Part shown: positions 1-64,000 of the stretch, piece by piece
Position numbering within the stretch: the first letter of the stretch is position 1
Layout: each line of letters begins with the position of its first letter
NCBI RefSeq assembly: GCF_900112255.1
Contig: NZ_FOLE01000005.1
Coordinates: 1-64,000 of the forward strand
Source of the DNA: Flexibacter flexilis DSM 6793
GTDB lineage: Bacteria; Bacteroidota; Bacteroidia; Cytophagales; Flexibacteraceae
DNA length: 64,000 nucleotides
Direction: 5' to 3'
Notes under the pieces: generated by a model
Databases searched by the model: none
What the model saw: only the letters and a program-made list of their open reading frames with translations
What the model was told of the DNA's origin: nothing
Made by a program: the position numbers and the translations under genes

Positions 1-546
1 GCGCCACTTACTGTTACCGCAACACCAAGTGCGACAGCAGTTCGATTTGACTGGCCATCTTACACCACCAATACCTACATGTACCAAATCCATTACCGAG
101 TACAGGGTACAAGTACTTGGTACGGCTATCAATCTACAGGTTATGGAGCGCCAACTTTGGCTGCCCGCGTAACGGGTCTTACCCCAAATACTACTTATGA
201 ATGGCGTGTTCGTAATGCTTGTTTGCCAGTGGCGGAAGATTGGAACGAATGGTCTTCTATCAGTACGTTTACGACAGGTGCTGCGCGTTTGGGTCAGGAG
301 CTAGCACAATTAAGTGTTTATCCAAATCCAACGACGGGTCTAGTTAATGTAGCAGGCTTGAGTGGTGCTGTGAACTATGTTGTTTACAATAGTGTAGGCA
401 AACAAGTGCTGTCAGGCGAGCAAGTAGTAAGTCAAGAAGCCGTGTTACAATTAGATTTGAGTGCGTATCCACAAGGCGCATACATTTTGAAAGTAATGTC
501 TGCGGAAGGGGTCGCTACTCGACAAATGATTTTGACTGGTAAATAA
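1..546 (+). CDS. T9SS-sorted secreted protein, C-terminal part (fibronectin type III domain)
   Basis: The reading frame is open from the first base, so the gene starts outside the window; only about 181 C-terminal residues are visible. A fibronectin type III-like domain comes first (residues about 1-95), with the TTYEWRVRNAC and DWNEWSSISTFTT signatures that recur in the frameshifted gene at 25.2-28.0 kb, so the two are paralogues. The last 75 residues form a type A T9SS sorting domain (LSVYPNPTTG, GAYILKV, ending MILTGK), which in this family directs a protein through the outer membrane and is then usually cleaved or used for attachment. The function of the exported part cannot be judged. 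A strong terminator follows the stop codon, and the PorE-like secretion gene comes next on the same strand. Confidence 0.85.
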   Translation, partial: APLTVTATPSATAVRFDWPSYTTNTYMYQIHYRVQGTSTWYGYQSTGYGAPTLAARVTGLTPNTTYEWRVRNACLPVAEDWNEWSSISTFTTGAARLGQELAQLSVYPNPTTGLVNVAGLSGAVNYVVYNSVGKQVLSGEQVVSQEAVLQLDLSAYPQGAYILKVMSAEGVATRQMILTGK

Positions 547-565
547 TATATTCTAAATTTCATTC

Positions 566-606
566 AAAAGCCTTCCTTCTCAACAATTTGAAGGAAGGCT
601 TTTTTA
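566..606 (+). terminator. Rho-independent terminator after the T9SS cargo gene
   Basis: An 11-bp perfect stem (AGCCTTCCTTC paired with GAAGGAAGGCT) with a 10-base loop is followed by a T run. Confidence 0.9.
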
Positions 607-735
607 TAAACAGCCCAAAATATTACGCCGAAACTCAATACTTCTACTGAAATATTGGACTTTTTTCTACCATTTCTAAACAAAAGATTATATATTTCGG
701 CGATTGCATATTTCAAATAACGATGTTTTTTTGCT

Positions 736-3102
736 ATGATTAAAAAATTTACATTTCTACTTCTTTCCTTTTGGTTGGCAACACATACCCTCTATGCACA
801 AATTGGCGATGGCCCTGCAAGAAAAAAATTAGACAAAGCCATTCAGGACATGAATTTGGCCAGATACGAGCAAGCAGCCGCTTCTTTTACCGAATTATAC
901 AAGCAGTACCCTACCGATACGCTTGTCAATTATGGTTTGGGATATTGCTATGCCCAATCAAGCAACCCCAACGAACAAGTAAAAGGGATTCCTTATTTTG
1001 AATTTGCATTACCAAGCCGCAGCGAAGACATTCCCACAACGCTCCCCCGCGACCTTGCGCAGCTTTATCACAAAGCGTATCGCTTTGAAGAGGCTATAAA
1101 TCTTTATACCAAATACAAAAATATCTTACCTAAAAACTCGGCGGAACTAAAAACCATTTACCGCCAAGTAGAAATGTGTCGTAGTGGTGTGGTATTGATG
1201 AAAAAACCATTGGAGGTTGTTATCCAAAATATGGGTTCTGAAATCAACACTAAGTACACAGAATACAGCCCTATCATCAATGGCGAAGAAGATTTGTTGA
1301 TTTATACAACTTTGCGTCCTATCAACGTTATTGACCCAAAATCTGGCGAAAGTCGAGAAGCTGAATGTATTTTATATGCACGCAAAGAGAGCGGCAGTAC
1401 AACTTGGACAAGCCCCAAACGCTTAGAAGGTTGTGATTATAATGTTGCTTCTGTGGCACTTACGCCCGATGCACAAAAAATCATTTTGTTTGTAGGCGCG
1501 ACCAACGGCGGTGGAGACCTCTATATCGGCGACATTGACGACAATAAAGTAGTGAACTTGCGTGCCTTTGAATCTAAAATTAATTCGGCTGGCCTAGAAA
1601 ACAGCGGCAGTCTTAGCTCAGATGAGCAAGTTTTGTATTTCTCAAGTAATCGTGCTGGCGGCTTCGGCGGACAAGATCTTTACAAAATAGAAAAAGACAA
1701 AAATGGTCGTTGGGCAAATCCCATAAACTTAGGCGCAGAAGTAAACACCAAGTACGACGAAGAAGCTCCATTTATTCACCCAGACAAAAAAACATTGTAT
1801 TTCCATTCGAGCGGCCACAACTCAATGGGCAATGACGATATTTTCAAAACCATTATGGTCAATGGCAAATTCACGAAGCCAACCAATATGGGCTATCCCA
1901 TCAATAGCACTTACAACGACAATTTCTTTGTAGTGTCGCCCGACGGCAAAAAAGGCTATTTCTCTTCCGACCGCCCAGGCGGATTTGGCGGCCAAGACAT
2001 TTATTTCTTGGGTATTCCTGAAGAACAAGACGTAGTTCCGCTGACACTCGTTAAAGGTCGCGTGTTGGCTGGCGACTCGCTCAAGCCCGTTCCGACCAAA
2101 ATCAAAGTAATTGACAAAGCAACCAAGCAATTGGTAAAAGGGGTTTATCACCCAGACCGCAAAACAGGTAACTACTTGATTATCTTCCCTCCTGGCAAAA
2201 ATTATGATATGATCGTGGAAGCAAAAGGTTATGTACCACACACGATTAACATCAATATTCCAGACCAAACGTATTTCCATGAGCTTTACCAACAAATCCA
2301 CTTAAAACCTGTAAAACAGTTTGATGTGGTGGTAGGTCAGCAAGTTACCGTACAAAACGCCTTCAAAGACGTAAATCCAAACGGCGGTTCGGAGAAAATC
2401 AAGGTTACGCCGCGCATGGCTAACGAAGCGATGTTGGTGCGCGATAGCTTAGATGTGTACGATTTGATGGACAACGTAATTGCAGCCAGCGATAGCACTG
2501 CATTTGAATATCTTTTGGATTTGATGTTTAAAGTAAATCCTTTGGATAAAGTGAATTTCAAAGATTCGGCCATTGCCGAGCCGCCCGTTACGGCTACATT
2601 TTTCTTTGACGAAAAAGACAAGCTCGTGCCAATGATCGTAGGCAACGACACGATTTATACAGCCCCTGTCCTTTATACTGACTCGGCAGATTTGCACAAA
2701 AATCGCCCTGTAATGTTGGAAGGCAAACAACCTGAAGCAGCTGTTTACAAGGCCGTTACACGCATTTACTTCGATTCGGATAAAGCTGATTTGAAAGCCG
2801 AATATTATGCTGCTTTGGATAAAGTAATTGCGCAGTTGAAAGAATATCCGAGCGTAGCCGTAGAAGTAGATGGTTATGCGGATTCAGACGGCAATAAAGA
2901 TTACAACCTTAAATTATCGAATCGCCGTGCCAAAGAAGTGCTAAAATACATGACAGGCAAAGGCGTTTTGCGCCGTAGAGTGGTAGCCAAAGGCTTTGGA
3001 CAATTGCTCCGCGAAGGCAAAATCAAGTCTGATACCGACAAACAAAAAGACCGTAAAGTGGAAATTAAAATCGTAAAAGCACCGCAACACAACGGCAAAT
3101 AA
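736..3102 (+). CDS. PorE-like OmpA family protein (TPR, beta-propeller, carboxypeptidase-regulatory and OmpA domains)
   Basis: A 788-residue envelope protein. Residues 1-21 are a signal peptide. Next come TPR-like helices (about 28-150), a WD40/PD40-type propeller (about 165-420, with repeated YFSSNRAGGFGGQDLY and YFSSDRPGGFGGQDIYF blades), a carboxypeptidase-regulatory-like domain (about 435-520) and a C-terminal OmpA peptidoglycan-binding domain (about 675-785; FDSDKADL, GYADSDG and the LSNRRA motif). This order matches PorE, the T9SS component that ties the secretion machine to peptidoglycan. Other OmpA/PD40 proteins in Bacteroidota share the architecture, so the exact assignment is inference. 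It stands alone between two terminators but is next to a T9SS cargo gene. Confidence 0.8.
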   Translation: MIKKFTFLLLSFWLATHTLYAQIGDGPARKKLDKAIQDMNLARYEQAAASFTELYKQYPTDTLVNYGLGYCYAQSSNPNEQVKGIPYFEFALPSRSEDIPTTLPRDLAQLYHKAYRFEEAINLYTKYKNILPKNSAELKTIYRQVEMCRSGVVLMKKPLEVVIQNMGSEINTKYTEYSPIINGEEDLLIYTTLRPINVIDPKSGESREAECILYARKESGSTTWTSPKRLEGCDYNVASVALTPDAQKIILFVGATNGGGDLYIGDIDDNKVVNLRAFESKINSAGLENSGSLSSDEQVLYFSSNRAGGFGGQDLYKIEKDKNGRWANPINLGAEVNTKYDEEAPFIHPDKKTLYFHSSGHNSMGNDDIFKTIMVNGKFTKPTNMGYPINSTYNDNFFVVSPDGKKGYFSSDRPGGFGGQDIYFLGIPEEQDVVPLTLVKGRVLAGDSLKPVPTKIKVIDKATKQLVKGVYHPDRKTGNYLIIFPPGKNYDMIVEAKGYVPHTININIPDQTYFHELYQQIHLKPVKQFDVVVGQQVTVQNAFKDVNPNGGSEKIKVTPRMANEAMLVRDSLDVYDLMDNVIAASDSTAFEYLLDLMFKVNPLDKVNFKDSAIAEPPVTATFFFDEKDKLVPMIVGNDTIYTAPVLYTDSADLHKNRPVMLEGKQPEAAVYKAVTRIYFDSDKADLKAEYYAALDKVIAQLKEYPSVAVEVDGYADSDGNKDYNLKLSNRRAKEVLKYMTGKGVLRRRVVAKGFGQLLREGKIKSDTDKQKDRKVEIKIVKAPQHNGK

Positions 3103-3122
3103 AACAACTTCAATACAACAAT

Positions 3123-3164
3123 AAAAATCCCCCAACAATACTGATTTGCTGGGGGATTTTTTTA
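3123..3164. terminator. Bidirectional terminator between convergent genes
   Basis: A hairpin with arms AAAAATCCCCCA and TGGGGGATTTTT has an A run before it and a T run after it. It can therefore end both the PorE-like gene and the AMP nucleosidase gene on the other strand. Confidence 0.85.
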
Positions 3165-3188
3165 TTGTTTTTTTAACTAAAATGGCTG

Positions 3189-3962
3189 TTATTCAAAACG
3201 TAAGTGCTTCACAGACTCGCCCGAATTAGCTAATTCTTTCAACGAATCAATGCCAATTTCTAAGTGTTTTTGCACAAAACCAGAAGTTACTTTTTTGTCG
3301 CTTTCCGATGTTTTTACGCCTTCTGGAATCATTGGATTATCCGATACCAAAAGCAATGCACCGTGTGGAATTTCGTTAATAAAACCAACCACAAAAATTG
3401 TAGCCGTTTCCATATCAATACCCATCGCACGAATTTCGCGCAAATAATCTTTGAATTTTTCGTCGTGTTCCCATACGCGGCGGTTGGTGGTATAAACCGT
3501 ACCTGTCCAGTAGTCTAATTCGTGTTTTTTAATCATAGACGACACGGCGCGTTGCAAACGGAACGAAGGCAAAGCAGGAATTTCGGGCGGCAAATAATCG
3601 TTGCTTGTACCATCGCCGCGAATCGCTGCAATCGGCAAAATCAAGTCTCCAATTTGTGTTTTGCGTTTCAAACCACCGCATTTACCCAAAAACAATACTG
3701 CTTTAGGCTTAATGGCACTGAGCAAATCCATAACCGTTGCGGCCATCGGGCTACCCATACCAAAGTTAATGATGGTTATGTTTTGAGCGGTAGCTGCTTG
3801 CATTGCCTTATCTTTACCCGTGATACTCACGCCAAATTTCTCGGCGAATAGCTCCACATAATTTCCAAAGTTGGTAAGTAAAATATATTCGCCAAACTCG
3901 TCGAGTGCCATACCCGTATAACGCGGCAACCAGTTTTCTACAATTTCGTCTTTTGTCTTCAT
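3189..3962 (-). CDS. amn: AMP nucleosidase
   Basis: A 257-residue cytosolic enzyme of the PNP/UDP phosphorylase superfamily, predicted to hydrolyse AMP to adenine and ribose 5-phosphate. The nucleoside phosphorylase core is visible: INFGMGSPMAATVMDLL near residue 68, VLFLGKCGGLK near 90, the base/ribose-binding GIDMETATIF near 183 and LLLVSDNPMIPEG near 203. The length fits the short AMP nucleosidase form annotated in Bacteroidota, which lacks the N-terminal regulatory domain of the E. coli enzyme. It is monocistronic, converges on the PorE-like gene and shares its terminator. A different purine nucleoside phosphorylase activity cannot be excluded from sequence alone. Confidence 0.85.
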   Translation of the reverse strand: MKTKDEIVENWLPRYTGMALDEFGEYILLTNFGNYVELFAEKFGVSITGKDKAMQAATAQNITIINFGMGSPMAATVMDLLSAIKPKAVLFLGKCGGLKRKTQIGDLILPIAAIRGDGTSNDYLPPEIPALPSFRLQRAVSSMIKKHELDYWTGTVYTTNRRVWEHDEKFKDYLREIRAMGIDMETATIFVVGFINEIPHGALLLVSDNPMIPEGVKTSESDKKVTSGFVQKHLEIGIDSLKELANSGESVKHLRFE

Positions 3963-4085
3963 CTCAAATATGAGTTTTAAATTAAAATGATTTTTGGTGT
4001 ATTCAGTGTCGCAATTACAACAATTTTCACCAAAAAATAAAAATATATATTGGTTTTAAAATTAAATTTCTATGTACTCTCGGTT

Positions 4086-4127
4086 AAAAAAAAGGTGCTA
4101 AATCTTTTGATTTCAGCACCTTTTTTA
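4086..4127 (-). terminator. Terminator downstream of recQ
   Basis: Arms AGGTGCT and AGCACCT are flanked by an A run and a T run, so on the minus strand the hairpin ends in a T tract just after the recQ stop codon. Confidence 0.8.
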
Positions 4128-4136
4128 TTTTAAATT

Positions 4137-6329
4137 TTAGTTGGCTACTTCCGACAAGAAATGTATTCGCATCAGCCTTAATTCTTCTTCTGAGTATTCG
4201 CTCCCCAGTTCATCCATGGCTACTTTCATGCTGTCGGTTTCGGCATTCATGAAATAATCAAAAATTTCGTCTTGACGTTCTTCGTCCAAAATCTGGTCGA
4301 TGTAGTAGCTCAAATCAAGGCGCGTTCCCGAATAACAAATATGTTCAATCTCTTCGATAAGTTCGGGCATAGACATATTCTGAAACTCGGCAATTTCTTC
4401 CAAATCCACCTGTCGGTCAATCTGTTGAATCACAAAAATCTTGGTTTTGGACTTGTTCACCGCCGACTTTATCACTACTTCCGAAGCCGTTTCGATGTCG
4501 TTTTCTTCGATGTATTTTTGAATCAGGTCAATAAATGGCTTGCCAAATTTGTTCACTTTGCCCATTCCCACGCCATTGACTTGGCTCAAATCCTGCGCCG
4601 TAATCGGGTACGTGGTGGCCATTTCTTCCAAAGATGGGTCTTGGAAAATCACGTAAGGCGGCAAATTTTTCTCTTTGGCTACGCGCTTACGCAAGTTTTT
4701 GAGCATCTCAAATAAGGCTTCGTCGTAAGACTTGGCCGCCAAATTATTGCGGTCTTCCTCTACTTCTTCCTCCATTTCTTCGTCCGAGTACTCGTGGTCT
4801 TTGGAAAGTGTTACCATGTACGGCGCGGCCAAATACGCACGACCTTTGTCCGAAAGTCTCAATATTCCGTAATTGTCGATGTCTTTTTCCAGAAAATCAT
4901 ACAACATCACTTGGCGCAGCAACGAATACCAGTATTTTGTCTCATGTTCTGCACCTTTGCCAAAAATCGGCAATTGGTTGTGATTGTAGCTTTTCACGTA
5001 GTCATTTTCAGTACCTGTCAGTACGTCGCACAAGTGGTCAATACCAAAGCGTTCGTCGGTTTGCACAACGGCATTGAGTGCCATTACCACTTCATCTTCT
5101 ACCGTGTATTTCTCTTTGGGTTTAAGGCAGTTATCGCAAAAACCACAATCTTTGTCGAGCATTTCCCCAAAATAATGCAGCAATTGGCGGCGACGACAAA
5201 CCGAAGAGTCTGCATAATCAGCCATTTCTTGCAACAAATTGCGGGCGTTGTCGCGCTCTGTTACGGATTTATCTTTATTGAATTTTTCTAATTTTAGGAT
5301 GTCGTCGTAGCTGTAAAACATGATACAAGTACCTTCCAGCCCATCGCGACCCGCACGACCCGTTTCTTGATAATAACCTTCCAACGATTTTGGCGCGTCG
5401 TAGTGAATCACAAAACGCACATCGGGCTTATCAATGCCCATTCCGAAAGCGATAGTAGCCACAATTACCTCGGCTTGCTCGTTAAGGAACGAATCTTGAT
5501 TGTTCATGCGCACGGACGCGTCCAAACCCGCATGATATGGCAAAGCTCTTACATCGTTCACGCGCAAAAGTTCAGCGATTTCTTCTACTTTTTTGCGGCT
5601 CAAACAATACACAATGCCTGATTTGCCTTTGTTGGCTTTCACGAACTTGATAAGCTGCTTTTTGCTATTGACTTTGGGGCGAACCTCGTAAAGTAAATTC
5701 TTGCGGTTGAACGATGACTTAAACACTGCCGCCTCTTCCATCTGCAAGTTTTTCTGAATATCAATTTGCACTTTGGGCGTAGCCGTTGCGGTAAGGGCTA
5801 CGACAGGCAAATTACCGAGCATGTCCACGATATTTTTGATTTTGCGGTATTCGGGGCGGAAATCGTGTCCCCATTCCGAAATACAGTGCGCCTCGTCGAT
5901 GGCCACCAGCGAAATATTCGCTTTCTGCAAAAAGGCAATATTTTCTTCTTTAGTAAGTGACTCAGGGGCAACATACAGCAGCTTTACTTCTCCGCTCAAC
6001 ACTTCTTTTTTTACCTTGTTCATCTCGCCTTTAGAAAGCGTAGAGTTCAGGAATTGAGCGTTTACACCAACGGCATTGAGTTGGTCAACCTGATTTTTCA
6101 TCAGCGCAATAAGCGGCGAAATGACAATGGCCGTCCCCGTACACATGAGCGCAGGCAATTGATAACAAAGCGACTTGCCAGCCCCAGTGGGCATTATCAC
6201 AAAAGTATTTCTTCCCTCTAAAATATGTTTGATAATGGCTTCTTGCTCGCCACGAAACTGATTATAACCAAATACTTCACGTAATTTGTTTTTTAGTCGT
6301 TCGGTGGTGATGGGTTCTTCTAATATCAT
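4137..6329 (-). CDS. recQ: ATP-dependent DNA helicase RecQ
   Basis: A 730-residue 3'-5' superfamily 2 helicase of recombination and replication-fork repair. In order: Walker A GAGKS (49-53), the DEAH box in DEAHCISEWGHDFRPEY (about 145), motif III TATATP, motif IV region GIVYCLSRKKVEE, and motif VI in GRAGRDG. An RQC zinc-binding cluster follows (cysteines at about 375-402, ending CGFCDNC), then a winged-helix part and an HRDC domain (about 535-610, GVGMGKVNKFGKPFIDLI). The acidic stretch EEMEEEVEEDRNN near residue 510 links RQC and HRDC. The C-terminal 120 residues extend beyond the E. coli protein, as in other Bacteroidota RecQ. It is transcribed divergently from kdsD. Confidence 0.97.
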   Translation of the reverse strand: MILEEPITTERLKNKLREVFGYNQFRGEQEAIIKHILEGRNTFVIMPTGAGKSLCYQLPALMCTGTAIVISPLIALMKNQVDQLNAVGVNAQFLNSTLSKGEMNKVKKEVLSGEVKLLYVAPESLTKEENIAFLQKANISLVAIDEAHCISEWGHDFRPEYRKIKNIVDMLGNLPVVALTATATPKVQIDIQKNLQMEEAAVFKSSFNRKNLLYEVRPKVNSKKQLIKFVKANKGKSGIVYCLSRKKVEEIAELLRVNDVRALPYHAGLDASVRMNNQDSFLNEQAEVIVATIAFGMGIDKPDVRFVIHYDAPKSLEGYYQETGRAGRDGLEGTCIMFYSYDDILKLEKFNKDKSVTERDNARNLLQEMADYADSSVCRRRQLLHYFGEMLDKDCGFCDNCLKPKEKYTVEDEVVMALNAVVQTDERFGIDHLCDVLTGTENDYVKSYNHNQLPIFGKGAEHETKYWYSLLRQVMLYDFLEKDIDNYGILRLSDKGRAYLAAPYMVTLSKDHEYSDEEMEEEVEEDRNNLAAKSYDEALFEMLKNLRKRVAKEKNLPPYVIFQDPSLEEMATTYPITAQDLSQVNGVGMGKVNKFGKPFIDLIQKYIEENDIETASEVVIKSAVNKSKTKIFVIQQIDRQVDLEEIAEFQNMSMPELIEEIEHICYSGTRLDLSYYIDQILDEERQDEIFDYFMNAETDSMKVAMDELGSEYSEEELRLMRIHFLSEVAN

Positions 6330-6593
6330 TGTGAACTAATAGATGTCGTTGATTAAAAAAACGGTTGTTAGCTGTATATTTTGTGTAAATTTACGCCCAA
6401 GAATAGGTTTCGGCCAAATCCGATTTGAAAATTTCATTACATATACTTTGCTGACGGTGCGTTATGTTTTGTAGTTTTCCTTGTGGTTTTCTGTAATGAA
6501 CCAAAGATAATAAATTACTCGACAAAAAATACTATTACTTGTATATAAAATCTTACTTACGAAACAATTTGTTCCCCCTAACTCATTCTAACA

Positions 6594-7565
6594 TTGAAAC
6601 TACAAATAAATATTCACAAGATTGCAACAAATGTTTTAAAAAAAGAAGCAGAAGCCGTGTTGCAATTAGCATCTTTGCTTCAAGACAGTGATTTTGAGGC
6701 TTGTGTCGAAGCTATTTTGGATTGTGCGGGGCGAGTTGTCATTACAGGAATTGGCAAAAGTGCCATTATCGCCCAAAAAATCGTTGCAACCCTCAATTCT
6801 ACGGGTACTCCTGCCCTTTTCATGCACGCTGCCGACGCTATTCACGGCGATTTGGGCATGATTCAGGCCAATGATTTTGTCATTGCCATTTCCAAAAGCG
6901 GCAATACACCCGAAATCAAAATGTTAGTGCCTTTGCTCAAACGCACAGGCGTACAAATGGCGGCGTTGGTAGGCAACAAAAATTCTTATTTGGCACAACA
7001 ATCTGACTTTATTTTGGATGCCAGCGTAGATTCTGAAGCTTGCCCGCTCAATCTTGCCCCCACGACCAGCACAACCACCGCTTTAGCATTAGGCGATGCC
7101 TTAGCGGTTTGTTTGTTGGAGGCTCGCAACTTCACCAGCGAAGATTTTGCACGTTATCACCCAGGCGGAACGCTTGGCAAACGCCTGTATTTGCGCGTGG
7201 CCGACCTTTTTGGGCAGCATGATTTGCCGACCGTAAACCCACAGGCCACTGTTTCAGAAATCATTATGGAAATAACGTCCAAACGTTTGGGCGCGACAGC
7301 GGTCGTGGATACGGACAGTAAATTGTTGGGAATTATTACCGATGGCGACATTCGTCGTATGCTCAACAGACATACTGACCTTTCGGGAATTAAGGCAACC
7401 GACCTAATGAACACGACTCCCAAAACCATCGAAGCCGATGAGTACGCCGTGAAAGCCTTAGAACAAATGCAACATTACAACATTACGCAGTTGGTGGTGT
7501 TGCGAGACGGGCAACTGGCTGGATTTGTGCATTTGCACGACCTTTTGCGCGAAGGTTTGGTCTAA
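6594..7565 (+). CDS. kdsD: Arabinose 5-phosphate isomerase, KpsF/GutQ family (TTG start)
   Basis: A 323-residue cytosolic enzyme that converts ribulose 5-phosphate to arabinose 5-phosphate, the first step toward KDO for LPS. It has a SIS sugar-isomerase domain (about 35-165; GIGKSAIIAQK, ISKSGNTPEIK, ARYHPGGTLGKRL) followed by a pair of CBS domains (about 205-320). The reading frame has a stop at 6579-6581 and no in-frame ATG before residue about 77, inside the SIS domain, so the TTG at 6594 is the only sensible start. kdsB, a later enzyme of the same pathway, begins at 63345. Its own terminator follows. Confidence 0.93.
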   Translation: MKLQINIHKIATNVLKKEAEAVLQLASLLQDSDFEACVEAILDCAGRVVITGIGKSAIIAQKIVATLNSTGTPALFMHAADAIHGDLGMIQANDFVIAISKSGNTPEIKMLVPLLKRTGVQMAALVGNKNSYLAQQSDFILDASVDSEACPLNLAPTTSTTTALALGDALAVCLLEARNFTSEDFARYHPGGTLGKRLYLRVADLFGQHDLPTVNPQATVSEIIMEITSKRLGATAVVDTDSKLLGIITDGDIRRMLNRHTDLSGIKATDLMNTTPKTIEADEYAVKALEQMQHYNITQLVVLRDGQLAGFVHLHDLLREGLV

Positions 7566-7584
7566 ATATTTTATTGATTAAAAC

Positions 7585-7628
7585 TCAAAAATCCCTCCTC
7601 ATTGCTACGATGGGGAGGGATTTTTTAT
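7585..7628 (+). terminator. Terminator after kdsD
   Basis: Hairpin AAAAATCCCTCC with GGGAGGGATTTTTT, ending in a T run. The A run on the other side lets it serve the convergent thioredoxin-like gene too. Confidence 0.85.
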
Positions 7629-7645
7629 TGGTAATGAACTATCAA

Positions 7646-8206
7646 TTATTTATTAAACAGGTCTGTGAGTTCTTGTTGAATATCAACGCCTTTGTTGTGG
7701 TTGTACCACATCTGTATTTCTGTTTTGACGCGTTCGAAATCGGCATTTTCGGCTTTGAGTGCGTCGTAAACGACTTGGCAAGCGGCAGGACGTGGCCCCC
7801 ATGTCGTTAGATCGTGGCCGTGCGCATCCTTAACGATGAGTTTTGGAATTGCTTTGCCGCCGCGCGTAAGATAATCGTTGATGCGGAACGGCTCGGCATC
7901 GCGCAACTCATAAGTAACCGCAATCAATGGGTTTTGTTGGCTGGCCAAATGCAAAAACGGAACGCAATGCGCCGCATCGCCGCACCATGGTTCGGTAATA
8001 ATAATCCAGTGTTGCGGGGTTTTGATGTTGTGTAAGGCCGCTTTGAGCGCGTCGGTGAGGTGCGCGGTCTTGAGCCAGCGCGTCATGCGTGCCCAATTCA
8101 GGCGTGTATAGTCGATGTATTCGGGTTTGTCGTAAGGAGCGGCTTGCTCTTCGTTGTGTTTGTTAATAATGGTTTCGAAATACTGGCAATACTGCTCGAA
8201 TGTCAT
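7646..8206 (-). CDS. Thioredoxin-like fold protein
   Basis: 186 residues, no signal peptide, hence cytosolic. An N-terminal helical part (1-65) precedes a thioredoxin-like domain with IIITEPWCGDAAHC (about 70-83), a cis-proline region AIPKLIV (about 119) and a GPRPAACQ segment. The cysteines are spaced CGDAAHC rather than the usual CxxC, which is typical of the Bacteroidota/Firmicutes thioredoxin-like family PF14595. The redox activity is therefore uncertain. It is monocistronic, with a good promoter at 8239-8269. Confidence 0.8.
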   Translation of the reverse strand: MTFEQYCQYFETIINKHNEEQAAPYDKPEYIDYTRLNWARMTRWLKTAHLTDALKAALHNIKTPQHWIIITEPWCGDAAHCVPFLHLASQQNPLIAVTYELRDAEPFRINDYLTRGGKAIPKLIVKDAHGHDLTTWGPRPAACQVVYDALKAENADFERVKTEIQMWYNHNKGVDIQQELTDLFNK

Positions 8207-8238
8207 GGTTTTGATGTTTTGGGATTGATTATTGGCAT

Positions 8239-8269
8239 CAAAAATACGTTTTTACAGAGAAAAGTTCAA
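8239..8269 (-). promoter_or_regulatory. Bacteroidota-type promoter of the thioredoxin-like gene
   Basis: Reading the minus strand: TTG, 20 bases, then TATTTTTG, a full match to the TTG/TTTG-N19-21-TAnnTTTG promoter. It lies 33 bases before the ATG. Confidence 0.6.
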
Positions 8270-8296
8270 TGAAATACACAACAATGCGTATTTACT

Positions 8297-8775
8297 AAGG
8301 CATTGTGCCCGATACTTATGCCATTGCGCCCGATTCTTATGCCATTGCGCCCGATTCTTATGCCATTGCGCCAGATTCTTATGCCGTTGCGCCAGATTCT
8401 TATGCCGTTGCGCCAGATTCTTATGCCGTTGCGCCCAATTCTTATGCCGTTGCGCCCGATACTCATGCCGTTGCGCCCGATACTCATGCCGTTGCGCTAG
8501 ATTTTCATGCCGTTGCGCTAGATTTTCATGCCGTTGCGCTAGATTTTCATGCCGTTGCGCTAGATTTTCATGCCGTTGCGCTAGATTTTCATGCCGTTAT
8601 GCTAGATTTTCATGCCGTTATGCTAGATTTTCATGCCGTTATGCTAGATTTTCATGCCGTTATGCTAGATTTTCATGCCGTTATGCTAGATTTTCATGCC
8701 GTTATGCTAGATTTTCATGCCGTTATGCTAGATTTTCATGCCGTTATGCTAGATTTTCATGCCGTTATGCTAGAT
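8297..8775. repeat. 21-bp tandem repeat array (about 22 units, graded)
   Basis: About 22 uninterrupted units of exactly 21 bp with no spacers. The unit changes stepwise along the array: the first copies carry CCATTGCGCCCGATTCTTAT, the middle ones switch to CCGTTGCGCC, and the last nine are identical with CCGTTATGCTAGATTTTCAT. Because 21 is a multiple of three, several frames on both strands stay open across it, but none has a credible start, composition or homology. It fills most of the 683-base gap between the thioredoxin-like gene and the Crp/Fnr gene. About 115 bases after it hold nothing I recognise. Confidence 0.95.
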
Positions 8776-8889
8776 AATTTATAAAGAAGTACGCAGTAAT
8801 ATCGCTTTGGTAAAAGAGAAATAAAGAGATAATGAACAAAACTATTTAGTAAGTGTTTTATGTTGGTGCGTTAATCCCATCAAGAGGCC

Positions 8890-9480
8890 ATGATAGAAGC
8901 TCTTTTTCTTAATATATCTCGTCATATATCCAGTTCGCCAGCTGATATAAAGCAATTTTGTGATTTGTTTAGCTTTCAACAAATTCATAAAAAAGAATTT
9001 CTATTACGAAAAGGCGAAGTATGCAAGTTTGAAGCCTTTGTAACTAAAGGGCTTTTTAAAGTATATCATATTGATGCCAAAGGAACGGAACAGATTCTAT
9101 ATTTTGGTATGGAAGACTGGTGGATTACGGATATAGACAGTTTTATGAATCAAGAACCATCGCGATTGTTTATAGAAGCCATTGAAGATAGCGAAATATG
9201 GCTTATTAGTAAAAAAGATAAAGATTTTGCGTACGAACATTATCCAATAGTAGAAAAACTTTTTAGGATAATGACACAAAAGACACACACTGCGTTGCAA
9301 CGGCGCGTCATTGATAACATGAGCAAGACAGCAGAACAACGTTATTGGGAATTTATGGAAAAATATCCTTCTCTTGGTCAAAGACTTACCAACATACAAA
9401 TCGCAGCTTATCTGGGAATAAGTCATGAGTTTTTGAGTAAAATAAGGCGGAAAGCGGCACGGCCTCGACCGAATAGTTAA
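8890..9480 (+). CDS. Crp/Fnr family transcriptional regulator
   Basis: A 196-residue regulator. Residues about 20-120 form the cyclic-nucleotide-binding beta-roll (FLLRKGEVCKFEAFVTKGLFKVY, ILYFGMEDWWITDIDSF). A dimerisation helix follows, then a C-terminal helix-turn-helix (about 160-190; NIQIAAYLGISHEFLSKIRRK). There is no FNR-type cysteine cluster. The length is normal for the short Crp-like proteins of Bacteroidota. A TTGA-N6-TCAA palindrome 40 bases after its stop codon, ahead of doxX, fits the family's binding site, so it probably controls the four-gene operon that follows. The ligand is unknown. Confidence 0.9.
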   Translation: MIEALFLNISRHISSSPADIKQFCDLFSFQQIHKKEFLLRKGEVCKFEAFVTKGLFKVYHIDAKGTEQILYFGMEDWWITDIDSFMNQEPSRLFIEAIEDSEIWLISKKDKDFAYEHYPIVEKLFRIMTQKTHTALQRRVIDNMSKTAEQRYWEFMEKYPSLGQRLTNIQIAAYLGISHEFLSKIRRKAARPRPNS

Positions 9481-9519
9481 ATGCTGATGCTGTTTGTTTT
9501 TGGGGAGATATACCATTTA

Positions 9520-9533
9520 TTGAACTTGTTCAA
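9520..9533. promoter_or_regulatory. Candidate Crp/Fnr operator before the doxX operon
   Basis: The perfect palindrome TTGAACTTGTTCAA fits the TTGA-N6-TCAA motif of the Crp/Fnr family. It lies between the regulator gene and doxX, about 55 bases before the doxX start codon. Confidence 0.5.
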
Positions 9534-9588
9534 TTTTTGTACAAGTAGATATGTAGAGTTTTGTACCATTGATTTAAATAAAAAAAGA

Positions 9589-9972
9589 ATGCAAAAGAAC
9601 ACAGATTTAGGATTGTTAGTGCTGCGTATCAGCTTGGGAGGCTTGATGTTGTTTCATGGCGTAGCGAAAGTACTTCATGGTATTTCGTTTCTGACCGAAA
9701 CGATGGGTTTGTTTGGTTATGCGGTGTATATCGGTGAAGTAATTGCGCCGTTGGCGATATTGTTGGGCTGGAGAAGCCGTATAGCGAGCGTGTTTTTTGG
9801 GATTACGTGCGTGGTCGCCATTGGCATGGTGCATAGCAAGGAATTATTTAGCATTAGCGAACATGGAGGCTATGCGAATGAATTATTGATGCTTTATTTG
9901 TTGGGTTCGGTAACGTTGTTTTTTACGGGAGCGGGCAAATATTCGGTATCATCAAGTAATAATTGGGACTAA
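9589..9972 (+). CDS. DoxX family membrane protein
   Basis: 127 residues from the ATG at 9589. The frame is open further upstream, but that stretch holds the candidate operator and does not look like protein. There are four hydrophobic segments, and the DoxX signature is clear (GLLVLRISLGGLMLFHGVAKV near the start, YIGEVIAPLAILLGW in the middle). DoxX proteins are inner-membrane proteins linked to thiol and oxidative stress in other bacteria; the substrate here is unknown. It is the first gene of an operon with NTF2-like, DsbA-like and lipoprotein genes, spaced 24, 1 and 31 bases apart. Confidence 0.88.
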   Translation: MQKNTDLGLLVLRISLGGLMLFHGVAKVLHGISFLTETMGLFGYAVYIGEVIAPLAILLGWRSRIASVFFGITCVVAIGMVHSKELFSISEHGGYANELLMLYLLGSVTLFFTGAGKYSVSSSNNWD

Positions 9973-9996
9973 ATACGTTTGAAGGCTGATAGGATT

Positions 9997-10386
9997 ATGA
10001 CAAATTTAGCCATTATACGAAGTACTTACGAAGGGGCAAGCGCGTCGGAACAAGGTGCAGCCCTTTCGGCTCATTCGGCGGAAGATATTCGTTGGACAGA
10101 AGCAGCAGGGTTTCCGTATGCGGGGACGTATGTGGGTTTGTCCTCGGTGCAAGCCCATGTATTTAGCCGCTTGGATAGCGACTGGCAAGACTTTCGTTTT
10201 GAAGTGGAGACTTATGTGTCCAGTGAAGATAAAGTAGTTGCCATCGGGACGTATAAAGGTACTTACAAGGCGACCAATGTTTCTTTTTCGGCTCGTGCTA
10301 CCCATGTTTGGCAGTTGAGAGACGGTAAGATTAGGGCGTTTGAACAATTTGTTGACAGTAAGTCTGTGGTAGATGCCATGCAGTAA
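9997..10386 (+). CDS. NTF2/SnoaL-like protein
   Basis: 129 residues from the ATG at 9997; a TTG at 9979 in the same frame is less likely. It has the cone-shaped NTF2/ketosteroid-isomerase-related pattern: an N-terminal helix, HSAEDIRWTEAAGFPYAGTYVG, then strands ending HVWQLRDGKIRAFEQFVDS. This family binds or isomerises small hydrophobic molecules, and many members have no known reaction. It is cytosolic by sequence. Its stop codon is one base before the next start codon, which supports cotranscription. Confidence 0.85.
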   Translation: MTNLAIIRSTYEGASASEQGAALSAHSAEDIRWTEAAGFPYAGTYVGLSSVQAHVFSRLDSDWQDFRFEVETYVSSEDKVVAIGTYKGTYKATNVSFSARATHVWQLRDGKIRAFEQFVDSKSVVDAMQ

Positions 10387-10387
10387 T

Positions 10388-11098
10388 ATGAAATATGTTT
10401 TATGGATAAGTCTTTTGTGTTGTTGGGGGCTTTATGGCGTAACCTGCAAGGCACAAAAGCGTAATAGTTTACCAAAAAGAATGAAAGTAATTTATGTGAT
10501 GGACCCTTTGTGCGGTTGGTGTTATGGTAATGAAGATAACGTCTTAAAACTGTATGAAAAATATAAAAGTACGGTTGATTTTGAAGTAATTCCTGGTGGT
10601 ATGTGGGCGGGAGATAATGTACGGAAACAATCTCCACAGATGGTTAATTACTTTATGCGCCATGATGAGGCAATTGCGAAAAAAACAGGCGCAACGTTTG
10701 GAACAGCCTACATGGAATTGCTGAAAAAAGAACTCGTCTTGGATAGTGAAATACCGTCAAGAGCCATTGTTGCGGTGCAAAAAATAGCTCCAGCGCAAAG
10801 TATTCCTTTTATGGTAGCTGTTCAAAAGGCACGTTATTATAATGGAAAAGATTTGAATTTGACAGCTACTTATCTTCCGCTTTGTGATGGCTTAGGGATT
10901 TCGCAAGCAGCGTTTTTAGAGGCCTTTGGTTCGGAAGCAGTACGCCAAAGTACGCTTCAAACCTTTAGGAAAGCGACGCAATATGCGCAGGCTTACCCGA
11001 CAATGCTCGTAGAAAAGAATGGGGCACTCACTGTTATAGAACAAGGTTATGCACCACTGAATACGTTGGAAGAAAGTATTGATGCTTTAAAAAAATAA
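10388..11098 (+). CDS. DsbA/FrnE-like thiol oxidoreductase, exported
   Basis: 236 residues from the ATG at 10388; an earlier in-frame ATG at 10373 lies inside the preceding gene and would spoil the signal peptide. A hydrophobic N-terminus (about 1-24) suggests export. The thioredoxin-fold active site CGWC sits in MDPLCGWCYG, followed by the helical insertion typical of DsbA (about 90-180) and the cis-proline segment AYPTMLVEKNG near 205. It probably acts on periplasmic thiols. The cysteine near residue 21 could be a lipid-attachment site, but the lipobox is poor. Confidence 0.85.
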   Translation: MKYVLWISLLCCWGLYGVTCKAQKRNSLPKRMKVIYVMDPLCGWCYGNEDNVLKLYEKYKSTVDFEVIPGGMWAGDNVRKQSPQMVNYFMRHDEAIAKKTGATFGTAYMELLKKELVLDSEIPSRAIVAVQKIAPAQSIPFMVAVQKARYYNGKDLNLTATYLPLCDGLGISQAAFLEAFGSEAVRQSTLQTFRKATQYAQAYPTMLVEKNGALTVIEQGYAPLNTLEESIDALKK

Positions 11099-11129
11099 CT
11101 AATTATCTTTTCTAATTAAACCTTACAAC

Positions 11130-11576
11130 ATGAAAAAAATATTAGTAAGCTTCGCTGTGGCGGGGTTGTTTGCGGCGTGCCAGCCGAAGCATGAAGGGCA
11201 AACAAGTACGGCCAGTACAAGCGTTTCGGATTCTGTCGGGCAAGGGGAAGACTACCGTTTAGTTGGAAAGAATGCCGTATTGGAGTATCCGACATTTAAG
11301 GCGGAAGTATCGTATCTGACGGATAGCACGTTGCACTGGAAAACGACTTCTTCTGATGGGAAAGTAGAAGAAGGCACAGAGCAAGTATTTTTGAAAAAGC
11401 TCAACGAACATCAGTACTTTTTGAATTGGATAGAGGAAACAGGCTTTACGGTGAGTCAGGTAATTGATGTAAAAGCAGGCCAAGTAACGGCATTTGGGTC
11501 ATTTGCCGACGCACAAAGCCCAAGAGGGCAAAGAAGTAGCGTGAACCTCGAAGGCCATTTTAGATTTGTTAAATAA
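11130..11576 (+). CDS. Small lipoprotein with a MoaF-like fold (tentative)
   Basis: 148 residues with a clear lipobox (AGLFAAC, cysteine at 17), so it should be anchored in the envelope. A Ser/Thr-rich linker leads into an all-beta domain (about 45-148) whose YFLNWIEETGFTVSQVIDVKAG segment resembles the lipocalin-like MoaF/phenolic acid decarboxylase fold. That assignment is tentative. It is the last gene of the doxX operon and is followed by a terminator. Confidence 0.75.
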   Translation: MKKILVSFAVAGLFAACQPKHEGQTSTASTSVSDSVGQGEDYRLVGKNAVLEYPTFKAEVSYLTDSTLHWKTTSSDGKVEEGTEQVFLKKLNEHQYFLNWIEETGFTVSQVIDVKAGQVTAFGSFADAQSPRGQRSSVNLEGHFRFVK

Positions 11577-11621
11577 GCATCAGCACAATTTTAACCAGTT
11601 TACCTTCCTTTTACTAATCCA

Positions 11622-11657
11622 TAAAAAAACGCTTCCTCAATCGAAGAAGCGTTTTTC
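11622..11657. terminator. Terminator between the lipoprotein and the giant gene
   Basis: Arms AAAACGCTTC and GAAGCGTTTT with an A run on one side and a T run on the other serve two convergent genes. Confidence 0.8.
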
Positions 11658-11695
11658 ATTTTCAATACAATTCAAATCTAGACTATTTATTTAAT

Positions 11696-14600
11696 TTATT
11701 GTTTTACGACCAAACGTTGTACTTCCGTATTTCCGTTTTGGTCTGTGATGGACAAAGTATAAATCCCTGTTGGGTAATCTTTGGCCAAGAATAAGACGGT
11801 TTTGCTTGCGGAAACTGGCTCTACCCACAAATCGCGATGCAAATGCTCTTTGCCCAAAATGTCTGTTACTTTCACTACCACTTGTTGGCCTTCGTAAGTG
11901 GACAAGTCGCCAAGTACCTCGTCGGCTATGTCAGCGGGATTGGGGAATACAGCCCATTGCAAACTAACAGGGTGATGCAACAAATGAACCGCCGCTAAAG
12001 GGCTGTAATGGAATTGGCCATCAAAATCCACTTGTTTGAGGCGATAATACGAGGTTTGTCCCGTATAAGGTTGGTGGTCTGTAAGGCCATAATGCAAGAG
12101 CGTTTTGCTATTGCCTGCGCCTTTGACGGAGGCCACGTACTCAAAGTTTTTGCCGTCTGCACTGCGTTCTACTACAAAATGGCTGTTATTCATCTCGGCG
12201 GCGGTTTGCCAGATGAGTTGTACGGTATGGTTGTCTTGTGCCACCGCATCAAAACTCAACAAGGTAACAGGCAAAGGGACTGCGCCCATGTCAATGCCCG
12301 CGGTAAAGTCGCTAAAGGAAGTAACTGACGACCAAGTACATGATTTGGCAGCAAGCGTATGCGTTCCGCCCGAAGTCCAAAGGCCTCCCGAATACTTGTA
12401 AGGCTTGAACAAAGAATTTGTATTGTCGCCTACGGCTTCTTCCATATACCCATAATAATACGATACATTATAATTGACAAGTCCCGAAATATTGTGGGGT
12501 TCGAGCGTCCAATAACGCATTAGATACGAAGAAGTTGCGCCGCGTTGTGCGTGCGGTTGGTCTGTAACGCGGACAGAAACAAAGGACTGATTGAGCGTAC
12601 CTGAATTGAGTCGGAAGTTAAACGGCGTAAAATAAGCCGCATCACCTACGGGGAAAGCCATTGGAGCACCTGATGTAGTCAGTCGGCGTTTGAGTGCGCC
12701 CGTACCATCCGTTACTACATAACTGCTGGCATTGCCACCGCTTACGGTAATACTGGCCGAAAACTCTAAAGTATCATTGGCCGTAATAATATTGCCGCTG
12801 CTAAACGTCATGCGGTCACGGATAACCAACTTTTGTTGCAACAAAACCGCTCCCGACGCTTTTTGTACAATAAATCGGTTAATAGAAAGCGGCATCGAAC
12901 CTTTAATAAGTTGCACGCCACTACCCGCCATCGTGATAGAGCCTGTTCCTTGCGCATAACCGTTGGCTACGTCGCTTTGTATGTTGCCCGAAATCTTGAT
13001 ATTACGGTTGTAAGCTGTATTTACGGTAGTACCCGAAGCTATTACAAAGTTACCGTTGAGCACCAAATCACGGTTTGGCATTATCAAATTTCCTGAAGAA
13101 CTAATCTTGAGATGATTATAAACGTTTTGGGTCGGTAATGTATAAGCATTGCCCGTATATTCGACTGTTCCGCCGCCTTCGCTGGTAAAGGCTGCGTAAT
13201 TCCCCGCAGGGAAAGTACCCAAGCCCAATTGAATCGTACCCGTACCCGACACCGTGCCGAAGTTATGCCCCACCGTCGTGCCTAAGGCCAACACCGCATT
13301 ACTACGCACCACCAAACTATTGACGCGCTTCGCATTAGCCGTAATGGTTACGGTATGGTTGGCATCAATAATTACGGGCACACCCGTCGGGGGTACTTGC
13401 GCAATTGTCCAAGTGTTAGGGTTGTCCCAGTTGCCATTTTGGGCACTGATATAGGTCTGAATCGCCTTAAACTCATCACTTTCGCCTGTGGTATAGTCGC
13501 CTGTAATGTAGTTTACGCCGCCGTTGGAAGTATTGAAACCACCATCGACACGAATTTCATTGTCTGTAACATTAACCGTTCCCGTGGTGGTCGTACCAAA
13601 GCCCCAAACCGTACCCGATCTAAGCACCGCCGCCACATACGCCGACTCATTGCCTTTTACGTCGGATTGGTCGTAGTAAAACAAGTTTTTTACCGATAAA
13701 TTAGCCATGCCCGAAGCCGTTACGCGCCAGAAAAAGCCCAATTCTTTCAGAATAGACATATCCGTAAGCGGATGCGAGGCGTTGACAGGTATAATATTTA
13801 TACTTCCTGCGGCAGTGTTGGCCGTTGCCACAAAACGCGCAGGCGTGTATTTGTTCGGAGTGCTGGAAACCCCTATCGGAAACGTAAAATCAAAAGCACC
13901 AGCCGCTACTTTTTTGGTTACGCCGCCCGTCGAGAGTTGGCCAGTAGTGCGAATCATGCGCGAAAGCCCGAACACGCCCGACACCGTAGCCGATTCGTTG
14001 AAGGTAAGCGTAAATTCCTGAATATCCAGAATCCCGTCAGTAAGTGCAAGCTCGGTGTTAATGGTTTGGCTGGCTGTCATTAAAGCTCCTGCCGTATTGT
14101 TGAGGATAAGACGACCAAATTTGCCGTTGCCATTACCACCGATACTTTGCTGTGTGGCGGCGGCCAACACCAAGTTGCCTGCCACCGAGCTGCTATGCGC
14201 AGCCGCGTTATAGACATTGCCCAAAGCCGTAAGCGTAAGGCCGTTGTCGTGCAATGTGCCCGCCATCAACGAAAGCGTATCGGTGATTGTAAAACCTACG
14301 GTAGCAGGCGAAACCACGCCCGAAACGTTTGTATTGTTGATGATGAGCTTATTAAATGTAGTGTAAGACGTGCCGTTTAGGCTTTGCGAAACCACATTTC
14401 CGTCAAAGGTCGTGCGATTTCCGCCAGCCGTGTACGTGCCGTTGTTCGTGAAATTGCCGCCAATATTAACAGGCAAACCATTGGTTATAAGTTGATTGGT
14501 TGAATAGTTAAGAATTAAATTGTTGCGAACATTCAGGCCGTTCACGTCCAGAGAAGCGTCTGGCCTGTCTGAAGTAATGGAGTTGGCTAGCTCCAAATTC

Positions 14601-17600
14601 CACAAAGGAATAGAAACATTCACGCGGTAAGTACGAGCACTTGGCGTAACAGCAGTCGTGTTATTTCCCAAATAAATCGTGCCGCCCGTTACCGAACTAT
14701 TTTCGGGTTGCAGATACAACGCCGCAATAGTTGGCGTAGAAGTCTGAGGCGTAAGCAAATACAAACTTCCCGCCGTCATGGTAAAATTACTACCAGCATT
14801 GAGCACTTCGAGCACGCCGCGCCCTGTTCGGGGAGCGTAAACGTTGTGGCCAATGCGTACGGTACCACCCGATTGCGTATAATTAAGACTGCCCGTTGGT
14901 ACGTTCGGGTTGCGGCGAATTTGCGAACCGACCGTAAGCGAACCGCCCGAAATCTCAATAGACGGATTGCCTGCGCCCGAATATTCGATGTAATTCTCGA
15001 CACTTCCCGAAGGCGTTGTATTGGCCACATTGAGCGTGGCCGCGCCCGACACTTTAATTTTTCCAGATAAAAGAATCCCGCCCGAAACGTTGTTTTGTGT
15101 TACTTGGAAAATACCATTGTTCAACCACAATTGCGCAGTAGCTGGAATAAACCAAGCCGTATTATCGTTGGTAAAAGCGATGGCGTTACTTGCGTTGTTG
15201 GTATTGAAATAAAACGTTCCGTTGTTGAGCGTAAGGGCTTTGGTTGTGCCCGAAAGCGAACCCGAAATTGAAATATTAGACACATTTACTTCCAAAATAC
15301 TGGCTTGGCTCGTGCCTTTGTCGAGGGTGAGGCGTGCAAAATCGGTAGTGCTGCCCGTACCCGCAATGCTGTCGTTGGCCGCACCCGTGAACGTAGTGTT
15401 GCACAAGCTGCCCGCCGTAAACATATCAAAAGTACCGTCATTGTAAAGGCTGCCGCCGATGCTCATGGCGTGCGTAGCCGAACCCGTATTGTTTACATTA
15501 AAAGTTGCGCCAGCCGAAACCGCTACATTATTTGTAACCGACATGCTACGATTCACGGCACTCGGATACTGCAACGTACCTGCCGTAATTTTCAGGTTAT
15601 TGCCTACAGAAATATCGCCGTTGGTGTTTGCACTGATGTAGGCCGTACCCGCGCCTTTGGCCGTCAAATCCTTGCAAATGCTCAAATTGGTGTTGGGCAA
15701 TGTGATGCCACGACTTGCCGCCGCATTGATTATCAAATAATTGTAACTGGCCAAAGAACCTGAACTTGCCGAAAGCGACGGAATCAAGAAATCTTGTGCG
15801 CCTGTGGTATAATATTCGACACTGCCGCCGCCACAAGCCAAGAATTGACCAAAATCACCACGCGGAAACTCCGCCGTTGCCGTTGCCGACGAAATGCGCA
15901 TCAATCCGCTACCAATAATTTTTTCTCCAAACAAAGCCCCAAAATTATGGCCTGTACTTGTACCAATGTCCACCACGCCGCCCGACTCTATTTTGAGTGC
16001 GCCGCAGGCTTTGTTGTTGGCGGTGAGTGTAATGGTATGGCCATTGCCCACAAACACGGGATTGCCTACGCTTGGCGTTGTAGTGGCGGCGGCTCCCGTA
16101 TGCGACACGGTTGACCAACTGCTTGGGCTGTTCCAATCGCCACTGGTACGGCTATAAAATGCCACCGTCGATTGGAACGCATCTACTTGGCCTGCCGTAT
16201 AATCGCCGTTAATGTAGTTTACGCCGCTACCCGTTCCATCAAAGCGAATCGTATCGGCGGCCGTATTCATATCCGAAACCGATTCGTTTGTCCAGTTAAG
16301 ACTTGAGGTTACATCAAAATAACCTGGTATATAACTCGCCTCTGTTCCATTGATGGTCAGGCCTGTATATTTGAATTTGTAACGCAAAGATTTGCTTCCC
16401 GTAAAGCCTGTGGAATTGAGTTTCCAATAATATTTCAAGGCATTGCCACTGGCCAAAAACGGATTAAAATCGTTTACGGGTTTGAGGTTAATAGCCCCGT
16501 AGTTGCTGGCACTGAGCACTTGCACAACGGCAGGCGTGTAATACGTGGCCGAACCCACAGGAAACACAAACGTACCTGTCGCAGACGTAAACGTTTTGGT
16601 AATCCCAACGTCTGAAACTTGCCCATTCGTTTTTATCATGCGGCTGGTGCTTGGGCTGCTTACACTAATGGCGGCATTGCTTCCCAAATCCAAACCGTAT
16701 TGCTGAATGTTCAAAACCCCATTAGTAAGCGTGAGCGTACCCGTTACAGCTTCGTTGGCCGTAAGTGTTGCGCCGCTATTATTGTCAATATTTAGATTCG
16801 CAAAAATACCCGAACCGCTACCCGCAATCACTTGCGCACCGCCAATAGTCGTTGTTGCGGCTGCACCTGTACCCGCGCCACCCGAAAAAGTCAGCGTCGG
16901 GGCGGAAGTATAACCACTGCCCGCATTGGTAATCCGAACTTCAGAAACTTTCATGGTAACGCTAAAAGTAGCTGCCACCGTTGCAGGGGAAGTTTGCGTA
17001 CCGCCCGAAAGCGAAATAGTAGCCAAACCTTCATAACCGTAACCGACATTAGTAATATTGATGGCCGTAATCACACCGCCAGAGATCACCGCCGTAGCCG
17101 ATGCGCCATAGCCTTTGCCGCCAATGATGACAGTAGGCGTAGAAGCATAATTAGAACCGCCATTGGTAATCGTAATCGTGGACAAAGACAAATAAGCCTG
17201 CGCCGTAGCTCCAGCCCCGCCGCCGCCCGAAACGGTAACCGTTGGCACACTCGTATAACCCGAACCTTGCGCCGTAACCGTAGTAGTTTGCACGGCTGCC
17301 GAATTAAGTTTTACTTGTCCCGTACCCGTATGGGTTGCGTTGTTGGTTACGTTACCGATTGCTTGTATTGTTTTTCCGCCGTCGTTGAGCGTGCCCGCCA
17401 GCAGTTGCAAGCGATTGAGAACGGGCACTGTGGCCAAGCTGCCCGCCAAATTCACAGTGCCATTCGGATTATTAATAGCCAAATTATACAAAGCAGGCTT
17501 AAGCGTTCCGTTCAAAGTCGCCGTTTGGGTATTGCCTGTTCCGTTGAAAGTCAGATAATTGGTACTGTCTGGCACGTAAAGCACATTAGCCCCCAACGAA

Positions 17601-20600
17601 AAATTATTAGCTACACTTACGTTGGTGCGTATGGTCTGAAATTCGAAAGCAGAACCCAACGAAGAACTTAGTGTAAAGTCGTTGCTCACCACCAACGGCG
17701 CGTAAATGTTGCGTGCAGAAACCGTTGGGCTGGCATCTGTTTTAGTCAAAATCAAATTGTAAATCGGGGCGGTACTGCCTATTTCGTAGTTATAATTTCC
17801 TGAATTAGATTTTACCCAAATGTCCACCGTACCGCCTGTTACGCTGTAATTGTCCACCGTAGATTGTACCTCAAAAGCATTGGCACTGGGAATAGTACCA
17901 CCCGACGGAATAAAGCTATTACCCGAACCAATTACATCGGTAATCGTGATGCGGCCACCCGACATATTAAACACGTTGTTGGCCTGCGAAATACTAAACG
18001 TACCAAACAAACTTTGCGTACCGCTGCCGCCATAACCGCGACCTTTGAGCGAAAGTTGTCCGCCACTCATCAGGAACGAACATTTACCACCCGAACTGCC
18101 CGCGCTGCGCAACTGCGAAGCAATAACCGTTCCGCCTTCTATCTGAATGATACCGTCGGCATTGCTCCAGAAAATAAAACCGCCGCAATTGCGCGACTCA
18201 AATTTGCCTGCTGTAATGCGGAACAAACCATAAATTGAAAAAGATTGCGCACCACCCGTCAAAGCCGTCGAAACCATCGTACCCGTAAGGCCACCTACAT
18301 TGGATTGCGCATAGGAATCTATTGTATTATAAATTCTTACGTTGTCGTCGGCAATCCACAACGCGCCATTGGCTGGAATATAAAAATCTGAGTTAGGATT
18401 GCCGCCACCTGTGCCTTCCGTGAGGGTTGGAATGGAAATACTGCCCGTGAGTTTAAGTGTTCCGTTACGAATCCAAAGGGCTTTACGCATTTCGGGATTG
18501 TTGCCGCCGCCTGCGTTGCCGCATTCGTTGCGTCCGAAAAGGCGCAAATAAGTACTATCGGCAGAATTGAGCGTTAGTAAAAAGGTTCTGTCCGTTCCTT
18601 TGTCAATGATAAGGTTGTAAAGGTCGGTTGTATTGTTGAGTTGCATGGTATTGTTGGCCGCGCCCTTGAACCAAAGCACTGCCGCACCCGTCGAGTCGTT
18701 GCGGTCATACACAGGTTGCGCCAAATTACTAAACCGCACAATGCCGCTATTGGTAAAATTGCCGCCCACATACATTCTATTATGCAAGAAATGATAACGC
18801 CAAGTCGGAACAGTAGAAGCATTCAGGCCACCGCTTAGGCTGTTGTACGCGCCTAATGTGCGGCGATTGCCTACACGCAATTGCGCCGAAGCCGCAATGC
18901 TTGCATCTCCCATTACATTGAGCACCACCGTATTACCAGCAGCAGCGGAAGAAGTATTAAGTCTGACGATTCCTCGCTGAACTGTCAAATTTCCATACAA
19001 AACCAAACTGTCCGAAGCAAAAACACCCGTTGCCACCGACACGGTATCTGTGGCATTGGCCGAATTGATAATCAAGTTTTTATAAGAAGGATACAGCCCC
19101 GACAAGTTGAATGAAGTGGTGGCATCGTATTCCACCGTACCGCCATTAGCCGACAAAAACGAGGTGTAAGTAGCCGTCGGCAATGTGGTAGAAACGGTTT
19201 TTATCAAACCTTGCCCCGAAACCGTCCCGAAATTGTGGCCAGTAGTTGTGTTAATATCCAACGAACCACCTTCCAAAATCGTAAGCGATGTGATACGAGC
19301 ATTGTTTACGTCCATGTTTACTGCGCCGCCGTTGAGAATTACCCCAACGTCCTGAATGGTTGGGCCTGCGGCAGGTGGTTCTACCAAATCCTGACCCGTA
19401 ATGTCTGTTGTCCAAGTGGTTGCACCGCTCCAATTGCCACCCGCACCATAGGTGTAATAGGTTTTGGGAATTACCAAACTGCTACCCAAACGCCAGTCTT
19501 GTGTCAGATAATTATTACCCGAACCACTCACCCCAAAACGCAAACCCGCCAAATTGTAATAAGAACCTGTTACGGTGTTGGAAATGCCATCTTCTACCCT
19601 ATTGACAACCGTTGGGCTGCCGTTCAAATCCGTAGAAACAAAATAAAAATCCAGCATGGCATCGGTTACACCACTCAAACCCGTCGTTTCGATTCGCCAA
19701 TAACGTTTGAGAATATTAGGCGCAGCCGAAGCAAACGGAATAGATTTGAAGGCAATCGTAGCCGTACCCGACACGCTACCCGACACACTACTCAACGAAA
19801 CAGGCGTATAATCCGAGTTCGTACCGATTGGCAACAAAAGACTCTGAAACTCAGCCATGTCTGCCCCTTCTTTGATCAGCAAACTACCGCTACCATTCGT
19901 ACCGTCTTGCTGAATCATGCGCGTATTGTCAAAACCACCCACAGGCACGACAAAGCCCGCACCATCGCTCAGGCGCAAGGTATTATCCGACAACACGATT
20001 TTCCCGTTTTTAAGTGAAAGATTCGCGTTTACCCTTACGTCTGTGTTAGCAGAAAGCGTAACGCTGCGGCCTGCGGCCATGTCCAGCGTCAAAGAATGGA
20101 AAGTCGTAATGCCTGTAACCGTCTGGTTAGTAGCCGCATTTTTAAAAGTAACTTCGTTTTGCGTGGCGTTGTATGTGCCATTATTCACCCAATTTCCATA
20201 CAAAACAATGTCGTTCAAATCTACGCCTGCATCACTGAACGAAGTATTTGCGCCGATGGTCAAATCGCCATTCACCACAATCCCCGTTTGCATAGTTTTG
20301 GTGCCGCCGCCCGTTACGGTCAGGTGGTTAAAATTATTCACAGAAGCCGACAGTAAATAACTGCCTGCGCCGTAATATTCTGCCGTACCGCCACCGCTAC
20401 GTGTAAAACTGCCGATATGGTCGCCTATCGTCCAGTTGTCGCCTTCCGAACGCAACAAACCCGACCCGCGAATACGCCCAAAAGCGTGCGAAGGCGTTGT
20501 ACTCAAATCCAATTGACCAAAAACCCCTAACGTGTCGGCATTGATACTGGCCGAAGCCATCAGGACTTTAGCCGTAGAAGTAATGTTGAGTAATTTAAAA

Positions 20601-22513
20601 TTAGTTGCTCCCGTAATGGTTTGGGTGGCCGTGCCCGTAAAAGAAACACGCGTGGCGGTGTTGGCCGTATAAGTGCCGCTATTGTTCGCCCAATTGCCTT
20701 GGTTGAGCGTAATCTTGTTGGCAACGGCGGCCAATGTCGCGCCCGTCTGAATGGTCAAATCGCCACTTACCACCAAACTATCTTGTAGCGTTTTGATGCC
20801 TGCGCCACTAAAAACAATGTTATAATAACGGTCTGTGCCTGAAAGATTTGGCACATTAAAAGCACTTGCGCCATAATATTCCACCGTACCGCCGCCGCTA
20901 TTGAGCAAAGGCATTGTATTGTAAGAAATAAAATTAGTGCTCGCAATACGGAGCAAACCTTGTCCCGAAACCGTCGTAAAACTACCGCCATTGAACGTGG
21001 ACATATCCAACGTACCCAACAAAGACAAATTATTGGCTTTGGCTTGATTGTTAGCCGTTACGTTTACTTTGTGGCCTGCCAAAATCACAATATTGTCGAT
21101 GGGGCGCGGCGCAATGTTATTCGCATTTACCCACGTAGTCCCCGACGGGTCGGTAGTCCAGTTGGCAGCCACATTAAAATTACAACCTGCTCCCGCACAA
21201 TTGCCATTATAACTATAAAAAGTTTGGGCAGGAATCGCGCTATAACCTATTGTATAATAACCATTTTGCAAAAAAGTATTGGGTACGGTAAACGAAATTT
21301 GGTCGCCATTTTGTAGCACCGTGCCTGATGTATTCACGACAGAATACGCGCCTGTCGTAGCATTTCTATAAAACAACGCGTAACCATCTGCCGAAGTGGG
21401 GGCAGCGCGGCCAGCATCTCCAAAATCAAACGTAATTTGTGCGTCGAGGCTGTTGGTTTTGCGCAAATACCAATCGCGCGTCCAGTGATTCGTAAAACCT
21501 GTCGGCAAATCCGTAACCGCATCAGCAGTACTTGCCCCGTTGTGTCCAGCCATCAAAAAAGCCGTTCCCGTCAGGCTGCTGTTAGCTTCCGAAAGCCACA
21601 ATCCGCCCGAAGTAGTTTGTGTGGCGGCTTGTTTGAGTGTGGACGACGTAGAACCAATCCCCACAATGTCTTTAATGTAAGTAGCGGCGTAGCCCTGATA
21701 ATAATTTGCGCCATCTACGGGCAAGTTGTATTTGGCTTTCAAGTAATTTTCTACAATGCTGCGTTGCGCGGGATTAAGGGCGGTTTTGTACAAAATAATT
21801 TCGGCAATATCGCCCGTCCAACTCAACGCGCCACCCTGATATTTGCCTACCACCAAATTACCTGTGGCCGTCGTGGTAAGCGTCAGTGCGGGAGAATACG
21901 TAAACGTAGATTTCAGTACATTTTTTAGATAAATGCTTTGAACTGTGCTTTGTTTGAGGGCGGTTACTTGTCGCCAGCGATTGAGCATGGCCACCGTATC
22001 GACCAATTGGCCTTGTCCGCTGGTCGGATTCGGGCAATCAAAACGCGTGTTGCCGCTGCTCAGCTCAAAGCCAAAACGATTGGAAGACACCGACTCCCAC
22101 GTAAACCACACGATGCCGCCCGTAGAGCGTTTGACAAAGAAAATGGTTGCGCTGTCGTTATCAAAAAGTTCGCTACCCAGCACGCTATTGAGCGAAAGGT
22201 AATCATTGTTATCAAACGTAAGCGCAGGAAAACCGTTCAGCGCGTTGGCCGTTAGGGCGGGTTTGTTGGAGGCCGAACTTTGCGTAAGGTGATTGCCGCG
22301 TCCGCTTTGGTCGTTCCATTGCGCCACAGGCGTGCCCGTTACACCCGCATCTGCTTTGAGCCAAAGCCGCAAAGCCGACGTACCGTCGCCCAATCCGACG
22401 CCACCTGGAGCGGTTTGGGCTTTTATTTGGGTGCTCATCAGCGTGCTGATACACAAAAACAAAAAAATAATTTTGAGTGGATTTGCAACTAATGTTTTCA
22501 TTGTATTTTGCAT
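11696..22513 (-). CDS. Giant T9SS-sorted surface protein (3605 residues)
   Basis: A secreted protein encoded by 10.8 kb, 17% of the window. A signal peptide ends near IKAQ (residue about 32; an internal ATG at 22501 gives a start four codons later). A LamG/concanavalin-like domain follows (about 40-265; LRLWLKADAG, WNDQSGRGNHLTQ). The bulk consists of beta-rich repeats with GGGTVEYYG and GDLTIQTG-like phrases. A larger module beginning with NW/WTT and containing GHNFGT recurs near residues 450, 1060, 2150 and 3050. A glycine-rich stretch lies near 1730-1900. The last 85 residues are a type A sorting domain (VFPNPAD, YPTGIYTLSI). It is probably an adhesin or matrix protein; the ligand is unknown. 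The frame is intact throughout. Confidence 0.9.
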   Translation of the reverse strand: MQNTMKTLVANPLKIIFLFLCISTLMSTQIKAQTAPGGVGLGDGTSALRLWLKADAGVTGTPVAQWNDQSGRGNHLTQSSASNKPALTANALNGFPALTFDNNDYLSLNSVLGSELFDNDSATIFFVKRSTGGIVWFTWESVSSNRFGFELSSGNTRFDCPNPTSGQGQLVDTVAMLNRWRQVTALKQSTVQSIYLKNVLKSTFTYSPALTLTTTATGNLVVGKYQGGALSWTGDIAEIILYKTALNPAQRSIVENYLKAKYNLPVDGANYYQGYAATYIKDIVGIGSTSSTLKQAATQTTSGGLWLSEANSSLTGTAFLMAGHNGASTADAVTDLPTGFTNHWTRDWYLRKTNSLDAQITFDFGDAGRAAPTSADGYALFYRNATTGAYSVVNTSGTVLQNGDQISFTVPNTFLQNGYYTIGYSAIPAQTFYSYNGNCAGAGCNFNVAANWTTDPSGTTWVNANNIAPRPIDNIVILAGHKVNVTANNQAKANNLSLLGTLDMSTFNGGSFTTVSGQGLLRIASTNFISYNTMPLLNSGGGTVEYYGASAFNVPNLSGTDRYYNIVFSGAGIKTLQDSLVVSGDLTIQTGATLAAVANKITLNQGNWANNSGTYTANTATRVSFTGTATQTITGATNFKLLNITSTAKVLMASASINADTLGVFGQLDLSTTPSHAFGRIRGSGLLRSEGDNWTIGDHIGSFTRSGGGTAEYYGAGSYLLSASVNNFNHLTVTGGGTKTMQTGIVVNGDLTIGANTSFSDAGVDLNDIVLYGNWVNNGTYNATQNEVTFKNAATNQTVTGITTFHSLTLDMAAGRSVTLSANTDVRVNANLSLKNGKIVLSDNTLRLSDGAGFVVPVGGFDNTRMIQQDGTNGSGSLLIKEGADMAEFQSLLLPIGTNSDYTPVSLSSVSGSVSGTATIAFKSIPFASAAPNILKRYWRIETTGLSGVTDAMLDFYFVSTDLNGSPTVVNRVEDGISNTVTGSYYNLAGLRFGVSGSGNNYLTQDWRLGSSLVIPKTYYTYGAGGNWSGATTWTTDITGQDLVEPPAAGPTIQDVGVILNGGAVNMDVNNARITSLTILEGGSLDINTTTGHNFGTVSGQGLIKTVSTTLPTATYTSFLSANGGTVEYDATTSFNLSGLYPSYKNLIINSANATDTVSVATGVFASDSLVLYGNLTVQRGIVRLNTSSAAAGNTVVLNVMGDASIAASAQLRVGNRRTLGAYNSLSGGLNASTVPTWRYHFLHNRMYVGGNFTNSGIVRFSNLAQPVYDRNDSTGAAVLWFKGAANNTMQLNNTTDLYNLIIDKGTDRTFLLTLNSADSTYLRLFGRNECGNAGGGNNPEMRKALWIRNGTLKLTGSISIPTLTEGTGGGNPNSDFYIPANGALWIADDNVRIYNTIDSYAQSNVGGLTGTMVSTALTGGAQSFSIYGLFRITAGKFESRNCGGFIFWSNADGIIQIEGGTVIASQLRSAGSSGGKCSFLMSGGQLSLKGRGYGGSGTQSLFGTFSISQANNVFNMSGGRITITDVIGSGNSFIPSGGTIPSANAFEVQSTVDNYSVTGGTVDIWVKSNSGNYNYEIGSTAPIYNLILTKTDASPTVSARNIYAPLVVSNDFTLSSSLGSAFEFQTIRTNVSVANNFSLGANVLYVPDSTNYLTFNGTGNTQTATLNGTLKPALYNLAINNPNGTVNLAGSLATVPVLNRLQLLAGTLNDGGKTIQAIGNVTNNATHTGTGQVKLNSAAVQTTTVTAQGSGYTSVPTVTVSGGGGAGATAQAYLSLSTITITNGGSNYASTPTVIIGGKGYGASATAVISGGVITAINITNVGYGYEGLATISLSGGTQTSPATVAATFSVTMKVSEVRITNAGSGYTSAPTLTFSGGAGTGAAATTTIGGAQVIAGSGSGIFANLNIDNNSGATLTANEAVTGTLTLTNGVLNIQQYGLDLGSNAAISVSSPSTSRMIKTNGQVSDVGITKTFTSATGTFVFPVGSATYYTPAVVQVLSASNYGAINLKPVNDFNPFLASGNALKYYWKLNSTGFTGSKSLRYKFKYTGLTINGTEASYIPGYFDVTSSLNWTNESVSDMNTAADTIRFDGTGSGVNYINGDYTAGQVDAFQSTVAFYSRTSGDWNSPSSWSTVSHTGAAATTTPSVGNPVFVGNGHTITLTANNKACGALKIESGGVVDIGTSTGHNFGALFGEKIIGSGLMRISSATATAEFPRGDFGQFLACGGGSVEYYTTGAQDFLIPSLSASSGSLASYNYLIINAAASRGITLPNTNLSICKDLTAKGAGTAYISANTNGDISVGNNLKITAGTLQYPSAVNRSMSVTNNVAVSAGATFNVNNTGSATHAMSIGGSLYNDGTFDMFTAGSLCNTTFTGAANDSIAGTGSTTDFARLTLDKGTSQASILEVNVSNISISGSLSGTTKALTLNNGTFYFNTNNASNAIAFTNDNTAWFIPATAQLWLNNGIFQVTQNNVSGGILLSGKIKVSGAATLNVANTTPSGSVENYIEYSGAGNPSIEISGGSLTVGSQIRRNPNVPTGSLNYTQSGGTVRIGHNVYAPRTGRGVLEVLNAGSNFTMTAGSLYLLTPQTSTPTIAALYLQPENSSVTGGTIYLGNNTTAVTPSARTYRVNVSIPLWNLELANSITSDRPDASLDVNGLNVRNNLILNYSTNQLITNGLPVNIGGNFTNNGTYTAGGNRTTFDGNVVSQSLNGTSYTTFNKLIINNTNVSGVVSPATVGFTITDTLSLMAGTLHDNGLTLTALGNVYNAAAHSSSVAGNLVLAAATQQSIGGNGNGKFGRLILNNTAGALMTASQTINTELALTDGILDIQEFTLTFNESATVSGVFGLSRMIRTTGQLSTGGVTKKVAAGAFDFTFPIGVSSTPNKYTPARFVATANTAAGSINIIPVNASHPLTDMSILKELGFFWRVTASGMANLSVKNLFYYDQSDVKGNESAYVAAVLRSGTVWGFGTTTTGTVNVTDNEIRVDGGFNTSNGGVNYITGDYTTGESDEFKAIQTYISAQNGNWDNPNTWTIAQVPPTGVPVIIDANHTVTITANAKRVNSLVVRSNAVLALGTTVGHNFGTVSGTGTIQLGLGTFPAGNYAAFTSEGGGTVEYTGNAYTLPTQNVYNHLKISSSGNLIMPNRDLVLNGNFVIASGTTVNTAYNRNIKISGNIQSDVANGYAQGTGSITMAGSGVQLIKGSMPLSINRFIVQKASGAVLLQQKLVIRDRMTFSSGNIITANDTLEFSASITVSGGNASSYVVTDGTGALKRRLTTSGAPMAFPVGDAAYFTPFNFRLNSGTLNQSFVSVRVTDQPHAQRGATSSYLMRYWTLEPHNISGLVNYNVSYYYGYMEEAVGDNTNSLFKPYKYSGGLWTSGGTHTLAAKSCTWSSVTSFSDFTAGIDMGAVPLPVTLLSFDAVAQDNHTVQLIWQTAAEMNNSHFVVERSADGKNFEYVASVKGAGNSKTLLHYGLTDHQPYTGQTSYYRLKQVDFDGQFHYSPLAAVHLLHHPVSLQWAVFPNPADIADEVLGDLSTYEGQQVVVKVTDILGKEHLHRDLWVEPVSASKTVLFLAKDYPTGIYTLSITDQNGNTEVQRLVVKQ

Positions 22514-23038
22514 TTATTTAGTGTAGAAAGTATCTTTTTGTAGAGGTGTTATTTGTTTAAATAACTTTTACTTTCTTTAGTAGATGAGTAATAGTAAACT
22601 ATACGATTCTCTTCATTCAATAAATTCGACAAAATACAAGTTTATATCGGCGAAATGAGTCTTTAAATAGACAAGTAAAATCTCTTATATATTGATTTTA
22701 AGCATATAACAAAAAACAATATTTACATATTACACCTGATAGTGTGATAAAATTTTCGACAGAAATGATGTAATATAATTTGATATAACATTACAAAAAA
22801 TGTTTATATGAAAACCATTTGCACTAAAAAAAGACACAATATACACGCCAGTAGCAACTATTATTTTTACTTTTTTGAAACAATAAAACACTCAATAATT
22901 ATTATTTTAACAACAATTAAATCACAAATATTTACTTGAATTATCCCAAAAAACAACAAATTAAATATTGCTACATTTTGCATTTTTATTAAATGATGTT
23001 TATTTTGGAAAAAACATTATCCTTGTGTAGTTACTTCT
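22514..23038. other. AT-rich intergenic region (525 bases)
   Basis: This lies between the divergent giant gene and metal ABC ATPase gene. It is strongly AT-rich and carries no credible ORF or RNA gene. The only site I recognise is the promoter-like pair at 22977-23008. Confidence 0.6.
22977..23008 (+). promoter_or_regulatory. Probable promoter of the metal ABC ATPase gene
   Basis: TTTG, 20 bases, then TATTTTGG, one mismatch from TAnnTTTG, 30 bases before the ATG. Confidence 0.4.
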
Positions 23039-23827
23039 ATGATAGTTCAAGCCGAAAATCCAGTAATCGAAATCCATGACCTGACCGTCAGTTACAACCG
23101 CAAACCTGTACTTTGGGACGTGGATTTGTCGTTGCCCAAAGGCATTTTGGCGGGCATCATCGGGCCAAATGGCGCGGGCAAATCAACCCTGATTAAGGCG
23201 GCAATGGGGCTTATTCCGATTAGTAGCGGCTATGTCAAACTCTTTGGGCGTGAACTGGATAAAGTACGCGCCAAAATTAGCTATGTGCCGCAACGCGAGT
23301 CGGTGGACTGGGATTTCCCGGCCTCCGCACTGGACGTGGTTCTGATGGGTTTGTACGGGAAATTGGGCTTTTTCAAACGCCCCAGCAGCCAAGAACGAGA
23401 AATTGCGATTAGTTGCCTGCAAAAAGTAGGCATGGAAGGCTTTGCCAATCGTCAGATTTCACAACTCTCTGGCGGCCAACAACAACGCGTATTTCTGGCA
23501 CGTGCTTTGGCACAAGACGCAGATATTTATTTCATGGACGAACCCTTTGCAGGCGTGGACATGGCCACTGAAGCGGCCATTATCGAACTGCTCAAACAAA
23601 TGCGCGATGCGGGCAAAACCGTAGTAGTCGTACACCACGATTTGCAAACGGCTTCCGAGTATTTTGATTGGATAATACTGCTCAATATGCGGCTGGTGGC
23701 TTCGGGCAAAACCGAACAAGTGTTCACGCCCGAACTGCTGCAAGAAACCTACGGCGGCAAACTCACGATTCTTTCCCGACTCGGCGAGTTGATGCACAAA
23801 AAGCAGTTTCCGACCCGCGAAAAATAA
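23039..23827 (+). CDS. Metal (Mn/Zn/Fe-type) ABC transporter ATP-binding protein
   Basis: A 262-residue ATPase of the manganese/zinc chelate-type ABC family (MntB/SitB/ZnuC group). Walker A GPNGAGKST is at about 42-50. The Q-loop region YVPQRESVDWDFP, typical of this metal-uptake subfamily, is near 82-95. Signature LSGGQQQR is near 141, Walker B DIYFMDEPFAG near 161 and the H-loop VVVHHD near 199. The expected membrane permease and metal-binding lipoprotein are not next to it: a terminator follows directly and both neighbours are surface-protein genes. Partners must be encoded elsewhere, or the gene is a leftover. Confidence 0.9.
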   Translation: MIVQAENPVIEIHDLTVSYNRKPVLWDVDLSLPKGILAGIIGPNGAGKSTLIKAAMGLIPISSGYVKLFGRELDKVRAKISYVPQRESVDWDFPASALDVVLMGLYGKLGFFKRPSSQEREIAISCLQKVGMEGFANRQISQLSGGQQQRVFLARALAQDADIYFMDEPFAGVDMATEAAIIELLKQMRDAGKTVVVVHHDLQTASEYFDWIILLNMRLVASGKTEQVFTPELLQETYGGKLTILSRLGELMHKKQFPTREK

Positions 23828-23868
23828 AAGAACCGCCCAACTTAAACATAAGTTGGGCGGTTCTTTTT
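23828..23868. terminator. Bidirectional terminator
   Basis: A perfect 17-bp stem (starting AAGAACCGCCCAACTT) with a 4-base loop and a T run. It lies between the ABC ATPase gene and the convergent RCC1-like gene. Confidence 0.9.
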
Positions 23869-23889
23869 ATTAAATCTATCGCATTAAAA

Positions 23890-25065
23890 TTATTTATTCA
23901 ATACGATTTGTTTGGTAGCTGAACCTTTCGCTGTTACTACTTTGAGCGTATAAACGCCTGTAGCTTGTTTGCTTAAATCTAACACGTTAGACGAGTTGGC
24001 AAGTGTACCAGCAGCCACTTTTTGGCCATACACATTATACACTTCGTATGCTGCCGACTCTTCCAAATCTGCTATCTCAACATTCACCATACCTGTACTT
24101 GGAACGGGATAAACGGAAACGTTAAATTCCGAAATAGACTTGAGAGATGTCAGATTATCAATGTGGCCTATTGCTAAATTATAATGGTATCCTGCAGAAA
24201 ATTGAATTGCGACTAAACCACTTGGAGCAGGTGCCTCCAAAAAAGTACTTTGCCCCCAACTAACAATATTTCCATTTGCTCGCTGTACTGTATAATGAAA
24301 TGATCCTGCTGAAATAGCTACAATATCATTCAAATTAGAAGGCATGGATACATTAGTGATCATAGTTCCCCAATGAACAACAGTGCCATCCGATTTTAGT
24401 GCTATTACGCTAAAATCCCCAGCTGAAATATCAGTAACTCCTACTGCACTCGCTGGAATATTTAATTGGCCATTATCGCCATTTCCCCAAGCCACTACAC
24501 TTCCATCAGCCTTAACTGCATATGAGGCTTTTGCTCCCGCAGAAACGGCAATTACGCTATGTAAGCCAGCAGGAACATTGCATTGTCCAAAAAAATTATC
24601 ACCCCAAGCAACCACTGTACTATCTGCTCTTAGAGCCAGTGTATGATACCAACCCGCATCTATTTTTATTACTTTTGTTAAATTTTGAGGAACATTACAT
24701 TGCCCATATAAATTATCACCCCAAGCAGCAACAGTACTATCAGGTTTTATAATAGTTGTAAATGGTCGTCCTAAAGTAACATCTATCACTTTCATTCCGT
24801 TAGGGCCAGTGATATGAGTACCCGAAGATCCCCAAACAAATAAAGTACTATCTTTTTTAATAGCGGCCGAGTGAAAATAGCCAGCATGAAGAGATGCCGT
24901 ATTAGCTACTGTTAGATTTGAGGGAATATCACTTTGAATACTGTTTTCGCCCCAACGAAAAAAAGACTCTTGTCCTAAAGCGATAAAAGGGATACCTAAT
25001 AAAATGTTTAGACAAACTAAAAGTCTAAACATACAACTGCCAGAGCATCGTAAATATGTTCTCAT
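23890..25065 (-). CDS. RCC1-like propeller protein with T9SS sorting domain
   Basis: 391 residues from the ATG at 25065; the frame continues 23 codons further upstream, but this start gives a sensible signal peptide ending at IALGQ. Residues about 35-310 hold six or seven RCC1-type repeats of about 40 residues, each with a VVAWGDN/GQCNVP core and a SAG...YALK strand, forming a beta-propeller. The last 80 residues are a type A sorting domain (VSVYPVPSTG, GVYTLKV). That domain and the bases after the stop are nearly identical to those of the next gene at 25192, indicating a recent duplication or gene conversion. It is probably a secreted or surface protein of unknown target. Confidence 0.88.
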   Translation of the reverse strand: MRTYLRCSGSCMFRLLVCLNILLGIPFIALGQESFFRWGENSIQSDIPSNLTVANTASLHAGYFHSAAIKKDSTLFVWGSSGTHITGPNGMKVIDVTLGRPFTTIIKPDSTVAAWGDNLYGQCNVPQNLTKVIKIDAGWYHTLALRADSTVVAWGDNFFGQCNVPAGLHSVIAVSAGAKASYAVKADGSVVAWGNGDNGQLNIPASAVGVTDISAGDFSVIALKSDGTVVHWGTMITNVSMPSNLNDIVAISAGSFHYTVQRANGNIVSWGQSTFLEAPAPSGLVAIQFSAGYHYNLAIGHIDNLTSLKSISEFNVSVYPVPSTGMVNVEIADLEESAAYEVYNVYGQKVAAGTLANSSNVLDLSKQATGVYTLKVVTAKGSATKQIVLNK

Positions 25066-25132
25066 GATTTTAAAAGTTTGGTTTAAAATAAAATTAACTA
25101 TAGCAAGTGTAATAAAGAGAATACACAAAAAC

Positions 25133-25170
25133 AAAAAAGCCGCACTCTAATAATTGGGTGCGGCTTTTTT
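25133..25170 (-). terminator. Terminator after the frameshifted T9SS gene
   Basis: Stem AAAAAAGCCGCAC with GTGCGGCTTTTTT; on the minus strand the T run follows the stem. Nearly the same hairpin recurs at 28192-28227. Confidence 0.85.
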
Positions 25171-25191
25171 GTTTAATTTATCGCATTAAAA

Positions 25192-27964
25192 TTATTTGCT
25201 CAATACGATTTGTTTGGTAGCAGAGCCTTTCGCCGTTGCTACTTTAAGCGTATAAACGCCTGTAGCTTGGCTACTCAAATCTAACACGTTAGACGAGGCA
25301 GCAAGTGTACCAGCAGCGACTTTTTGACCATACACATTATACACTTCGTACGCTGCTGACTCTTCCAAATCTGCTATCTCAACATTGACCATGCCCGTAC
25401 TTGGAACGGGGTAAACAGATACGTTAAACGATTCTTCCCCTAAACGACCGCCAGCAGGTAAGGTAGTGAAAGTAGATAAAGTCGACCACTCGTTCCAATC
25501 TTCTCCCACAGGATTACAGGCATTGCGTATTTGCCACTCATACGTCGTACTGGCACTTAAACCATATAACGTATAGTTCGTTACTACTGCCCCTGTCATA
25601 ATAGCTGACCATGTACTGCTACCCTGAATGCGATAACGTAATTCAAACTTACTCATGCCTGTTGGATAACTTGGCCAGCTAAATTTAACCGTATTGACAC
25701 TGGTCGTTGCCGTTGCATCCAATGATACACAAGATGGGCCAGATAACGTCGTAAAGGTGCTAATACTTGACCATGCATTCCAATCCTCTCCCACAGGATT
25801 ACAGGCATTGCGTATTTGCCACTCATACGTCGTACTGGCACTTAAACCATACACCGTATAGTTCGTCACTACTGCCCCTGTCGTAATCACAGTCCATGTG
25901 CTGCTACCCTGAACGCGATAACGCAACTCAAACTTGTAAGTACCTGAAGTATAACCTGGCCAACTGAATCTCGCGGCACTCGCTCCTGCTATCGCCGTCG
26001 CTGGGCTCAATGGTGAACAGGTCGGAGTTTCTAATGTTGTAGCAGAAAGGGTCTGCCAAGTGGTATTAGCATCACCCGCAACACAATGGTTTCTTACTCT
26101 TAAATCATACGTTGTACTTGGGGTAAGACCTGTAATACGATACTCAGTTGCCGTACTTGCTGGATTCGCTCCATACCAAACAGAAGTCGAGGCTGCTTTC
26201 CATTGAACTTGTATCGCAGTATAAGAACCTGCATCCCAAGTCAGCTTAATTGCCCTTGCACCCAATATTGCTATGATGTTGGATGGATTGTTACAATCCA
26301 CCACTAGGGTATAGTCCTTTGTCAATACACAAGTTCCAACAGAAGCAGAAATAGTAAAACTATAAGCCCCTGCCGTTGTTGGTGTTCCGCTAATTAAACC
26401 GCTTGAGCTTAATGTAAGCCCATCAGGTAATGCACCTGAAGTTAATGTAAATACTGCACTTGGTGCATTATCTACACTTAACTGCTGGCTATAAGAAACA
26501 GACTTTGAAATATTTGACAAAGCATTAGGGCTGACAGTCGTATAGTAACCACAAGTATTTAGCCGTGTAAAATAAATATCATAAGCACCAACACTTGTCA
26601 TAGAAGTACCTGTGCTAGGATTAGAGGGATCAAAAATTCTCGTACCACTGAAACTACCTGCGGTGTATAAGTTGCTTGGCGTAGCTGCTACTATTCCTCC
26701 TGCAACTGCATCAAAACCAAATGCATCCGAATAGTTCGAGGTATTGATGCGCATACTAAATGAACGATTAAAACTACTGTTACCAAAATCAACAGATGCT
26801 GTATTGCTAACAGCCGCATTAGCATACAATATGCCATTGTTATCTAAAGTTAATCCTGTTATATTCGCGCTATTTCCCCCTGCAAACTGAGTTACTAAAT
26901 TGCTGAAACTACCGTCCGAACCTAACTTCACTATATAACCAGTACGACCTGCACCTAACGACGGAATATTGGTACTAATTCCTCCATTCATTACAGACAA
27001 TGCACTACCTGTATGATAACCACTGGCATAAACATTATCTGTCTCCGAATCTATTGCCAAGCCATAAACTTCATCTGATGTACTACTTGCTATGCGTGTC
27101 GTCCACTGATGAGCTCCTGAGAGCGACAATTTCGAAACAAAACCATCTTTACTACCCAAGTATGATATAGATCCACTATTTCCAACATTAATAGAAGCAT
27201 TAAAATACCCACTAAAATAAACACCACCAGCATTCACCTTCAATTGATGTAAGACAGGAAAATTACCTGAATGCACTCTTGTTACCCAATTTGGGTTGCC
27301 ACTACTTATATCAAAAGATGCAACAAAACCGTCTGCATAATTTGATGGAAATAACACATTTGTACCATTTCCAAAATTGATAGTGTTACTAAGTACACCC
27401 GCTAAATATACTTTATCTTCATGAGTGGCTAATGCGTAACCAACCTCCCCATTTGCACTGCTGCCCAACACTTTAAACCATATTAATTCCCCAGTTCCTC
27501 CATTAAATTTAGCAAAAAAGATATCTGATTGACTCACAGAACCTGTAGAATTAAATGTCGTGCCATCTACTGTTACAGCACCTCTGATACTGCCTTGTAA
27601 CATAAACATCTCCTGCTGCATCATAAGCTATACTATTGCTTATTAAGACAGAGTCTCCCTCTATAGACTGCGCCCAAACAACACTACTACTCGAATAGGG
27701 TGCTGTTAGCTTTAATATATAAATATTGCGGTCTTCGCCACCATTTCCTCCTGTAGGTGCTGGTAATACATTTGTTCCAAATGAAGGACTTCCCCAATAG
27801 TAACCCGTAGAATAGGTAGTTCCATTTGCTGGATTGACTGCCGTTCCTGTTGAAATTTGTGACGCAGCGTCCCCAAAGCTTACGCTATTTGATAACGTTG
27901 GCACTTGGGCGTAACTAAAACCCAATGACATGGCAGCCATTAGTGTTATAAATGTTTTTTTCAT
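25192..27964 (-). pseudogene. T9SS-sorted protein with SBBP propeller, Ig-like and FN3 domains, broken by a +1 frameshift
   Basis: Two frames make one gene: 27964 down to about 27600 (signal peptide ending SYAQ, start of an SBBP-type repeat region) and about 27600 down to 25192. The first frame reads DVYVTRQYQR where dropping one base from the AA of ACAAGG (near 27595) gives DVYVTGSIRGAVTVDGT, the normal SBBP repeat phrase, and joins the long frame. The total length, 2773 bases, is one more than a multiple of three. Domains of the repaired protein: SBBP propeller (about 50-450), a putative-Ig repeat (LPDGLTLSSSGLISGTP), three fibronectin type III domains (the last two nearly identical, about 288 bp apart) and a type A sorting domain. 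It is either a real inactivating mutation or a sequencing error. Confidence 0.82.
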
Positions 27965-28191
27965 AAAAAAATAAATTTATTTCAAATAAAATGAATAAAA
28001 AAATAAATAGGTGGCTGAAAAACACCGAAAGGTAAAAAACAATACAATACAAAAAAATCACTCAATATACATAGACAAAACAAAAAAAATACAATATGTA
28101 TTCGATAATCAAATACTTTTTGTACAAAAAAAAGAATATCAGCAATTTATGTTTTTTATTATATTATCAAATAAAATATTTTTTATGAAAA

Positions 28192-28227
28192 CAAAAAAAA
28201 GCCGCACCCTAATAATTGGGTGCGGCT
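28192..28227 (-). terminator. Terminator after fabF
   Basis: A perfect stem with arms AGCCGCACCC and GGGTGCGGCT; on the minus strand it is followed by eight T. It is a near copy of the hairpin at 25133-25170. Confidence 0.85.
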
Positions 28228-28259
28228 AACAATAGAGACTTTTTCTATTTTAATAGCTT

Positions 28260-29504
28260 TTACTTCTCAAATTTCTTGAAAAGCGAAACGGCCACGTGAC
28301 CGCCAAAACCAAAAGTATTGCTCAAGGCATAACGAACGGTGCGTTTCTCGGCTTTGCCCAACGTAAAGTTGAATTTGTCGGCTACGCTTGGTTCTACGTT
28401 TTTGGTGTTGATGGTTGGCGGAACGATGTCTTCTTGCGTGGCTTTGATACAAGCAATCGCTTCGATAGCTCCCGCCGCGCCCAACAAGTGTCCCGTCATG
28501 GACTTAGTGGCACTGATATTTAATTGTGGATTTGCACCAAAAACGCGCTCAATCCCAATTAGTTCGCTCATATCGCCCATTGGCGTAGAGGTCGCGTGCG
28601 GATTGATATAATCTACGTCTTCGGGCTTAATGCCTGCTTCGTTGAGGGCTTCCCACATACCCAAAAACGCACCTTCGCCGTTCGGGTGTGTGCCCGTAAG
28701 GTGATACGCGTCGCCAGCCATACCACCGCCTACTACTTCCGCAATAATTGGTGCACCACGGCGCACGGCACTTTCATAGCTTTCCAAAATAATAGCTCCT
28801 GCACCTTCGCCCATTACGAAACCATCGCGCGACACGTCGAAAGGACGCGAAGCCGTTTCATACTCATCGTTATTGGTAGAAAGAGCCTTTGCCGCATTAA
28901 AACCACCGATTGTCGTTTCGATAAGCGGAGCTTCCGAACCACCCGTAATAATCATGTCGGCTTTGCCCCAACGAATATAGTTGAATGCGTCAATAATAGC
29001 CGTGTTGGACGTGGCACAAGCCGAAACCGTCGCGAAGTTCGGGCCACGCAAGCCGTATTTCATTGAAATAATGCCTGCGGCAATGTCCACAATCATTTTA
29101 GGAATAAAGAAAGGATTGAAACGCGGTGTTCCGTCGCCTTTGGCAAACTCCATTACTTGCTCCTGAAACGTAATGATACCGCCGTTTCCGCTACCCCAAA
29201 TCACCCCGATACGGTTACAGTTGAGGGAAGAAAAATCAATTTCAGCATTTTTAACCGCCTCATCTACTGCGATTAAGGCATATTGCGTGTAGAGGTCGTA
29301 TCGGCGAGCCTCGCTTTTTTCGATGAATTGTTGTGGGTCAAAATTCTTTAACTCACAGCCAAAACGTGTTTTGAACTTTGATGCGTCGAAGCGCGTCAGT
29401 AGTCCTGCGCCACTTTTTCCACTAATAAGGCCATTCCAAAAATCGGTCATGTTGTTCCCGATAGGCGTTAGAGCCCCTAAGCCAGTAACGACAACTCTTT
29501 GCAT
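28260..29504 (-). CDS. fabF: 3-oxoacyl-ACP synthase II
   Basis: A 414-residue condensing enzyme of fatty acid elongation, joining malonyl-ACP to the growing acyl-ACP in the cytosol. The KAS Cys-His-His triad is visible: cysteine in TVSACATSN (about 165), histidine in NPHATSTPMGD (about 305) and histidine in KSMTGHLLGAAGAIEA (about 340), with the glycine-rich NTFGFGGHVAV near the end. The length is typical. acpP, the usual upstream neighbour, is not here; a DUF3667 gene is upstream on the same strand. Its own terminator follows. Confidence 0.96.
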   Translation of the reverse strand: MQRVVVTGLGALTPIGNNMTDFWNGLISGKSGAGLLTRFDASKFKTRFGCELKNFDPQQFIEKSEARRYDLYTQYALIAVDEAVKNAEIDFSSLNCNRIGVIWGSGNGGIITFQEQVMEFAKGDGTPRFNPFFIPKMIVDIAAGIISMKYGLRGPNFATVSACATSNTAIIDAFNYIRWGKADMIITGGSEAPLIETTIGGFNAAKALSTNNDEYETASRPFDVSRDGFVMGEGAGAIILESYESAVRRGAPIIAEVVGGGMAGDAYHLTGTHPNGEGAFLGMWEALNEAGIKPEDVDYINPHATSTPMGDMSELIGIERVFGANPQLNISATKSMTGHLLGAAGAIEAIACIKATQEDIVPPTINTKNVEPSVADKFNFTLGKAEKRTVRYALSNTFGFGGHVAVSLFKKFEK

Positions 29505-29625
29505 TTTGTGTTTTTAGTTTCTTGTACCAATTGTAATAAACATAGACGCGCTGTTTGATTTAATATTCAATAACACTAATCAACCAGTGTCTTGTCTGCT
29601 CAAATGTAGAAAGATTTGGTATTTC

Positions 29626-30663
29626 CTAAAACAAAAAGAAAGCCACCATCAAATCAAAAATAAAGGAGATGAAGAGCATTATCAGGAAAAAGTACGAAAA
29701 GATGCCCATTTTGAAAATGGTTTTCGTCCAACTTTGCCCGTACATACGGCGCATGGCCAACACAATATATACAGGGATAATTACCCAAATCGCAATAGAT
29801 AAGAATTCTTCAATTTTCCCCAAAAAATCAATATACTCCAAAGAGGCCAGAAAAAATAATGCAAAAAAAACGAAAGCCTGCGTATATAAAACAAAAACAA
29901 AGTGTTGGACATACAGCGTTTTGCGCCGAATATACAGCAATTTGAGTAGCCAAGCCATGAGCGGAATAAGTAAAATCATGGCAATGGACAAATTCTCCCG
30001 AACTGTATTTAAGTAAGAATCCACACCGTCTTCTTTGGAAATATGAATGGCTTGTTTGGCAGCCACACGTGTCATAAACGTTTTTTCTATTTTCAAAGAA
30101 TCCAGCAACGAATCGGCAGAAATCGTTTTACGGATTCCGTGTAAAGGTATGCCTTTTAACACGCCCAAATCCAAGTCCAGTTCGTCGGTTTGGGTTTTAA
30201 CTTTCGGGTTTTTCTGTTTTTCGGACACACGCGCCAACGAATCGGCTTTGCGTTTCTTTTTCTGCGCCAAATCAATTTTCTCTAATACCTTCGCCGTTGT
30301 ATCCGAACTGGTTTTTACGCCTTCTTTCACGTTGTCCAAAAAACCTTGATTAGGCGAATACGACAACGTAAAGAAATACAAAAAGCTGGCAATCAAGTAC
30401 AAACGCAATGGCGCAACATAATTCACGCGGCGGCCTGCGTTAAATTCTACGGCCAAAAAACCAGGTTTAAAGAAAAACGGAAACAAACTCCGAAACACGC
30501 GCGAATCCAAATTGAGGGCTTCTTCCGCAATTTCGGAAGCCAACACCCGCACCGAAACCGTTTTGTCGTTATTCTCTTGGCCACACTGCGGACAATAATT
30601 TTCGTCGTGTTCAAATTGGAATCCACAGTTAAGGCAATGGTCAGTTTTACGGCGTGTTTTCAT
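29626..30663 (-). CDS. DUF3667 zinc-ribbon membrane protein
   Basis: 345 residues. An N-terminal zinc ribbon (CLNCGF...CPQCGQ, residues 10-29) is followed by the conserved DUF3667 block (FKPGFLAVEFNAGRRVNYVAPLRLYLIASFLYFF, about 68-102). Next comes a charged Lys/Asp-rich soluble loop (about 115-225), then three or four transmembrane helices (about 228-345). The family is widespread in Bacteroidota and has no known function. It ends in an inner-membrane segment and has no nearby partner gene that would explain it. Confidence 0.88.
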   Translation of the reverse strand: MKTRRKTDHCLNCGFQFEHDENYCPQCGQENNDKTVSVRVLASEIAEEALNLDSRVFRSLFPFFFKPGFLAVEFNAGRRVNYVAPLRLYLIASFLYFFTLSYSPNQGFLDNVKEGVKTSSDTTAKVLEKIDLAQKKKRKADSLARVSEKQKNPKVKTQTDELDLDLGVLKGIPLHGIRKTISADSLLDSLKIEKTFMTRVAAKQAIHISKEDGVDSYLNTVRENLSIAMILLIPLMAWLLKLLYIRRKTLYVQHFVFVLYTQAFVFFALFFLASLEYIDFLGKIEEFLSIAIWVIIPVYIVLAMRRMYGQSWTKTIFKMGIFSYFFLIMLFISFIFDLMVAFFLF

Positions 30664-30725
30664 GTGTATCTAAAAAATTGATTGCTGTGCGAAAATAAAA
30701 AAAAATGCCTACGGGCTAATTATCA

Positions 30726-30756
30726 TTTGCTCAAAACATTGCTTTTTTTAGGTTTA
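30726..30756 (+). promoter_or_regulatory. Probable promoter of the membrane protein gene
   Basis: TTTG, 19 bases, then TAGGTTTA (one mismatch from TAnnTTTG), 28 bases before the start codon at 30785. Confidence 0.4.
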
Positions 30757-30784
30757 AGCCCTTTTTCCAAAAAAACAATCATGT

Positions 30785-31288
30785 ATGAAAAGTAACAAAA
30801 TACTCGTTTGGGTCGTAACACTTATTTATTTGGCTTCCCAAATCCATTTGGCTTATATGGTCAATAGCCTCAAACCCAGTTTAGTGCAGTTGCAACTCAC
30901 CTTCACGGCGGCGGGCTTTTGGGGCATTATTGAGCAATGGAAAACCGAAGGTTTACTAATTTATCTTTCGCATTTTAGTTGGGACTTGTTTCATGTGCTG
31001 GCTTATTCGGCTTTTGGCATCGTCATGGTACAGCAGACTACCTTTTTCAAAAAATTTAGTCCCGTTTGGTATCGTTTCTTTTTGGCGGCTTTGCCTGTGG
31101 CTGGGATTATGGATTTGATAGAAAACGAGCTGCATTTATACATCATCACGCTACCGCACGGCACAGCAACTACACTTGTACCGTTAGCGGCAACTTGTTC
31201 GCTTATCAAATGGATTTTGGCATTAGGTTTTATGGGAACACTGCTCAAGCAACTATTTACTAATCTTTTAGGCTTTAGAATCCTATAA
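30785..31288 (+). CDS. Uncharacterised four-helix membrane protein
   Basis: 167 residues I do not recognise. Four hydrophobic segments are visible (about 7-27, 60-82, 95-115 and 130-158). The second segment is preceded by SHFSWDLFHVLAY, and GIMDLIENELHLYI separates the third and fourth, so conserved-looking charged and histidine residues lie near the membrane. It has its own promoter-like pair upstream. The first of three copies of a short repeat (AGGCTTTAGAATCCTAT) overlaps its last codons, so the C-terminus may have been altered by repeat insertion. Confidence 0.65.
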   Translation: MKSNKILVWVVTLIYLASQIHLAYMVNSLKPSLVQLQLTFTAAGFWGIIEQWKTEGLLIYLSHFSWDLFHVLAYSAFGIVMVQQTTFFKKFSPVWYRFFLAALPVAGIMDLIENELHLYIITLPHGTATTLVPLAATCSLIKWILALGFMGTLLKQLFTNLLGFRIL

Positions 31289-31352
31289 GGTTTAATTTGC
31301 TCCACAGTCTTTGTCCTAACAGAAAAAATATACAAGTATGTATATTGTGTAT

Positions 31353-31386
31353 TACAAATAAAAATGGTCTGTGAGGGCACAGACCA
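31353..31386 (-). terminator. Terminator of the 33-residue peptide gene (REP-like hairpin)
   Basis: A perfect 9-bp stem (TGGTCTGTG with CACAGACCA, 4-base loop) is followed on the minus strand by TTTTTATTTG. The stem is a member of the REP-like family seen again at 62.1-62.5 kb. Confidence 0.6.
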
Positions 31387-31410
31387 TGGGATAGCAAGCT
31401 CACAATAAAT

Positions 31411-31512
31411 TTAATTAAGAAGCCAAGCAATAAGCTTTCCTACAGCTTTTCCTAATTCATATGCAAAACTGCCAACGGTTGGAAAGAACAATGTCATAAG
31501 TTTTAAAATCAT
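31411..31512 (-). CDS. Candidate 33-residue hydrophobic peptide gene
   Basis: A 33-codon ORF starting MILKLMTLFFP and ending LIAWLLN. It is strongly hydrophobic with two lysines, one glutamate and a GKAVG (GxxxG) helix-packing motif, suggesting a membrane-active or membrane-inserted peptide. Support for a real gene comes from its surroundings: a full-consensus promoter (TTG-N19-TATATTTG) 34 bases upstream, an AT-rich leader with a TAAAA-type ribosome site, and a hairpin plus T run after the stop. There is no double-glycine leader or neighbouring export gene. It could be a bacteriocin-like peptide, a type I toxin or a small membrane protein; I cannot choose. Confidence 0.4.
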   Translation of the reverse strand: MILKLMTLFFPTVGSFAYELGKAVGKLIAWLLN

Positions 31513-31545
31513 AATTGTATATTTTTTATAGTTAAAAGTTAGGCA

Positions 31546-31575
31546 CAAATATAAATATTTTATAATTAATCGCAA
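31546..31575 (-). promoter_or_regulatory. Consensus promoter of the 33-residue peptide gene
   Basis: On the minus strand: TTG, 19 bases, TATATTTG, a full match to the Bacteroidota consensus. Transcription should start near 31539, giving a leader of about 27 bases. Confidence 0.6.
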
Positions 31576-31742
31576 TAATTATTTTGAAATATGTTTAATG
31601 TAAGGCGTAATGTACTAAGTACCGACAATTAAACAACGATATTCAATATATATAATTATCATATTCTTATAAAAAAATGTATCATTAACTTATAGCAGGT
31701 ACTTATAAAAAATTATTGTTCATGTTACTTAAATTAAATATA

Positions 31743-32064
31743 TAGTATTTTGCTTACGAAGCAAATACTATCATGAACAACCTTCTGGCAAAGTATCAAA
31801 TAATTTTGAATAAACCTTATGAGCTTGTTTTGGAAATTTAGAGAATTTTATCCAACATAATAGAACAAACAGCAAGTGTAATAAAAGCAATGGTGTTTTT
31901 TTTCGTAATCCTTTGATAATCTGCGGCAAAAATTAAGTCAAACAAAAGTTCTCTACACTTGCCATCTATTCTTTTGTATGGCCAGTCTCTTGCCAGTAGA
32001 GGTTTTACAACCTCTAAATCTTATAGGCTTTAAAACCCTATCAGGTTTAATTTCCTGAACTTTT
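31743..32064. other. Gene-free stretch with an inverted repeat, a possible transposase remnant and a short repeat
   Basis: An inverted repeat (ATAGTATTTTGCTT with AAGCAAATACTAT, one bulge) lies at about 31743-31772. On the minus strand, about 31834-31980, a frame without a start reads YKRIDGKC...DYQRITKKNT...LAVCSIMLDKIL and stops; its rhythm resembles the extreme C-terminus of an IS5-type transposase, but weakly. At 32021-32050 lies a second copy of the AGGCTTTAAAACCCTAT repeat. Confidence 0.35.
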
Positions 32065-32832
32065 TTAATCAAAAAAGCAGAATAGCGAATAAAATACCAA
32101 AGCCAGTGGCACGGACAGCCCCACACTAAGCGGCACAACAAGGACACTGGACACTCCCAACAACGACAACAAACCGTACAAAACGCCAAAACCAACCAGA
32201 GTCAGCAGTCCCAATATCGCGAGCATTTCGGCCAACAATGCCACCATCATTACGCCCGCAATAATGAGTATAAACGGATAGGCAATCGCTGTAATCAGAT
32301 TGACCAGCGAAGACATACAACCCGCAAAGCCGCGGCGGTTGGTCGTATAGCGCGGGCGCGAACTTTTAACCCATTCCCGCACACTGTTATAATTTTTGAT
32401 GGGGTCGCACAAAATACACGTAAAGCACGGCTTAGAAGAAGCAGGCATAATTACTTGCGTAGAATCCTGTAATTGAGCTTGTTGTGCTTGCAATGCCAAA
32501 ACTAATTGCGCTTGTAGTTGGGTTTTTTGCGCCGCAGGCATCAAGCGCACGAGGCGTTTGGCCACTTTGAGACGGCGGTTTACTTTGCGCAACTGCTTGG
32601 CCCTGAACTTGGCATCTTGGCGCATAAAACCCTGATTAGTAGCTATTTTTTCTTGTAAAATATTTTCGGGTAAAGACAAAGTATCGGCGGCGGCAAGGGC
32701 TTTCGGGGCTTTGGCGGTAGGGTTGTGGCGCACGGTTCGGAACACATAATAACGCGGTTTGCTGCCGCAACTCCACAAGCTGCACACAATCAAAAATAGC
32801 CCAATTAATCTAAAAACGTAGTGTAGTTTCAT
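32065..32832 (-). CDS. Lipoprotein with C-terminal membrane helices, function unknown
   Basis: 255 residues. The N-terminus is a lipoprotein signal with lipobox SLWSC (cysteine at 22). A basic, Ala/Gln-rich helical stretch (about 70-130) contains MRQDAKFRAKQLRKVNRRLK and a QAQLVLALQAQQAQLQ segment that could form a coiled coil. A short cysteine motif CFTCILC follows near 137, then two or three hydrophobic segments (about 175-255). The combination of lipid anchor and membrane helices is unusual. Many small lipoproteins in Bacteroidota have this mixed layout and no known role. Confidence 0.65.
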   Translation of the reverse strand: MKLHYVFRLIGLFLIVCSLWSCGSKPRYYVFRTVRHNPTAKAPKALAAADTLSLPENILQEKIATNQGFMRQDAKFRAKQLRKVNRRLKVAKRLVRLMPAAQKTQLQAQLVLALQAQQAQLQDSTQVIMPASSKPCFTCILCDPIKNYNSVREWVKSSRPRYTTNRRGFAGCMSSLVNLITAIAYPFILIIAGVMMVALLAEMLAILGLLTLVGFGVLYGLLSLLGVSSVLVVPLSVGLSVPLALVFYSLFCFFD

Positions 32833-32992
32833 TCGTTTTGTTTTAAAAAAATCATTACTTTACATCAAAAATAAAACATTACTGTTAATAATACAGAAAT
32901 AGTATTTATATTTGGAAATCAATAAATTAGTTTAAAAACAAACTAATTTTATCAACTTATTTATTTTCTAATCCCTTAAACTCCTTATCATT

Positions 32993-34564
32993 ATGAATTA
33001 CCATTTTACTCGGCTCTTTGGACTCCTTTTTTTTGCCTTTAATAGCTGGGCGCAAACCGCACCAAACGCCAAAACAACTCACGCCCCACTTATCCCCAAC
33101 GCCTCAAATATCAACCCTTTGACCAGAACCACCGCCCTTAAAGCTCCCAACAACAATTCTTCTACCACAGATACTTATGCCATAAAACAGCAATTGGACA
33201 GTGTCGTTGCGCCACTTTCCAAAAAATATTGCTACACCTACAATGCCAGCGGCAAAACCCTATCCGAAATACAATACTCATGGGCTGCTGGCATAAATTC
33301 TTGGATATACTATCTCAAAAATGAATACACCTATGATACCAATGGCAGACAGACACAAAGCAGTACATATATAAATAGTATGTTTAACACTTGGATTGGA
33401 AGCGAAAAAAACGAATATACTTATAATGCCATTGGGAATAATACCTTAATCATTTACTATGTATGGAACACGACCAACCACAATTGGCAATATTCTACCA
33501 AACATGAATATATTTACAATACAAACAACCAATTAATTCAAGATACCTATTACAATTGGAGTAACAATGTTTGGGTTGCCTATTCCAAGATTAATTATAC
33601 CTACACCAACAATAATCAAACACAAGCTGCTACCTATAAATGGAATGCGAACAACAATAATTGGACTAATTATTCAAAAGAAGATTATGTTTATAACAAT
33701 GTCAATCAATTAACCCAAAAAATTACGGCTCACTGGGGAGGCAATGTATGGGCAAATGATTATAAATACGAGTATGCTTATATCAATAACAATCTAACAC
33801 AAATCATCACTAACTCATGGGGCACAACAAGCAATACTTGGAGTAATTACATAAAAGAAGAATACACCTACAATACCAACAACCAAGTATTGTTGTACAC
33901 TACTTATTATTTTTCAAACAATTCATGGGTAGGTATGTCTAAATTTGAATATATCTACGATGCAAATAGCTCCCTAACCACCAATATTCATTCTACTTGG
34001 AACTCTTCTAATAGCAGTTGGCGGAATTATCTTAAAAGTGAATTCACCTACAATTCCAACAACGACGAAACTTCAGAAAGTTATTATGCTTGGGACAATA
34101 CAGCTAATACTTGGCTAAGCTATGGCAAACAAGATTATACTCACAATACAGCCTATGCCAAAACGGCTTTGGTCTTACCGTATAGCTTATCAAATGCCCG
34201 TTTTTTCTCAAGCATGGTTCTTTCCCGCCAAAACTCTTCATGGGTCAATAGCACTTGGCAAGTAGATAGTACTTTTACCTACTACTATTCCCCACAAGGA
34301 GCTACCTCTGTGCGCGAAAATGAGCAAACAGCGGCCAGTTTGTATCCTGTTCCAGCCAAAGACATACTCAATATCGCGTTGCTCGACAATGAAAATGAAG
34401 CAACAATAGAAATATTTGACATGCAAGGCCGAAAAGTATTAGCACAAAATCTGTTGCAAAACGTTTCTCAAATCACCGTAAATCAGTTGCAAACAGGTTT
34501 GTATTTGTACAATATCCGCACTACAAACGAACGCGTCCAAAACGGAAAATTTGTGAAGCAATAA
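32993..34564 (+). CDS. T9SS-sorted Asn/Tyr/Trp-rich repeat protein
   Basis: 523 residues. A signal peptide ends near NSWAQ (residue 21). Residues about 75-400 hold about ten or eleven repeats of 35-40 residues, each with the pattern W-(NNW)-Y-K-EYTYNxNNQ. The strand-turn-strand phrase is reminiscent of YD/RHS repeats, but I do not see an RHS core or toxin end. The last 80 residues are a type A sorting domain (SLYPVPAKD, GLYLYNI, ending GKFVKQ). The asparagine and aromatic content is far above that of its neighbours. It is probably a secreted surface protein that folds as a repetitive beta structure. A strong terminator follows. Confidence 0.85.
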   Translation: MNYHFTRLFGLLFFAFNSWAQTAPNAKTTHAPLIPNASNINPLTRTTALKAPNNNSSTTDTYAIKQQLDSVVAPLSKKYCYTYNASGKTLSEIQYSWAAGINSWIYYLKNEYTYDTNGRQTQSSTYINSMFNTWIGSEKNEYTYNAIGNNTLIIYYVWNTTNHNWQYSTKHEYIYNTNNQLIQDTYYNWSNNVWVAYSKINYTYTNNNQTQAATYKWNANNNNWTNYSKEDYVYNNVNQLTQKITAHWGGNVWANDYKYEYAYINNNLTQIITNSWGTTSNTWSNYIKEEYTYNTNNQVLLYTTYYFSNNSWVGMSKFEYIYDANSSLTTNIHSTWNSSNSSWRNYLKSEFTYNSNNDETSESYYAWDNTANTWLSYGKQDYTHNTAYAKTALVLPYSLSNARFFSSMVLSRQNSSWVNSTWQVDSTFTYYYSPQGATSVRENEQTAASLYPVPAKDILNIALLDNENEATIEIFDMQGRKVLAQNLLQNVSQITVNQLQTGLYLYNIRTTNERVQNGKFVKQ

Positions 34565-34583
34565 AAAGCAAATATTTGTAGTC

Positions 34584-34626
34584 CAAAGCCGCCGCTAAGT
34601 AATTTAGTGGCGGCTTTGCTTTTTTT
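34584..34626 (+). terminator. Terminator after the repeat protein gene
   Basis: A 15-bp stem (CAAAGCCGCCGCTAA with TTAGTGGCGGCTTTG, one G-T pair) and a T run. Confidence 0.9.
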
Positions 34627-34658
34627 AGTAATTTAGCTAAATTAAAAACAAGCTGGTA

Positions 34659-34666
34659 TAAATTTG
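34659..34666 (+). promoter_or_regulatory. Probable -7 element of uvrC
   Basis: TAAATTTG matches TAnnTTTG 18 bases before the ATG; no clear TTTG upstream element is seen at the right distance. Confidence 0.35.
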
Positions 34667-34684
34667 TAGCTTGAAATTGCGACC

Positions 34685-36502
34685 ATGAACAACGCCGAAG
34701 CACTCAAAGAAAGAATCCGACAACTGCCCGAACTGCCGGGCATCTACAAATATTTTGACCAAGAAAATACGCTGATCTACGTGGGCAAAGCCAAAAGCCT
34801 GCGCAAGCGTGTGAGTAGTTATTTTACCAAAACCCAAACCGACCGCAAAACCATGCGGCTGGTAAGCCAAATCCGACAAATTGAATATATCGTTGTGGAC
34901 ACCGAATACGATGCGCTGCTGCTCGAAAACAGCCTTATCAAAGAGCATCAGCCCAAGTATAACATTATGCTCCGCGACGACAAAACCTATCCGTACATTT
35001 GCATCACCACCAACGAACGTTTTCCGCGCGTGTTTCCGACCCGCCGCGTAGTGCGCAATGCAGGCATTTACTTTGGTCCTTATCCGAGTGGCCGCACCAT
35101 GAATGCCTTGTTGGAATTGCTCAAAAAACTCTACACGTTCCGCACCTGCAACTACGCCCTCACGCAGGCCGCCGTAAACGCCCACAAATTCAAAGTTTGT
35201 CTGGAATACCACATCGGCAACTGCAAAGGGCCTTGCGAGGCCAAACAAACTGAAGCCGACTACAACGCCGAAATTACGCAGGCTTCGCACATCATCAGGG
35301 GACATTTGACCATTGCCAAGCAATATTTTAAAGAACAAATGTTGCTGGCCGCCGAAAACTACGCCTTTGAGGAAGCGCAACGCTACAAAGAAAAACTGGC
35401 CTTGCTCGACAACTACCAAAGCAAGTCCGTAATCGTAAATCCGAACCTCTCGGACATAGATGTTTTTTCGATTCTCTCCGACGACAACTCCGCGTATATC
35501 AATTACTTGCGCATCGTGGACGGAAGCATTAACCTCACGCACAACGTAGAAATTAAGAAGAAACTCAACGAAAGCCCCGAAGATATTTTGGCTTTCGCGC
35601 TGCTACAATTGCGCCAGCAGTTTGGCAGCCAATCCGAAGAAGTACTGGTCAATATTCCGCTTTCGCTGGGCATTCCGCGCCTCGCGATTCACGTCCCGCA
35701 AATCGGCGACAAACGCAAACTATTGGATTTATCTATCAAAAATACGTTGTTTTTTAAACGAGATTTGATGAATAAAGCCACCGAAACGCCCAAGCCCGAC
35801 CGCTATGAACGTGTACTTAAAAAGTTGCAAGCCGATTTGCGCCTAACACAGTTGCCCGACCATGTAGAATGTTTTGATAACTCTAACATACAGGGTTCGA
35901 GTCCTGTGGCCGCAATGGTTTGTTTCAAAAATGGTAAGGCTGCGCCCAAAGATTACCGACATTTTAACATCAAAACGGTAGTCGGCCCCGACGATTTCGC
36001 GTCTATGTACGAGATTGTTACGCGCCGTTACAGCCGCCTAATTGCCGAAAACCAACCTTTGCCCAAACTCATCATCATCGACGGCGGTAAAGGCCAACTC
36101 GGCGCGGCTTGCGAGGCACTCAAAGCCCTGAATATTTACGGACAAATTCCCATTATTGGCATTGCCAAGCGTTTGGAAGAAATCTATTACCCCGAAGACC
36201 CGCTGCCGCTTATGTTGCCCAAAAAGTCTGAAAGTCTGATTTTTATACAACGAATCCGCGACGAAACGCACCGTTTCGCCATCACGTTCCACCGCAGCCA
36301 GCGCAGCAAAAAGAATTTGAAGCTGGAAGTAGAAAAAGTAAAAGGGCTGGGCGCGAAAACCATTGCCATCGTGTATCGCGAGTACAAATCCCTGAACCTG
36401 ATTCGGGACGAAGACCGCACGGACATCGAAGCACTTATCGGGGCAAAACGCACGGAATTACTCTTCGATTACCTCAAAGAGCGGCGAGGCGAGGCGGAAT
36501 GA
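34685..36502 (+). CDS. uvrC: Excinuclease ABC subunit C
   Basis: A 605-residue nuclease that makes both incisions around bulky DNA lesions after UvrA/UvrB loading. The N-terminal GIY-YIG domain (about 15-95) has LPGIYKYF and LIYVGKAKSLRKRV. A UVR/UvrB-interaction motif lies near 205-245 (EEAQRYKEKLALLDNY). The RNase H-like endonuclease domain (about 380-540) contains ECFDNSNIQGSSPVAAMVCF and LIIIDGGKGQL, and a helix-hairpin-helix end follows. The length is normal. udk follows on the same strand after about 100 bases. Confidence 0.97.
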   Translation: MNNAEALKERIRQLPELPGIYKYFDQENTLIYVGKAKSLRKRVSSYFTKTQTDRKTMRLVSQIRQIEYIVVDTEYDALLLENSLIKEHQPKYNIMLRDDKTYPYICITTNERFPRVFPTRRVVRNAGIYFGPYPSGRTMNALLELLKKLYTFRTCNYALTQAAVNAHKFKVCLEYHIGNCKGPCEAKQTEADYNAEITQASHIIRGHLTIAKQYFKEQMLLAAENYAFEEAQRYKEKLALLDNYQSKSVIVNPNLSDIDVFSILSDDNSAYINYLRIVDGSINLTHNVEIKKKLNESPEDILAFALLQLRQQFGSQSEEVLVNIPLSLGIPRLAIHVPQIGDKRKLLDLSIKNTLFFKRDLMNKATETPKPDRYERVLKKLQADLRLTQLPDHVECFDNSNIQGSSPVAAMVCFKNGKAAPKDYRHFNIKTVVGPDDFASMYEIVTRRYSRLIAENQPLPKLIIIDGGKGQLGAACEALKALNIYGQIPIIGIAKRLEEIYYPEDPLPLMLPKKSESLIFIQRIRDETHRFAITFHRSQRSKKNLKLEVEKVKGLGAKTIAIVYREYKSLNLIRDEDRTDIEALIGAKRTELLFDYLKERRGEAE

Positions 36503-36596
36503 CAAGTACTAAAATAAAAAACCTGATAGGATTATATATTTCTGCTGCCAAATCGTAATCTTTTGGGCAAATCTTTTTTTTTTCACAAACAGAATT

Positions 36597-36604
36597 TAAT
36601 TTTG
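36597..36604 (+). promoter_or_regulatory. Probable -7 element of udk
   Basis: TAATTTTG matches TAnnTTTG and ends only five bases before the ATG at 36610, so a transcript from it would be leaderless or nearly so. No upstream TTTG is seen at the expected spacing. Confidence 0.3.
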
Positions 36605-36609
36605 TGGCC

Positions 36610-37251
36610 ATGACTACAGGAACTACACCGTTTATCGTTGGTATCACAGGAGGCAGTGCTTCAGGCAAAACACTGTTTCTCAAGCGATTGCTTAATAGCT
36701 TTAAGCCTTCAGAGGTTTGCCTCATCTCCCAAGACAACTATTATAAGACGCGCGACCATCAGCCCATCGACGAAAACGGCGTGCATAATTTTGATACTCC
36801 TTTTTCTATTGACTTCGATTTGTATCGCAACGATATTCTTTCGCTTCGTGAAGGCAACGTGGTAACCAAACAAGAATATACTTTCAATAATCCGAACGTA
36901 GTGCCTAAGATGCTCACGTACACGCCTGCGCCGATTATTATTGTGGAAGGAATTTTTGTGTTTTATTACCCAGAAGTGGCCAAAATGCTTGACCTGAAAG
37001 TATTTATTGATGCCAAAGAACATATCAAACTCAAACGCCGCATCGTGCGCGACAACAACGAACGTGGTTACGATTTGGAAGATGTACTCTACCGTTACGA
37101 ATATCACGTAATGCCGACGTACGAAAAATACATTAAGCCTTTCAAAGGTGATGCCGATATTGTAGTGCCGAACAACCAAAATTTTGAACGTGCCTTAGAA
37201 GTGTTGGTCGCTTATCTAAAAACCAAAATTGAACAACCTCAAACGGTTTAG
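36610..37251 (+). CDS. udk: Uridine kinase
   Basis: 213 residues from the ATG at 36610; a GTG two codons earlier is in frame but overlaps the probable promoter. It phosphorylates uridine or cytidine in pyrimidine salvage. Walker A GGSASGKT is at about 12-19. SQDNYYKTRDHQP, the uridine-binding FDTPFSIDFDLY and the FVDAKEHIKLKRRIVRDNNERG lid-type segment follow. The length matches the family. Phosphoribulokinase is the nearest alternative but does not fit the genome context. Confidence 0.93.
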   Translation: MTTGTTPFIVGITGGSASGKTLFLKRLLNSFKPSEVCLISQDNYYKTRDHQPIDENGVHNFDTPFSIDFDLYRNDILSLREGNVVTKQEYTFNNPNVVPKMLTYTPAPIIIVEGIFVFYYPEVAKMLDLKVFIDAKEHIKLKRRIVRDNNERGYDLEDVLYRYEYHVMPTYEKYIKPFKGDADIVVPNNQNFERALEVLVAYLKTKIEQPQTV

Positions 37252-37274
37252 TTTTCATAAAAATTTAGTTTGAT

Positions 37275-37313
37275 AAAAGGCTAAAATCTAACTGATTTTA
37301 GCCTTTTATTTTA
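37275..37313 (+). terminator. Terminator after udk
   Basis: A perfect 14-bp stem (AAAAGGCTAAAATC with GATTTTAGCCTTTT) followed by ATTTT. Confidence 0.85.
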
Positions 37314-37486
37314 AAAAAACATACAATAATTACAAACTTAGCACTTGCCTTGTTTTTTGGGGAAAATAAAACCAAAAATCTATCACAGAGTTATTACATT
37401 TGAGAACGCAAACGTATTAACCAGAAAACACACTAATACTTTTTCTATAATTTTCTTTATTTTTTAGCATAATATCAAAGTACACG

Positions 37487-38227
37487 ATGTTTTCATTCTT
37501 TTTTCGTAAAAAAAATGAAGTTGAGACGTTAAATCCGCCCATTACCGCAGATATGCACTCTCACCTACTGCCTGGCATTGACGACGGCGCAGCCAACATG
37601 GAAGAAACCTTGCAACTCATCGAAGCATTTATGCAGAATGGTTACAAACACTTGATTACTACGCCGCACGTCATCGACGATTTTTATAAAAATACGCCCG
37701 AAATCATTTTGAGAAAATTAGCCGAAGTACGCCAAGCCGTTGCCGCCAAAGGCTGGGACATCAAGATTGATGCCGCCGCCGAATACTTGATAGACGAGTT
37801 TTTCTTGGAAAAACTAAATAATAATGTTCCATTTCTGAGTTTTGGAGCCAATAAGTACGTGCTTATCGAAACGCCGTTTATGAATGAGCCAATGTATTTG
37901 AAAGATGTTATCTTCAAACTGCAAAGCGCGGGTTATTGGCCAGTATTTGCCCACCCCGAACGCTACACGTATTTGTGCAACGATTTTAAACGTGCCAAAG
38001 AAATTTTCAATACGGGCGTGTTGTTTCAAGTGAACTTGCCATCGCTGGCGGGATATTATTCGCGCCCAATTCAGCAGTTAGCCGAACGCCTAGTTGATGA
38101 AAATATGGTGCATTTTGTGGGTAGCGATTGCCATAAAATGAAGCATATCGACGCGCTGGAACAGACAAAACGCACAAAACACTACAAAAAGCTATTAGAA
38201 ATGCCATTATTAAACCATTCATTATGA
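37487..38227 (+). CDS. CpsB/YwqE-type PHP tyrosine phosphatase
   Basis: 246 residues of the PHP metal-dependent phosphatase family that dephosphorylates bacterial tyrosine kinases controlling polysaccharide export. Metal ligands are seen in DMHSHLLPGIDDGA (about 22-35), TTPHV (about 58), the conserved AHPERY (about 156-161) and GSDCHKM (about 214). The length is normal. No capsule kinase (Wzc-type) or polysaccharide gene is adjacent, so its partner kinase must be elsewhere. There is no signal peptide. Confidence 0.9.
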   Translation: MFSFFFRKKNEVETLNPPITADMHSHLLPGIDDGAANMEETLQLIEAFMQNGYKHLITTPHVIDDFYKNTPEIILRKLAEVRQAVAAKGWDIKIDAAAEYLIDEFFLEKLNNNVPFLSFGANKYVLIETPFMNEPMYLKDVIFKLQSAGYWPVFAHPERYTYLCNDFKRAKEIFNTGVLFQVNLPSLAGYYSRPIQQLAERLVDENMVHFVGSDCHKMKHIDALEQTKRTKHYKKLLEMPLLNHSL

Positions 38228-38277
38228 GTGTTTTTTGTTTAAATGGCAAAAAAAGTAGCGTTTTTTTGTAAAAAATA

Positions 38278-38309
38278 TTTGCAAATTAAAATCAAGCTCC
38301 CTACTTTTG
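38278..38309 (+). promoter_or_regulatory. Promoter of the tRNA-Asn pair
   Basis: TTTG, 20 bases, TACTTTTG, a full match to the Bacteroidota consensus, ending 38 bases before the first tRNA. Confidence 0.7.
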
Positions 38310-38347
38310 CATCGCATTTGAGGGAAACACAAACGCAAAACAAAAAT

Positions 38348-38421
38348 TCTTCCTTAGCTCAGCTGGTTAGAGCACCTGACTGTTAATCAGGGGGTCCTTG
38401 GTTCAAGCCCAAGAGGGAGAG
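38348..38421 (+). tRNA. tRNA-Asn (GTT), copy 1
   Basis: 74 nt with acceptor stem TCTTCCT/AGGGAGA (one G-T pair), D arm GCTCAGCTGGTTAGAGC, anticodon loop TGTTAAT with anticodon GTT and a T arm CTTGGTTCAAGCCCAAG. CCA is not encoded. Confidence 0.97.
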
Positions 38422-38465
38422 CAAAAACTTTAAATTTAAAAATAAAGTTTCATTCAAAGAAAAAT

Positions 38466-38539
38466 TCTTCCTTAGCTCAGCTGGTTAGAGCACCTGACTG
38501 TTAATCAGGGGGTCCTTGGTTCAAGCCCAAGAGGGAGAG
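38466..38539 (+). tRNA. tRNA-Asn (GTT), copy 2
   Basis: Identical to the first copy over all 74 nt and starting 44 bases after it. The AAAATTCTTCC at the 5' edge is shared too, so the pair arose by tandem duplication. It is cotranscribed from the promoter at 38278 and ends at the terminator that follows. Confidence 0.97.
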
Positions 38540-38550
38540 CAAAAAAACGT

Positions 38551-38582
38551 AAGCGTCGCAAGTATTTGTGACGCTTTTTTGT
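38551..38582 (+). terminator. Terminator of the tRNA-Asn operon
   Basis: An 11-bp stem (AAGCGTCGCAA with TTGTGACGCTT, one G-T pair) and a T run. Confidence 0.85.
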
Positions 38583-38798
38583 TTTTATTACATCCCCAAA
38601 AATCTATTTTCCTTCTTCCCTTTCCTAATCGTTTTTTACCAATCAGCAGCGTTTTTCTTCTTCTCAAACAAAAACACTGTTCTTATTGTACATTCTTGTG
38701 TTTTTTGCGGCTTATAATGCAATATGTGCGCTTTTTTATTTGTTGATAAGAGAAACAAACCAACCTGATCAAATACGTTATTATTTCACAAACAGTCT

Positions 38799-41591
38799 AT
38801 GCAAAAATTACTCCTCTCCTTTCTGTTCGGCTTGGCCGCATTCTTGGCGCAAGCGCAAAACCCTACACGTATCCGAATACAAGGCACGGTACAAGACACA
38901 ACAGGCGAAAAACTCCCCGCCGCAACCGTCATGCTTTTGCAACCGCAAGATTCCTCGCTGGTGAGCTATGCCGTAACCAATACCAACGGTGCATTTGAGT
39001 TTAAAAACGTAAAAAATAACCCGTATTTGCTCAAAATCTCGTATGTGGGCTATTTGCCATACCAAAGACGCATTGCAGCAAGTGCCACCGATATAAACGA
39101 TATCGGAACACTCAAAATAAAGCCTATTACCAAAGAACTACTCGAAGTGGTAATCCAGACGGCTAAAGCACCGCTCAGCATCAAAGGCGACACCATCGAA
39201 TACGACGCTTCGAGCTTTAAAGTGCCCACAGGCTCAACCGTAGAAGATTTGTTGCGCCGACTGCCTGGCATCGAAGTAGATGTAGATGGCAACGTGAAAG
39301 CGCAAGGCAAAGACATTAAACGCGTAACGGTAGATGGCAAAACCTTTTTTGGCGGCGACCCAAAATCTGCTACCAAAAATTTGGGCGCAGAAACGCTTTC
39401 TAAAGTGCAGGTATTTAACGATAAATCCGAACAAGCCAAACTCACTGGCATCGACGACGGCAAACGCGAAAAAGTAATGAATTTGGCACTCAAAGACGAG
39501 TTCAAAAAAGGAGCTTTTGGGAAAATTACAGCAGCCGCAGGCACGGAAGACCGTTGGGCGACACGCGGCAACTACAACCGTTTTAACCAAAAAGAACAGT
39601 TCTCGGTGATTGGCTACGCCAACAACATCAACGAGACGGGCGTAAACTGGGAAGATTATGGAGAGTTCAAAGGCAATAACTCATTTAATGACTTCGACAA
39701 CGGCGATTTTGGCTTTAGTTCGGGCGGCAATTTCTATTATATGACAAGCGATGTAGTCAATAATTTTGATGGGCGCGGCTTTACCAAAAACGCAGGCGTT
39801 GGCGTGAACTATAATTATTCACACGAAAAAACGAAGTTTAATACCAGTTATTTCTACAACCAAACGCGCCTAAACCTCGACCAATACAGCTACAAGCAAA
39901 CGTTTTTGCAAAACAGTTCTTTCTATAATCTGGACACGACGGCGCAAAACAATTTCAGAGGCAATCACAGCATTAACATGCGTTTGGAGCAAAATTTAGA
40001 TTCTAACAATACACTTATTACCAAAGCTACGGCGCGTTTTAGCGGTTCGGACAACACCAACAAGCAATACCAACGCTACCTCAACAATGACAAAATAGCC
40101 GAAAACACGCTAAACATAGACAACGGCAGCGACCTGAGTTCTTATACCGTGAGCGGAACGGCTATTTATCGTCATAAATTCAAGAAAAAAGGACGCAGCT
40201 TTGCGGCCAGTGCGGCGGCGAATATCAGCTCTTCGGACGAAACGCAAAACCTAAGTTCCATTACAAAATACTTGACCAGCACCGACCCGAACGCCCAAAT
40301 TCGGGCGATTCGCCAGCTCAACGACAACAACAACGACCAGACGCAACTCAAATCAAGTTTGTTGTATTTGGAGCCTTTGAGCAAGAAATTTTATTGGGAA
40401 ACATTCTACAATTTCAGTTCTGATCACCGCAAAGTATATCGCGATGCCTTCAACCGTCTGCAAAGCGACGAACGCATGGACAGCCTGAGCACGTATTACA
40501 CCAACCAAATTTACTATAACCGTGTGGGTAGCTCCGTGCGTTATTCTAATTCGGGCGTAAACGTTTCGGTTGGGGCGGCAGGCTTGCGCTACGATTTGGA
40601 AGGCAGCTACGCGCCAAGTGCGTCGTTACCAAGCAGCCACATCAATCGCAACTTTACGGCATTTAGTCCCAACATTGATGCGAGCATCGAAACCGACAAC
40701 AATATGTATTTGAGTACAAGCTATTCATTCAATGTAAAAGCTCCTCAACTCAATGATTTGCAACCGATTGTAAACAACAGTAACCCGTATTATGTAACCA
40801 CTGGTAACCCAGACCTTTTGCCAGAAAGAAGTCATAACTTCAATTTTTCTATCAATAAATTTGACCCTTCGACCTTCTCGTATCTTAACTTCTGGATTGA
40901 TTATACCAGCTATTTAAGCCGTGTAGTGTATAACCAAACCATTGACCCAGACTTTGTTACTTATACGCGCCCCGAAAATATTTCGGGTGGTTACAGCCTT
41001 GCGCCGTCTCTTTATGCGGGCATTCCGATTGTCAAAACCAAGCTAAAATTCAATATGAATGCTGGCTACGAGTTAGGCGAAACGCCCACTTTTATCAATA
41101 GCGCACGCAACAACACGACCAGCAACAATTATAACGGCGGGCTTGGTTTTAGCTTCACGCCGACGGATAAACTTATCTTGGATTTGGGCGGAAACCTCAC
41201 GTACAACACCATTGATTATTCTATCCAAAAAAGCCAAAATCAAAAGATTTGGAACAGAAGCGCACGCACCACGCTCAAGTGGAATTTTTATAAGAAATTT
41301 TTCTTTGAAGGAAATTTCAATTATAACTCTTACGAAAACAATCGCTTAGACTTCAAACAAAACATTCCGATTATCAATGCTTCTTTGCGCAAATTATTCC
41401 TCAAAGACAATAAGTTAGAAGTTCGTTTGGCGGCTTTCGACTTGCTCAACAAACGCAAAAGCATTTACCAAAACGGTATGCAAAATACCATCACGCAACA
41501 AACGGCCCTGACCTTGGCGCGTTATTTTATGTTGAGTGTATCGTATAACTTGCGCGGCTATTCGGACAAACTCGAAAAGAGAGGCCATTAA
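38799..41591 (+). CDS. TonB-receptor-like outer membrane beta-barrel protein
   Basis: 930 residues. A signal peptide ends at AQAQ (about 20). A carboxypeptidase-regulatory-like domain (about 25-110; IQGTVQDTTGEKLPAATVMLL, GAFEFKNVKNNPYLLKISYVGY) comes next, then a plug-like domain (about 125-220; VEDLLRRLPGIEVDVDGNVKAQGKDIKRVTVDGK). The rest is a large barrel of the PF14905 type, rich in alternating aromatic strands. These outer-membrane proteins resemble SusC/TonB receptors, but their substrate is rarely known. There is no SusD gene nearby. It is followed 47 bases later by a GLPGLI gene, a common pairing in Bacteroidota. Confidence 0.9.
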   Translation: MQKLLLSFLFGLAAFLAQAQNPTRIRIQGTVQDTTGEKLPAATVMLLQPQDSSLVSYAVTNTNGAFEFKNVKNNPYLLKISYVGYLPYQRRIAASATDINDIGTLKIKPITKELLEVVIQTAKAPLSIKGDTIEYDASSFKVPTGSTVEDLLRRLPGIEVDVDGNVKAQGKDIKRVTVDGKTFFGGDPKSATKNLGAETLSKVQVFNDKSEQAKLTGIDDGKREKVMNLALKDEFKKGAFGKITAAAGTEDRWATRGNYNRFNQKEQFSVIGYANNINETGVNWEDYGEFKGNNSFNDFDNGDFGFSSGGNFYYMTSDVVNNFDGRGFTKNAGVGVNYNYSHEKTKFNTSYFYNQTRLNLDQYSYKQTFLQNSSFYNLDTTAQNNFRGNHSINMRLEQNLDSNNTLITKATARFSGSDNTNKQYQRYLNNDKIAENTLNIDNGSDLSSYTVSGTAIYRHKFKKKGRSFAASAAANISSSDETQNLSSITKYLTSTDPNAQIRAIRQLNDNNNDQTQLKSSLLYLEPLSKKFYWETFYNFSSDHRKVYRDAFNRLQSDERMDSLSTYYTNQIYYNRVGSSVRYSNSGVNVSVGAAGLRYDLEGSYAPSASLPSSHINRNFTAFSPNIDASIETDNNMYLSTSYSFNVKAPQLNDLQPIVNNSNPYYVTTGNPDLLPERSHNFNFSINKFDPSTFSYLNFWIDYTSYLSRVVYNQTIDPDFVTYTRPENISGGYSLAPSLYAGIPIVKTKLKFNMNAGYELGETPTFINSARNNTTSNNYNGGLGFSFTPTDKLILDLGGNLTYNTIDYSIQKSQNQKIWNRSARTTLKWNFYKKFFFEGNFNYNSYENNRLDFKQNIPIINASLRKLFLKDNKLEVRLAAFDLLNKRKSIYQNGMQNTITQQTALTLARYFMLSVSYNLRGYSDKLEKRGH

Positions 41592-41638
41592 TTTTTTGCG
41601 TAAAAAAACATTCTTAATTCACTGATTTTATTATTCTT

Positions 41639-42382
41639 ATGAAAAAAATATTGTTATTGCTCGCGGTGAGTTTTATGGCTGCCACCGCCTACGCCCAACA
41701 GGAAGGTGTCGTGCATTTTACGCGCACAACCTACTGGACAAAGCTCAATAGCCAACTGACTTTTTTGAGCAAACAAGAAAAAGAACGCCAAGCCTACATG
41801 TGGGGCAACCGCGACGACTGGAAAGAATATACCGTGTTGTATTTCAATGACCACGCCAGCAAATACACGCATTCCGACGAAAAATCTGCCGAAGATATGG
41901 GCTACGATTGGCGCAAAGAACAGTTTGTCGTCACGCGCGATTTTGAAAAAAATACGCTTACCGATTTGGTAGAAATTGCCAGCAAAAAATATGTAGTGCA
42001 AGACACGCTTTCGCCCCAAAAATGGAAAGTGCTCAACGACCTCAAAGAAGTAGCAGGCCATATTTGTATGAAAGCGTTCAAAGAAGACACCGTCAAAAAA
42101 CAGAAAATTGTAGCTTGGTTCGCGCAAGACATTCCCGTAAGTGTAGGCCCTGAGCGTTCGTATGGTTTGCCAGGCATGATATTGGAACTTGACCTCAACG
42201 ACGGAACGGTCGTAATTACGGCTTCGCGCATCGAAACCAAAAAGCTAACCAACGAACTGGATTTACCCAAAAAACGCAAAGGAACAGTCCTGACCGAAGC
42301 AGGTTATCAGCAGACATTGAGCAAGTTTATCAAGGAAAAAATAAAAGAAGAACGCAATCCGTATTGGATGGTTCGTTACTAA
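41639..42382 (+). CDS. GLPGLI family protein
   Basis: 247 residues with a signal peptide ending AYAQ. The family signature appears as SYGLPGMILELDLNDG (about 179-194), with the preceding VAWFAQDIPVSVGPERS. The family is periplasmic or outer-membrane associated and of unknown function. It usually follows an outer-membrane receptor like the one just upstream, so the two probably form an operon that ends at the terminator at 42395. Confidence 0.88.
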   Translation: MKKILLLLAVSFMAATAYAQQEGVVHFTRTTYWTKLNSQLTFLSKQEKERQAYMWGNRDDWKEYTVLYFNDHASKYTHSDEKSAEDMGYDWRKEQFVVTRDFEKNTLTDLVEIASKKYVVQDTLSPQKWKVLNDLKEVAGHICMKAFKEDTVKKQKIVAWFAQDIPVSVGPERSYGLPGMILELDLNDGTVVITASRIETKKLTNELDLPKKRKGTVLTEAGYQQTLSKFIKEKIKEERNPYWMVRY

Positions 42383-42394
42383 ATTTCCCCCAAC

Positions 42395-42438
42395 AAAAAA
42401 AGGTTGCCTAAACATCTACGTTAGGCAACCTTTTTTTA
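42395..42438. terminator. Bidirectional terminator
   Basis: A stem with arms AGGTTGCCTAA and TTAGGCAACCT, an A run before it and a T run after it. It lies between GLPGLI and the convergent dihydrofolate-reductase-like gene. Confidence 0.9.
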
Positions 42439-42452
42439 TTGGTGAAGAAACA

Positions 42453-42995
42453 TTAAGCCTTTTGTTTCTGGATAGTGTATCGCAATTGTACCAGCCCTTT
42501 GTCGTAGGCCTGCGCACCCAATAGCCGCAACAGTTGATTTTTATATCTTTCGGGTTCAAACAAATGCACCCCTGCACCCAACAGCACAGGAATCACCGAA
42601 ATATACAACTCATCTATCAGGCCTTTGGCCAACAGCAAATTGACAATTTCCGCACCGCCATCTACAAAAATATGTTTGGAATTGTGTTGGCTTTTAAGCC
42701 TTGTTACCAGCTCTTCGATGTCGCCCGTATAAAAATGCGTATTGCCAATACTGGGGCGAGGATGACGCGTAACGATATAAGAAACTTTGTTAAAATGCGG
42801 GAACTGTGGCACTTGTGCCATTACCCAATCGTAAGTTTTGCGGCCCATAATGACCGTGTCCACTTGCGAAATAAAATCTGTGTAGCCGTAATCTTGGCCT
42901 TCTTGGTGTACTGCTTCCAGAAAAGATAAATCATCGTCTGGCGCGGCAATATAGCCGTCCAAACTCATGGCAATGTAAAGAATTAGCTGGGGCAT
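42453..42995 (-). CDS. Dihydrofolate reductase/RibD-C family protein
   Basis: 180 residues from the ATG at 42995; the frame opens 11 codons earlier, but this start follows a good promoter and gives the family N-terminus (LILYIAMSLDGYIAAPDDDL). NADPH-binding features include VIMGRKTYDW, VSYIVTRHPRP and IFVDGGAEIVNLLLAKGLIDELYISVIPVLLGAG. This is the stand-alone RibD C-terminal/YwjB-like group, whose substrates are mostly unknown; it is not the housekeeping folate enzyme. Cytosolic, monocistronic. Confidence 0.88.
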   Translation of the reverse strand: MPQLILYIAMSLDGYIAAPDDDLSFLEAVHQEGQDYGYTDFISQVDTVIMGRKTYDWVMAQVPQFPHFNKVSYIVTRHPRPSIGNTHFYTGDIEELVTRLKSQHNSKHIFVDGGAEIVNLLLAKGLIDELYISVIPVLLGAGVHLFEPERYKNQLLRLLGAQAYDKGLVQLRYTIQKQKA

Positions 42996-43025
42996 AAAAG
43001 ATAGTTGGTTGAATAAAAATTGCGC

Positions 43026-43053
43026 CAAATATACCCCAAAAATCCAATATCAA
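43026..43053 (-). promoter_or_regulatory. Promoter of the dihydrofolate reductase-like gene
   Basis: On the minus strand: TTG, 17 bases, TATATTTG, ending 30 bases before the ATG. The upstream element overlaps the last codon of the preceding permease gene. Confidence 0.5.
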
Positions 43054-44177
43054 GTAGTCTTTTTATAGTTGCGAATTGCCCACGTGTTGAGCACCACCGC
43101 AAAGGCCACTTCGTACCAAAACTCCGCCTGTACGTCCGCAAACGTGCTGCCTTTCAGCACGATCATACGCACCACTTTGATAAAATGCGTAATGGGCGTG
43201 AGTTTGGAAATAATCATTGCCCACGTGGGCATACTGTCCACCGACGTAAACAAACCACCCATCAACATAAAAATCATGACAAAAAACAAGGCCAAAAACA
43301 TGGCTTGCAATTGGCTATCGCTGTACGTGGAAATAAGCAACCCAAAGCCCAGCAACGCCACCAAATACACCGCCGCAAAACCATACAACAACCCCAAACT
43401 TCCCAGCGGCACAATCCCGTACACCACATACGAGACAGTAAGCCCCACCGTAAAAACTACCATGCCCACCACCCAAAACGGTATCAATTTCCCCAAAATA
43501 AATTCCCATTTCCGAATAGGCGTAACGTTGATTTGCTCCATCGTCCCAATTTCCTTTTCGCGTACAATATTGAGAGCCGAAATAAAACCGCCAATCATCG
43601 TGAGCAGCAACACCAAAATCCCAGGCACAATGTAGTATTTGTATTCGGCCAAAGGATTGAACCAATGCGAATAAATCACCTCGATTTGGGCAGGTTTGGG
43701 CAGCACGCTACTACTATTTTGGGCGGAAATATTGCGTAAATTTTGGTTAAAATTCCCCAAAACCACCGTCAAGTAAGCCGTTCCCAACGCCGATTTCATG
43801 CTATTGATGCCATTGGCAAACACCGCAATTTCTTGTTTGCCTTCGCGTTGTAAATTCTTTTCAAAACCTTGCGGAATCTGCAAAACTACATCGGCTTCGT
43901 CGCGCTCTATTAGCTCCAACGCTTCCGCGTAACTGTTTTTCTGGGCTACCAACCGAAAATATCCAGCCGTTGCCGCCAGTTTGCCCGTAAGCTCGTGCGA
44001 GTAACTGCTGTGGTCGTTGTCCACTACCACCAAATTAATATTCTTTACATCAAAATTCATGGCCAAAGGCATGATTATCAGTTGCATAGTCGGCACGGCC
44101 AACATCATCGCAATAATGGTTTTATCTCTGAAAATCTGCCTAAATTCTTTCTGCAATAAAAAAAATAGTACGCTCAT
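43050..44177 (-). CDS. ABC-2 type efflux permease (second)
   Basis: 375 residues: an N-terminal transmembrane helix (about 20-40), a large periplasmic domain (about 45-180), then five or six helices, with the ABC-2 signature VREKEIGTMEQINVTPIRKWEFILGK near 215. It matches the YbhR/YhhJ half of the drug-efflux permease pair. Its ATG overlaps the stop of the first permease by four bases, so the two are translationally coupled. It is the last gene of the efflux operon. Confidence 0.92.
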   Translation of the reverse strand: MSVLFFLLQKEFRQIFRDKTIIAMMLAVPTMQLIIMPLAMNFDVKNINLVVVDNDHSSYSHELTGKLAATAGYFRLVAQKNSYAEALELIERDEADVVLQIPQGFEKNLQREGKQEIAVFANGINSMKSALGTAYLTVVLGNFNQNLRNISAQNSSSVLPKPAQIEVIYSHWFNPLAEYKYYIVPGILVLLLTMIGGFISALNIVREKEIGTMEQINVTPIRKWEFILGKLIPFWVVGMVVFTVGLTVSYVVYGIVPLGSLGLLYGFAAVYLVALLGFGLLISTYSDSQLQAMFLALFFVMIFMLMGGLFTSVDSMPTWAMIISKLTPITHFIKVVRMIVLKGSTFADVQAEFWYEVAFAVVLNTWAIRNYKKTT

Positions 44178-45289
44178 GTAAGTCGAATTTTAAAATTTTT
44201 GAGAGCCAAACCCAACAATACCACCGTCATCACCGACAGAATAAGCATTTGTTTCCAGACATAAGCCAGCCCCAAACCCTTAATCATCACAGCCTTTACA
44301 GCCTCGTAATACCAACGCGCAGGCACAAGGTTAGAAACGACTTGCAGCGGCAACGGCATATTTTCCAACGGAAACATAAAGCCCGTAAAAATCAAGGTCG
44401 GCAACATCATCACGAACATCGAAATCAACAAGGCCGTTTGTTGCGAGTTGGTCAGGTTAGAAATCACCAAACCCCAACTCAGACACGTAGCAATAAACAA
44501 CATACTCACCACCAACAGCAACACAATACTTCCTTGTATCGGCACGCCCAGCACAAACACCGACAGCACCAAAATCAACGTAAAATTGCACAGCGACAGC
44601 AGCAAATACGGCACAGCTTTCGCCACCAGCACCAACAACGGATTAAACGGCGAGACCAACAGAATTTCCATCGTTCCCAGTTCCTTTTCGCGCACCACCG
44701 ACACCGACGTAAGAGCCGTACAAACAATCATCAGCACATACGCCAACACGCCAGGCACGAAATTGAGCGCGTCGGTAGCCGTTTCGTTGTAGAGCATACG
44801 CGACTGTGGCACAATCATATACGCAGGCTTGGCGGCTTGCGCATTGAGGCGGCTTTGATAATCGGCAATAATGGCGTTCAGGTAATTAACAATCGTTTTG
44901 GCCGTGTTCGGGTCAGACCCATCAGCAACAATTTGCACTTGCGCTTTACCCAATGCCTGCAAATCTTGCCCAAAATGTTGTCCAAAAACCAACACACATT
45001 TGGTCTGGCCTTGTCGCAAAGCCGCCTGAATATCTTGCGCCGACAGCGCAGGCGTTTGGCGTTGCACCGTAAAGTAAGCCGAACCCCGTATCTTACTAAT
45101 AATCTGCCGCGTATGTACATCGTCCGACGCATCAACAATCACCGTGTTTACATTTTTCACTTCGTTGGTCAGCGCAAAACCAAACAACAAAATTTCCACC
45201 ACAGGCAGCCCAAACATAATGAGCAGCGTGCGGCGATCGCGGAACACGTGGTAAAATTCTTTTCGTATAAAAACTAATAACTGTTTCAT
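44174..45289 (-). CDS. ABC-2 type efflux permease (first)
   Basis: 371 residues with the same plan as its partner: helix near 20-40, periplasmic domain to about 175, then a membrane block containing VVREKELGTMEILLVSPFNPLLVLVAK (about 205-231). The family is YbhS/YhhJ-like. It forms a heterodimer with the next gene. The ATPases lie upstream across a 526-base repeat cluster; I see no good promoter directly before this gene, which suggests read-through from the upstream genes. Confidence 0.92.
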   Translation of the reverse strand: MKQLLVFIRKEFYHVFRDRRTLLIMFGLPVVEILLFGFALTNEVKNVNTVIVDASDDVHTRQIISKIRGSAYFTVQRQTPALSAQDIQAALRQGQTKCVLVFGQHFGQDLQALGKAQVQIVADGSDPNTAKTIVNYLNAIIADYQSRLNAQAAKPAYMIVPQSRMLYNETATDALNFVPGVLAYVLMIVCTALTSVSVVREKELGTMEILLVSPFNPLLVLVAKAVPYLLLSLCNFTLILVLSVFVLGVPIQGSIVLLLVVSMLFIATCLSWGLVISNLTNSQQTALLISMFVMMLPTLIFTGFMFPLENMPLPLQVVSNLVPARWYYEAVKAVMIKGLGLAYVWKQMLILSVMTVVLLGLALKNFKIRLT

Positions 45290-45389
45290 GCTAAAAAATA
45301 CTTAGTGTTATTTCTTCTATCATTTTCACAAACCCACACAACAAAGTACCTACGGACAGTAGTCCATTTCTTATTTCTCCCGCAACTTC

Positions 45390-45800
45390 TATTAAAGTCT
45401 TCCCCTTGGGGAAGATTTAGATGGGGTTTGAATATATCTCACCTGCGATTCCTGTTATCGCTTTGTGGACTTCTGCAAAAGTCCTCCCCTTGGGGAGGAT
45501 TTAGGAGGGGTTTTAATATTCTGCTCCTGCAATTCCTGTTATCCTACCTGCAATTCCTGTTATCCTACCTACAATTCCTGTTATCCTACCTACAATTCCT
45601 GTTATCCCTCCTGCAATTCCTGCAAAAGTCTTCCCCTTGGGGAAGATTTAGATGGGGTTTGAATATTCTACTCCCGCAACTTTTGTACATACGGACGGCA
45701 GTCCGTATCTAATCTCCGCAATTTCTGTTATTGCTTTGTGGATTCCTGCAAAAGTCTTCCCCTTGGGGAAGATTTAGATGGGGTTTGAATATTCTGCTTC
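45390..45800. repeat. Repeat cluster within the efflux operon (palindromic units and 21-bp tandem units)
   Basis: The whole 526-base gap 45290-45815 has no gene. It holds four copies of the palindromic unit with core TCTTCCCCTTGGGGAAGA or TCCTCCCCTTGGGGAGGA followed by TTTAGATGGGG or TTTAGGAGGGG. About five tandem 21-bp units (TGCAATTCCTGTTATCCTACC type) lie between 45520 and 45620. A separate palindrome TACGGACGGCAGTCCGTA sits near 45689. The same units occur in reverse orientation at 55.3-55.8 kb. Confidence 0.9.
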
Positions 45801-45815
45801 CACAAAAAGAATTAT

Positions 45816-46562
45816 TTAATCCGCGCCGCGCTGTGCGCCTCTGGCCAACAAATAAAATACTTCATCAATGGACGGGGCGGCAAACTCTTTTTTCAAGGCT
45901 TGCGGACTGCCCAACGCCTCAATGCGTCCATCGACCATAATGGACACGCGGTCGCAATATTCGGCCTCGTCCATGTAGTGTGTAGTTACGAAAATGGTCG
46001 TACCTGCGGCGGCGGCTTCATAAATCATGTCCCAAAACTGGCGGCGCGTAATCGGATCAACGCCGCCCGTCGGTTCATCCAGAAACACGATGCGCGGACG
46101 ATGCAACATCGCCACCGAAAACGCAAGTTTTTGTTTCCAACCCAACGGCAAACCACCCACCAACTTTTTAGCTTCGGCCTCCAACTGCAAACGCTGCACC
46201 AGAGCCGCGCCACGCTCCCGAATCTGCGCACGAGAAAGCCCATACACCCCGCCAAAGAACTCTATGTTTTCCAGTACCGTGAGGTTTTCGTACAAAGAAA
46301 ACTTCTGACTCATGTAGCCGATGTGTCGTTTGATTAATTCTTGTTGCTTATAAACATCATAGCCAGCCACTTGCGCCGTGCCTGCTGTCGGGTACGAAAG
46401 CCCACAAAACATACGGATAGCAGTGGTTTTGCCTGCGCCATTTGCTCCCAAAAAACCAAATATTTCCCCTGCTCGCACCTCAAACGAGAGTTTATCTACG
46501 GCCACAAAATCCCCGAACCGTTTGGTAAGGTCTTGGCAAACAATTACTTTATCTTCTGTCAT
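45816..46562 (-). CDS. ABC transporter ATP-binding protein (second ATPase)
   Basis: 248 residues, DrrA/CcmA-type ATPase. Walker A GANGAGKTT is at about 39-47, Q-loop GYMSQKFSLYENL, Walker B RIVFLDEPTGGVDP and H-loop FVTTHYMDEAE. The signature region reads VGGLPLGWKQKLA rather than LSGGxxQ, a normal variant when two unequal ATPases pair. It corresponds to one half of E. coli YbhF, in which two ATPase domains are fused. It is 24 bases after the first ATPase gene. Confidence 0.92.
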   Translation of the reverse strand: MTEDKVIVCQDLTKRFGDFVAVDKLSFEVRAGEIFGFLGANGAGKTTAIRMFCGLSYPTAGTAQVAGYDVYKQQELIKRHIGYMSQKFSLYENLTVLENIEFFGGVYGLSRAQIRERGAALVQRLQLEAEAKKLVGGLPLGWKQKLAFSVAMLHRPRIVFLDEPTGGVDPITRRQFWDMIYEAAAAGTTIFVTTHYMDEAEYCDRVSIMVDGRIEALGSPQALKKEFAAPSIDEVFYLLARGAQRGAD

Positions 46563-46586
46563 GGTCTTTTTTGGGGTTAAATAAAA

Positions 46587-47513
46587 TTATTGGCGTTGCA
46601 TCAGGGCAATGAACGCATCTTCGATGGTTGGGGTAATGGCTTTTATTTCAAAATTCGTGTGTCCGTGTGCCTGCGCCAACCCCACCAAAAGCGGCACGGG
46701 TTCAGCCACCGCCGCCGCAAAGGTTATGTGCAAATATTCCCCAAACGGAAACACACTGGCCACCTGCGGCATTTGTCTTAAATCTTGTAGCAATTGATAA
46801 ATATTGTCGGCGCGTGCCGCATACATGGCCGTCGGGTAACTATTTATAATTTGGTCGGGCGTATCCACCGACATAATTTTTCCACCCTGAATCAGCGCAA
46901 TTTTTTCACACAAAACCGCCTCGTCCATGTACGGCGTCGAAACCAAAATCGTAATCCCTTGCTGCTTGAGTTGCTGGAGCATTTCCCAAAATTCCCTGCG
47001 CGAAACCGAATCTACGCCCGTAGTTGGTTCGTCCAGAAAAAGCACTTCGGGTTTGTGTATCAGCGCACAACACAACGCCAATTTCTGTTTCATACCGCCC
47101 GAAAGTTTCCCCGCACGGCGCGAGGCAAAAGGTTTTATTTGCTCATAAATATCCCGAATGAGGTCGTAGTTTTCTTGGATAGTCGTCCCGAAAAGCGTCG
47201 CAAAAAAGTGCAGATTTTCGGCCACCGTCAAATCCTGATACAACGAAAACCGCCCTGGCATATAGCCGATGCGGTTGCGTATGGCCTGATACTCTTTTTG
47301 CACATCAAAACCCCGTACCGTAGCCCTGCCGCTATCGGCCAACAAAAGCGTAGTCAGTATTCGGAAAATGGTGGTTTTGCCTGCGCCATCTGCCCCAATC
47401 AACCCAAAAAGTTCGCCTTCTTGCACCTGCAAATTCACATTCTCGACGGCGCGAACCTTTCCATTTTCGTAGGTTTTTGTAATATTTTCTAAAGAAACCG
47501 CTACCATAACCAC
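46587..47513 (-). CDS. ABC transporter ATP-binding protein (first ATPase)
   Basis: 308 residues. Walker A GADGAGKTT lies at about 38-46, signature LSGGMKQKLA, Walker B VLFLDEPTTGVD and H-loop switch VSTPYMDEA (histidine replaced by proline-tyrosine context). The last 80 residues form a C-terminal extension (AADNIYQLLQDLRQMPQVASVFPFGEY) like that of DrrA-type ATPases. With the next gene it should form the ATPase pair of the efflux pump. The start codon lies 18 bases after hlyD ends. Confidence 0.92.
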   Translation of the reverse strand: MVMVAVSLENITKTYENGKVRAVENVNLQVQEGELFGLIGADGAGKTTIFRILTTLLLADSGRATVRGFDVQKEYQAIRNRIGYMPGRFSLYQDLTVAENLHFFATLFGTTIQENYDLIRDIYEQIKPFASRRAGKLSGGMKQKLALCCALIHKPEVLFLDEPTTGVDSVSRREFWEMLQQLKQQGITILVSTPYMDEAVLCEKIALIQGGKIMSVDTPDQIINSYPTAMYAARADNIYQLLQDLRQMPQVASVFPFGEYLHITFAAAVAEPVPLLVGLAQAHGHTNFEIKAITPTIEDAFIALMQRQ

Positions 47514-47531
47514 CTTATTTACAATCCTTTT

Positions 47532-48470
47532 TTATTTTTTCTTCTCCAAAAAAATCTCCCCATACATTCCGATTTTCAGAAAACCATCGTTTGGCACACG
47601 TACTTTAATGGCATACACCAAATTTTGGCGTTCGGTCTGTGTCTGAATGGTTTTGGGCGTAAATTCGGCTTTGTCGGCTACCCACGTGAGTTTGCCCGTA
47701 TAGGTTTTGTCGGCTTGGTCGGTGTGCACTTGTAGCGGCTGCCCCACGCGCAAAAGTGGCAATTGGTCGCCCGTAATATAGGCGCGTAACGTGAGCGTGT
47801 CCACATTCGCAATTTTGTACAAAGGCTTGCCGATGGCGGCCATTTCGCCCCGAAAAGTGTAATTGGTTAGCACCGTTCCCGCCACAGGATTAGTAATTTG
47901 TCCGCGCTGAATCTGTACTTCCAACTGCTCGGCGGCTTTCTGCAAAGGTGCGGTTTCGCTCAAAACACTGCGGTTTTGCGTGGCCACATTCGTCTGATAC
48001 AAATCTATTTGGGCTTGCGTAGCCTCTATTTGCTTTTGCAACTGGTCTATTTGGTCGTTGATGTCGTCGAGTTGCTTTTGGGTGGCGGCTTGCGCTTGCA
48101 CTAAGGCTTGCGTGCGTTTTTGTTCGTGCTGCCAATGCTCAAGCTGCGACCGAAGCACTACAATTTGTTTTTTAACCACCTGAATTTGAGGCGTTACATC
48201 ATTGGTTTTTTTCTTGAGAGCCGCTATCGAAGCCAACGTTTGTTCGCGTTGCAGCGTAGGCACGGCCACATCAATCTGACCGACCACCGCGCCTGCTTTG
48301 AGCCTTGCGCCTTCCGTAATTTGATAGGTGAGCAGTTGGCCGTTTTGTTGCGCGGCCACGATTACTTCGTCGGCCTCAAAGTTGCCCGAAGCGTCGGCTT
48401 TGGGTTGCCCACGATGACAGGCCGCCAAACCCACCAACGCCGCCCACGTTACTAAAATGCTATTTTTCAT
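47532..48470 (-). CDS. HlyD-type membrane fusion lipoprotein of the efflux pump
   Basis: 312 residues, a periplasmic adaptor. The lipobox is GLAAC (cysteine at 19). Biotinyl-lipoyl-like halves (FEADEVIVAAQQNGQLLTY near 33; GTVLTNYTFRGEMAAIGKPLYKI near 200) flank a long coiled-coil hairpin (about 75-190) rich in Gln and Lys. It is equivalent to YbhG, which links the inner-membrane pump to a TolC-type channel. No tolC gene is in the window. A 15-bp operator-like sequence lies 31 bases before the start. Confidence 0.92.
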   Translation of the reverse strand: MKNSILVTWAALVGLAACHRGQPKADASGNFEADEVIVAAQQNGQLLTYQITEGARLKAGAVVGQIDVAVPTLQREQTLASIAALKKKTNDVTPQIQVVKKQIVVLRSQLEHWQHEQKRTQALVQAQAATQKQLDDINDQIDQLQKQIEATQAQIDLYQTNVATQNRSVLSETAPLQKAAEQLEVQIQRGQITNPVAGTVLTNYTFRGEMAAIGKPLYKIANVDTLTLRAYITGDQLPLLRVGQPLQVHTDQADKTYTGKLTWVADKAEFTPKTIQTQTERQNLVYAIKVRVPNDGFLKIGMYGEIFLEKKK

Positions 48471-48500
48471 ACAATAGATGTTTGTTTAAAGCTATTCATT

Positions 48501-48515
48501 TGATTTAATCATTTG
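48501..48515. promoter_or_regulatory. Candidate TetR operator before the hlyD gene
   Basis: TGATTTAATCATTTG, the exact reverse complement of CAAATGATTAAATCA found upstream of the TetR gene at 49210-49224. Confidence 0.5.
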
Positions 48516-48537
48516 TTTAAATGGCAATCAAATTTTT

Positions 48538-49158
48538 TTAGGAAGTTTCCAAAAGCGTTTTTATCCAGACAGGAATCAGTTGTTTCCTTTCTTGCATCAA
48601 ATTTTCAAATACATGACTTTCAACTACTTGCATTGTCTGTAACACAGGTCGCATCACAAACGGAAACACACACATTCCCATCAGGTTCATCAAGAAATGT
48701 AGCGGATTGGCTTGCGGTTTGCGTTCGCGCAATTGCCGCACAAAGGCCGATTCAAACACCGAACGCACATCGCCAATAGCTGGCAAATAATGTTGCGGAC
48801 GGCGGCGCACTTCCGTAACAATAAACAACGGCAAATCAGGATTGGCCAACAACAAATCAATGTAGCGGCTGGAAATAATCTGCATTTTGTCTTCCAAACT
48901 CGTGGCCTCGTCGTGTAGCGCAGGCGAAATTGCACCGAAAAACTGTTGAAATTGTTCGGTCATAATGATTTCAAAAAGGCGTTCTTTGCTTCTGAAATAA
49001 TAATTGAGCAAAGCCAAATTAATGCCTGCTTCGGCGGCAATGTCGCGTGTACGGGTAGCATCGTAGCCTTTTTGGGTAAAGACTTTCCGCGCCGCTGCCT
49101 TTATTTTTTCTTCTGTACTAAGTTCTATGTCAGTATTTTGAGTGTCCATTCTGTGCAA
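48538..49158 (-). CDS. TetR/AcrR family regulator of the efflux operon
   Basis: 206 residues (a second ATG three codons in is also possible). The N-terminal helix-turn-helix (about 15-62) has KIKAAARKVFTQKGYDATRTRDIAAEAGINLALLNYYF. The C-terminal two thirds form the helical ligand domain, which ends in a region like CecR/YbiH. Position and neighbours (regulator, HlyD, two ATPases, two permeases) reproduce the cecR-ybhGFSR operon of enterobacteria. A shared 15-bp site before this gene and before hlyD suggests autorepression and control of the pump. Confidence 0.92.
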   Translation of the reverse strand: MHRMDTQNTDIELSTEEKIKAAARKVFTQKGYDATRTRDIAAEAGINLALLNYYFRSKERLFEIIMTEQFQQFFGAISPALHDEATSLEDKMQIISSRYIDLLLANPDLPLFIVTEVRRRPQHYLPAIGDVRSVFESAFVRQLRERKPQANPLHFLMNLMGMCVFPFVMRPVLQTMQVVESHVFENLMQERKQLIPVWIKTLLETS

Positions 49159-49203
49159 CCAATTTTGTTTGATAAGATGGCGTAAAGGAAAGTAATTTTA
49201 TTT

Positions 49204-49224
49204 TTTAATCAAATGATTAAATCA
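49204..49224. promoter_or_regulatory. Candidate TetR autoregulatory operator
   Basis: A perfect palindrome with half sites TTTAATCA and TGATTAAA separated by AA. It includes the 15-bp sequence shared with the site before hlyD and lies about 46 bases upstream of the TetR ATG. Confidence 0.5.
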
Positions 49225-49231
49225 GAATTTT

Positions 49232-49263
49232 AAGAAAAAAAATAAACCGATAAAATTTATCGG
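49232..49263 (-). terminator. Terminator after the Rpn-family gene
   Basis: Stem CCGATAAA with TTTATCGG followed on the minus strand by TTTATTTTTTTTC. Confidence 0.75.
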
Positions 49264-49291
49264 CTTGGGTGTAAAAGGTATTATGTTAATT

Positions 49292-50158
49292 TTAAAGTTC
49301 GGTTCTTAGATTTTCGATTTGCTCAAAAGTTAGCTTCGTTAAATCTGCTATAATTTCGTTGCTATATCCCTTCAAAATACCATTTTTAGCTATCTCAAGG
49401 GTTTTCCGTTCCTCGATTTTAAATTCGGCTTCTGTTTGCAACGAAAACAACTCGCTGGCTTTCAGGTGTAAGCTATCCAAATAGCGGCTGTAACCGTATC
49501 GGTCTTGCGCGGGCAAACGCATAATGTCGAGCACCTCTCCTGCTTCTTTTAGCCCTTTAGCGCGAAACTCGTCTTTTACTTCGCTATTTTTCAAAAAATA
49601 AATCCATTCGTCTAACGTATCAGTGGCAACATCATCAAACTGATTGACTTTCAGCAAGTAATACTCTGGAAACATATCAGAAACACACTCTTTCAAAAAA
49701 GTTTTTTTCTGTTTTTCCGAAAGTCCAAGTACATCATTTTGATGCAAACCCTTAAAATCTGTTTTGCCTTTGTAAATATAATCTTGGCCTTGCCCAAGGT
49801 CAAAATACACGATATTCACCGAAATTACTTTTTTAATTTCCGAATATTTTTGCCCAAGCATTAGGTTTTCGGAAATAGATTTGGCAACACCATAGACCAT
49901 TCTATGAAAATAATCTATCTCATACGAATTTTGTATTTCGATGATAATCAGCTCATTTTTAGAGTTTTGTGTAAGAATATCAACCCGATTAAATTTATCA
50001 TCTTCAATCTCCTGATTACTTTCACTTTCTAAGATTTGTTCAATTTTGATATTATCAAATAAAAGTTCACTCAAAAAGCCTTCCAACACCACAAAATTGG
50101 ACTTGTTTCTCAAAAGCCTTTTGATAGCCCAATCGAATCTTATTAGTTTCTTGCTCAT
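49292..50158 (-). CDS. Rpn/PD-(D/E)XK family nuclease
   Basis: 288 residues of the PDDEXK_2 group (annotated as Rpn recombination-promoting nuclease or putative transposase). The N-terminal part has FDWAIKRLLRNKSNFVVLEGFLSELL. The catalytic core is visible as RVDILTQNSKNELIIIEIQN (about 63-82; Asp, Glu-x-Gln), followed by FHRMVYGVAKSISENLMLGQKY. A C-terminal Glu/Lys-rich region and a small helical end (EIIADLTKLTFEQIENLRTEL) follow. Such genes are often mobile or associated with defence. It has a perfect promoter of its own and no transposon ends that I can see. Confidence 0.88.
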   Translation of the reverse strand: MSKKLIRFDWAIKRLLRNKSNFVVLEGFLSELLFDNIKIEQILESESNQEIEDDKFNRVDILTQNSKNELIIIEIQNSYEIDYFHRMVYGVAKSISENLMLGQKYSEIKKVISVNIVYFDLGQGQDYIYKGKTDFKGLHQNDVLGLSEKQKKTFLKECVSDMFPEYYLLKVNQFDDVATDTLDEWIYFLKNSEVKDEFRAKGLKEAGEVLDIMRLPAQDRYGYSRYLDSLHLKASELFSLQTEAEFKIEERKTLEIAKNGILKGYSNEIIADLTKLTFEQIENLRTEL

Positions 50159-50199
50159 TTTTTGTGTTTTTTATTCTTAAAATCCAAAATTATTCTAAG

Positions 50200-50232
50200 C
50201 AAAGATACAGCCTTTGCCGATACATAACCAAA
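50200..50232 (-). promoter_or_regulatory. Promoter of the Rpn-family gene
   Basis: On the minus strand: TTTG, 21 bases, TATCTTTG, a full consensus match, 41 bases before the ATG. Confidence 0.6.
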
Positions 50233-50268
50233 TCTGCGGCCAAACGCAAAAGGCTAATTGCTTTTATA

Positions 50269-50276
50269 TACTTTTG
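50269..50276 (+). promoter_or_regulatory. Possible -7 element of the M42 peptidase gene
   Basis: TACTTTTG lies 24 bases before the ATG at 50301; no matching upstream element at the usual distance. Confidence 0.3.
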
Positions 50277-50300
50277 CACCCAAAACTATACGTTACGACT

Positions 50301-51221
50301 ATGAATTTTGATTTATTGCGCCAACTCTGCGCCATTCATGCCCCTTCGGGCGAGGAAGCTCCGCTCACGGATTTTTTACTGGAATATATCGGCCAAGCCC
50401 AACAAAATTGGAAAGTAAAACCAACCATTTTGCATGGTGACGGCTGGCAAGACAATATCGTGTTGGTGTTCGGGCAGCCGCGCACAGCCATTTTTGCGCA
50501 CATCGACTCCATCGGGTTTACGGTGCGCTACGACAACAAACTCGTACCCATTGGCGGCCCTGACACGGAAAACGGCTATAAACTCGTAGGCAAAGACGCG
50601 CACGGCGCGATAGAAGCCACGATGGTAGCCGACGAAGAAGGCGAGATTTTGTGCATAGATTATCCGCGCGTGGTAGAACGCGGTACAAGTCTGACTTTTA
50701 AGCCAGATTTCAGGGAAACCGAAGATTTCGTGCAATGCTGCTACATGGACAACCGCTTGGGCGTTTGGACGGCTTTGCAAGTGGCCGAAACCCTCGAAAA
50801 TGGCATTATTGTTTTCTCTACGTGGGAAGAACATGGCGGCGGTTCGGTGGCTTATATTGCGAAGTATATTTATGAACAATACGCTGTAAAACAAGCACTT
50901 ATTTCTGATATTACGTGGGTAACGGAAGGTGTAAAACACGGCGAAGGCGTGGCCATTTCTATCCGCGACCGTGGCATTCCGCGCCGCAGTTACGTGAACA
51001 AAATCATTGATTTGGCGAAAGCCTCTGGCCTGAAATATCAGTTGGAAGTGGAAGGTGCAGGCGGTTCGGACGGCAAAGAGTTGCAAAGTTCACCGTATCC
51101 GTTTGATTGGTGTTTTGTGGGTGCGCCCGAAGACCACGTACATTCGCCCAACGAAAAAGTACACAAAGCCGACATCGCGGCAATGGTTGGCCTCTACGAA
51201 TATATGATGAAGCATTTGTAA
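50301..51221 (+). CDS. M42/M20-type metallopeptidase (aminopeptidase-like)
   Basis: 306 residues from the ATG at 50301; an upstream in-frame ATG at 50214 adds a cysteine-rich stretch unlike the family. The binuclear metal site is visible: histidine and aspartate in [11 protein letters not shown] (about 66), aspartate in [10 protein letters not shown] (about 152), the Glu pair in [10 protein letters not shown] (about 174) and the late histidine in [10 protein letters not shown] (about 280). This is a cytosolic exopeptidase of the M42 glutamyl-aminopeptidase/endoglucanase M type. The substrate is unknown. Confidence 0.88.
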
Positions 51222-51294
51222 GAACCTCGCAAAACAATTTACGGCATTGGTAATGGTGGGGCAAAACATTAGTCCTACTATTACCAATACAACC

Positions 51295-51783
51295 TTAGAG
51301 GCTGGTATTTCTTAATTTTATAGGTATCCAAATTTCTTCTTCCGAAGCAGGATCGTTGTTTTTGTATTTCGCTCCTAAAACTTCAAAATGCGGTCTATCA
51401 TCTAAAATATAAGCTGAATTTGGTAGCCATGTTTGAAAAATATATTGAAAAACAGCATTGTCCGTACTCAAACCTTTATAATCAAAAACGGCATAAAGTC
51501 CACCCAACAACACAAACGTTTCCATTTCGGTTGGCACATTGTCAAAATTTACAACTTCAACGGTTGCCCATCTTTCAAATTCGTTGGTTGGTTTAAAATC
51601 CGTAAAATATGTCGGTTCATAAACAACCAATGAAATCAAATCACTTGTCAGAGTATTGGTTATTTCTTTTCGTCTTGGTATAAAACTTCTCCAAAGCTCG
51701 CCTATTCTATAATTGGCCAAGCTCATTGTTAATCGCTTCCCAACCAATTTTTTTTCGTTCGATACTTCAATTCTGGGCTTCAT
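51295..51783 (-). CDS. GyrI-like small-molecule-binding domain protein
   Basis: 162 residues of the AraC effector-binding (GyrI-like) fold without a DNA-binding domain. It starts MKPRIEVSNEKKLVGKRLTMS and has ELWRSFIPRRKEI, YAVFDYKGL and FQYIFQTWLPNSAYILDDRPHFEVLG, all typical of the family. These proteins bind hydrophobic or cationic compounds; a stand-alone copy may hydrolyse or sequester them. It starts 26 bases after the VWA gene ends on the same strand, so they may be cotranscribed. Confidence 0.85.
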   Translation of the reverse strand: MKPRIEVSNEKKLVGKRLTMSLANYRIGELWRSFIPRRKEITNTLTSDLISLVVYEPTYFTDFKPTNEFERWATVEVVNFDNVPTEMETFVLLGGLYAVFDYKGLSTDNAVFQYIFQTWLPNSAYILDDRPHFEVLGAKYKNNDPASEEEIWIPIKLRNTSL

Positions 51784-51809
51784 TTTTCGATCTCAAATTT
51801 CCTTTTCTT

Positions 51810-52781
51810 CTACAACTTAATCACGCTCACAGTAAAGAGAATGTCCGTAATGAACAAAATCATGGCGATAAATAACGGATAATAATATTTGTTTGCCCCG
51901 ACATCAAGTTTTTTTACGTCGCGCACTTGGCCTTCTATCTGGCTAATGGCCTGAATGAGTTGCGGCACTTCGTTACGCGTGTCGCTTACCTCAAAATATT
52001 GGCCGCCTGCTTGCGTGGCAATCTCGCGCAAATCCGTGTTGTTGAGGCGCGTAACCACTCTACGGCCATTGTTATCGAGTTTATAACCGCCGCGTTCGGG
52101 AATATTACCGCCGCGTGGCGTGCCTACACCCAACGTAAACAGTTTTATTTCGTTGGTTTCAATTTCTTGTACAGCCTCTTCGGTGTCTTCGCCGAAGTCC
52201 TCGCCGTCGCTGATGAGCAAAATAATTTTGGATTGCTGTTTGGTGGACGAGTTGGCGGGGTCAAGGTGCTTTTGCAAAGCCATATCCAAGGCCTTCCCAA
52301 AATCTGTACCGCCGCTACTCATCAGCCCCGTGTTGATGGTTTCGAGGAAAATATGCAGGGCGTTTTGGTCGTAAGTAAGCGGGCATTGCATAAAAGCATC
52401 TGCCGAAAAAATAATAAGACCGATGCGGTCGGAGCTAAACGCCGACAAAATATTATTCAGTTCATATTTGATTTTGGCCAAACGCGAAGGCTGAATGTCG
52501 GTCGCGTCCATCGACTGCGACACGTCCACGGCAATATAAATATCCTTTCCTACGGCTTTTACTTCCTTCTTCAAAGCCCCAAACGAAGGGCCTAAAAGTG
52601 CCACAATAAACAACGAAAAATACAGGGTTCGGACAATAAATTTCACCCAAATAGATTTTGATTCGCTATGCAAACGCTTGGCAATTACATAATTACGATA
52701 CAAAAAAGCCGCCGACAGCAGCACAAACAAAGCAATGAGCCAGTATTCTAATTCGGTAAAAGATTTGCCCCAACTTATCAT
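51810..52781 (-). CDS. BatB-like VWA domain membrane protein
   Basis: 323 residues. Two N-terminal transmembrane helices (about 10-30 and 50-72) precede a von Willebrand A domain (about 88-290) and a C-terminal helix (about 300-320). The metal-ion-dependent adhesion site is intact: DVSQSMD (about 90-96), GGTDFG (about 166) and ISDGEDF (about 194). It matches BatA/BatB aerotolerance proteins, normally encoded with a MoxR ATPase and BatC/D/E. Here it is separated from them: purL is upstream and a GyrI-like gene downstream. Confidence 0.88.
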   Translation of the reverse strand: MISWGKSFTELEYWLIALFVLLSAAFLYRNYVIAKRLHSESKSIWVKFIVRTLYFSLFIVALLGPSFGALKKEVKAVGKDIYIAVDVSQSMDATDIQPSRLAKIKYELNNILSAFSSDRIGLIIFSADAFMQCPLTYDQNALHIFLETINTGLMSSGGTDFGKALDMALQKHLDPANSSTKQQSKIILLISDGEDFGEDTEEAVQEIETNEIKLFTLGVGTPRGGNIPERGGYKLDNNGRRVVTRLNNTDLREIATQAGGQYFEVSDTRNEVPQLIQAISQIEGQVRDVKKLDVGANKYYYPLFIAMILFITDILFTVSVIKL

Positions 52782-52852
52782 ATTTCTGCGGATTGTGTTT
52801 GGAAGGTTTGGGCGGTAAAGATAAAAAAAACGCGGAAACCCCTACCCCATTG

Positions 52853-52893
52853 TTATAAAAAATGCCGTTGCAAGCCCTAAAGCTACAACGGCA
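52853..52893 (-). terminator. Terminator after purL
   Basis: Stem TGCCGTTG with CAACGGCA and a T run on the minus strand, just after the purL stop codon. Confidence 0.75.
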
Positions 52894-52916
52894 CGTTTTC
52901 AAAATAGTATCAGTTT

Positions 52917-55157
52917 TTATTTAGACAAAAGTCGCTCTAACGTATTGTTGTACAAGTCTTTGGCCTCTGCGTAGCTGATAAGCGTTTCGCCATCTACTAC
53001 AAAATCTTTGGCTGTAACCTCGCCTATTGTCTCAAAATTTACGCCTGTGGCCGTCATCGCCGACACAAACGCTTGTTCTTGGGCTGCAGAAACCGACACT
53101 AACACGCGGCCTGCGGCTTCTCCGAACAAATACGCGTCTTTGCGGAAAGCAGCATTCGTTTTGACAGCAAAACCCAAATCACGCACAAAAGCAGATTCGG
53201 CCAACGCTATCCACAAACCACCGTCCGACAAATCGTGTGCCGAAGCAATTAACTTTTGGTCAATCAATTGTTTGACAGCTTGTTGCATCGCAAATTCTTC
53301 TTCCAAATCAAAATACGGTGCGGGGGCAGCCTTCACGCCGCAATACGAATACAAATATTCGCTACAAGCAATATCGTTTTGAGATTTGCCCACCAAATAC
53401 AAACGATCGCCTGCGGCTTTAAAGTCCAGCGTCATGCGTTTGCCCAAATCGTGCAACAAACCTAACATACCAATCGTTGGGGTTGGGAAAACGGCACTTT
53501 CTACACCCGCCACCACGTTTTTAGGCGTAGATTGGTTGTAAAAACTCACGTTTCCACCCGTTACTGGCGTGCCAAATTTGATACAAGCCTTGCTCATACC
53601 TTTCACAGAACCCACAAACTGCCAATATACTTCTGGCAAATACGGGTTTCCGAAATTGAGGTTATTAGTAACAGCCAAAGGTTCGCCACCGCTACAAACG
53701 ATGTTGCGGGCGGCTTCCGCTACGGCCATTGCGCAGCCTGTTTCGGGGTCAGATTTCACATAACGTCCGTTGCAATCTACCGTCATTACCAACGCTTTAT
53801 CCGTATTTTTTACGGAAACAACCGCCGCATCCGAAGGCGCGTTTGTGCTGAGGTTGGCCGTTCCGACCATTGAGTCGTATTGTTGATATACCCAACGGCG
53901 CGACACCAAATTCGGGTGCGAAAGCAAATGTTTCGCTACGGCTTTGTAATCGGGTTGTGGAATGCTGTTAATATCAAATTTCTTAAATTCAGCAAAATAC
54001 GCTGGTTCGCTGTACTCGCGGTGATACACTGGCGCACCGCCACCCAATACCAAATCGTCGGCGGGCACGTCGGCCACCAACTCGCCATTCATGAAGAAAT
54101 GTAGGCGTTCGGTATCGTTCACGACCCCGATTTGCTCGCAGTTCAAATCCCATTTATCAAAAATAGCCTTGATTTGTGCTTCGCTGCCTTTTTCTACTAC
54201 TACCAACATTCTTTCTTGCGATTCGGACAAAAGAATCTCGAAAGGCTGCATATTGGCTTGGCGGGTAGGTACTTTATCCAACCAAATTTCCATGCCGTGT
54301 TTGCCTTTGGCACTCATTTCGGACGTAGAACAGATGATACCTGCCGCGCCCATATCCTGAATACCAATCACTTTGCCTGTAGCGATTACTTCCAGTGAGG
54401 CTTCCAACAACAATTTTTCTTGGAATGGGTCGCCTACCTGTACGGCTGGGAGTTTGGCGTTGGACTTGTCGGAAATGTCTTCCGACGCAAAGGTTGCGCC
54501 ATGAATCCCGTCTTTGCCCGTAGCCGAACCCACGATGTACACGGGGTTGCCTACGCCATACGACGTGGCACGCGCCACTTTGCCCACTTCCACGATACCC
54601 GCCGAAAAGGCATTGACCAAAGGGTTCACGTTATAGCATTCATCAAAATAAATTTCGCCGCCCACAGTTGGCACGCCGAAAGCATTGCCGTAACCTGCAA
54701 TGCCACGCACTACGCCGCGCATGTGCCAACGAGAACGCTCATTGGACAAGTCGCCGAAACGCAAGGAATTGAGCTGGGCAATAGGGCGTGCGCCCATCGT
54801 GAAAATGTCGCGGTTGATGCCGCCTACGCCTGTGGCTGCGCCCTGATAAGGCTCAAGGGCGGAAGGGTGATTGTGGGATTCTATCTTGAAGCTACAAGCC
54901 AGCCCGTCGCCAATGTCCACCAGACCAGCGTTTTCTTCGCCAGCTTTGGCCAACATACGCGGCGAATCTTTGGGCAGGGTTTTGAGCCACACAATAGAAT
55001 TTTTGTAAGAGCAATGCTCTGACCACATCACCGAAAAGATAGAAAGCTCCGTGAAGTTGGGTTTGCGCCCCAAAATCTGGTTGATTTTCTCGTACTCTTC
55101 GGGTAATAGCCCCAACTTGGCGGCTGTCTCTACGGTAGGGAGTTGTAACGTTTCCAT
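52917..55157 (-). CDS. purL: Phosphoribosylformylglycinamidine synthase subunit PurL
   Basis: 746 residues, the small PurL that works with separate PurQ and PurS. It uses ATP and ammonia from PurQ to convert FGAR to FGAM in purine synthesis. Visible features are [17 protein letters not shown] (about 46), the ATP/metal site [27 protein letters not shown] (about 92-118), [25 protein letters not shown] and [14 protein letters not shown]. Two AIRS-type halves are seen in order. The stand-alone length (about 740) distinguishes it from the 1290-residue fused enzyme. No other pur genes are adjacent. Confidence 0.97.
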
Positions 55158-55279
55158 GAATGAACAACAGTAAATCGAAAAAGCGGGGATATTTTATTGA
55201 ATTGTTGAACAAAGGTAAACACTAAACCCGAATGGCAAAGGAGTTTTTTGGAAATGATGCACAGAACCGAAATATCAAA

Positions 55280-56220
55280 GACCCCTCCTTGTGTTTCTCA
55301 AAGACCCCTCCTAAATCCTCCCTAAGGGGAGGACTTTAACAGGAATTGCAGGTGGAATATTCAAAAGACCCCTCCTAAATCCTCCCCAAGGGGAGGACTT
55401 TAACAGGAATTGCAGGTGGGATAACAGGAATTGCAGGGAGGATAACAGGAATTGCAGGGAGGATAACAGGAATTGCAGGAAGGATAACAGGAATTGCAGG
55501 AAGGATAACAGAAGTCGCAGGTGGGATAACAGAAGTCGCAGGTGGGATAACAGAAGTTGCAGGTGGGATAACAGAAGTTGCAGGTGGGATAACAGAAGTT
55601 GCAGGTGGGATAACAGAAGTTGCAGGTGGGATAACAGAAGTTGCAGGTGGGATAACAGGAGTCGCGGAAAGGAAATATTAAAACCCCATCTAAATCTTCC
55701 CCAAGGGGAAGACTTTAACAGGAATTGCAGGTGGAATATTCAAAAGACCCCTCCTAAATCCTCCCCAAGGGGAGGACTTTAATGTCCAGTGGGGAGGACT
55801 TTACTTTGCGGAGGACTTCAACCCTCTCCACTGGGGAGGTCGGGTGGGGTTCTAAACGCGGTTGAAAAAAAAACTCCTAAATCTTGGGTTGAAAAAAGAC
55901 CCCTCCTAAATCCTGTGCTTCAAAAGACCCCTCCTAAATCCTCCCCAAGGGGAGGACTTCAAATGCCCAAGGGGAGGACTTCAAATGCCCAAGGGGAGGA
56001 CTTCAAATGCCCAAGGGGAGGACTTCAAATGCCCAAGGGGAGGACTTTACATTTCCCCTCCCCACTGGAGAGGCTGGGTGGGGTTCTAAACGCGGTTGAA
56101 AAAAAAACTCCTTCTGTTTCCCAAAACCCCTCCTAAATCCTCCCCAAGGGGAGGACTTCAAATGCCCAAGGGGAGGACTTTACTTTGGGGTGGCTGGCTG
56201 GGTGGGGTGGCGTGGGGTAT
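55280..56220. repeat. Large repeat cluster upstream of the restriction-modification gene
   Basis: The 1118-base gap 55158-56275 has no gene. It holds more than ten copies of the palindromic unit CCCCTCCTAAATCCTCCCC/GGGGAGGACTT, several in close succession at 55940-56045. A 21-bp tandem array of about 13 units (GATAACAGGAATTGCAGGTGG changing to GATAACAGAAGTTGCAGGTGG) runs from about 55400 to 55670. The family is the reverse complement of the cluster at 45.4-45.8 kb. ORFs across it are repeat artefacts. Confidence 0.92.
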
Positions 56221-56275
56221 GTACATTTTTACCCCCAAATATATTATCATTGCATTGTATTTGATTCCAAAAACC

Positions 56276-59200
56276 ATGTCTCAGTTATTCATTCAACAAT
56301 ACCGTACTCAGTTGGAACGTGTCGTTAAGTTTGGCGGCAGCACCAACGAAATGGCTATTCGTCAGCCTTTTATTAACTTGGTAAATGCCTACGCCGAACC
56401 ACAAAACCTCATGCTCATCGCAGAGCTGACCACCCACAGCCACACCCAAACCGCCAAAATCAGGCCTGACGGTATCCTCAAAAACATGATGAAACTCGAT
56501 TGCGGGTACTGGGAGTCCAAAGACAGCAAAGACGATTTGGAAAAAGAAATCGAAGCCAAAATCCGAAAAGGATACCCCCTTTCCAACACCGTTTTTGAGG
56601 ACAGCAACACGGCCATTCTTTACCAAAACAACGACCGCGTTTTGCGCGTCAATATGCGCGACGATGCCGAGCTGGACAAACTCCTCCAGAAATTCGTCAA
56701 GCTCGAACTCCCTTACGTGCAGGAGTTTAACAAGGCTTTGGAGCAGTTCAAAACCGATATTCCCAAGATTCTGGATACGTTTCGGGAACTCCTCAAAGAA
56801 AAGCACCACGAAAACGCAGGCTTTCAACAGAAGTTCAACGCCTTTTGGGATTCCTGCAAAGCCTCCATCAACGAGGGCATTAGCAAAGAGGACATCGACG
56901 AAATGATTATCCAACATTTGCTTACCTCCGACCTGTTCACACGCGTGTTTGACGATGCCGACTTTCACCGCGAAAACAACATTGCCCAAGAAATTGAGCA
57001 GGTTATCAGCGCGTTTATGAACCGCGAAACCCGTATGCGATACCTCAAAGACATTGAGTATTATTACAGGGCTTTGCAGGACGGGGCCAAACACATTTAC
57101 GACCACCACGACAAACAAGAGTTTCTCAAAACCGTTTACGAAAACTTTTACAAAGTCTATAACCCCAAAGCTGCCGACAAACTTGGCGTAGTCTATACGC
57201 CCAACGAAATCGTGCGCTTCATGCTCGAATCAACGGATTATTTGCTCGAAAAACATTTTGGCCGCACCATGGCCAGCAAAAACGTCGAAATCTTAGACCC
57301 CGCCACAGGCACGGGCACGTTTGTAGCCAACCTCATCGACTACCTGCCACTGGCCAACTTGCCCCACAAGTTCAAACACGAAATACACGCCAACGAAATC
57401 GCCATTTTGCCCTATTACATTGCCAACCTCAACATCGAATACACCTACAAACAACGCACGGGGCAATATGCCTCTTTCGACAATATTTGTTTGGTGGACA
57501 CGCTCGACAACATCGACGCGCTGGCCTACGAGTCCAAGCAACACAGCATGTTCAGCATGAGCAGCGAAAACACCGAGCGCATTCGCCGACAAAACCAACG
57601 CAAAATCTCGGTCATTATCGGAAACCCGCCCTATAATGCCAAGCAAGAAAACTATAACTTCCAAAATGCAAACCGCGCCTACGAGGCCATAGACAAACGC
57701 ATCAAAAATACTTATATCAAATACGGCACTGCTCAAAACCAAATCGTTTTGTATGATATGTATGTGCGTTTCTTTCGCTGGGCAAGCGACCGTTTAGACA
57801 AAAATGGTGTTGTTTCGTTTGTTACCAATAGTTCATTTATTGATGCACAATCTTTTGACGGTTTTAGAAAAATGGCCGCACAAGAATTTAACGAAATTTA
57901 CATTATCGACCTCAAAGGCAATGCGCGTACATCTGGGGAGCAACGCCGTAAAGAGGGCGGAAATGTTTTTGATGATAAAATCCGTGTGGGAGTTGCTGTT
58001 TATTTCTTCGTAAAAAACCAAGAAAAAACAGGCTGTAAAATTTATTATCATGCTATCCATGATTACGCAACAAGTGCCGACAAAATGGAATATATGCGTG
58101 TCAATAAACTACATGATTTAAACAAACCCGACAAATGGCAGTTCTTGCAAATCACCCCCGACGCAAAGCATAACTGGATTAACCAAACCGACAACGACTG
58201 GGAAAGCCTTTTACCCCTTTGCGACAAGAACGTAAAAGCAGGAAAAGGCGGCGAGGCCGTTTTTAAATTGTTTTCAAGCGGAATAAAATCCCAGCGTGAT
58301 GAATGGGTTTATGATTTTAACAAAGAAAATCTAAGCCACAAAATGCAGTTTTTTGCCGATACCTATACCCAAACACTGGCCAACCCCCATAATCCACAGA
58401 AAATGGCCATTAAGTGGGATGCAGATTTGGAAAGTTATTTAAACCGAAAAATCGCCAAACAATTTGAACCTGCCCAAATGGTTAGAAGTCTTTACCGCCC
58501 TTTCTCCAAGATGTGGTTTTACTTTGATAAGCATTTCAACGGAAGAACTTATCAGTGGTTTAATATTTATAATGCAGCGGAACAATCTATTATTGCCGTC
58601 CCAGGAATTGGCTCTCCTAAAGAATTTTATTGTATTGGTTTAAAAGATATTATAGACTTAAACGCCATGCCAGCAGGCGGCCAATGCCTTCCGCTGTACA
58701 CCTACGACGCACAGGGCAAGCAAGTCGATAATATTACGAATTGGGCATTGGAGCAGTTTCGGGCGCGATATGGGGCGGAGAATATCCAGAAAATCGACAT
58801 TTTCCATTATGTGTATGCGGTGTTGCATCACCCTCGTTACCGCAGCCAATACGAACAAAACCTCAAACGGGATTTTCCGCGCCTGCCTTTTTACGAGGAT
58901 TTCGGGCAATGGGTGGCATGGGGCAAAGCCTTGTTGGATTGGCATATCAACTACGAAAACGCCGCCCCTTATGCCTTGCAGCGCACGGACGTAATGCCCA
59001 AGCCCAAGAAACAAAAAGATAATGCTTTGTTTGCCGACCCGACGGTTGAGCCGCTATTCGAAACGCCTCGCCCAACGCTTGCGCCCAAAGCCAAACTCAA
59101 AGCCATCAAGGAATTGGGGGAAATTCAGCTCGACGAACAAACCAAATTGTCGGGCATTCCTGCCGCCGCATGGGACTACAAACTCGGCAATCGTTCGGCC

Positions 59201-59374
59201 TTAGAGTGGATACTCGACCAATACAAAGAATCCACGCCTTCCGACCCCACGATTCGGGACAAGTTCAACACGTACCGTTTTGCCGACTACAAAGAACAGG
59301 TCATCGAACTGCTGCAAAAAGTCTGCACCGTGAGCGTGGAAACCATGCGCATCATTGGTCAGATGCCCGCGTAA
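56276..59374 (+). CDS. Single-chain type ISP-like restriction-modification enzyme (no helicase)
   Basis: 1032 residues from the ATG at 56276; the frame is open 60 codons further up, but only through repeat DNA. A PD-(D/E)XK nuclease candidate lies near the N-terminus (RPDG with Asp 65; Glu 80 and Lys 82 in WESKD). A helical region follows, then an N6-adenine methyltransferase with motif I DPATGTGTF (about 341) and motif IV GNPPY (about 451). The last 350 residues match the type ISP C-terminal specificity region (CLPLYTYD, DIFHYVYAVLHHPRYRSQYEQNLKRDFPRLP). The helicase domain of LlaBIII-type enzymes is absent. It would act as a stand-alone restriction and methylation enzyme; the recognition site is unknown. 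Confidence 0.88.
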   Translation: MSQLFIQQYRTQLERVVKFGGSTNEMAIRQPFINLVNAYAEPQNLMLIAELTTHSHTQTAKIRPDGILKNMMKLDCGYWESKDSKDDLEKEIEAKIRKGYPLSNTVFEDSNTAILYQNNDRVLRVNMRDDAELDKLLQKFVKLELPYVQEFNKALEQFKTDIPKILDTFRELLKEKHHENAGFQQKFNAFWDSCKASINEGISKEDIDEMIIQHLLTSDLFTRVFDDADFHRENNIAQEIEQVISAFMNRETRMRYLKDIEYYYRALQDGAKHIYDHHDKQEFLKTVYENFYKVYNPKAADKLGVVYTPNEIVRFMLESTDYLLEKHFGRTMASKNVEILDPATGTGTFVANLIDYLPLANLPHKFKHEIHANEIAILPYYIANLNIEYTYKQRTGQYASFDNICLVDTLDNIDALAYESKQHSMFSMSSENTERIRRQNQRKISVIIGNPPYNAKQENYNFQNANRAYEAIDKRIKNTYIKYGTAQNQIVLYDMYVRFFRWASDRLDKNGVVSFVTNSSFIDAQSFDGFRKMAAQEFNEIYIIDLKGNARTSGEQRRKEGGNVFDDKIRVGVAVYFFVKNQEKTGCKIYYHAIHDYATSADKMEYMRVNKLHDLNKPDKWQFLQITPDAKHNWINQTDNDWESLLPLCDKNVKAGKGGEAVFKLFSSGIKSQRDEWVYDFNKENLSHKMQFFADTYTQTLANPHNPQKMAIKWDADLESYLNRKIAKQFEPAQMVRSLYRPFSKMWFYFDKHFNGRTYQWFNIYNAAEQSIIAVPGIGSPKEFYCIGLKDIIDLNAMPAGGQCLPLYTYDAQGKQVDNITNWALEQFRARYGAENIQKIDIFHYVYAVLHHPRYRSQYEQNLKRDFPRLPFYEDFGQWVAWGKALLDWHINYENAAPYALQRTDVMPKPKKQKDNALFADPTVEPLFETPRPTLAPKAKLKAIKELGEIQLDEQTKLSGIPAAAWDYKLGNRSALEWILDQYKESTPSDPTIRDKFNTYRFADYKEQVIELLQKVCTVSVETMRIIGQMPA

Positions 59375-59410
59375 AAAACAAGTTTTCAGGTTGATTTAAT
59401 ATACCGACAA

Positions 59411-60103
59411 ATGATACAATTTTTGAAAAAGGTCAAACGTCTTTTGGGCGTTATGGCCACCTTATTGAAAGCGAATCGCAAGACTATTTACTTCAATTTT
59501 AAATACTTACCGTTTCGTCAGGCCCTTCGGCTCCCCATCAACGTATCATCGCAAGTTCACTTAGCCCGAATGGGCGGACAAATACAGTTTGATTGTCCGA
59601 TACATACGGGAATGATACAACTCGGACACGGATACGTGGGGATATTTGATAAACAAAAATCTCGGAGTATCTGGGAAGTAACAGGGACTGTTATTTTTGG
59701 GGGTACGGCCAATATTGGTCATGGTTCAAAAATCTGCGTAATGAATGGAACACTGCGTTTGGGTAAGAATTTTACGATTACGGCGGAATCCTCGATTGTA
59801 ACAGCGTGCGAGATTCATTTCGGAGACGATTGTTTGTTGTCTTGGGATGTCTTGGTCATGGACACCGATTTTCATCACATAAAAAACCAGTCAGGCGCAA
59901 TAATCAATGCGCCAAGCCCCATTCGGATCGGCAATAAAGTTTGGATTGGATGCCGCTGCCTCATTTTGAAAGGCGCAGCGATTGCCGACAACACCGTTAT
60001 TGGAGCAAATTCGTTGGTAAGCCGCAAATTGCCCAAAGAAAATGCCATCTATGGCGGCCAACCAGCTCAATTATTGAAAGAAGAAATTAGTTGGGATTAC
60101 TAA
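59411..60103 (+). CDS. Hexapeptide-repeat acyltransferase
   Basis: 230 residues. A left-handed beta-helix (about 80-215) is built from hexapeptide repeats, ending with the catalytic and substrate region MDTDFHHIKNQSG, PIRIGNKVWIGCRCLILKGAAIADNTVIGANSLV and IYGGQPAQLLKE. It resembles the WbbJ/maltose O-acetyltransferase group that acetylates cell-surface sugars. The first 60 residues are basic and probably sit at the membrane. It follows the restriction gene by 36 bases and ends where the 84-bp repeat array begins. Confidence 0.88.
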   Translation: MIQFLKKVKRLLGVMATLLKANRKTIYFNFKYLPFRQALRLPINVSSQVHLARMGGQIQFDCPIHTGMIQLGHGYVGIFDKQKSRSIWEVTGTVIFGGTANIGHGSKICVMNGTLRLGKNFTITAESSIVTACEIHFGDDCLLSWDVLVMDTDFHHIKNQSGAIINAPSPIRIGNKVWIGCRCLILKGAAIADNTVIGANSLVSRKLPKENAIYGGQPAQLLKEEISWDY

Positions 60104-60480
60104 CCCCTCCTAAATCCTCCCCACTGGGGAGGACTTTTAAATATTGCCGCCCCCCATGCGCAGGAACGAAATATCAAAGACTCCTAACCCCTTCTAAATC
60201 CTCCCCAGTGGGGAGGACTTTTAAATATTGCCGCCCCCCATGCGCAGAAACGAAATATCAAAGACTCCTAACCCCTCCTAAATCCTCCCCAATGGGGAGG
60301 ACTTTTAAATATTGCCGCCCCCCATGCGCAGAAACGAAATATCAAAGACTCCTAACCCCTCCTAAATCCTCCCCAATGGGGAGGACTTTTAAATATTGCC
60401 GCCCCCCATGCGCAGAAACGAAATATCAAAGACTCCTAACCCCTCCTAAATCCTCCCCAATGGGGAGGACTTTTAAACCA
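60101..60480. repeat. 84-bp tandem repeat array (about 4.5 units)
   Basis: Four full copies and a part of an 84-bp unit: a palindromic TCCTCCCC/GGGGAGGA module, then GGACTTTTAAATATTGCCGCC and ATGCGCAGAAACGAAATATC. The copies differ mainly at the loop (ACT, AGT, AAT) of the palindrome. The 28-residue phrases translated from it are artefacts. The next 45 bases to the secreted-protein gene hold nothing else. Confidence 0.92.
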
Positions 60481-60525
60481 CATGGAGATGGGGTGCTCCT
60501 CTATCATCTCTCAAAATTCAACCCA

Positions 60526-60963
60526 TTACTTCTGCCACTTGGTTACATAAAAAATAGTGTCCGTGCTGCTTTCCGAACCCACAGGACGGGCAAGTTGAGG
60601 GTTTGGGTTGGCGGCGGGCTTTTTCGCTTCAAAATACCCTTCTACGGTTACGTTGCCGCTTATGTCCAAGTCTTCGCCGCCCGCAAGCCTGTCAAAACAC
60701 ACAATAAACCGTTGTGGGGTGTTGCTTCCTGCCTTTGTACCGTCTAAGTAGCCAATATTATAACCCAACACACTCAGCGGGTGCATACGCCCTTTGGCAC
60801 TGTCAAAATTACCTGAGAGCCGAACAGCCGTTTGCTTTTGGGGTTTGGTTTGGGTCAATGATTTTGTTTGGCGGCGGGTTTTCTTTTGCCCTAAAGCCCA
60901 ACTATTGGGTATTTGCGCCACGCACACCAAGGCGACAAGCATTGTATATCCTATTTTTTTCAT
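60526..60963 (-). CDS. Uncharacterised secreted protein downstream of the channel gene
   Basis: 145 residues from the ATG at 60963; a longer frame to 61056 overlaps the channel gene. A signal peptide (MKKIGYTMLVALVCVAQIPNSWA) is followed by a basic Lys/Thr/Gln-rich stretch (about 25-50) and a beta-rich region (about 55-145) containing LSVLGYNIGYLDG, FIVCFDRLAGG and VTVEGYFEAKK. I do not recognise the family. It follows the channel gene by 32 bases on the same strand, so the two probably form an operon and may work together. Confidence 0.6.
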   Translation of the reverse strand: MKKIGYTMLVALVCVAQIPNSWALGQKKTRRQTKSLTQTKPQKQTAVRLSGNFDSAKGRMHPLSVLGYNIGYLDGTKAGSNTPQRFIVCFDRLAGGEDLDISGNVTVEGYFEAKKPAANPNPQLARPVGSESSTDTIFYVTKWQK

Positions 60964-60995
60964 GGGAATAAAGATTTGGGATTCATTGTATAAAG

Positions 60996-61955
60996 TTACA
61001 AAGCCATTAGCACAGACACCACGTTCACGGCCAAATAAATGCCGCCCACTATCCACGCGACGAGGCGGTCGGTGGCGTTGGAAAGTTTCTGTTGTCCGTC
61101 ATCGTCCTGCCGCAACGACAAAGCCGAAAACGCAATAATCACGAATATCATCACAAACGTAAGTCCGTGCAGCGTGTCCACGATGGTAAGCGTAGAAGTT
61201 TCGGGCAAATAACTATCTATCACGTATTTGTTACCGACTGCCGCAAAAAGTCCGCCCACAGGCAAGCCAAAACGCGGTTCGGCATGGCTTGGGTCAATAA
61301 AAAAGCTCACATACGAAATGGCAAAGGCAACATACATTCCCAAAAACAGCTTAAAGAACAAGCCCCACGCGTCGCGCTTAATGGTAATGTTCACGACAAA
61401 CTGCGCGTAATCGGATTCTGGTTTGAGTTGGGTATTATCCCCGAACGCGGTGTTATAATGTGCGCGGCCTGTGTCTATATGAAAGCTCTTGATTTTCCAG
61501 CCGTCCACTTCCAAAGCGGGGTCGTATGACTTACCCAGCGTGTCGGGCACAAAAATCAAGTCTTGTACCATAAATTCGGGGTTTTCTATCTTGATTTTGA
61601 GGGTTTGCTCGTCGAAAGGAAAATTTTGCAAGTTCCAAGCCTGCTTCATCACCGACTTTATTTTGAGTTGCAACCAGCCTTTGCCGTTCAAACTGTCCAT
61701 CATCATATTATCAATCTTGTATTCTTTGGCATCGGGCAGCTCTATCATGTCCGAAGGCTTGTCGATGGGGTGGTCGTGCAACATCCAAAGCCAAAAACGC
61801 GTCGTGTATTGCTCTTCTATGAAATCAAAATCGTGTAGGCTAATAATATAACAACCCACTTTTACGGTGTCGGGGTGATTGTCGTGCGCCGCCCACGCGT
61901 TTGGTTTACCAAGCAAAAAGAAGGCAAGCGAAATAAGAAGTAAAATTCGTTTCAT
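60996..61955 (-). CDS. Pentameric ligand-gated ion channel homologue
   Basis: 319 residues. A signal peptide (about 1-22) is followed by an extracellular beta-sandwich domain (about 30-195) with the hallmark NFPFDEQTLKIKIEN (about 111-125) and W107. Four transmembrane helices follow: M1 about 196-220, M2 about 226-246 (EPRFGLPVGGLFAAVGN), M3 about 252-280 and M4 about 297-319. The M2-M3 loop has YLPETSTLT, including the conserved Leu-Pro of the Cys-loop receptor family. The two Cys-loop cysteines are absent, as in other bacterial members (GLIC, ELIC). It would form a homopentamer in the inner membrane; ligand and ion selectivity are unknown. Confidence 0.82.
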   Translation of the reverse strand: MKRILLLISLAFFLLGKPNAWAAHDNHPDTVKVGCYIISLHDFDFIEEQYTTRFWLWMLHDHPIDKPSDMIELPDAKEYKIDNMMMDSLNGKGWLQLKIKSVMKQAWNLQNFPFDEQTLKIKIENPEFMVQDLIFVPDTLGKSYDPALEVDGWKIKSFHIDTGRAHYNTAFGDNTQLKPESDYAQFVVNITIKRDAWGLFFKLFLGMYVAFAISYVSFFIDPSHAEPRFGLPVGGLFAAVGNKYVIDSYLPETSTLTIVDTLHGLTFVMIFVIIAFSALSLRQDDDGQQKLSNATDRLVAWIVGGIYLAVNVVSVLMAL

Positions 61956-62559
61956 GAAAAAGCAGGTTTTAAACCCACAATTTTACCAAAAAAAAGTAGA
62001 TACGCATAACCGTACATTTCTACTCTAACATCAAACGGCGGAAAGATGCCACGCCTACGGCGTTAGAAATGAATATCACCATGCTTAGCTACCAATATTT
62101 CAATCCTAACGGATTTATTTTCAATGTTTGGTAGTGGTCTGTGAGGACACAAACCATGGGGAAGAACGAAATATCAAAGACCCCTCTTTGTTTTTCCCAA
62201 GACCCCTCTTTGTTTTTCCCAAGACCCCTCCTAAATCCTCCCCAAGGGGAGGACTTGAACAGAAGTCAGTTAAGGGTCTGTGAGGACACAAACCACGGGG
62301 AAGGCCGCGCAAAAAGCCGTCAGGCTTGTCATCTTTATAGAAATGATAATGTTTGTAAAAAAAAGAACGCCGTAGGCGTGACATCTGCCCAAACACATTC
62401 TACAAAAAGAGTTATCTTATATACGGTAGTGGTCTGTGAGGACACAAACCACAGAGAAGTTTTTTTTGGAAATGATGCGCAGGAACGAAATATCAAAGAC
62501 CCCTCCTAAATCCTCCCCAAGGGGAGGACTTTTGTTCTAACCTGTAAAAAAACTGGACA
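61956..62559. repeat. Repeat mosaic between the channel gene and the 32-residue ORF
   Basis: Gene-free. It holds three copies of the REP-like hairpin GGTCTGTGAGGACACAAACC at 62135-62156, 62275-62295 and 62430-62451, and two TCCTCCCC palindromes near 62235 and 62515. An inverted pair of a 20-bp sequence (AACGCCGTAGGCGTGACATC, one mismatch) lies at 62045-62064 and 62366-62385. Confidence 0.85.
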
Positions 62560-62658
62560 CTAAATTATACTTTTCGTTGCGTCCAACTTTTTAGCAGACT
62601 GATAACTCATTTTTTCACCTTGTGCATCAACTACATAGTTTGCCTTCGGAATTGTCAT
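62560..62658 (-). CDS. Possible 32-residue peptide or truncated antitoxin-like gene
   Basis: A 32-codon ORF beginning MTIPKANYVVDAQGEK, with the YVVDxxGEK phrase seen at the start of several small antitoxin-type proteins. It is much shorter than such proteins, so it may be a truncated relic. In its favour, a TTTG-N22-TAAATTTG promoter lies upstream (62704-62737) and a TAAAA-type ribosome site precedes it. The divergent DUF4230 promoter overlaps. Weak call. Confidence 0.25.
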   Translation of the reverse strand: MTIPKANYVVDAQGEKMSYQSAKKLDATKSII

Positions 62659-62703
62659 AACTTATATGGTTTTAAAGTGTTAGACTCTTAATTGGTTGCT
62701 CTA

Positions 62704-62737
62704 CAAATTTACTACAAAATCCCTTATTTTTGGCAAA
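62704..62737. promoter_or_regulatory. Overlapping divergent promoters
   Basis: On the minus strand TTTG-N22-TAAATTTG points to the 32-residue ORF. On the plus strand TATTTTTG at 62725-62732 is a possible -7 element for DUF4230, with no good upstream element. Confidence 0.35.
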
Positions 62738-62748
62738 AAAATTAGCCA

Positions 62749-63345
62749 ATGAAACAGCCAAAACAATGGATTGCGTGGGTGTTATGCGTCATTTTGGGCA
62801 TAAGTAGTTTTTATTTTTGGAAGAAAAGCCAACCCGACACCAGCACGCGCCGGACCACACACCAAATCCTCCTGACCGAAGTAGAGCATTTGGGTAAAAT
62901 GGAGTTGGTGCGCTATCAGTTCCGCGACATCGTGGAGCATGAGCAAGTAAAACAATGGTTGCCTAACTCGCGTGTATTGCTGATAGTGAGTGGCGAGGCC
63001 GTCGGCTGCTTGGATTTGAGCCAAATAGACAGCACCGACATTAGCGCAGACTCGGCCAACGTAACCGTGTATTTGCCCGAACCTGAAATCTGTTATCACA
63101 AAATAGACCATCAGAAATCAAAGGTTTATAACACCGAATACGCATTCATGGAAGAAGCCCAACTCATCGACGAGGCTTATCGCCATGCCGAAAAACAAAT
63201 CTTGACTTCTGCCCTGCAAGCCAACATCTTAGCGCAAACCAAAGCCAACGCCCAAAAAATATTAGTACCTTTGTTTGCATCGCTTACGGGCAAAAAAATA
63301 CATTTACGCTATCGAAACCGTTTTACTTTACCCCAAAAACACTAA
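62749..63345 (+). CDS. DUF4230 family protein
   Basis: 198 residues. One N-terminal transmembrane helix (about 7-25) is followed by the DUF4230 domain (about 35-185): ILLTEVEHLGKMELVRYQF, NVTVYLPEPEICYHKIDHQKSKVYNTEY and a conserved C-terminal helix. The family is anchored in the inner membrane with an external domain and has no known function. Its stop codon overlaps the start of kdsB by one base (TAATG), so the two are translationally coupled and may share a role in LPS or the envelope. Confidence 0.87.
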   Translation: MKQPKQWIAWVLCVILGISSFYFWKKSQPDTSTRRTTHQILLTEVEHLGKMELVRYQFRDIVEHEQVKQWLPNSRVLLIVSGEAVGCLDLSQIDSTDISADSANVTVYLPEPEICYHKIDHQKSKVYNTEYAFMEEAQLIDEAYRHAEKQILTSALQANILAQTKANAQKILVPLFASLTGKKIHLRYRNRFTLPQKH

Positions 63346-64000
63346 TGTTACATTCCGAACCCAACATATTAGGCATCATTCCCGCACGTTATGCTTCTAC
63401 GCGCTTTCCCGCCAAAGCCCTCGCCAAAATTGGCGGCATTTCGATGATTCAGCGCGTGTACGAGCAAGCCTGCAAAGCCAATTCCCTAAACAAAGTAATC
63501 GTAGCCACCGACCACCCGACCATTTTTGAACACGTGGAGAGCTTCGGCGGTGTGGCCGTGCTTACTTCGCCGCAACACCAAAGCGGTACAGACCGTTGTC
63601 AAGAAGCCTATTTCAATAGCGAATACAAAGCCGACTACATCATTAACATACAAGGCGATGAGCCATTTATCCAGCCCGAACAAATAGACCTGTTGGCCGA
63701 AGCCCTCGACAATAAACCCGAATTGGCCACGTTGGTAAAACAGATTAGCGACGCGGAAACCCTCTTCAACCCAAACACACCTAAAGTGTTGCTCAACAGC
63801 GCACAAGAAGCCATTTATTTCAGCCGCCAAACGCTGCCCTACTTGCGCGGCATTGCGCCCGAACACTGGCTTGAGCACCATACTTTTTACAAACACATCG
63901 GTATTTATGCGTATCGCACGGACGTTTTGGCCAAAATAACACAACTCGAACCCTCGTCTTTGGAGCAAGCCGAAAGCCTTGAGCAATTGCGGTGGTTGGA
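63345..64000 (+). CDS. kdsB: 3-deoxy-manno-octulosonate cytidylyltransferase (N-terminal part)
   Basis: The frame runs off the window; about 218 of an expected 250 residues are present. It starts MLHSEPNILGIIPARYASTR, containing the nucleotide-binding IIPARYASTRFPAKALA of CMP-KDO synthetases. The later IQGDEPFIQPEQIDLL is the metal/CTP-binding signature. The enzyme activates KDO for transfer to lipid A, in the same pathway as kdsD at 6.6 kb. It overlaps the DUF4230 stop codon by one base. Confidence 0.95.
   Translation, partial: MLHSEPNILGIIPARYASTRFPAKALAKIGGISMIQRVYEQACKANSLNKVIVATDHPTIFEHVESFGGVAVLTSPQHQSGTDRCQEAYFNSEYKADYIINIQGDEPFIQPEQIDLLAEALDNKPELATLVKQISDAETLFNPNTPKVLLNSAQEAIYFSRQTLPYLRGIAPEHWLEHHTFYKHIGIYAYRTDVLAKITQLEPSSLEQAESLEQLRWL

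Follow-up and report, generated by a model that had tools for sequence, protein, structure and literature searches.

A candidate micro-gene for an amphipathic membrane peptide in Flexibacter flexilis, with possible masking of its start codon by 5′–3′ pairing

Our best reading of a short intergenic cassette in the genome of Flexibacter flexilis DSM 6793, held tentatively, is a lineage-restricted micro-gene for an amphipathic membrane peptide, the mRNA of which may be controlled by 5′–3′ pairing as in type I toxins. That the locus is a real micro-gene rather than none is, on balance, the favoured view. The cassette was found in a window of 64,000 nucleotides (contig NZ_FOLE01000005.1, positions 1 to 64,000), to which all coordinates without a prefix refer. 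A promoter, a leader, an ORF and a hairpin with a T run are present on the minus strand in the order claimed by an earlier sequence-only reading, and just beyond them the leader and start codon recur in inverted orientation, a feature which that reading had missed.

Promoter, leader and terminator of the cassette

The features of the locus, read directly from the sequence, are as follows.

31573–31575, minus strand: −33 box TTG, an exact match, with an N19 spacer
31546–31553, minus strand: −7 box TATATTTG, with zero mismatches
31513–31541, minus strand: 5′ leader of about 29 nt, the inner part of which is the 5′ arm of an inverted repeat
31411–31512, minus strand: 33-codon ATG ORF MILKLMTLFFPTVGSFAYELGKAVGKLIAWLLN, with a TAA stop at 31411
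31364–31387, minus strand: perfect 10-bp hairpin ATGGTCTGTG-CCCT-CACAGACCAT, a copy of a dispersed palindrome
31357–31363, minus strand: T-rich tract TTTTATT directly 3′ of the hairpin, completing terminator 1
31510–31527, minus strand: 5′ arm AAAAAATATACAATTATG, covering leader and start codon, complementary to the 3′ arm at 17 of 18 positions
31323–31340, minus strand: 3′ anti-leader arm CATACTTGTATATTTTTT, shortly beyond terminator 1, pairing with the leader in the computed fold of a 224-nt RNA
31323–31346, minus strand: weak second hairpin AATATACA-TACT-TGTATATT followed by TTTT, a possible second end (fold −5.7 kcal/mol)
30785–31288, plus strand: convergent neighbouring gene for a 167-aa hydrophobic protein
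32065–32832, minus strand: gene for a 255-aa protein, on the other flank of the intergenic region 31289–32064

The statement that the region holds no ORF of annotated size is correct for 31289–32064, with the reservation of one frame of 125 aa, an unlikely one, that runs antisense to the neighbouring gene. Genes of Flavobacterium johnsoniae are reported to have the G of TANNTTTG at −5 and a mean leader of 33 nt, and the well-translated ones are marked by A at −3, −6, −12 and −13 (PMC6847099). Placed by the same rule of G at −5 (PMC6847099), transcription of the micro-gene would start at about 31541. The ATG at 31512 is the first one downstream of the promoter and of this inferred start, and its leader carries A at all four positions.

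The significance of the promoter was evaluated in a genome sample of 1,253,136 of the 4,249,974 bases, 152,203 of which are intergenic. A crude gene set of 965 long ORFs was made by taking the longest ones that do not overlap, with a minimum length of 120 aa, and some of the background numbers depend on that set; the 267 intergenic ORFs used as the background include the micro-gene ORF itself, and the control for promoter counts was the reversed, uncomplemented sequence. The word TTG-N18–20-TANNTTTG occurs 72 times in the intergenic DNA of this 1.25-Mb sample versus 13 times in the control, and a long ORF lies within 200 nt of 50 of the 72. The remaining words precede seven first-ATG ORFs of at least 30 aa (one in the control). 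Three of the seven, recognised by eye, resemble and presumably encode the ribosomal proteins bL21, bL31 and bS21; the other four comprise one that is tRNA-end-like, two doubtful cases and the micro-gene, which in 1.25 Mb is the only one of the seven that a hairpin terminator follows within 110 nt. In the background the same is true of 8 of the 267 intergenic ORFs, and among the long ORFs of 66 of 963. A search for TAHHTTTG, the −7 word by itself, gave 46 small ORFs versus 27 in the control, two versus none of them with a terminator. From the terminator frequency in the background and the single control ORF, we estimate about 0.03 chance cassettes per 1.25 Mb. A chance origin of the cassette is thus improbable, as had been proposed. 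Promoter and terminator by themselves fit a small RNA equally well.

The hairpin (31387–31364, followed on the minus strand by TTTTATTTG) is not a private terminator of the micro-gene: it belongs to a palindrome, TGGTYTGTGARGACACARACCA, of which about 30 copies are dispersed in the genome. Allowing up to three mismatches, a search for TGGTCTGTG-N4-CACAGACCA gave 30 places in the genome and none in the reversed control, and the window contains copies at 31365, 62135, 62274 and 62430 (0.01 expected). In the 29 copies examined (one place was left out), the fifth stem pair is T-A in 10, C-G in 13 and another pair in 6. The stem positions vary in step through compensatory changes, as in repetitive extragenic palindromes (REPs), and some copies are paired as doublets 42 bp apart. 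By a loose count, a T-rich exit is present on either side of just 7 of the 29 copies, so termination is not general to the family. The palindrome is present in 8 of 98 Cytophagales genomes (including this one), representing 7 of 60 genera, and the control gave none. The hairpin is similar to the GTAG/CGTC-tagged REPs described in PMC3733652 in that these are short and dispersed, with compensatory stem changes and doublets. Unlike in those REPs, GTAG directly precedes two copies only among those listed (62135 and 62430), and none of the Y1_Tnp matches (C5:269491, C10:129204 and C13:38239) adjoins a listed copy. An assignment as a REP with its own RAYT is therefore unsupported.

Other repeats were also present in the window and the genome. 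A 66-nt direct repeat (31262–31327 and 32017–32082, 74% alike) flanks the whole AT-rich island, and its core (AACCCTATCAGGTTT-like) recurs elsewhere in both. Dispersed inverted pairs of the GATGCCACACCTACGGCGTT type occupy several intergenic sites, including L180:9480–9660 and places in C2 and C3. At 31720–31780 and 31841–31999, the nested inverted repeat TTGTTCATG...CATGAACAA encloses a TAGTATTTTGCTT hairpin; an open 53-aa frame on the minus strand near it has no Pfam match and no second copy in its own genome, and repeat and frame are possibly the remnant of a gene or element. Tandem arrays are located at 55300–56047, 60100–60477 and 62177–62242, most of them containing CCCCTCCTAAATCCTCCCCAAGGGGAGGACTT-like units, and at 8318–8775 a 21-bp unit is repeated in tandem about 22 times (97% alike), overlapping open frames.

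Inverted copy of the leader and predicted RNA folding

The inverted repeat formed by 31527–31510 and 31323–31340 has an ungapped complementarity score of 15, compared with 11 or less in 300 dinucleotide shuffles and 11 for the next of the 267 intergenic ORFs. A gapped alignment adds TTTGT-CCTAAC and gives a score of 17.25, which none of 5000 shuffles reached (maximum 14). Two points count against the best reading here: the repeat was found after the fact, and the gapped score is equalled at two other sampled intergenic loci, of which one is a dispersed repeat and one consists almost wholly of A/T. The arms match only each other in a genome search, which argues against a mobile element bounded by them. 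The strong part of the inverted duplication stops exactly at the start codon. Weaker similarity (TTTGT, CC) may run on into the promoter DNA upstream of the inferred start, and because this DNA is probably untranscribed, the extension would suggest an inverted duplication of DNA, which weighs against a selected function.

According to the computed folds, a 187-nt RNA (31541–31355) has a folding energy of −36.7 kcal/mol (z −1.54, 11 of 200 shuffles as good), and a 224-nt RNA (31541–31318) one of −51.4 kcal/mol (z −4.05, matched by 0 of 200 shuffles); in the latter, a 17-pair helix contains the inner part of the leader and the AUG. The computed probability that the region from −15 to +3 is unpaired is 0.40–0.48 for RNA ends near terminator 1 and falls to 0.083 at the end 31318, 37 bases further. 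With the 3′ arm shuffled, the mean for the start region is 0.43. Masking of the initiation region, a frequent but not universal trait of type I toxin mRNAs, is thus predicted in silico for RNAs that end at or past about 31323. The longer RNA might terminate at the second hairpin (31346–31323), although this hairpin and the long-range helix compete with each other. The masking arm also lies past a strong-looking terminator, and read-through may be rare, which is a further point against the best reading.

The peptide, its neighbourhood and rival explanations

The predicted 33-aa peptide has a net charge of +2, a GRAVY of 1.08 (6.7% of the 267 background peptides are as high), a maximal 18-residue hydrophobic moment of 0.49 (10.5% as high) and the GxxxG motif previously pointed out (G21-KAV-G25). 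The structure modelled from the single sequence is one helix of residues 2–32 with a mean pLDDT of 87. The ORF is small and hydrophobic (<60 aa), as expected of a type I toxin, and the peptide is cationic and amphipathic, as expected of a leaderless or class II bacteriocin. Of the 267 background ORFs, 76 have a codon score at least equal to that of the micro-gene ORF, and lower scores occur in 7% of real gene chunks; codon usage does not separate the ORF from non-coding ORFs. The earlier proposal of a micro-gene for a membrane-active peptide thus remains the best reading on the promoter word, the leader and the helix model, with codon usage uninformative.

A homologue search, which the sequence-only reading had suggested, was run and returned no credible homologue of the peptide in genome sets of 98, 390 and 395, which overlap and include its own genome. 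There was no match in phages or viral contigs, and the plasmid search gave three sub-threshold rows (best E 3). No known toxin family or other entry was matched in Pfam, PHROG or the solved structures of the PDB, and the NCBIfam match, RinB at E 0.11, is below the cut-off. Besides the query's own place, 12 weak rows and 3 from the order set were all judged to be chance, most of them lying within long ORFs in other frames and most having stops. Two weak extra matches, considered as paralogues in the same genome, were rejected since they sit in other frames of long ORFs. The relatives drawn include no other genome of the genus, and the nearest UvrC in the genomes searched is 60% identical. By these searches, the peptide is an orphan, so far known in one genome.

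A serious rival, which we consider somewhat unlikely, is that the same promoter and terminator delimit a non-coding small RNA of about 187 nt, the 33-codon ORF in it being a chance frame that is not usefully translated. Both flanking elements are strong, and the overlap of the codon score with non-coding ORFs and the lack of a homologue agree with this explanation; the same two properties of the ORF count against the best reading. On the other hand, no other ATG lies between the inferred start and that of the ORF, which is preceded by A at all four favoured positions, three of the seven ORFs behind isolated promoters are recognisable ribosomal proteins, and few background ORFs reach this hydropathy. 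In addition, the 187-nt RNA is not unusually structured, and no Rfam match was obtained.

Ten proteins encoded in 25192–38227 were scanned, and the families among them are beta-ketoacyl synthase, DUF3667, sorting-tail proteins, UvrC, PRK and CpsB/CapC; two of the ten have no family match. The convergent 167-aa protein has no Pfam match, no match in 10 other genomes of the family and two weak ones among 390 genomes of the order, and appears to be a near-orphan. No intrinsic terminator for its gene was found on the plus strand in 31200–31900, so that transcripts reading on from this gene could lie antisense to the micro-gene. A search of the plus strand in 31000–31900 for Bacteroidota promoters with at most one mismatch gave none, and this too stands against the best reading. 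A constitutive small membrane or secreted peptide, bacteriocin-like or accessory, with the inverted copy being incidental and the 167-aa protein a possible partner or immunity protein, would be quite unlikely. The cationic amphipathic helix, the nearly orphan neighbour and the similarity that may continue into DNA ahead of the presumed transcript start are consistent with it, but the strong part of the duplication ends exactly at the start codon, and the neighbour is convergent rather than co-directional. No bacteriocin, export, processing or immunity family is present among the ten proteins, and the bacteriocin-like character once proposed for the peptide has nothing specific in its favour. 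Finally, the absence of any gene is very unlikely: promoter-like words are frequent in AT-rich DNA, which readily yields them, AT is about 72% in 31300–31600 and the hairpin is a dispersed copy, but exact promoter words far exceed the control and mostly precede genes, far fewer than one such cassette is expected by chance in 1.25 Mb, and the T run follows the palindrome here, as it does in a minority of copies.

Proposed mechanism and comparison with type I systems

We propose a mechanism for the micro-gene based on its promoter, its terminator and the inverted leader copy. Transcription by RNA polymerase carrying the main sigma factor of Bacteroidota would start at about 31541. Transcripts of about 187 nt ending at the hairpin would have an accessible A-rich start region and would yield the 33-residue peptide, an amphipathic cationic helix probably destined for the inner membrane. 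Transcripts extending past the hairpin would include the anti-leader arm, pair their 5′ end with their 3′ end and remain silent. Peptide output would thus be set by termination or 3′ trimming. This reading is preferred because the promoter word is exact and predictive and leads the sole such cassette in 1.25 Mb, because the leader fits the initiation rules reported for Flavobacterium (PMC6847099) and the modelled helix has a high pLDDT, because the leader/3′ complementarity, the 224-nt fold and the drop in accessibility exceed the shuffles, and because masking by long-distance 5′–3′ pairing has been published for aapA and hok (PMC6733600).

The 5′–3′ complementarity over the leader and start codon supports the earlier idea of a type I toxin. 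As to an antisense RNA antitoxin, the plus strand in 31000–31900 gave no promoter with at most one mismatch, and antisense RNA might come from read-through of the convergent gene. We do not claim that the micro-gene belongs to a type I toxin-antitoxin system, since there is no family match and both toxicity and antitoxin are putative. Type I systems are described in PMC12390103 as reported from Proteobacteria, Firmicutes and Tenericutes only, with a first cyanobacterial case in 2025, and in the parts of the literature retrieved for Bacteroidota, including Bacteroides and Flavobacterium, no case was recognised. That the locus represents the first type I toxin-like gene in Bacteroidota, with a self-masking leader and AUG, an output set by terminator choice and a convergent read-through mRNA that may serve as the antitoxin, is a distinctly improbable extension.

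In aapA and hok, 5′–3′ pairing keeps the full-length mRNA closed until its 3′ end is lost (PMC6733600). The micro-gene shares with aapA/IsoA of Helicobacter a hydrophobic ORF of about 30 codons (90 nt in aapA3; PMC6733600) and a long-distance 5′–3′ closure, which in the micro-gene is predicted only. Unlike aapA/IsoA, it has no antisense promoter found and no profile-library match, and its role as a toxin is putative. Moreover, its mask covers the A-rich leader and the AUG instead of a Shine-Dalgarno sequence, and a terminator lies between ORF and mask, so that the choice of isoform would be made by termination or trimming. As in hok/Sok, the 3′ end would fold back on the 5′ region, and in hok it is removed before translation (PMC6733600). 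Unlike in hok/Sok, no Sok-like RNA was found, and the peptide has no profile match. The Hok peptide has about 50 residues, compared with 33 here. To our knowledge, Bacteroidota lack Shine-Dalgarno sites, which raises the question of what a self-masking toxin mRNA would mask in such a phylum. Within the toxin-like reading, the mRNA would therefore mask itself through the inverted copy, and the answer suggested by this locus is the A-rich leader together with the start codon.

Follow-up and report, generated by a model that had tools for sequence, protein, structure and literature searches.

The window, the whole 64,000-nucleotide stretch of Flexibacter flexilis DNA analysed here, carries two neighbouring genes that are read from the reverse strand. 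The product of the first, at 60996..61955 (-), is a 319-residue subunit of a pentameric ligand-gated ion channel (pLGIC), here called P0001; this assignment is based on profiles, PDB matches, homologues and a structural model. The second, at 60526..60963 (-), encodes an orphan small secreted-type protein of 145 residues, P0002, which starts 32 bp downstream of the channel stop, the gap lying at 60964..60995 (-). P0001 is laid out as a signal peptide (approximately residues 1-22), an ECD (approximately 24-194) and four transmembrane helices, predicted at residues 197-219, 225-247, 258-285 and 289-318. Its N terminus is signal-peptide-like, and its reading frame has a coding score of 0.236 per codon. 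A preliminary description of this DNA had pointed to a signal peptide, the motif NFPFDEQ, four helices and a Leu-Pro in the M2-M3 loop; in this frame we located the signal-like start, FPFDEQ, four predicted helices and the Leu-Pro.

Just downstream of P0002, over 60100-60477, an 84-bp unit that carries the palindrome TCCTCCCCAATGGGGAGGA is repeated 4.5 times in tandem (98% matches); single copies related to this unit lie near 62.2 and 62.5 kb. At 62749-63998 (+) a gene for a DUF4230 protein is directly followed by kdsB (CMP-KDO synthetase), which is cut by the end of the window. A search of Rfam gave no match within 59-63 kb.

Family and fold of the channel protein

Single-sequence profile searches matched P0001 to TIGR00860 (E 7.9e-13) and NF033918 (E 1.9e-10), in both cases under the curated cut-off. 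Searching with PF02931 and PF02932, as the preliminary description had proposed, gave a divided answer. PF02931 reached 25.1 bits against a cut-off of 26, and at E 0.01 it recognises 54 of 59 members of the branch to which P0001 belongs; PF02932 had no match to P0001, the pore region included, and matched only two of the 59. Structures of pLGICs in the PDB were matched at E 6.5e-6 by the single sequence, the proteins found being the GABA rho-1 receptor, the glycine receptor, GluCl and GLIC, and a profile of the 59 branch sequences matched GLIC-type structures over near full length at E 1.1e-14.

The AlphaFold2 model of P0001, built from the branch alignment, has a mean pLDDT of 91.6. Its single chain is predicted to contain eight strands and four long transmembrane helices, so that the ligand-binding beta-sandwich followed by four helices, the arrangement that characterizes the pLGIC fold and that the preliminary description had expected, was recovered in the model. 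The top 50 matches of a Foldseek search with this model were all pLGICs (E ~1e-21), and VIA-align superposed it on GluCl with Z 24.5 and rmsd 2.1 over 283 residues, GABA-A, GlyR and GLIC tying with GluCl. P0001 is a genuine pLGIC subunit, the strength of the matches being far beyond chance, and the bacterial pentameric ligand-gated channel first suggested is borne out by profiles, homologues and fold.

The suggestion of a Cys-loop receptor plan holds for the fold and the motifs but not for the cysteines. P0001 has a single Cys, at residue 35, and none around residues 107-120, so that the flanking disulphide pair of a true Cys-loop receptor is absent, and the protein is properly named a Pro-loop receptor or pLGIC. 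The Cys-less counterpart of the Cys-loop is the Pro-loop FPFDEQ at residues 112-117, 61605..61622 (-), in which P113, F114, D115 and Q117 are invariant in the 59 sequences. A branch-profile search found one channel copy in the F. flexilis genome, and a homomer is consequently expected; a search of the same genome with PF02931 returned no match, and its controls were silent too.

Among known channels GLIC, the proton-gated channel of Gloeobacter, is like P0001 in being Cys-less and in having a simple ECD with four helices, an acidic -2' ring and a Pro-loop, and the two folds superpose with Z ~23.8 and rmsd 2.4-2.5 at ~17% identity. However, P0001 has a shorter stretch from beta-2 to the LPDAK segment, a longer loop C, a glycine-lined M2 with Phe at 9', and Glu124 where GLIC has Ile. 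ELIC, the amine-gated channel of Erwinia, shares the simple architecture and a Glu in loop B (ELIC Glu131, near the bound primary amine), but P0001 lacks an aromatic residue at the Phe133 position and has a different pore. Animal glycine and GABA-A receptors gave the best single-sequence PDB matches, have a fold Z of ~24 and share the loop B 'ES' Glu, whereas P0001 has neither the Cys-loop disulphide nor the M3-M4 intracellular domain, and is acidic at -2', where these receptors have an anion filter. A pLGIC of Cytophaga hutchinsonii has been listed as being of simple architecture, without extra domains (PMC549065), and according to this listing it is in that architecture that it resembles P0001.

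Relatives and their distribution

A single scan with two motif patterns as query, run over 84,980 species genomes, yielded 182 relatives. Among the best 80 of the 182, 79 carry Bacteroidota names and one is called only 'bacterium', and within these 80 Raineya orbicola stands nearest to P0001, with 66-70% identity and a tree support of 100/89. Branch members in the Cytophaga records L078 and L088 are 47-48% identical to P0001. The branch profile matched 50 of 291 genomes of the window's order, some of these matches being weak and corresponding to more distant pLGICs, and it had no match in any of the ten other genomes of the window's own family. Loss and transfer are both possible explanations of this patchy distribution. 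The channel is a well-supported addition to a known kind of protein, the pLGICs, and its Bacteroidota branch is large but little described.

Tandem pairs of channel genes of this branch were observed in L018, L054, L066, L073, L075 and L082, with gaps of -4 to 167 bases and, in L075, with a small ORF between the copies. The copies in L054, L066 and L082 fall in different clades, which makes heteropentamers possible there. Three channel genes (L128, L129 and L130) occur in a genome that belongs to the genus of Raineya (G351:C1), two of these genes being divergent paralogues with the M2 signature described below. Fused proteins were seen as well. L009:19-1881 encodes a TPR-pLGIC fusion of 621 residues, in which N-terminal TPR repeats (PF00515) precede a pLGIC-like domain; the M2 of this domain, VGALFVAIGNMYFVEASLP, closely resembles that of the P0001 branch. 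Proteins of 715-726 residues in L011, L013 and L014 have a long periplasmic-binding-protein-like N-terminal region fused to the pLGIC; the one protein of this set that was checked against Pfam had no match at E 0.01.

Pore, gating motifs and candidate ligand site

The M2 pore helix and the M2-M3 loop occupy residues 226-253, 61197..61280 (-), from the Glu at -2' to the Thr after LPE (EPRFGLPVGGLFAAVGNKYVIDSYLPET), and M2 itself reads EPRFGLPVGGLFAAVGNKYVIDSYLP; prime numbering follows the LP register of GLIC and GlyR. No other stretch of the channel protein is as conserved as M2, and the Bacteroidota branch has the near-invariant signature RFGLPVGGLFAAVGNKYxIDSxLPE. Positions V5', G6', F9', G13', N14', K15', Y16' and D19' and the LP are invariant in the 59 sequences, and -2' is Glu or Asp in all but one of them (58/59). 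The M2-M3 loop of P0001 carries Leu250-Pro251, and Arg194, just ahead of the first helix (pre-M1), is also invariant in the 59 sequences. Retrieval bias toward the M2 motif was tested on relatives obtained from whole-protein or profile searches without the motif. Among these motif-free relatives every branch member whose M2 was read by the pattern had the signature, and most of the invariant M2 positions recurred. F9', N14', K15', Y16' and D19', together with the binding-site 'ES', are retained even by the divergent paralogues of L129 and L130.

From the M2 sequence the pore is predicted to select cations, to be lined by glycines and to have one ring of Phe at 9', and the acidic ring that cation-selective pLGICs carry at -2'/-1' is found at -2'. 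Pro 4', the Gly at 2', 6' and 13' and the invariant Asn-Lys at 14'-15' are unlike GLIC, so that the conduction and selectivity of GLIC are not directly transferable. The odd M2, with its Pro 4' and invariant Asn-Lys pair, could also belong to a protein that has kept the fold and lost conduction, and that would act as a periplasmic sensor signalling by conformational change; no functional test of this branch was found. Such a sensor appears improbable, however, since M2 is the part under the strongest conservation and its acidic -2' and hydrophobic 9' rings are as in conducting members.

In the extracellular part, Glu124, at 61584..61586 (-), is invariant (59/59). Counted without gaps from FPFD it coincides with Glu131 of ELIC and with the 'ES' Glu of GABA-A rho1 and GlyR. 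A ligand bound to ELIC has its amine near Glu77 and Glu131, and no response was obtained once Glu131 was replaced by alanine (PMC3119659). Trp55 in the loop D region and Tyr167 and Phe171 in the loop C region are invariant as well. Residue 126 is Pro, Thr or Ser in the branch, where ELIC has the loop B aromatic Phe133; this replacement leaves the aromatic box incomplete and makes the amine idea weak. A primary amine or an amino acid, bound through Glu124, is consequently a reasonable but weak suggestion for the ligand of P0001. The channel might instead be gated by protons or other ions, as GLIC is. Among solved structures, versions of GLIC rank best against the branch profile, and the -2' acid is common to both, but the invariant Glu124 stands at the amine-site Glu of ELIC, GlyR and GABA receptors, where GLIC has Ile, and we consider ionic gating unlikely, while granting it a real chance.

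In Raineya-type genomes (L016:8892-10259 and L128) the channel is followed, after gaps of 3 and 40 bases, by a flavin amine oxidase (PF01593, E 6.7e-67) with a twin-arginine-like start. This neighbour fits an amine ligand and is comparable to the annotated decarboxylase held in the ELIC operon, whereas the window's operon holds no decarboxylase. The pattern is confined to the Raineya group, and the oxidase was rejected as a general channel partner; it was not found in the F. flexilis genome, in a search that had no positive control.

The downstream gene and the proposed working of the channel

P0002 is probably a real gene. Its own frame scores 0.100 per codon, as against -0.19 to -0.34 in the other five, a value that falls on the 99th percentile for shadow ORFs and among the lower-scoring real genes in this genome. 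Its N terminus is signal-like, and one weak sigma-70-like match near the gap that precedes it is no more than chance. The protein gave nothing above noise in Pfam, NCBIfam and PHROGs and no plasmid match, in agreement with its first description as a 145-residue protein of no recognized family, on the same strand 32 bases on. Searches through 58 relatives, 295 further genomes of the phylum and its own family brought no believable homologue. A similarity to the T18.1 pilin (E 8.4e-4) dropped to E 0.55 without the K/T/Q-rich N terminus and was rejected as a composition artefact, and one match in the phylum (E 1.7e-4), broken by two stops, was discarded. A single-sequence model (pLDDT 38), with five strands in OB-like order, was too poor for a fold search.

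The preliminary description had also proposed a partnership of the two proteins, and a survey of neighbourhoods for a conserved pair. The partnership is not supported: no P0002-like sequence was found in the 80 channel neighbourhoods fetched, which show no conserved co-occurrence, and P0002 was likewise absent beside further channel genes inspected. A co-directional downstream gene lies within 150 bases at 44 of the 80 loci, its family varying by lineage; judged from sequence, the types include CinA-like, penicillin-acylase-like, subtilisin-like, SRPBCC-like, glycosyltransferase-like and other proteins. The commonest neighbours at the 80 loci, a divergently transcribed membrane protein of 147 aa (47 loci) and an OmpA/PD40 protein (38 loci), reflect stable inheritance in Cyclobacteriaceae-like lineages and are not applicable to the window.

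The common direction and the 32 bp spacing allow co-transcription, with no evidence of joint function. These features, together with the signal-like N terminus and coding-like composition of P0002, would suit a subunit with an accessory, ligand-binding or gating role in the periplasm, and other bacterial pLGICs do have fused or operonic sensors (PBP-I, PBP-II, Cache) (PMC549065). We hold this role to be highly improbable, since none of the other channels inspected has P0002 beside it, since the genomes searched contain no believable homologue, and since Raineya, the nearest relative of P0001, lacks it and has the flavin amine oxidase in that place. A two-protein system is not supported, and P0002 is probably an unrelated or lineage-specific gene that may share the channel transcript.

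Taken as a whole, the locus probably encodes a homopentameric, Cys-less cation channel for a small periplasmic ligand, with P0002 independent of it. By analogy with established pLGICs, P0001 subunits would form a homopentamer in the inner membrane with the ligand-binding domain in the periplasm, and a small ligand would bind where two subunits meet. This ligand may well be a primary amine or amino acid bound through Glu124, which is the weakest element of the scheme. The Pro-loop, the pre-M1 Arg194 and the M2-M3 Leu-Pro loop would relay the movement to M2, and the pore, with Gly 2', 6' and 13' along its wall and the Phe 9' ring shutting it, would open, the acidic ring at -2' selecting cations. 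More tentatively, and with more doubt than confidence, we suggest that the branch may be a pLGIC subfamily of the Bacteroidota that is functionally distinct and so far undescribed. Its members would be amine- or amino-acid-gated cation channels whose pore is lined by glycines and has a single Phe ring, and whose M2 contains an invariant Asn-Lys-Tyr turn that the solved pLGICs in the alignment do not resemble; some would consist of two different, tandem-encoded subunits.

The orphan status of P0002 averts a false claim of an accessory subunit. Bacterial pLGICs are structural models for nerve receptors. As of 2016, the biological role of no bacterial pLGIC had been studied in vivo (PMC4795631). 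A branch with many Bacteroidota members, a highly conserved, unusual pore and a conserved amine-type carboxylate offers a testable entry to the roles of bacterial pLGICs.
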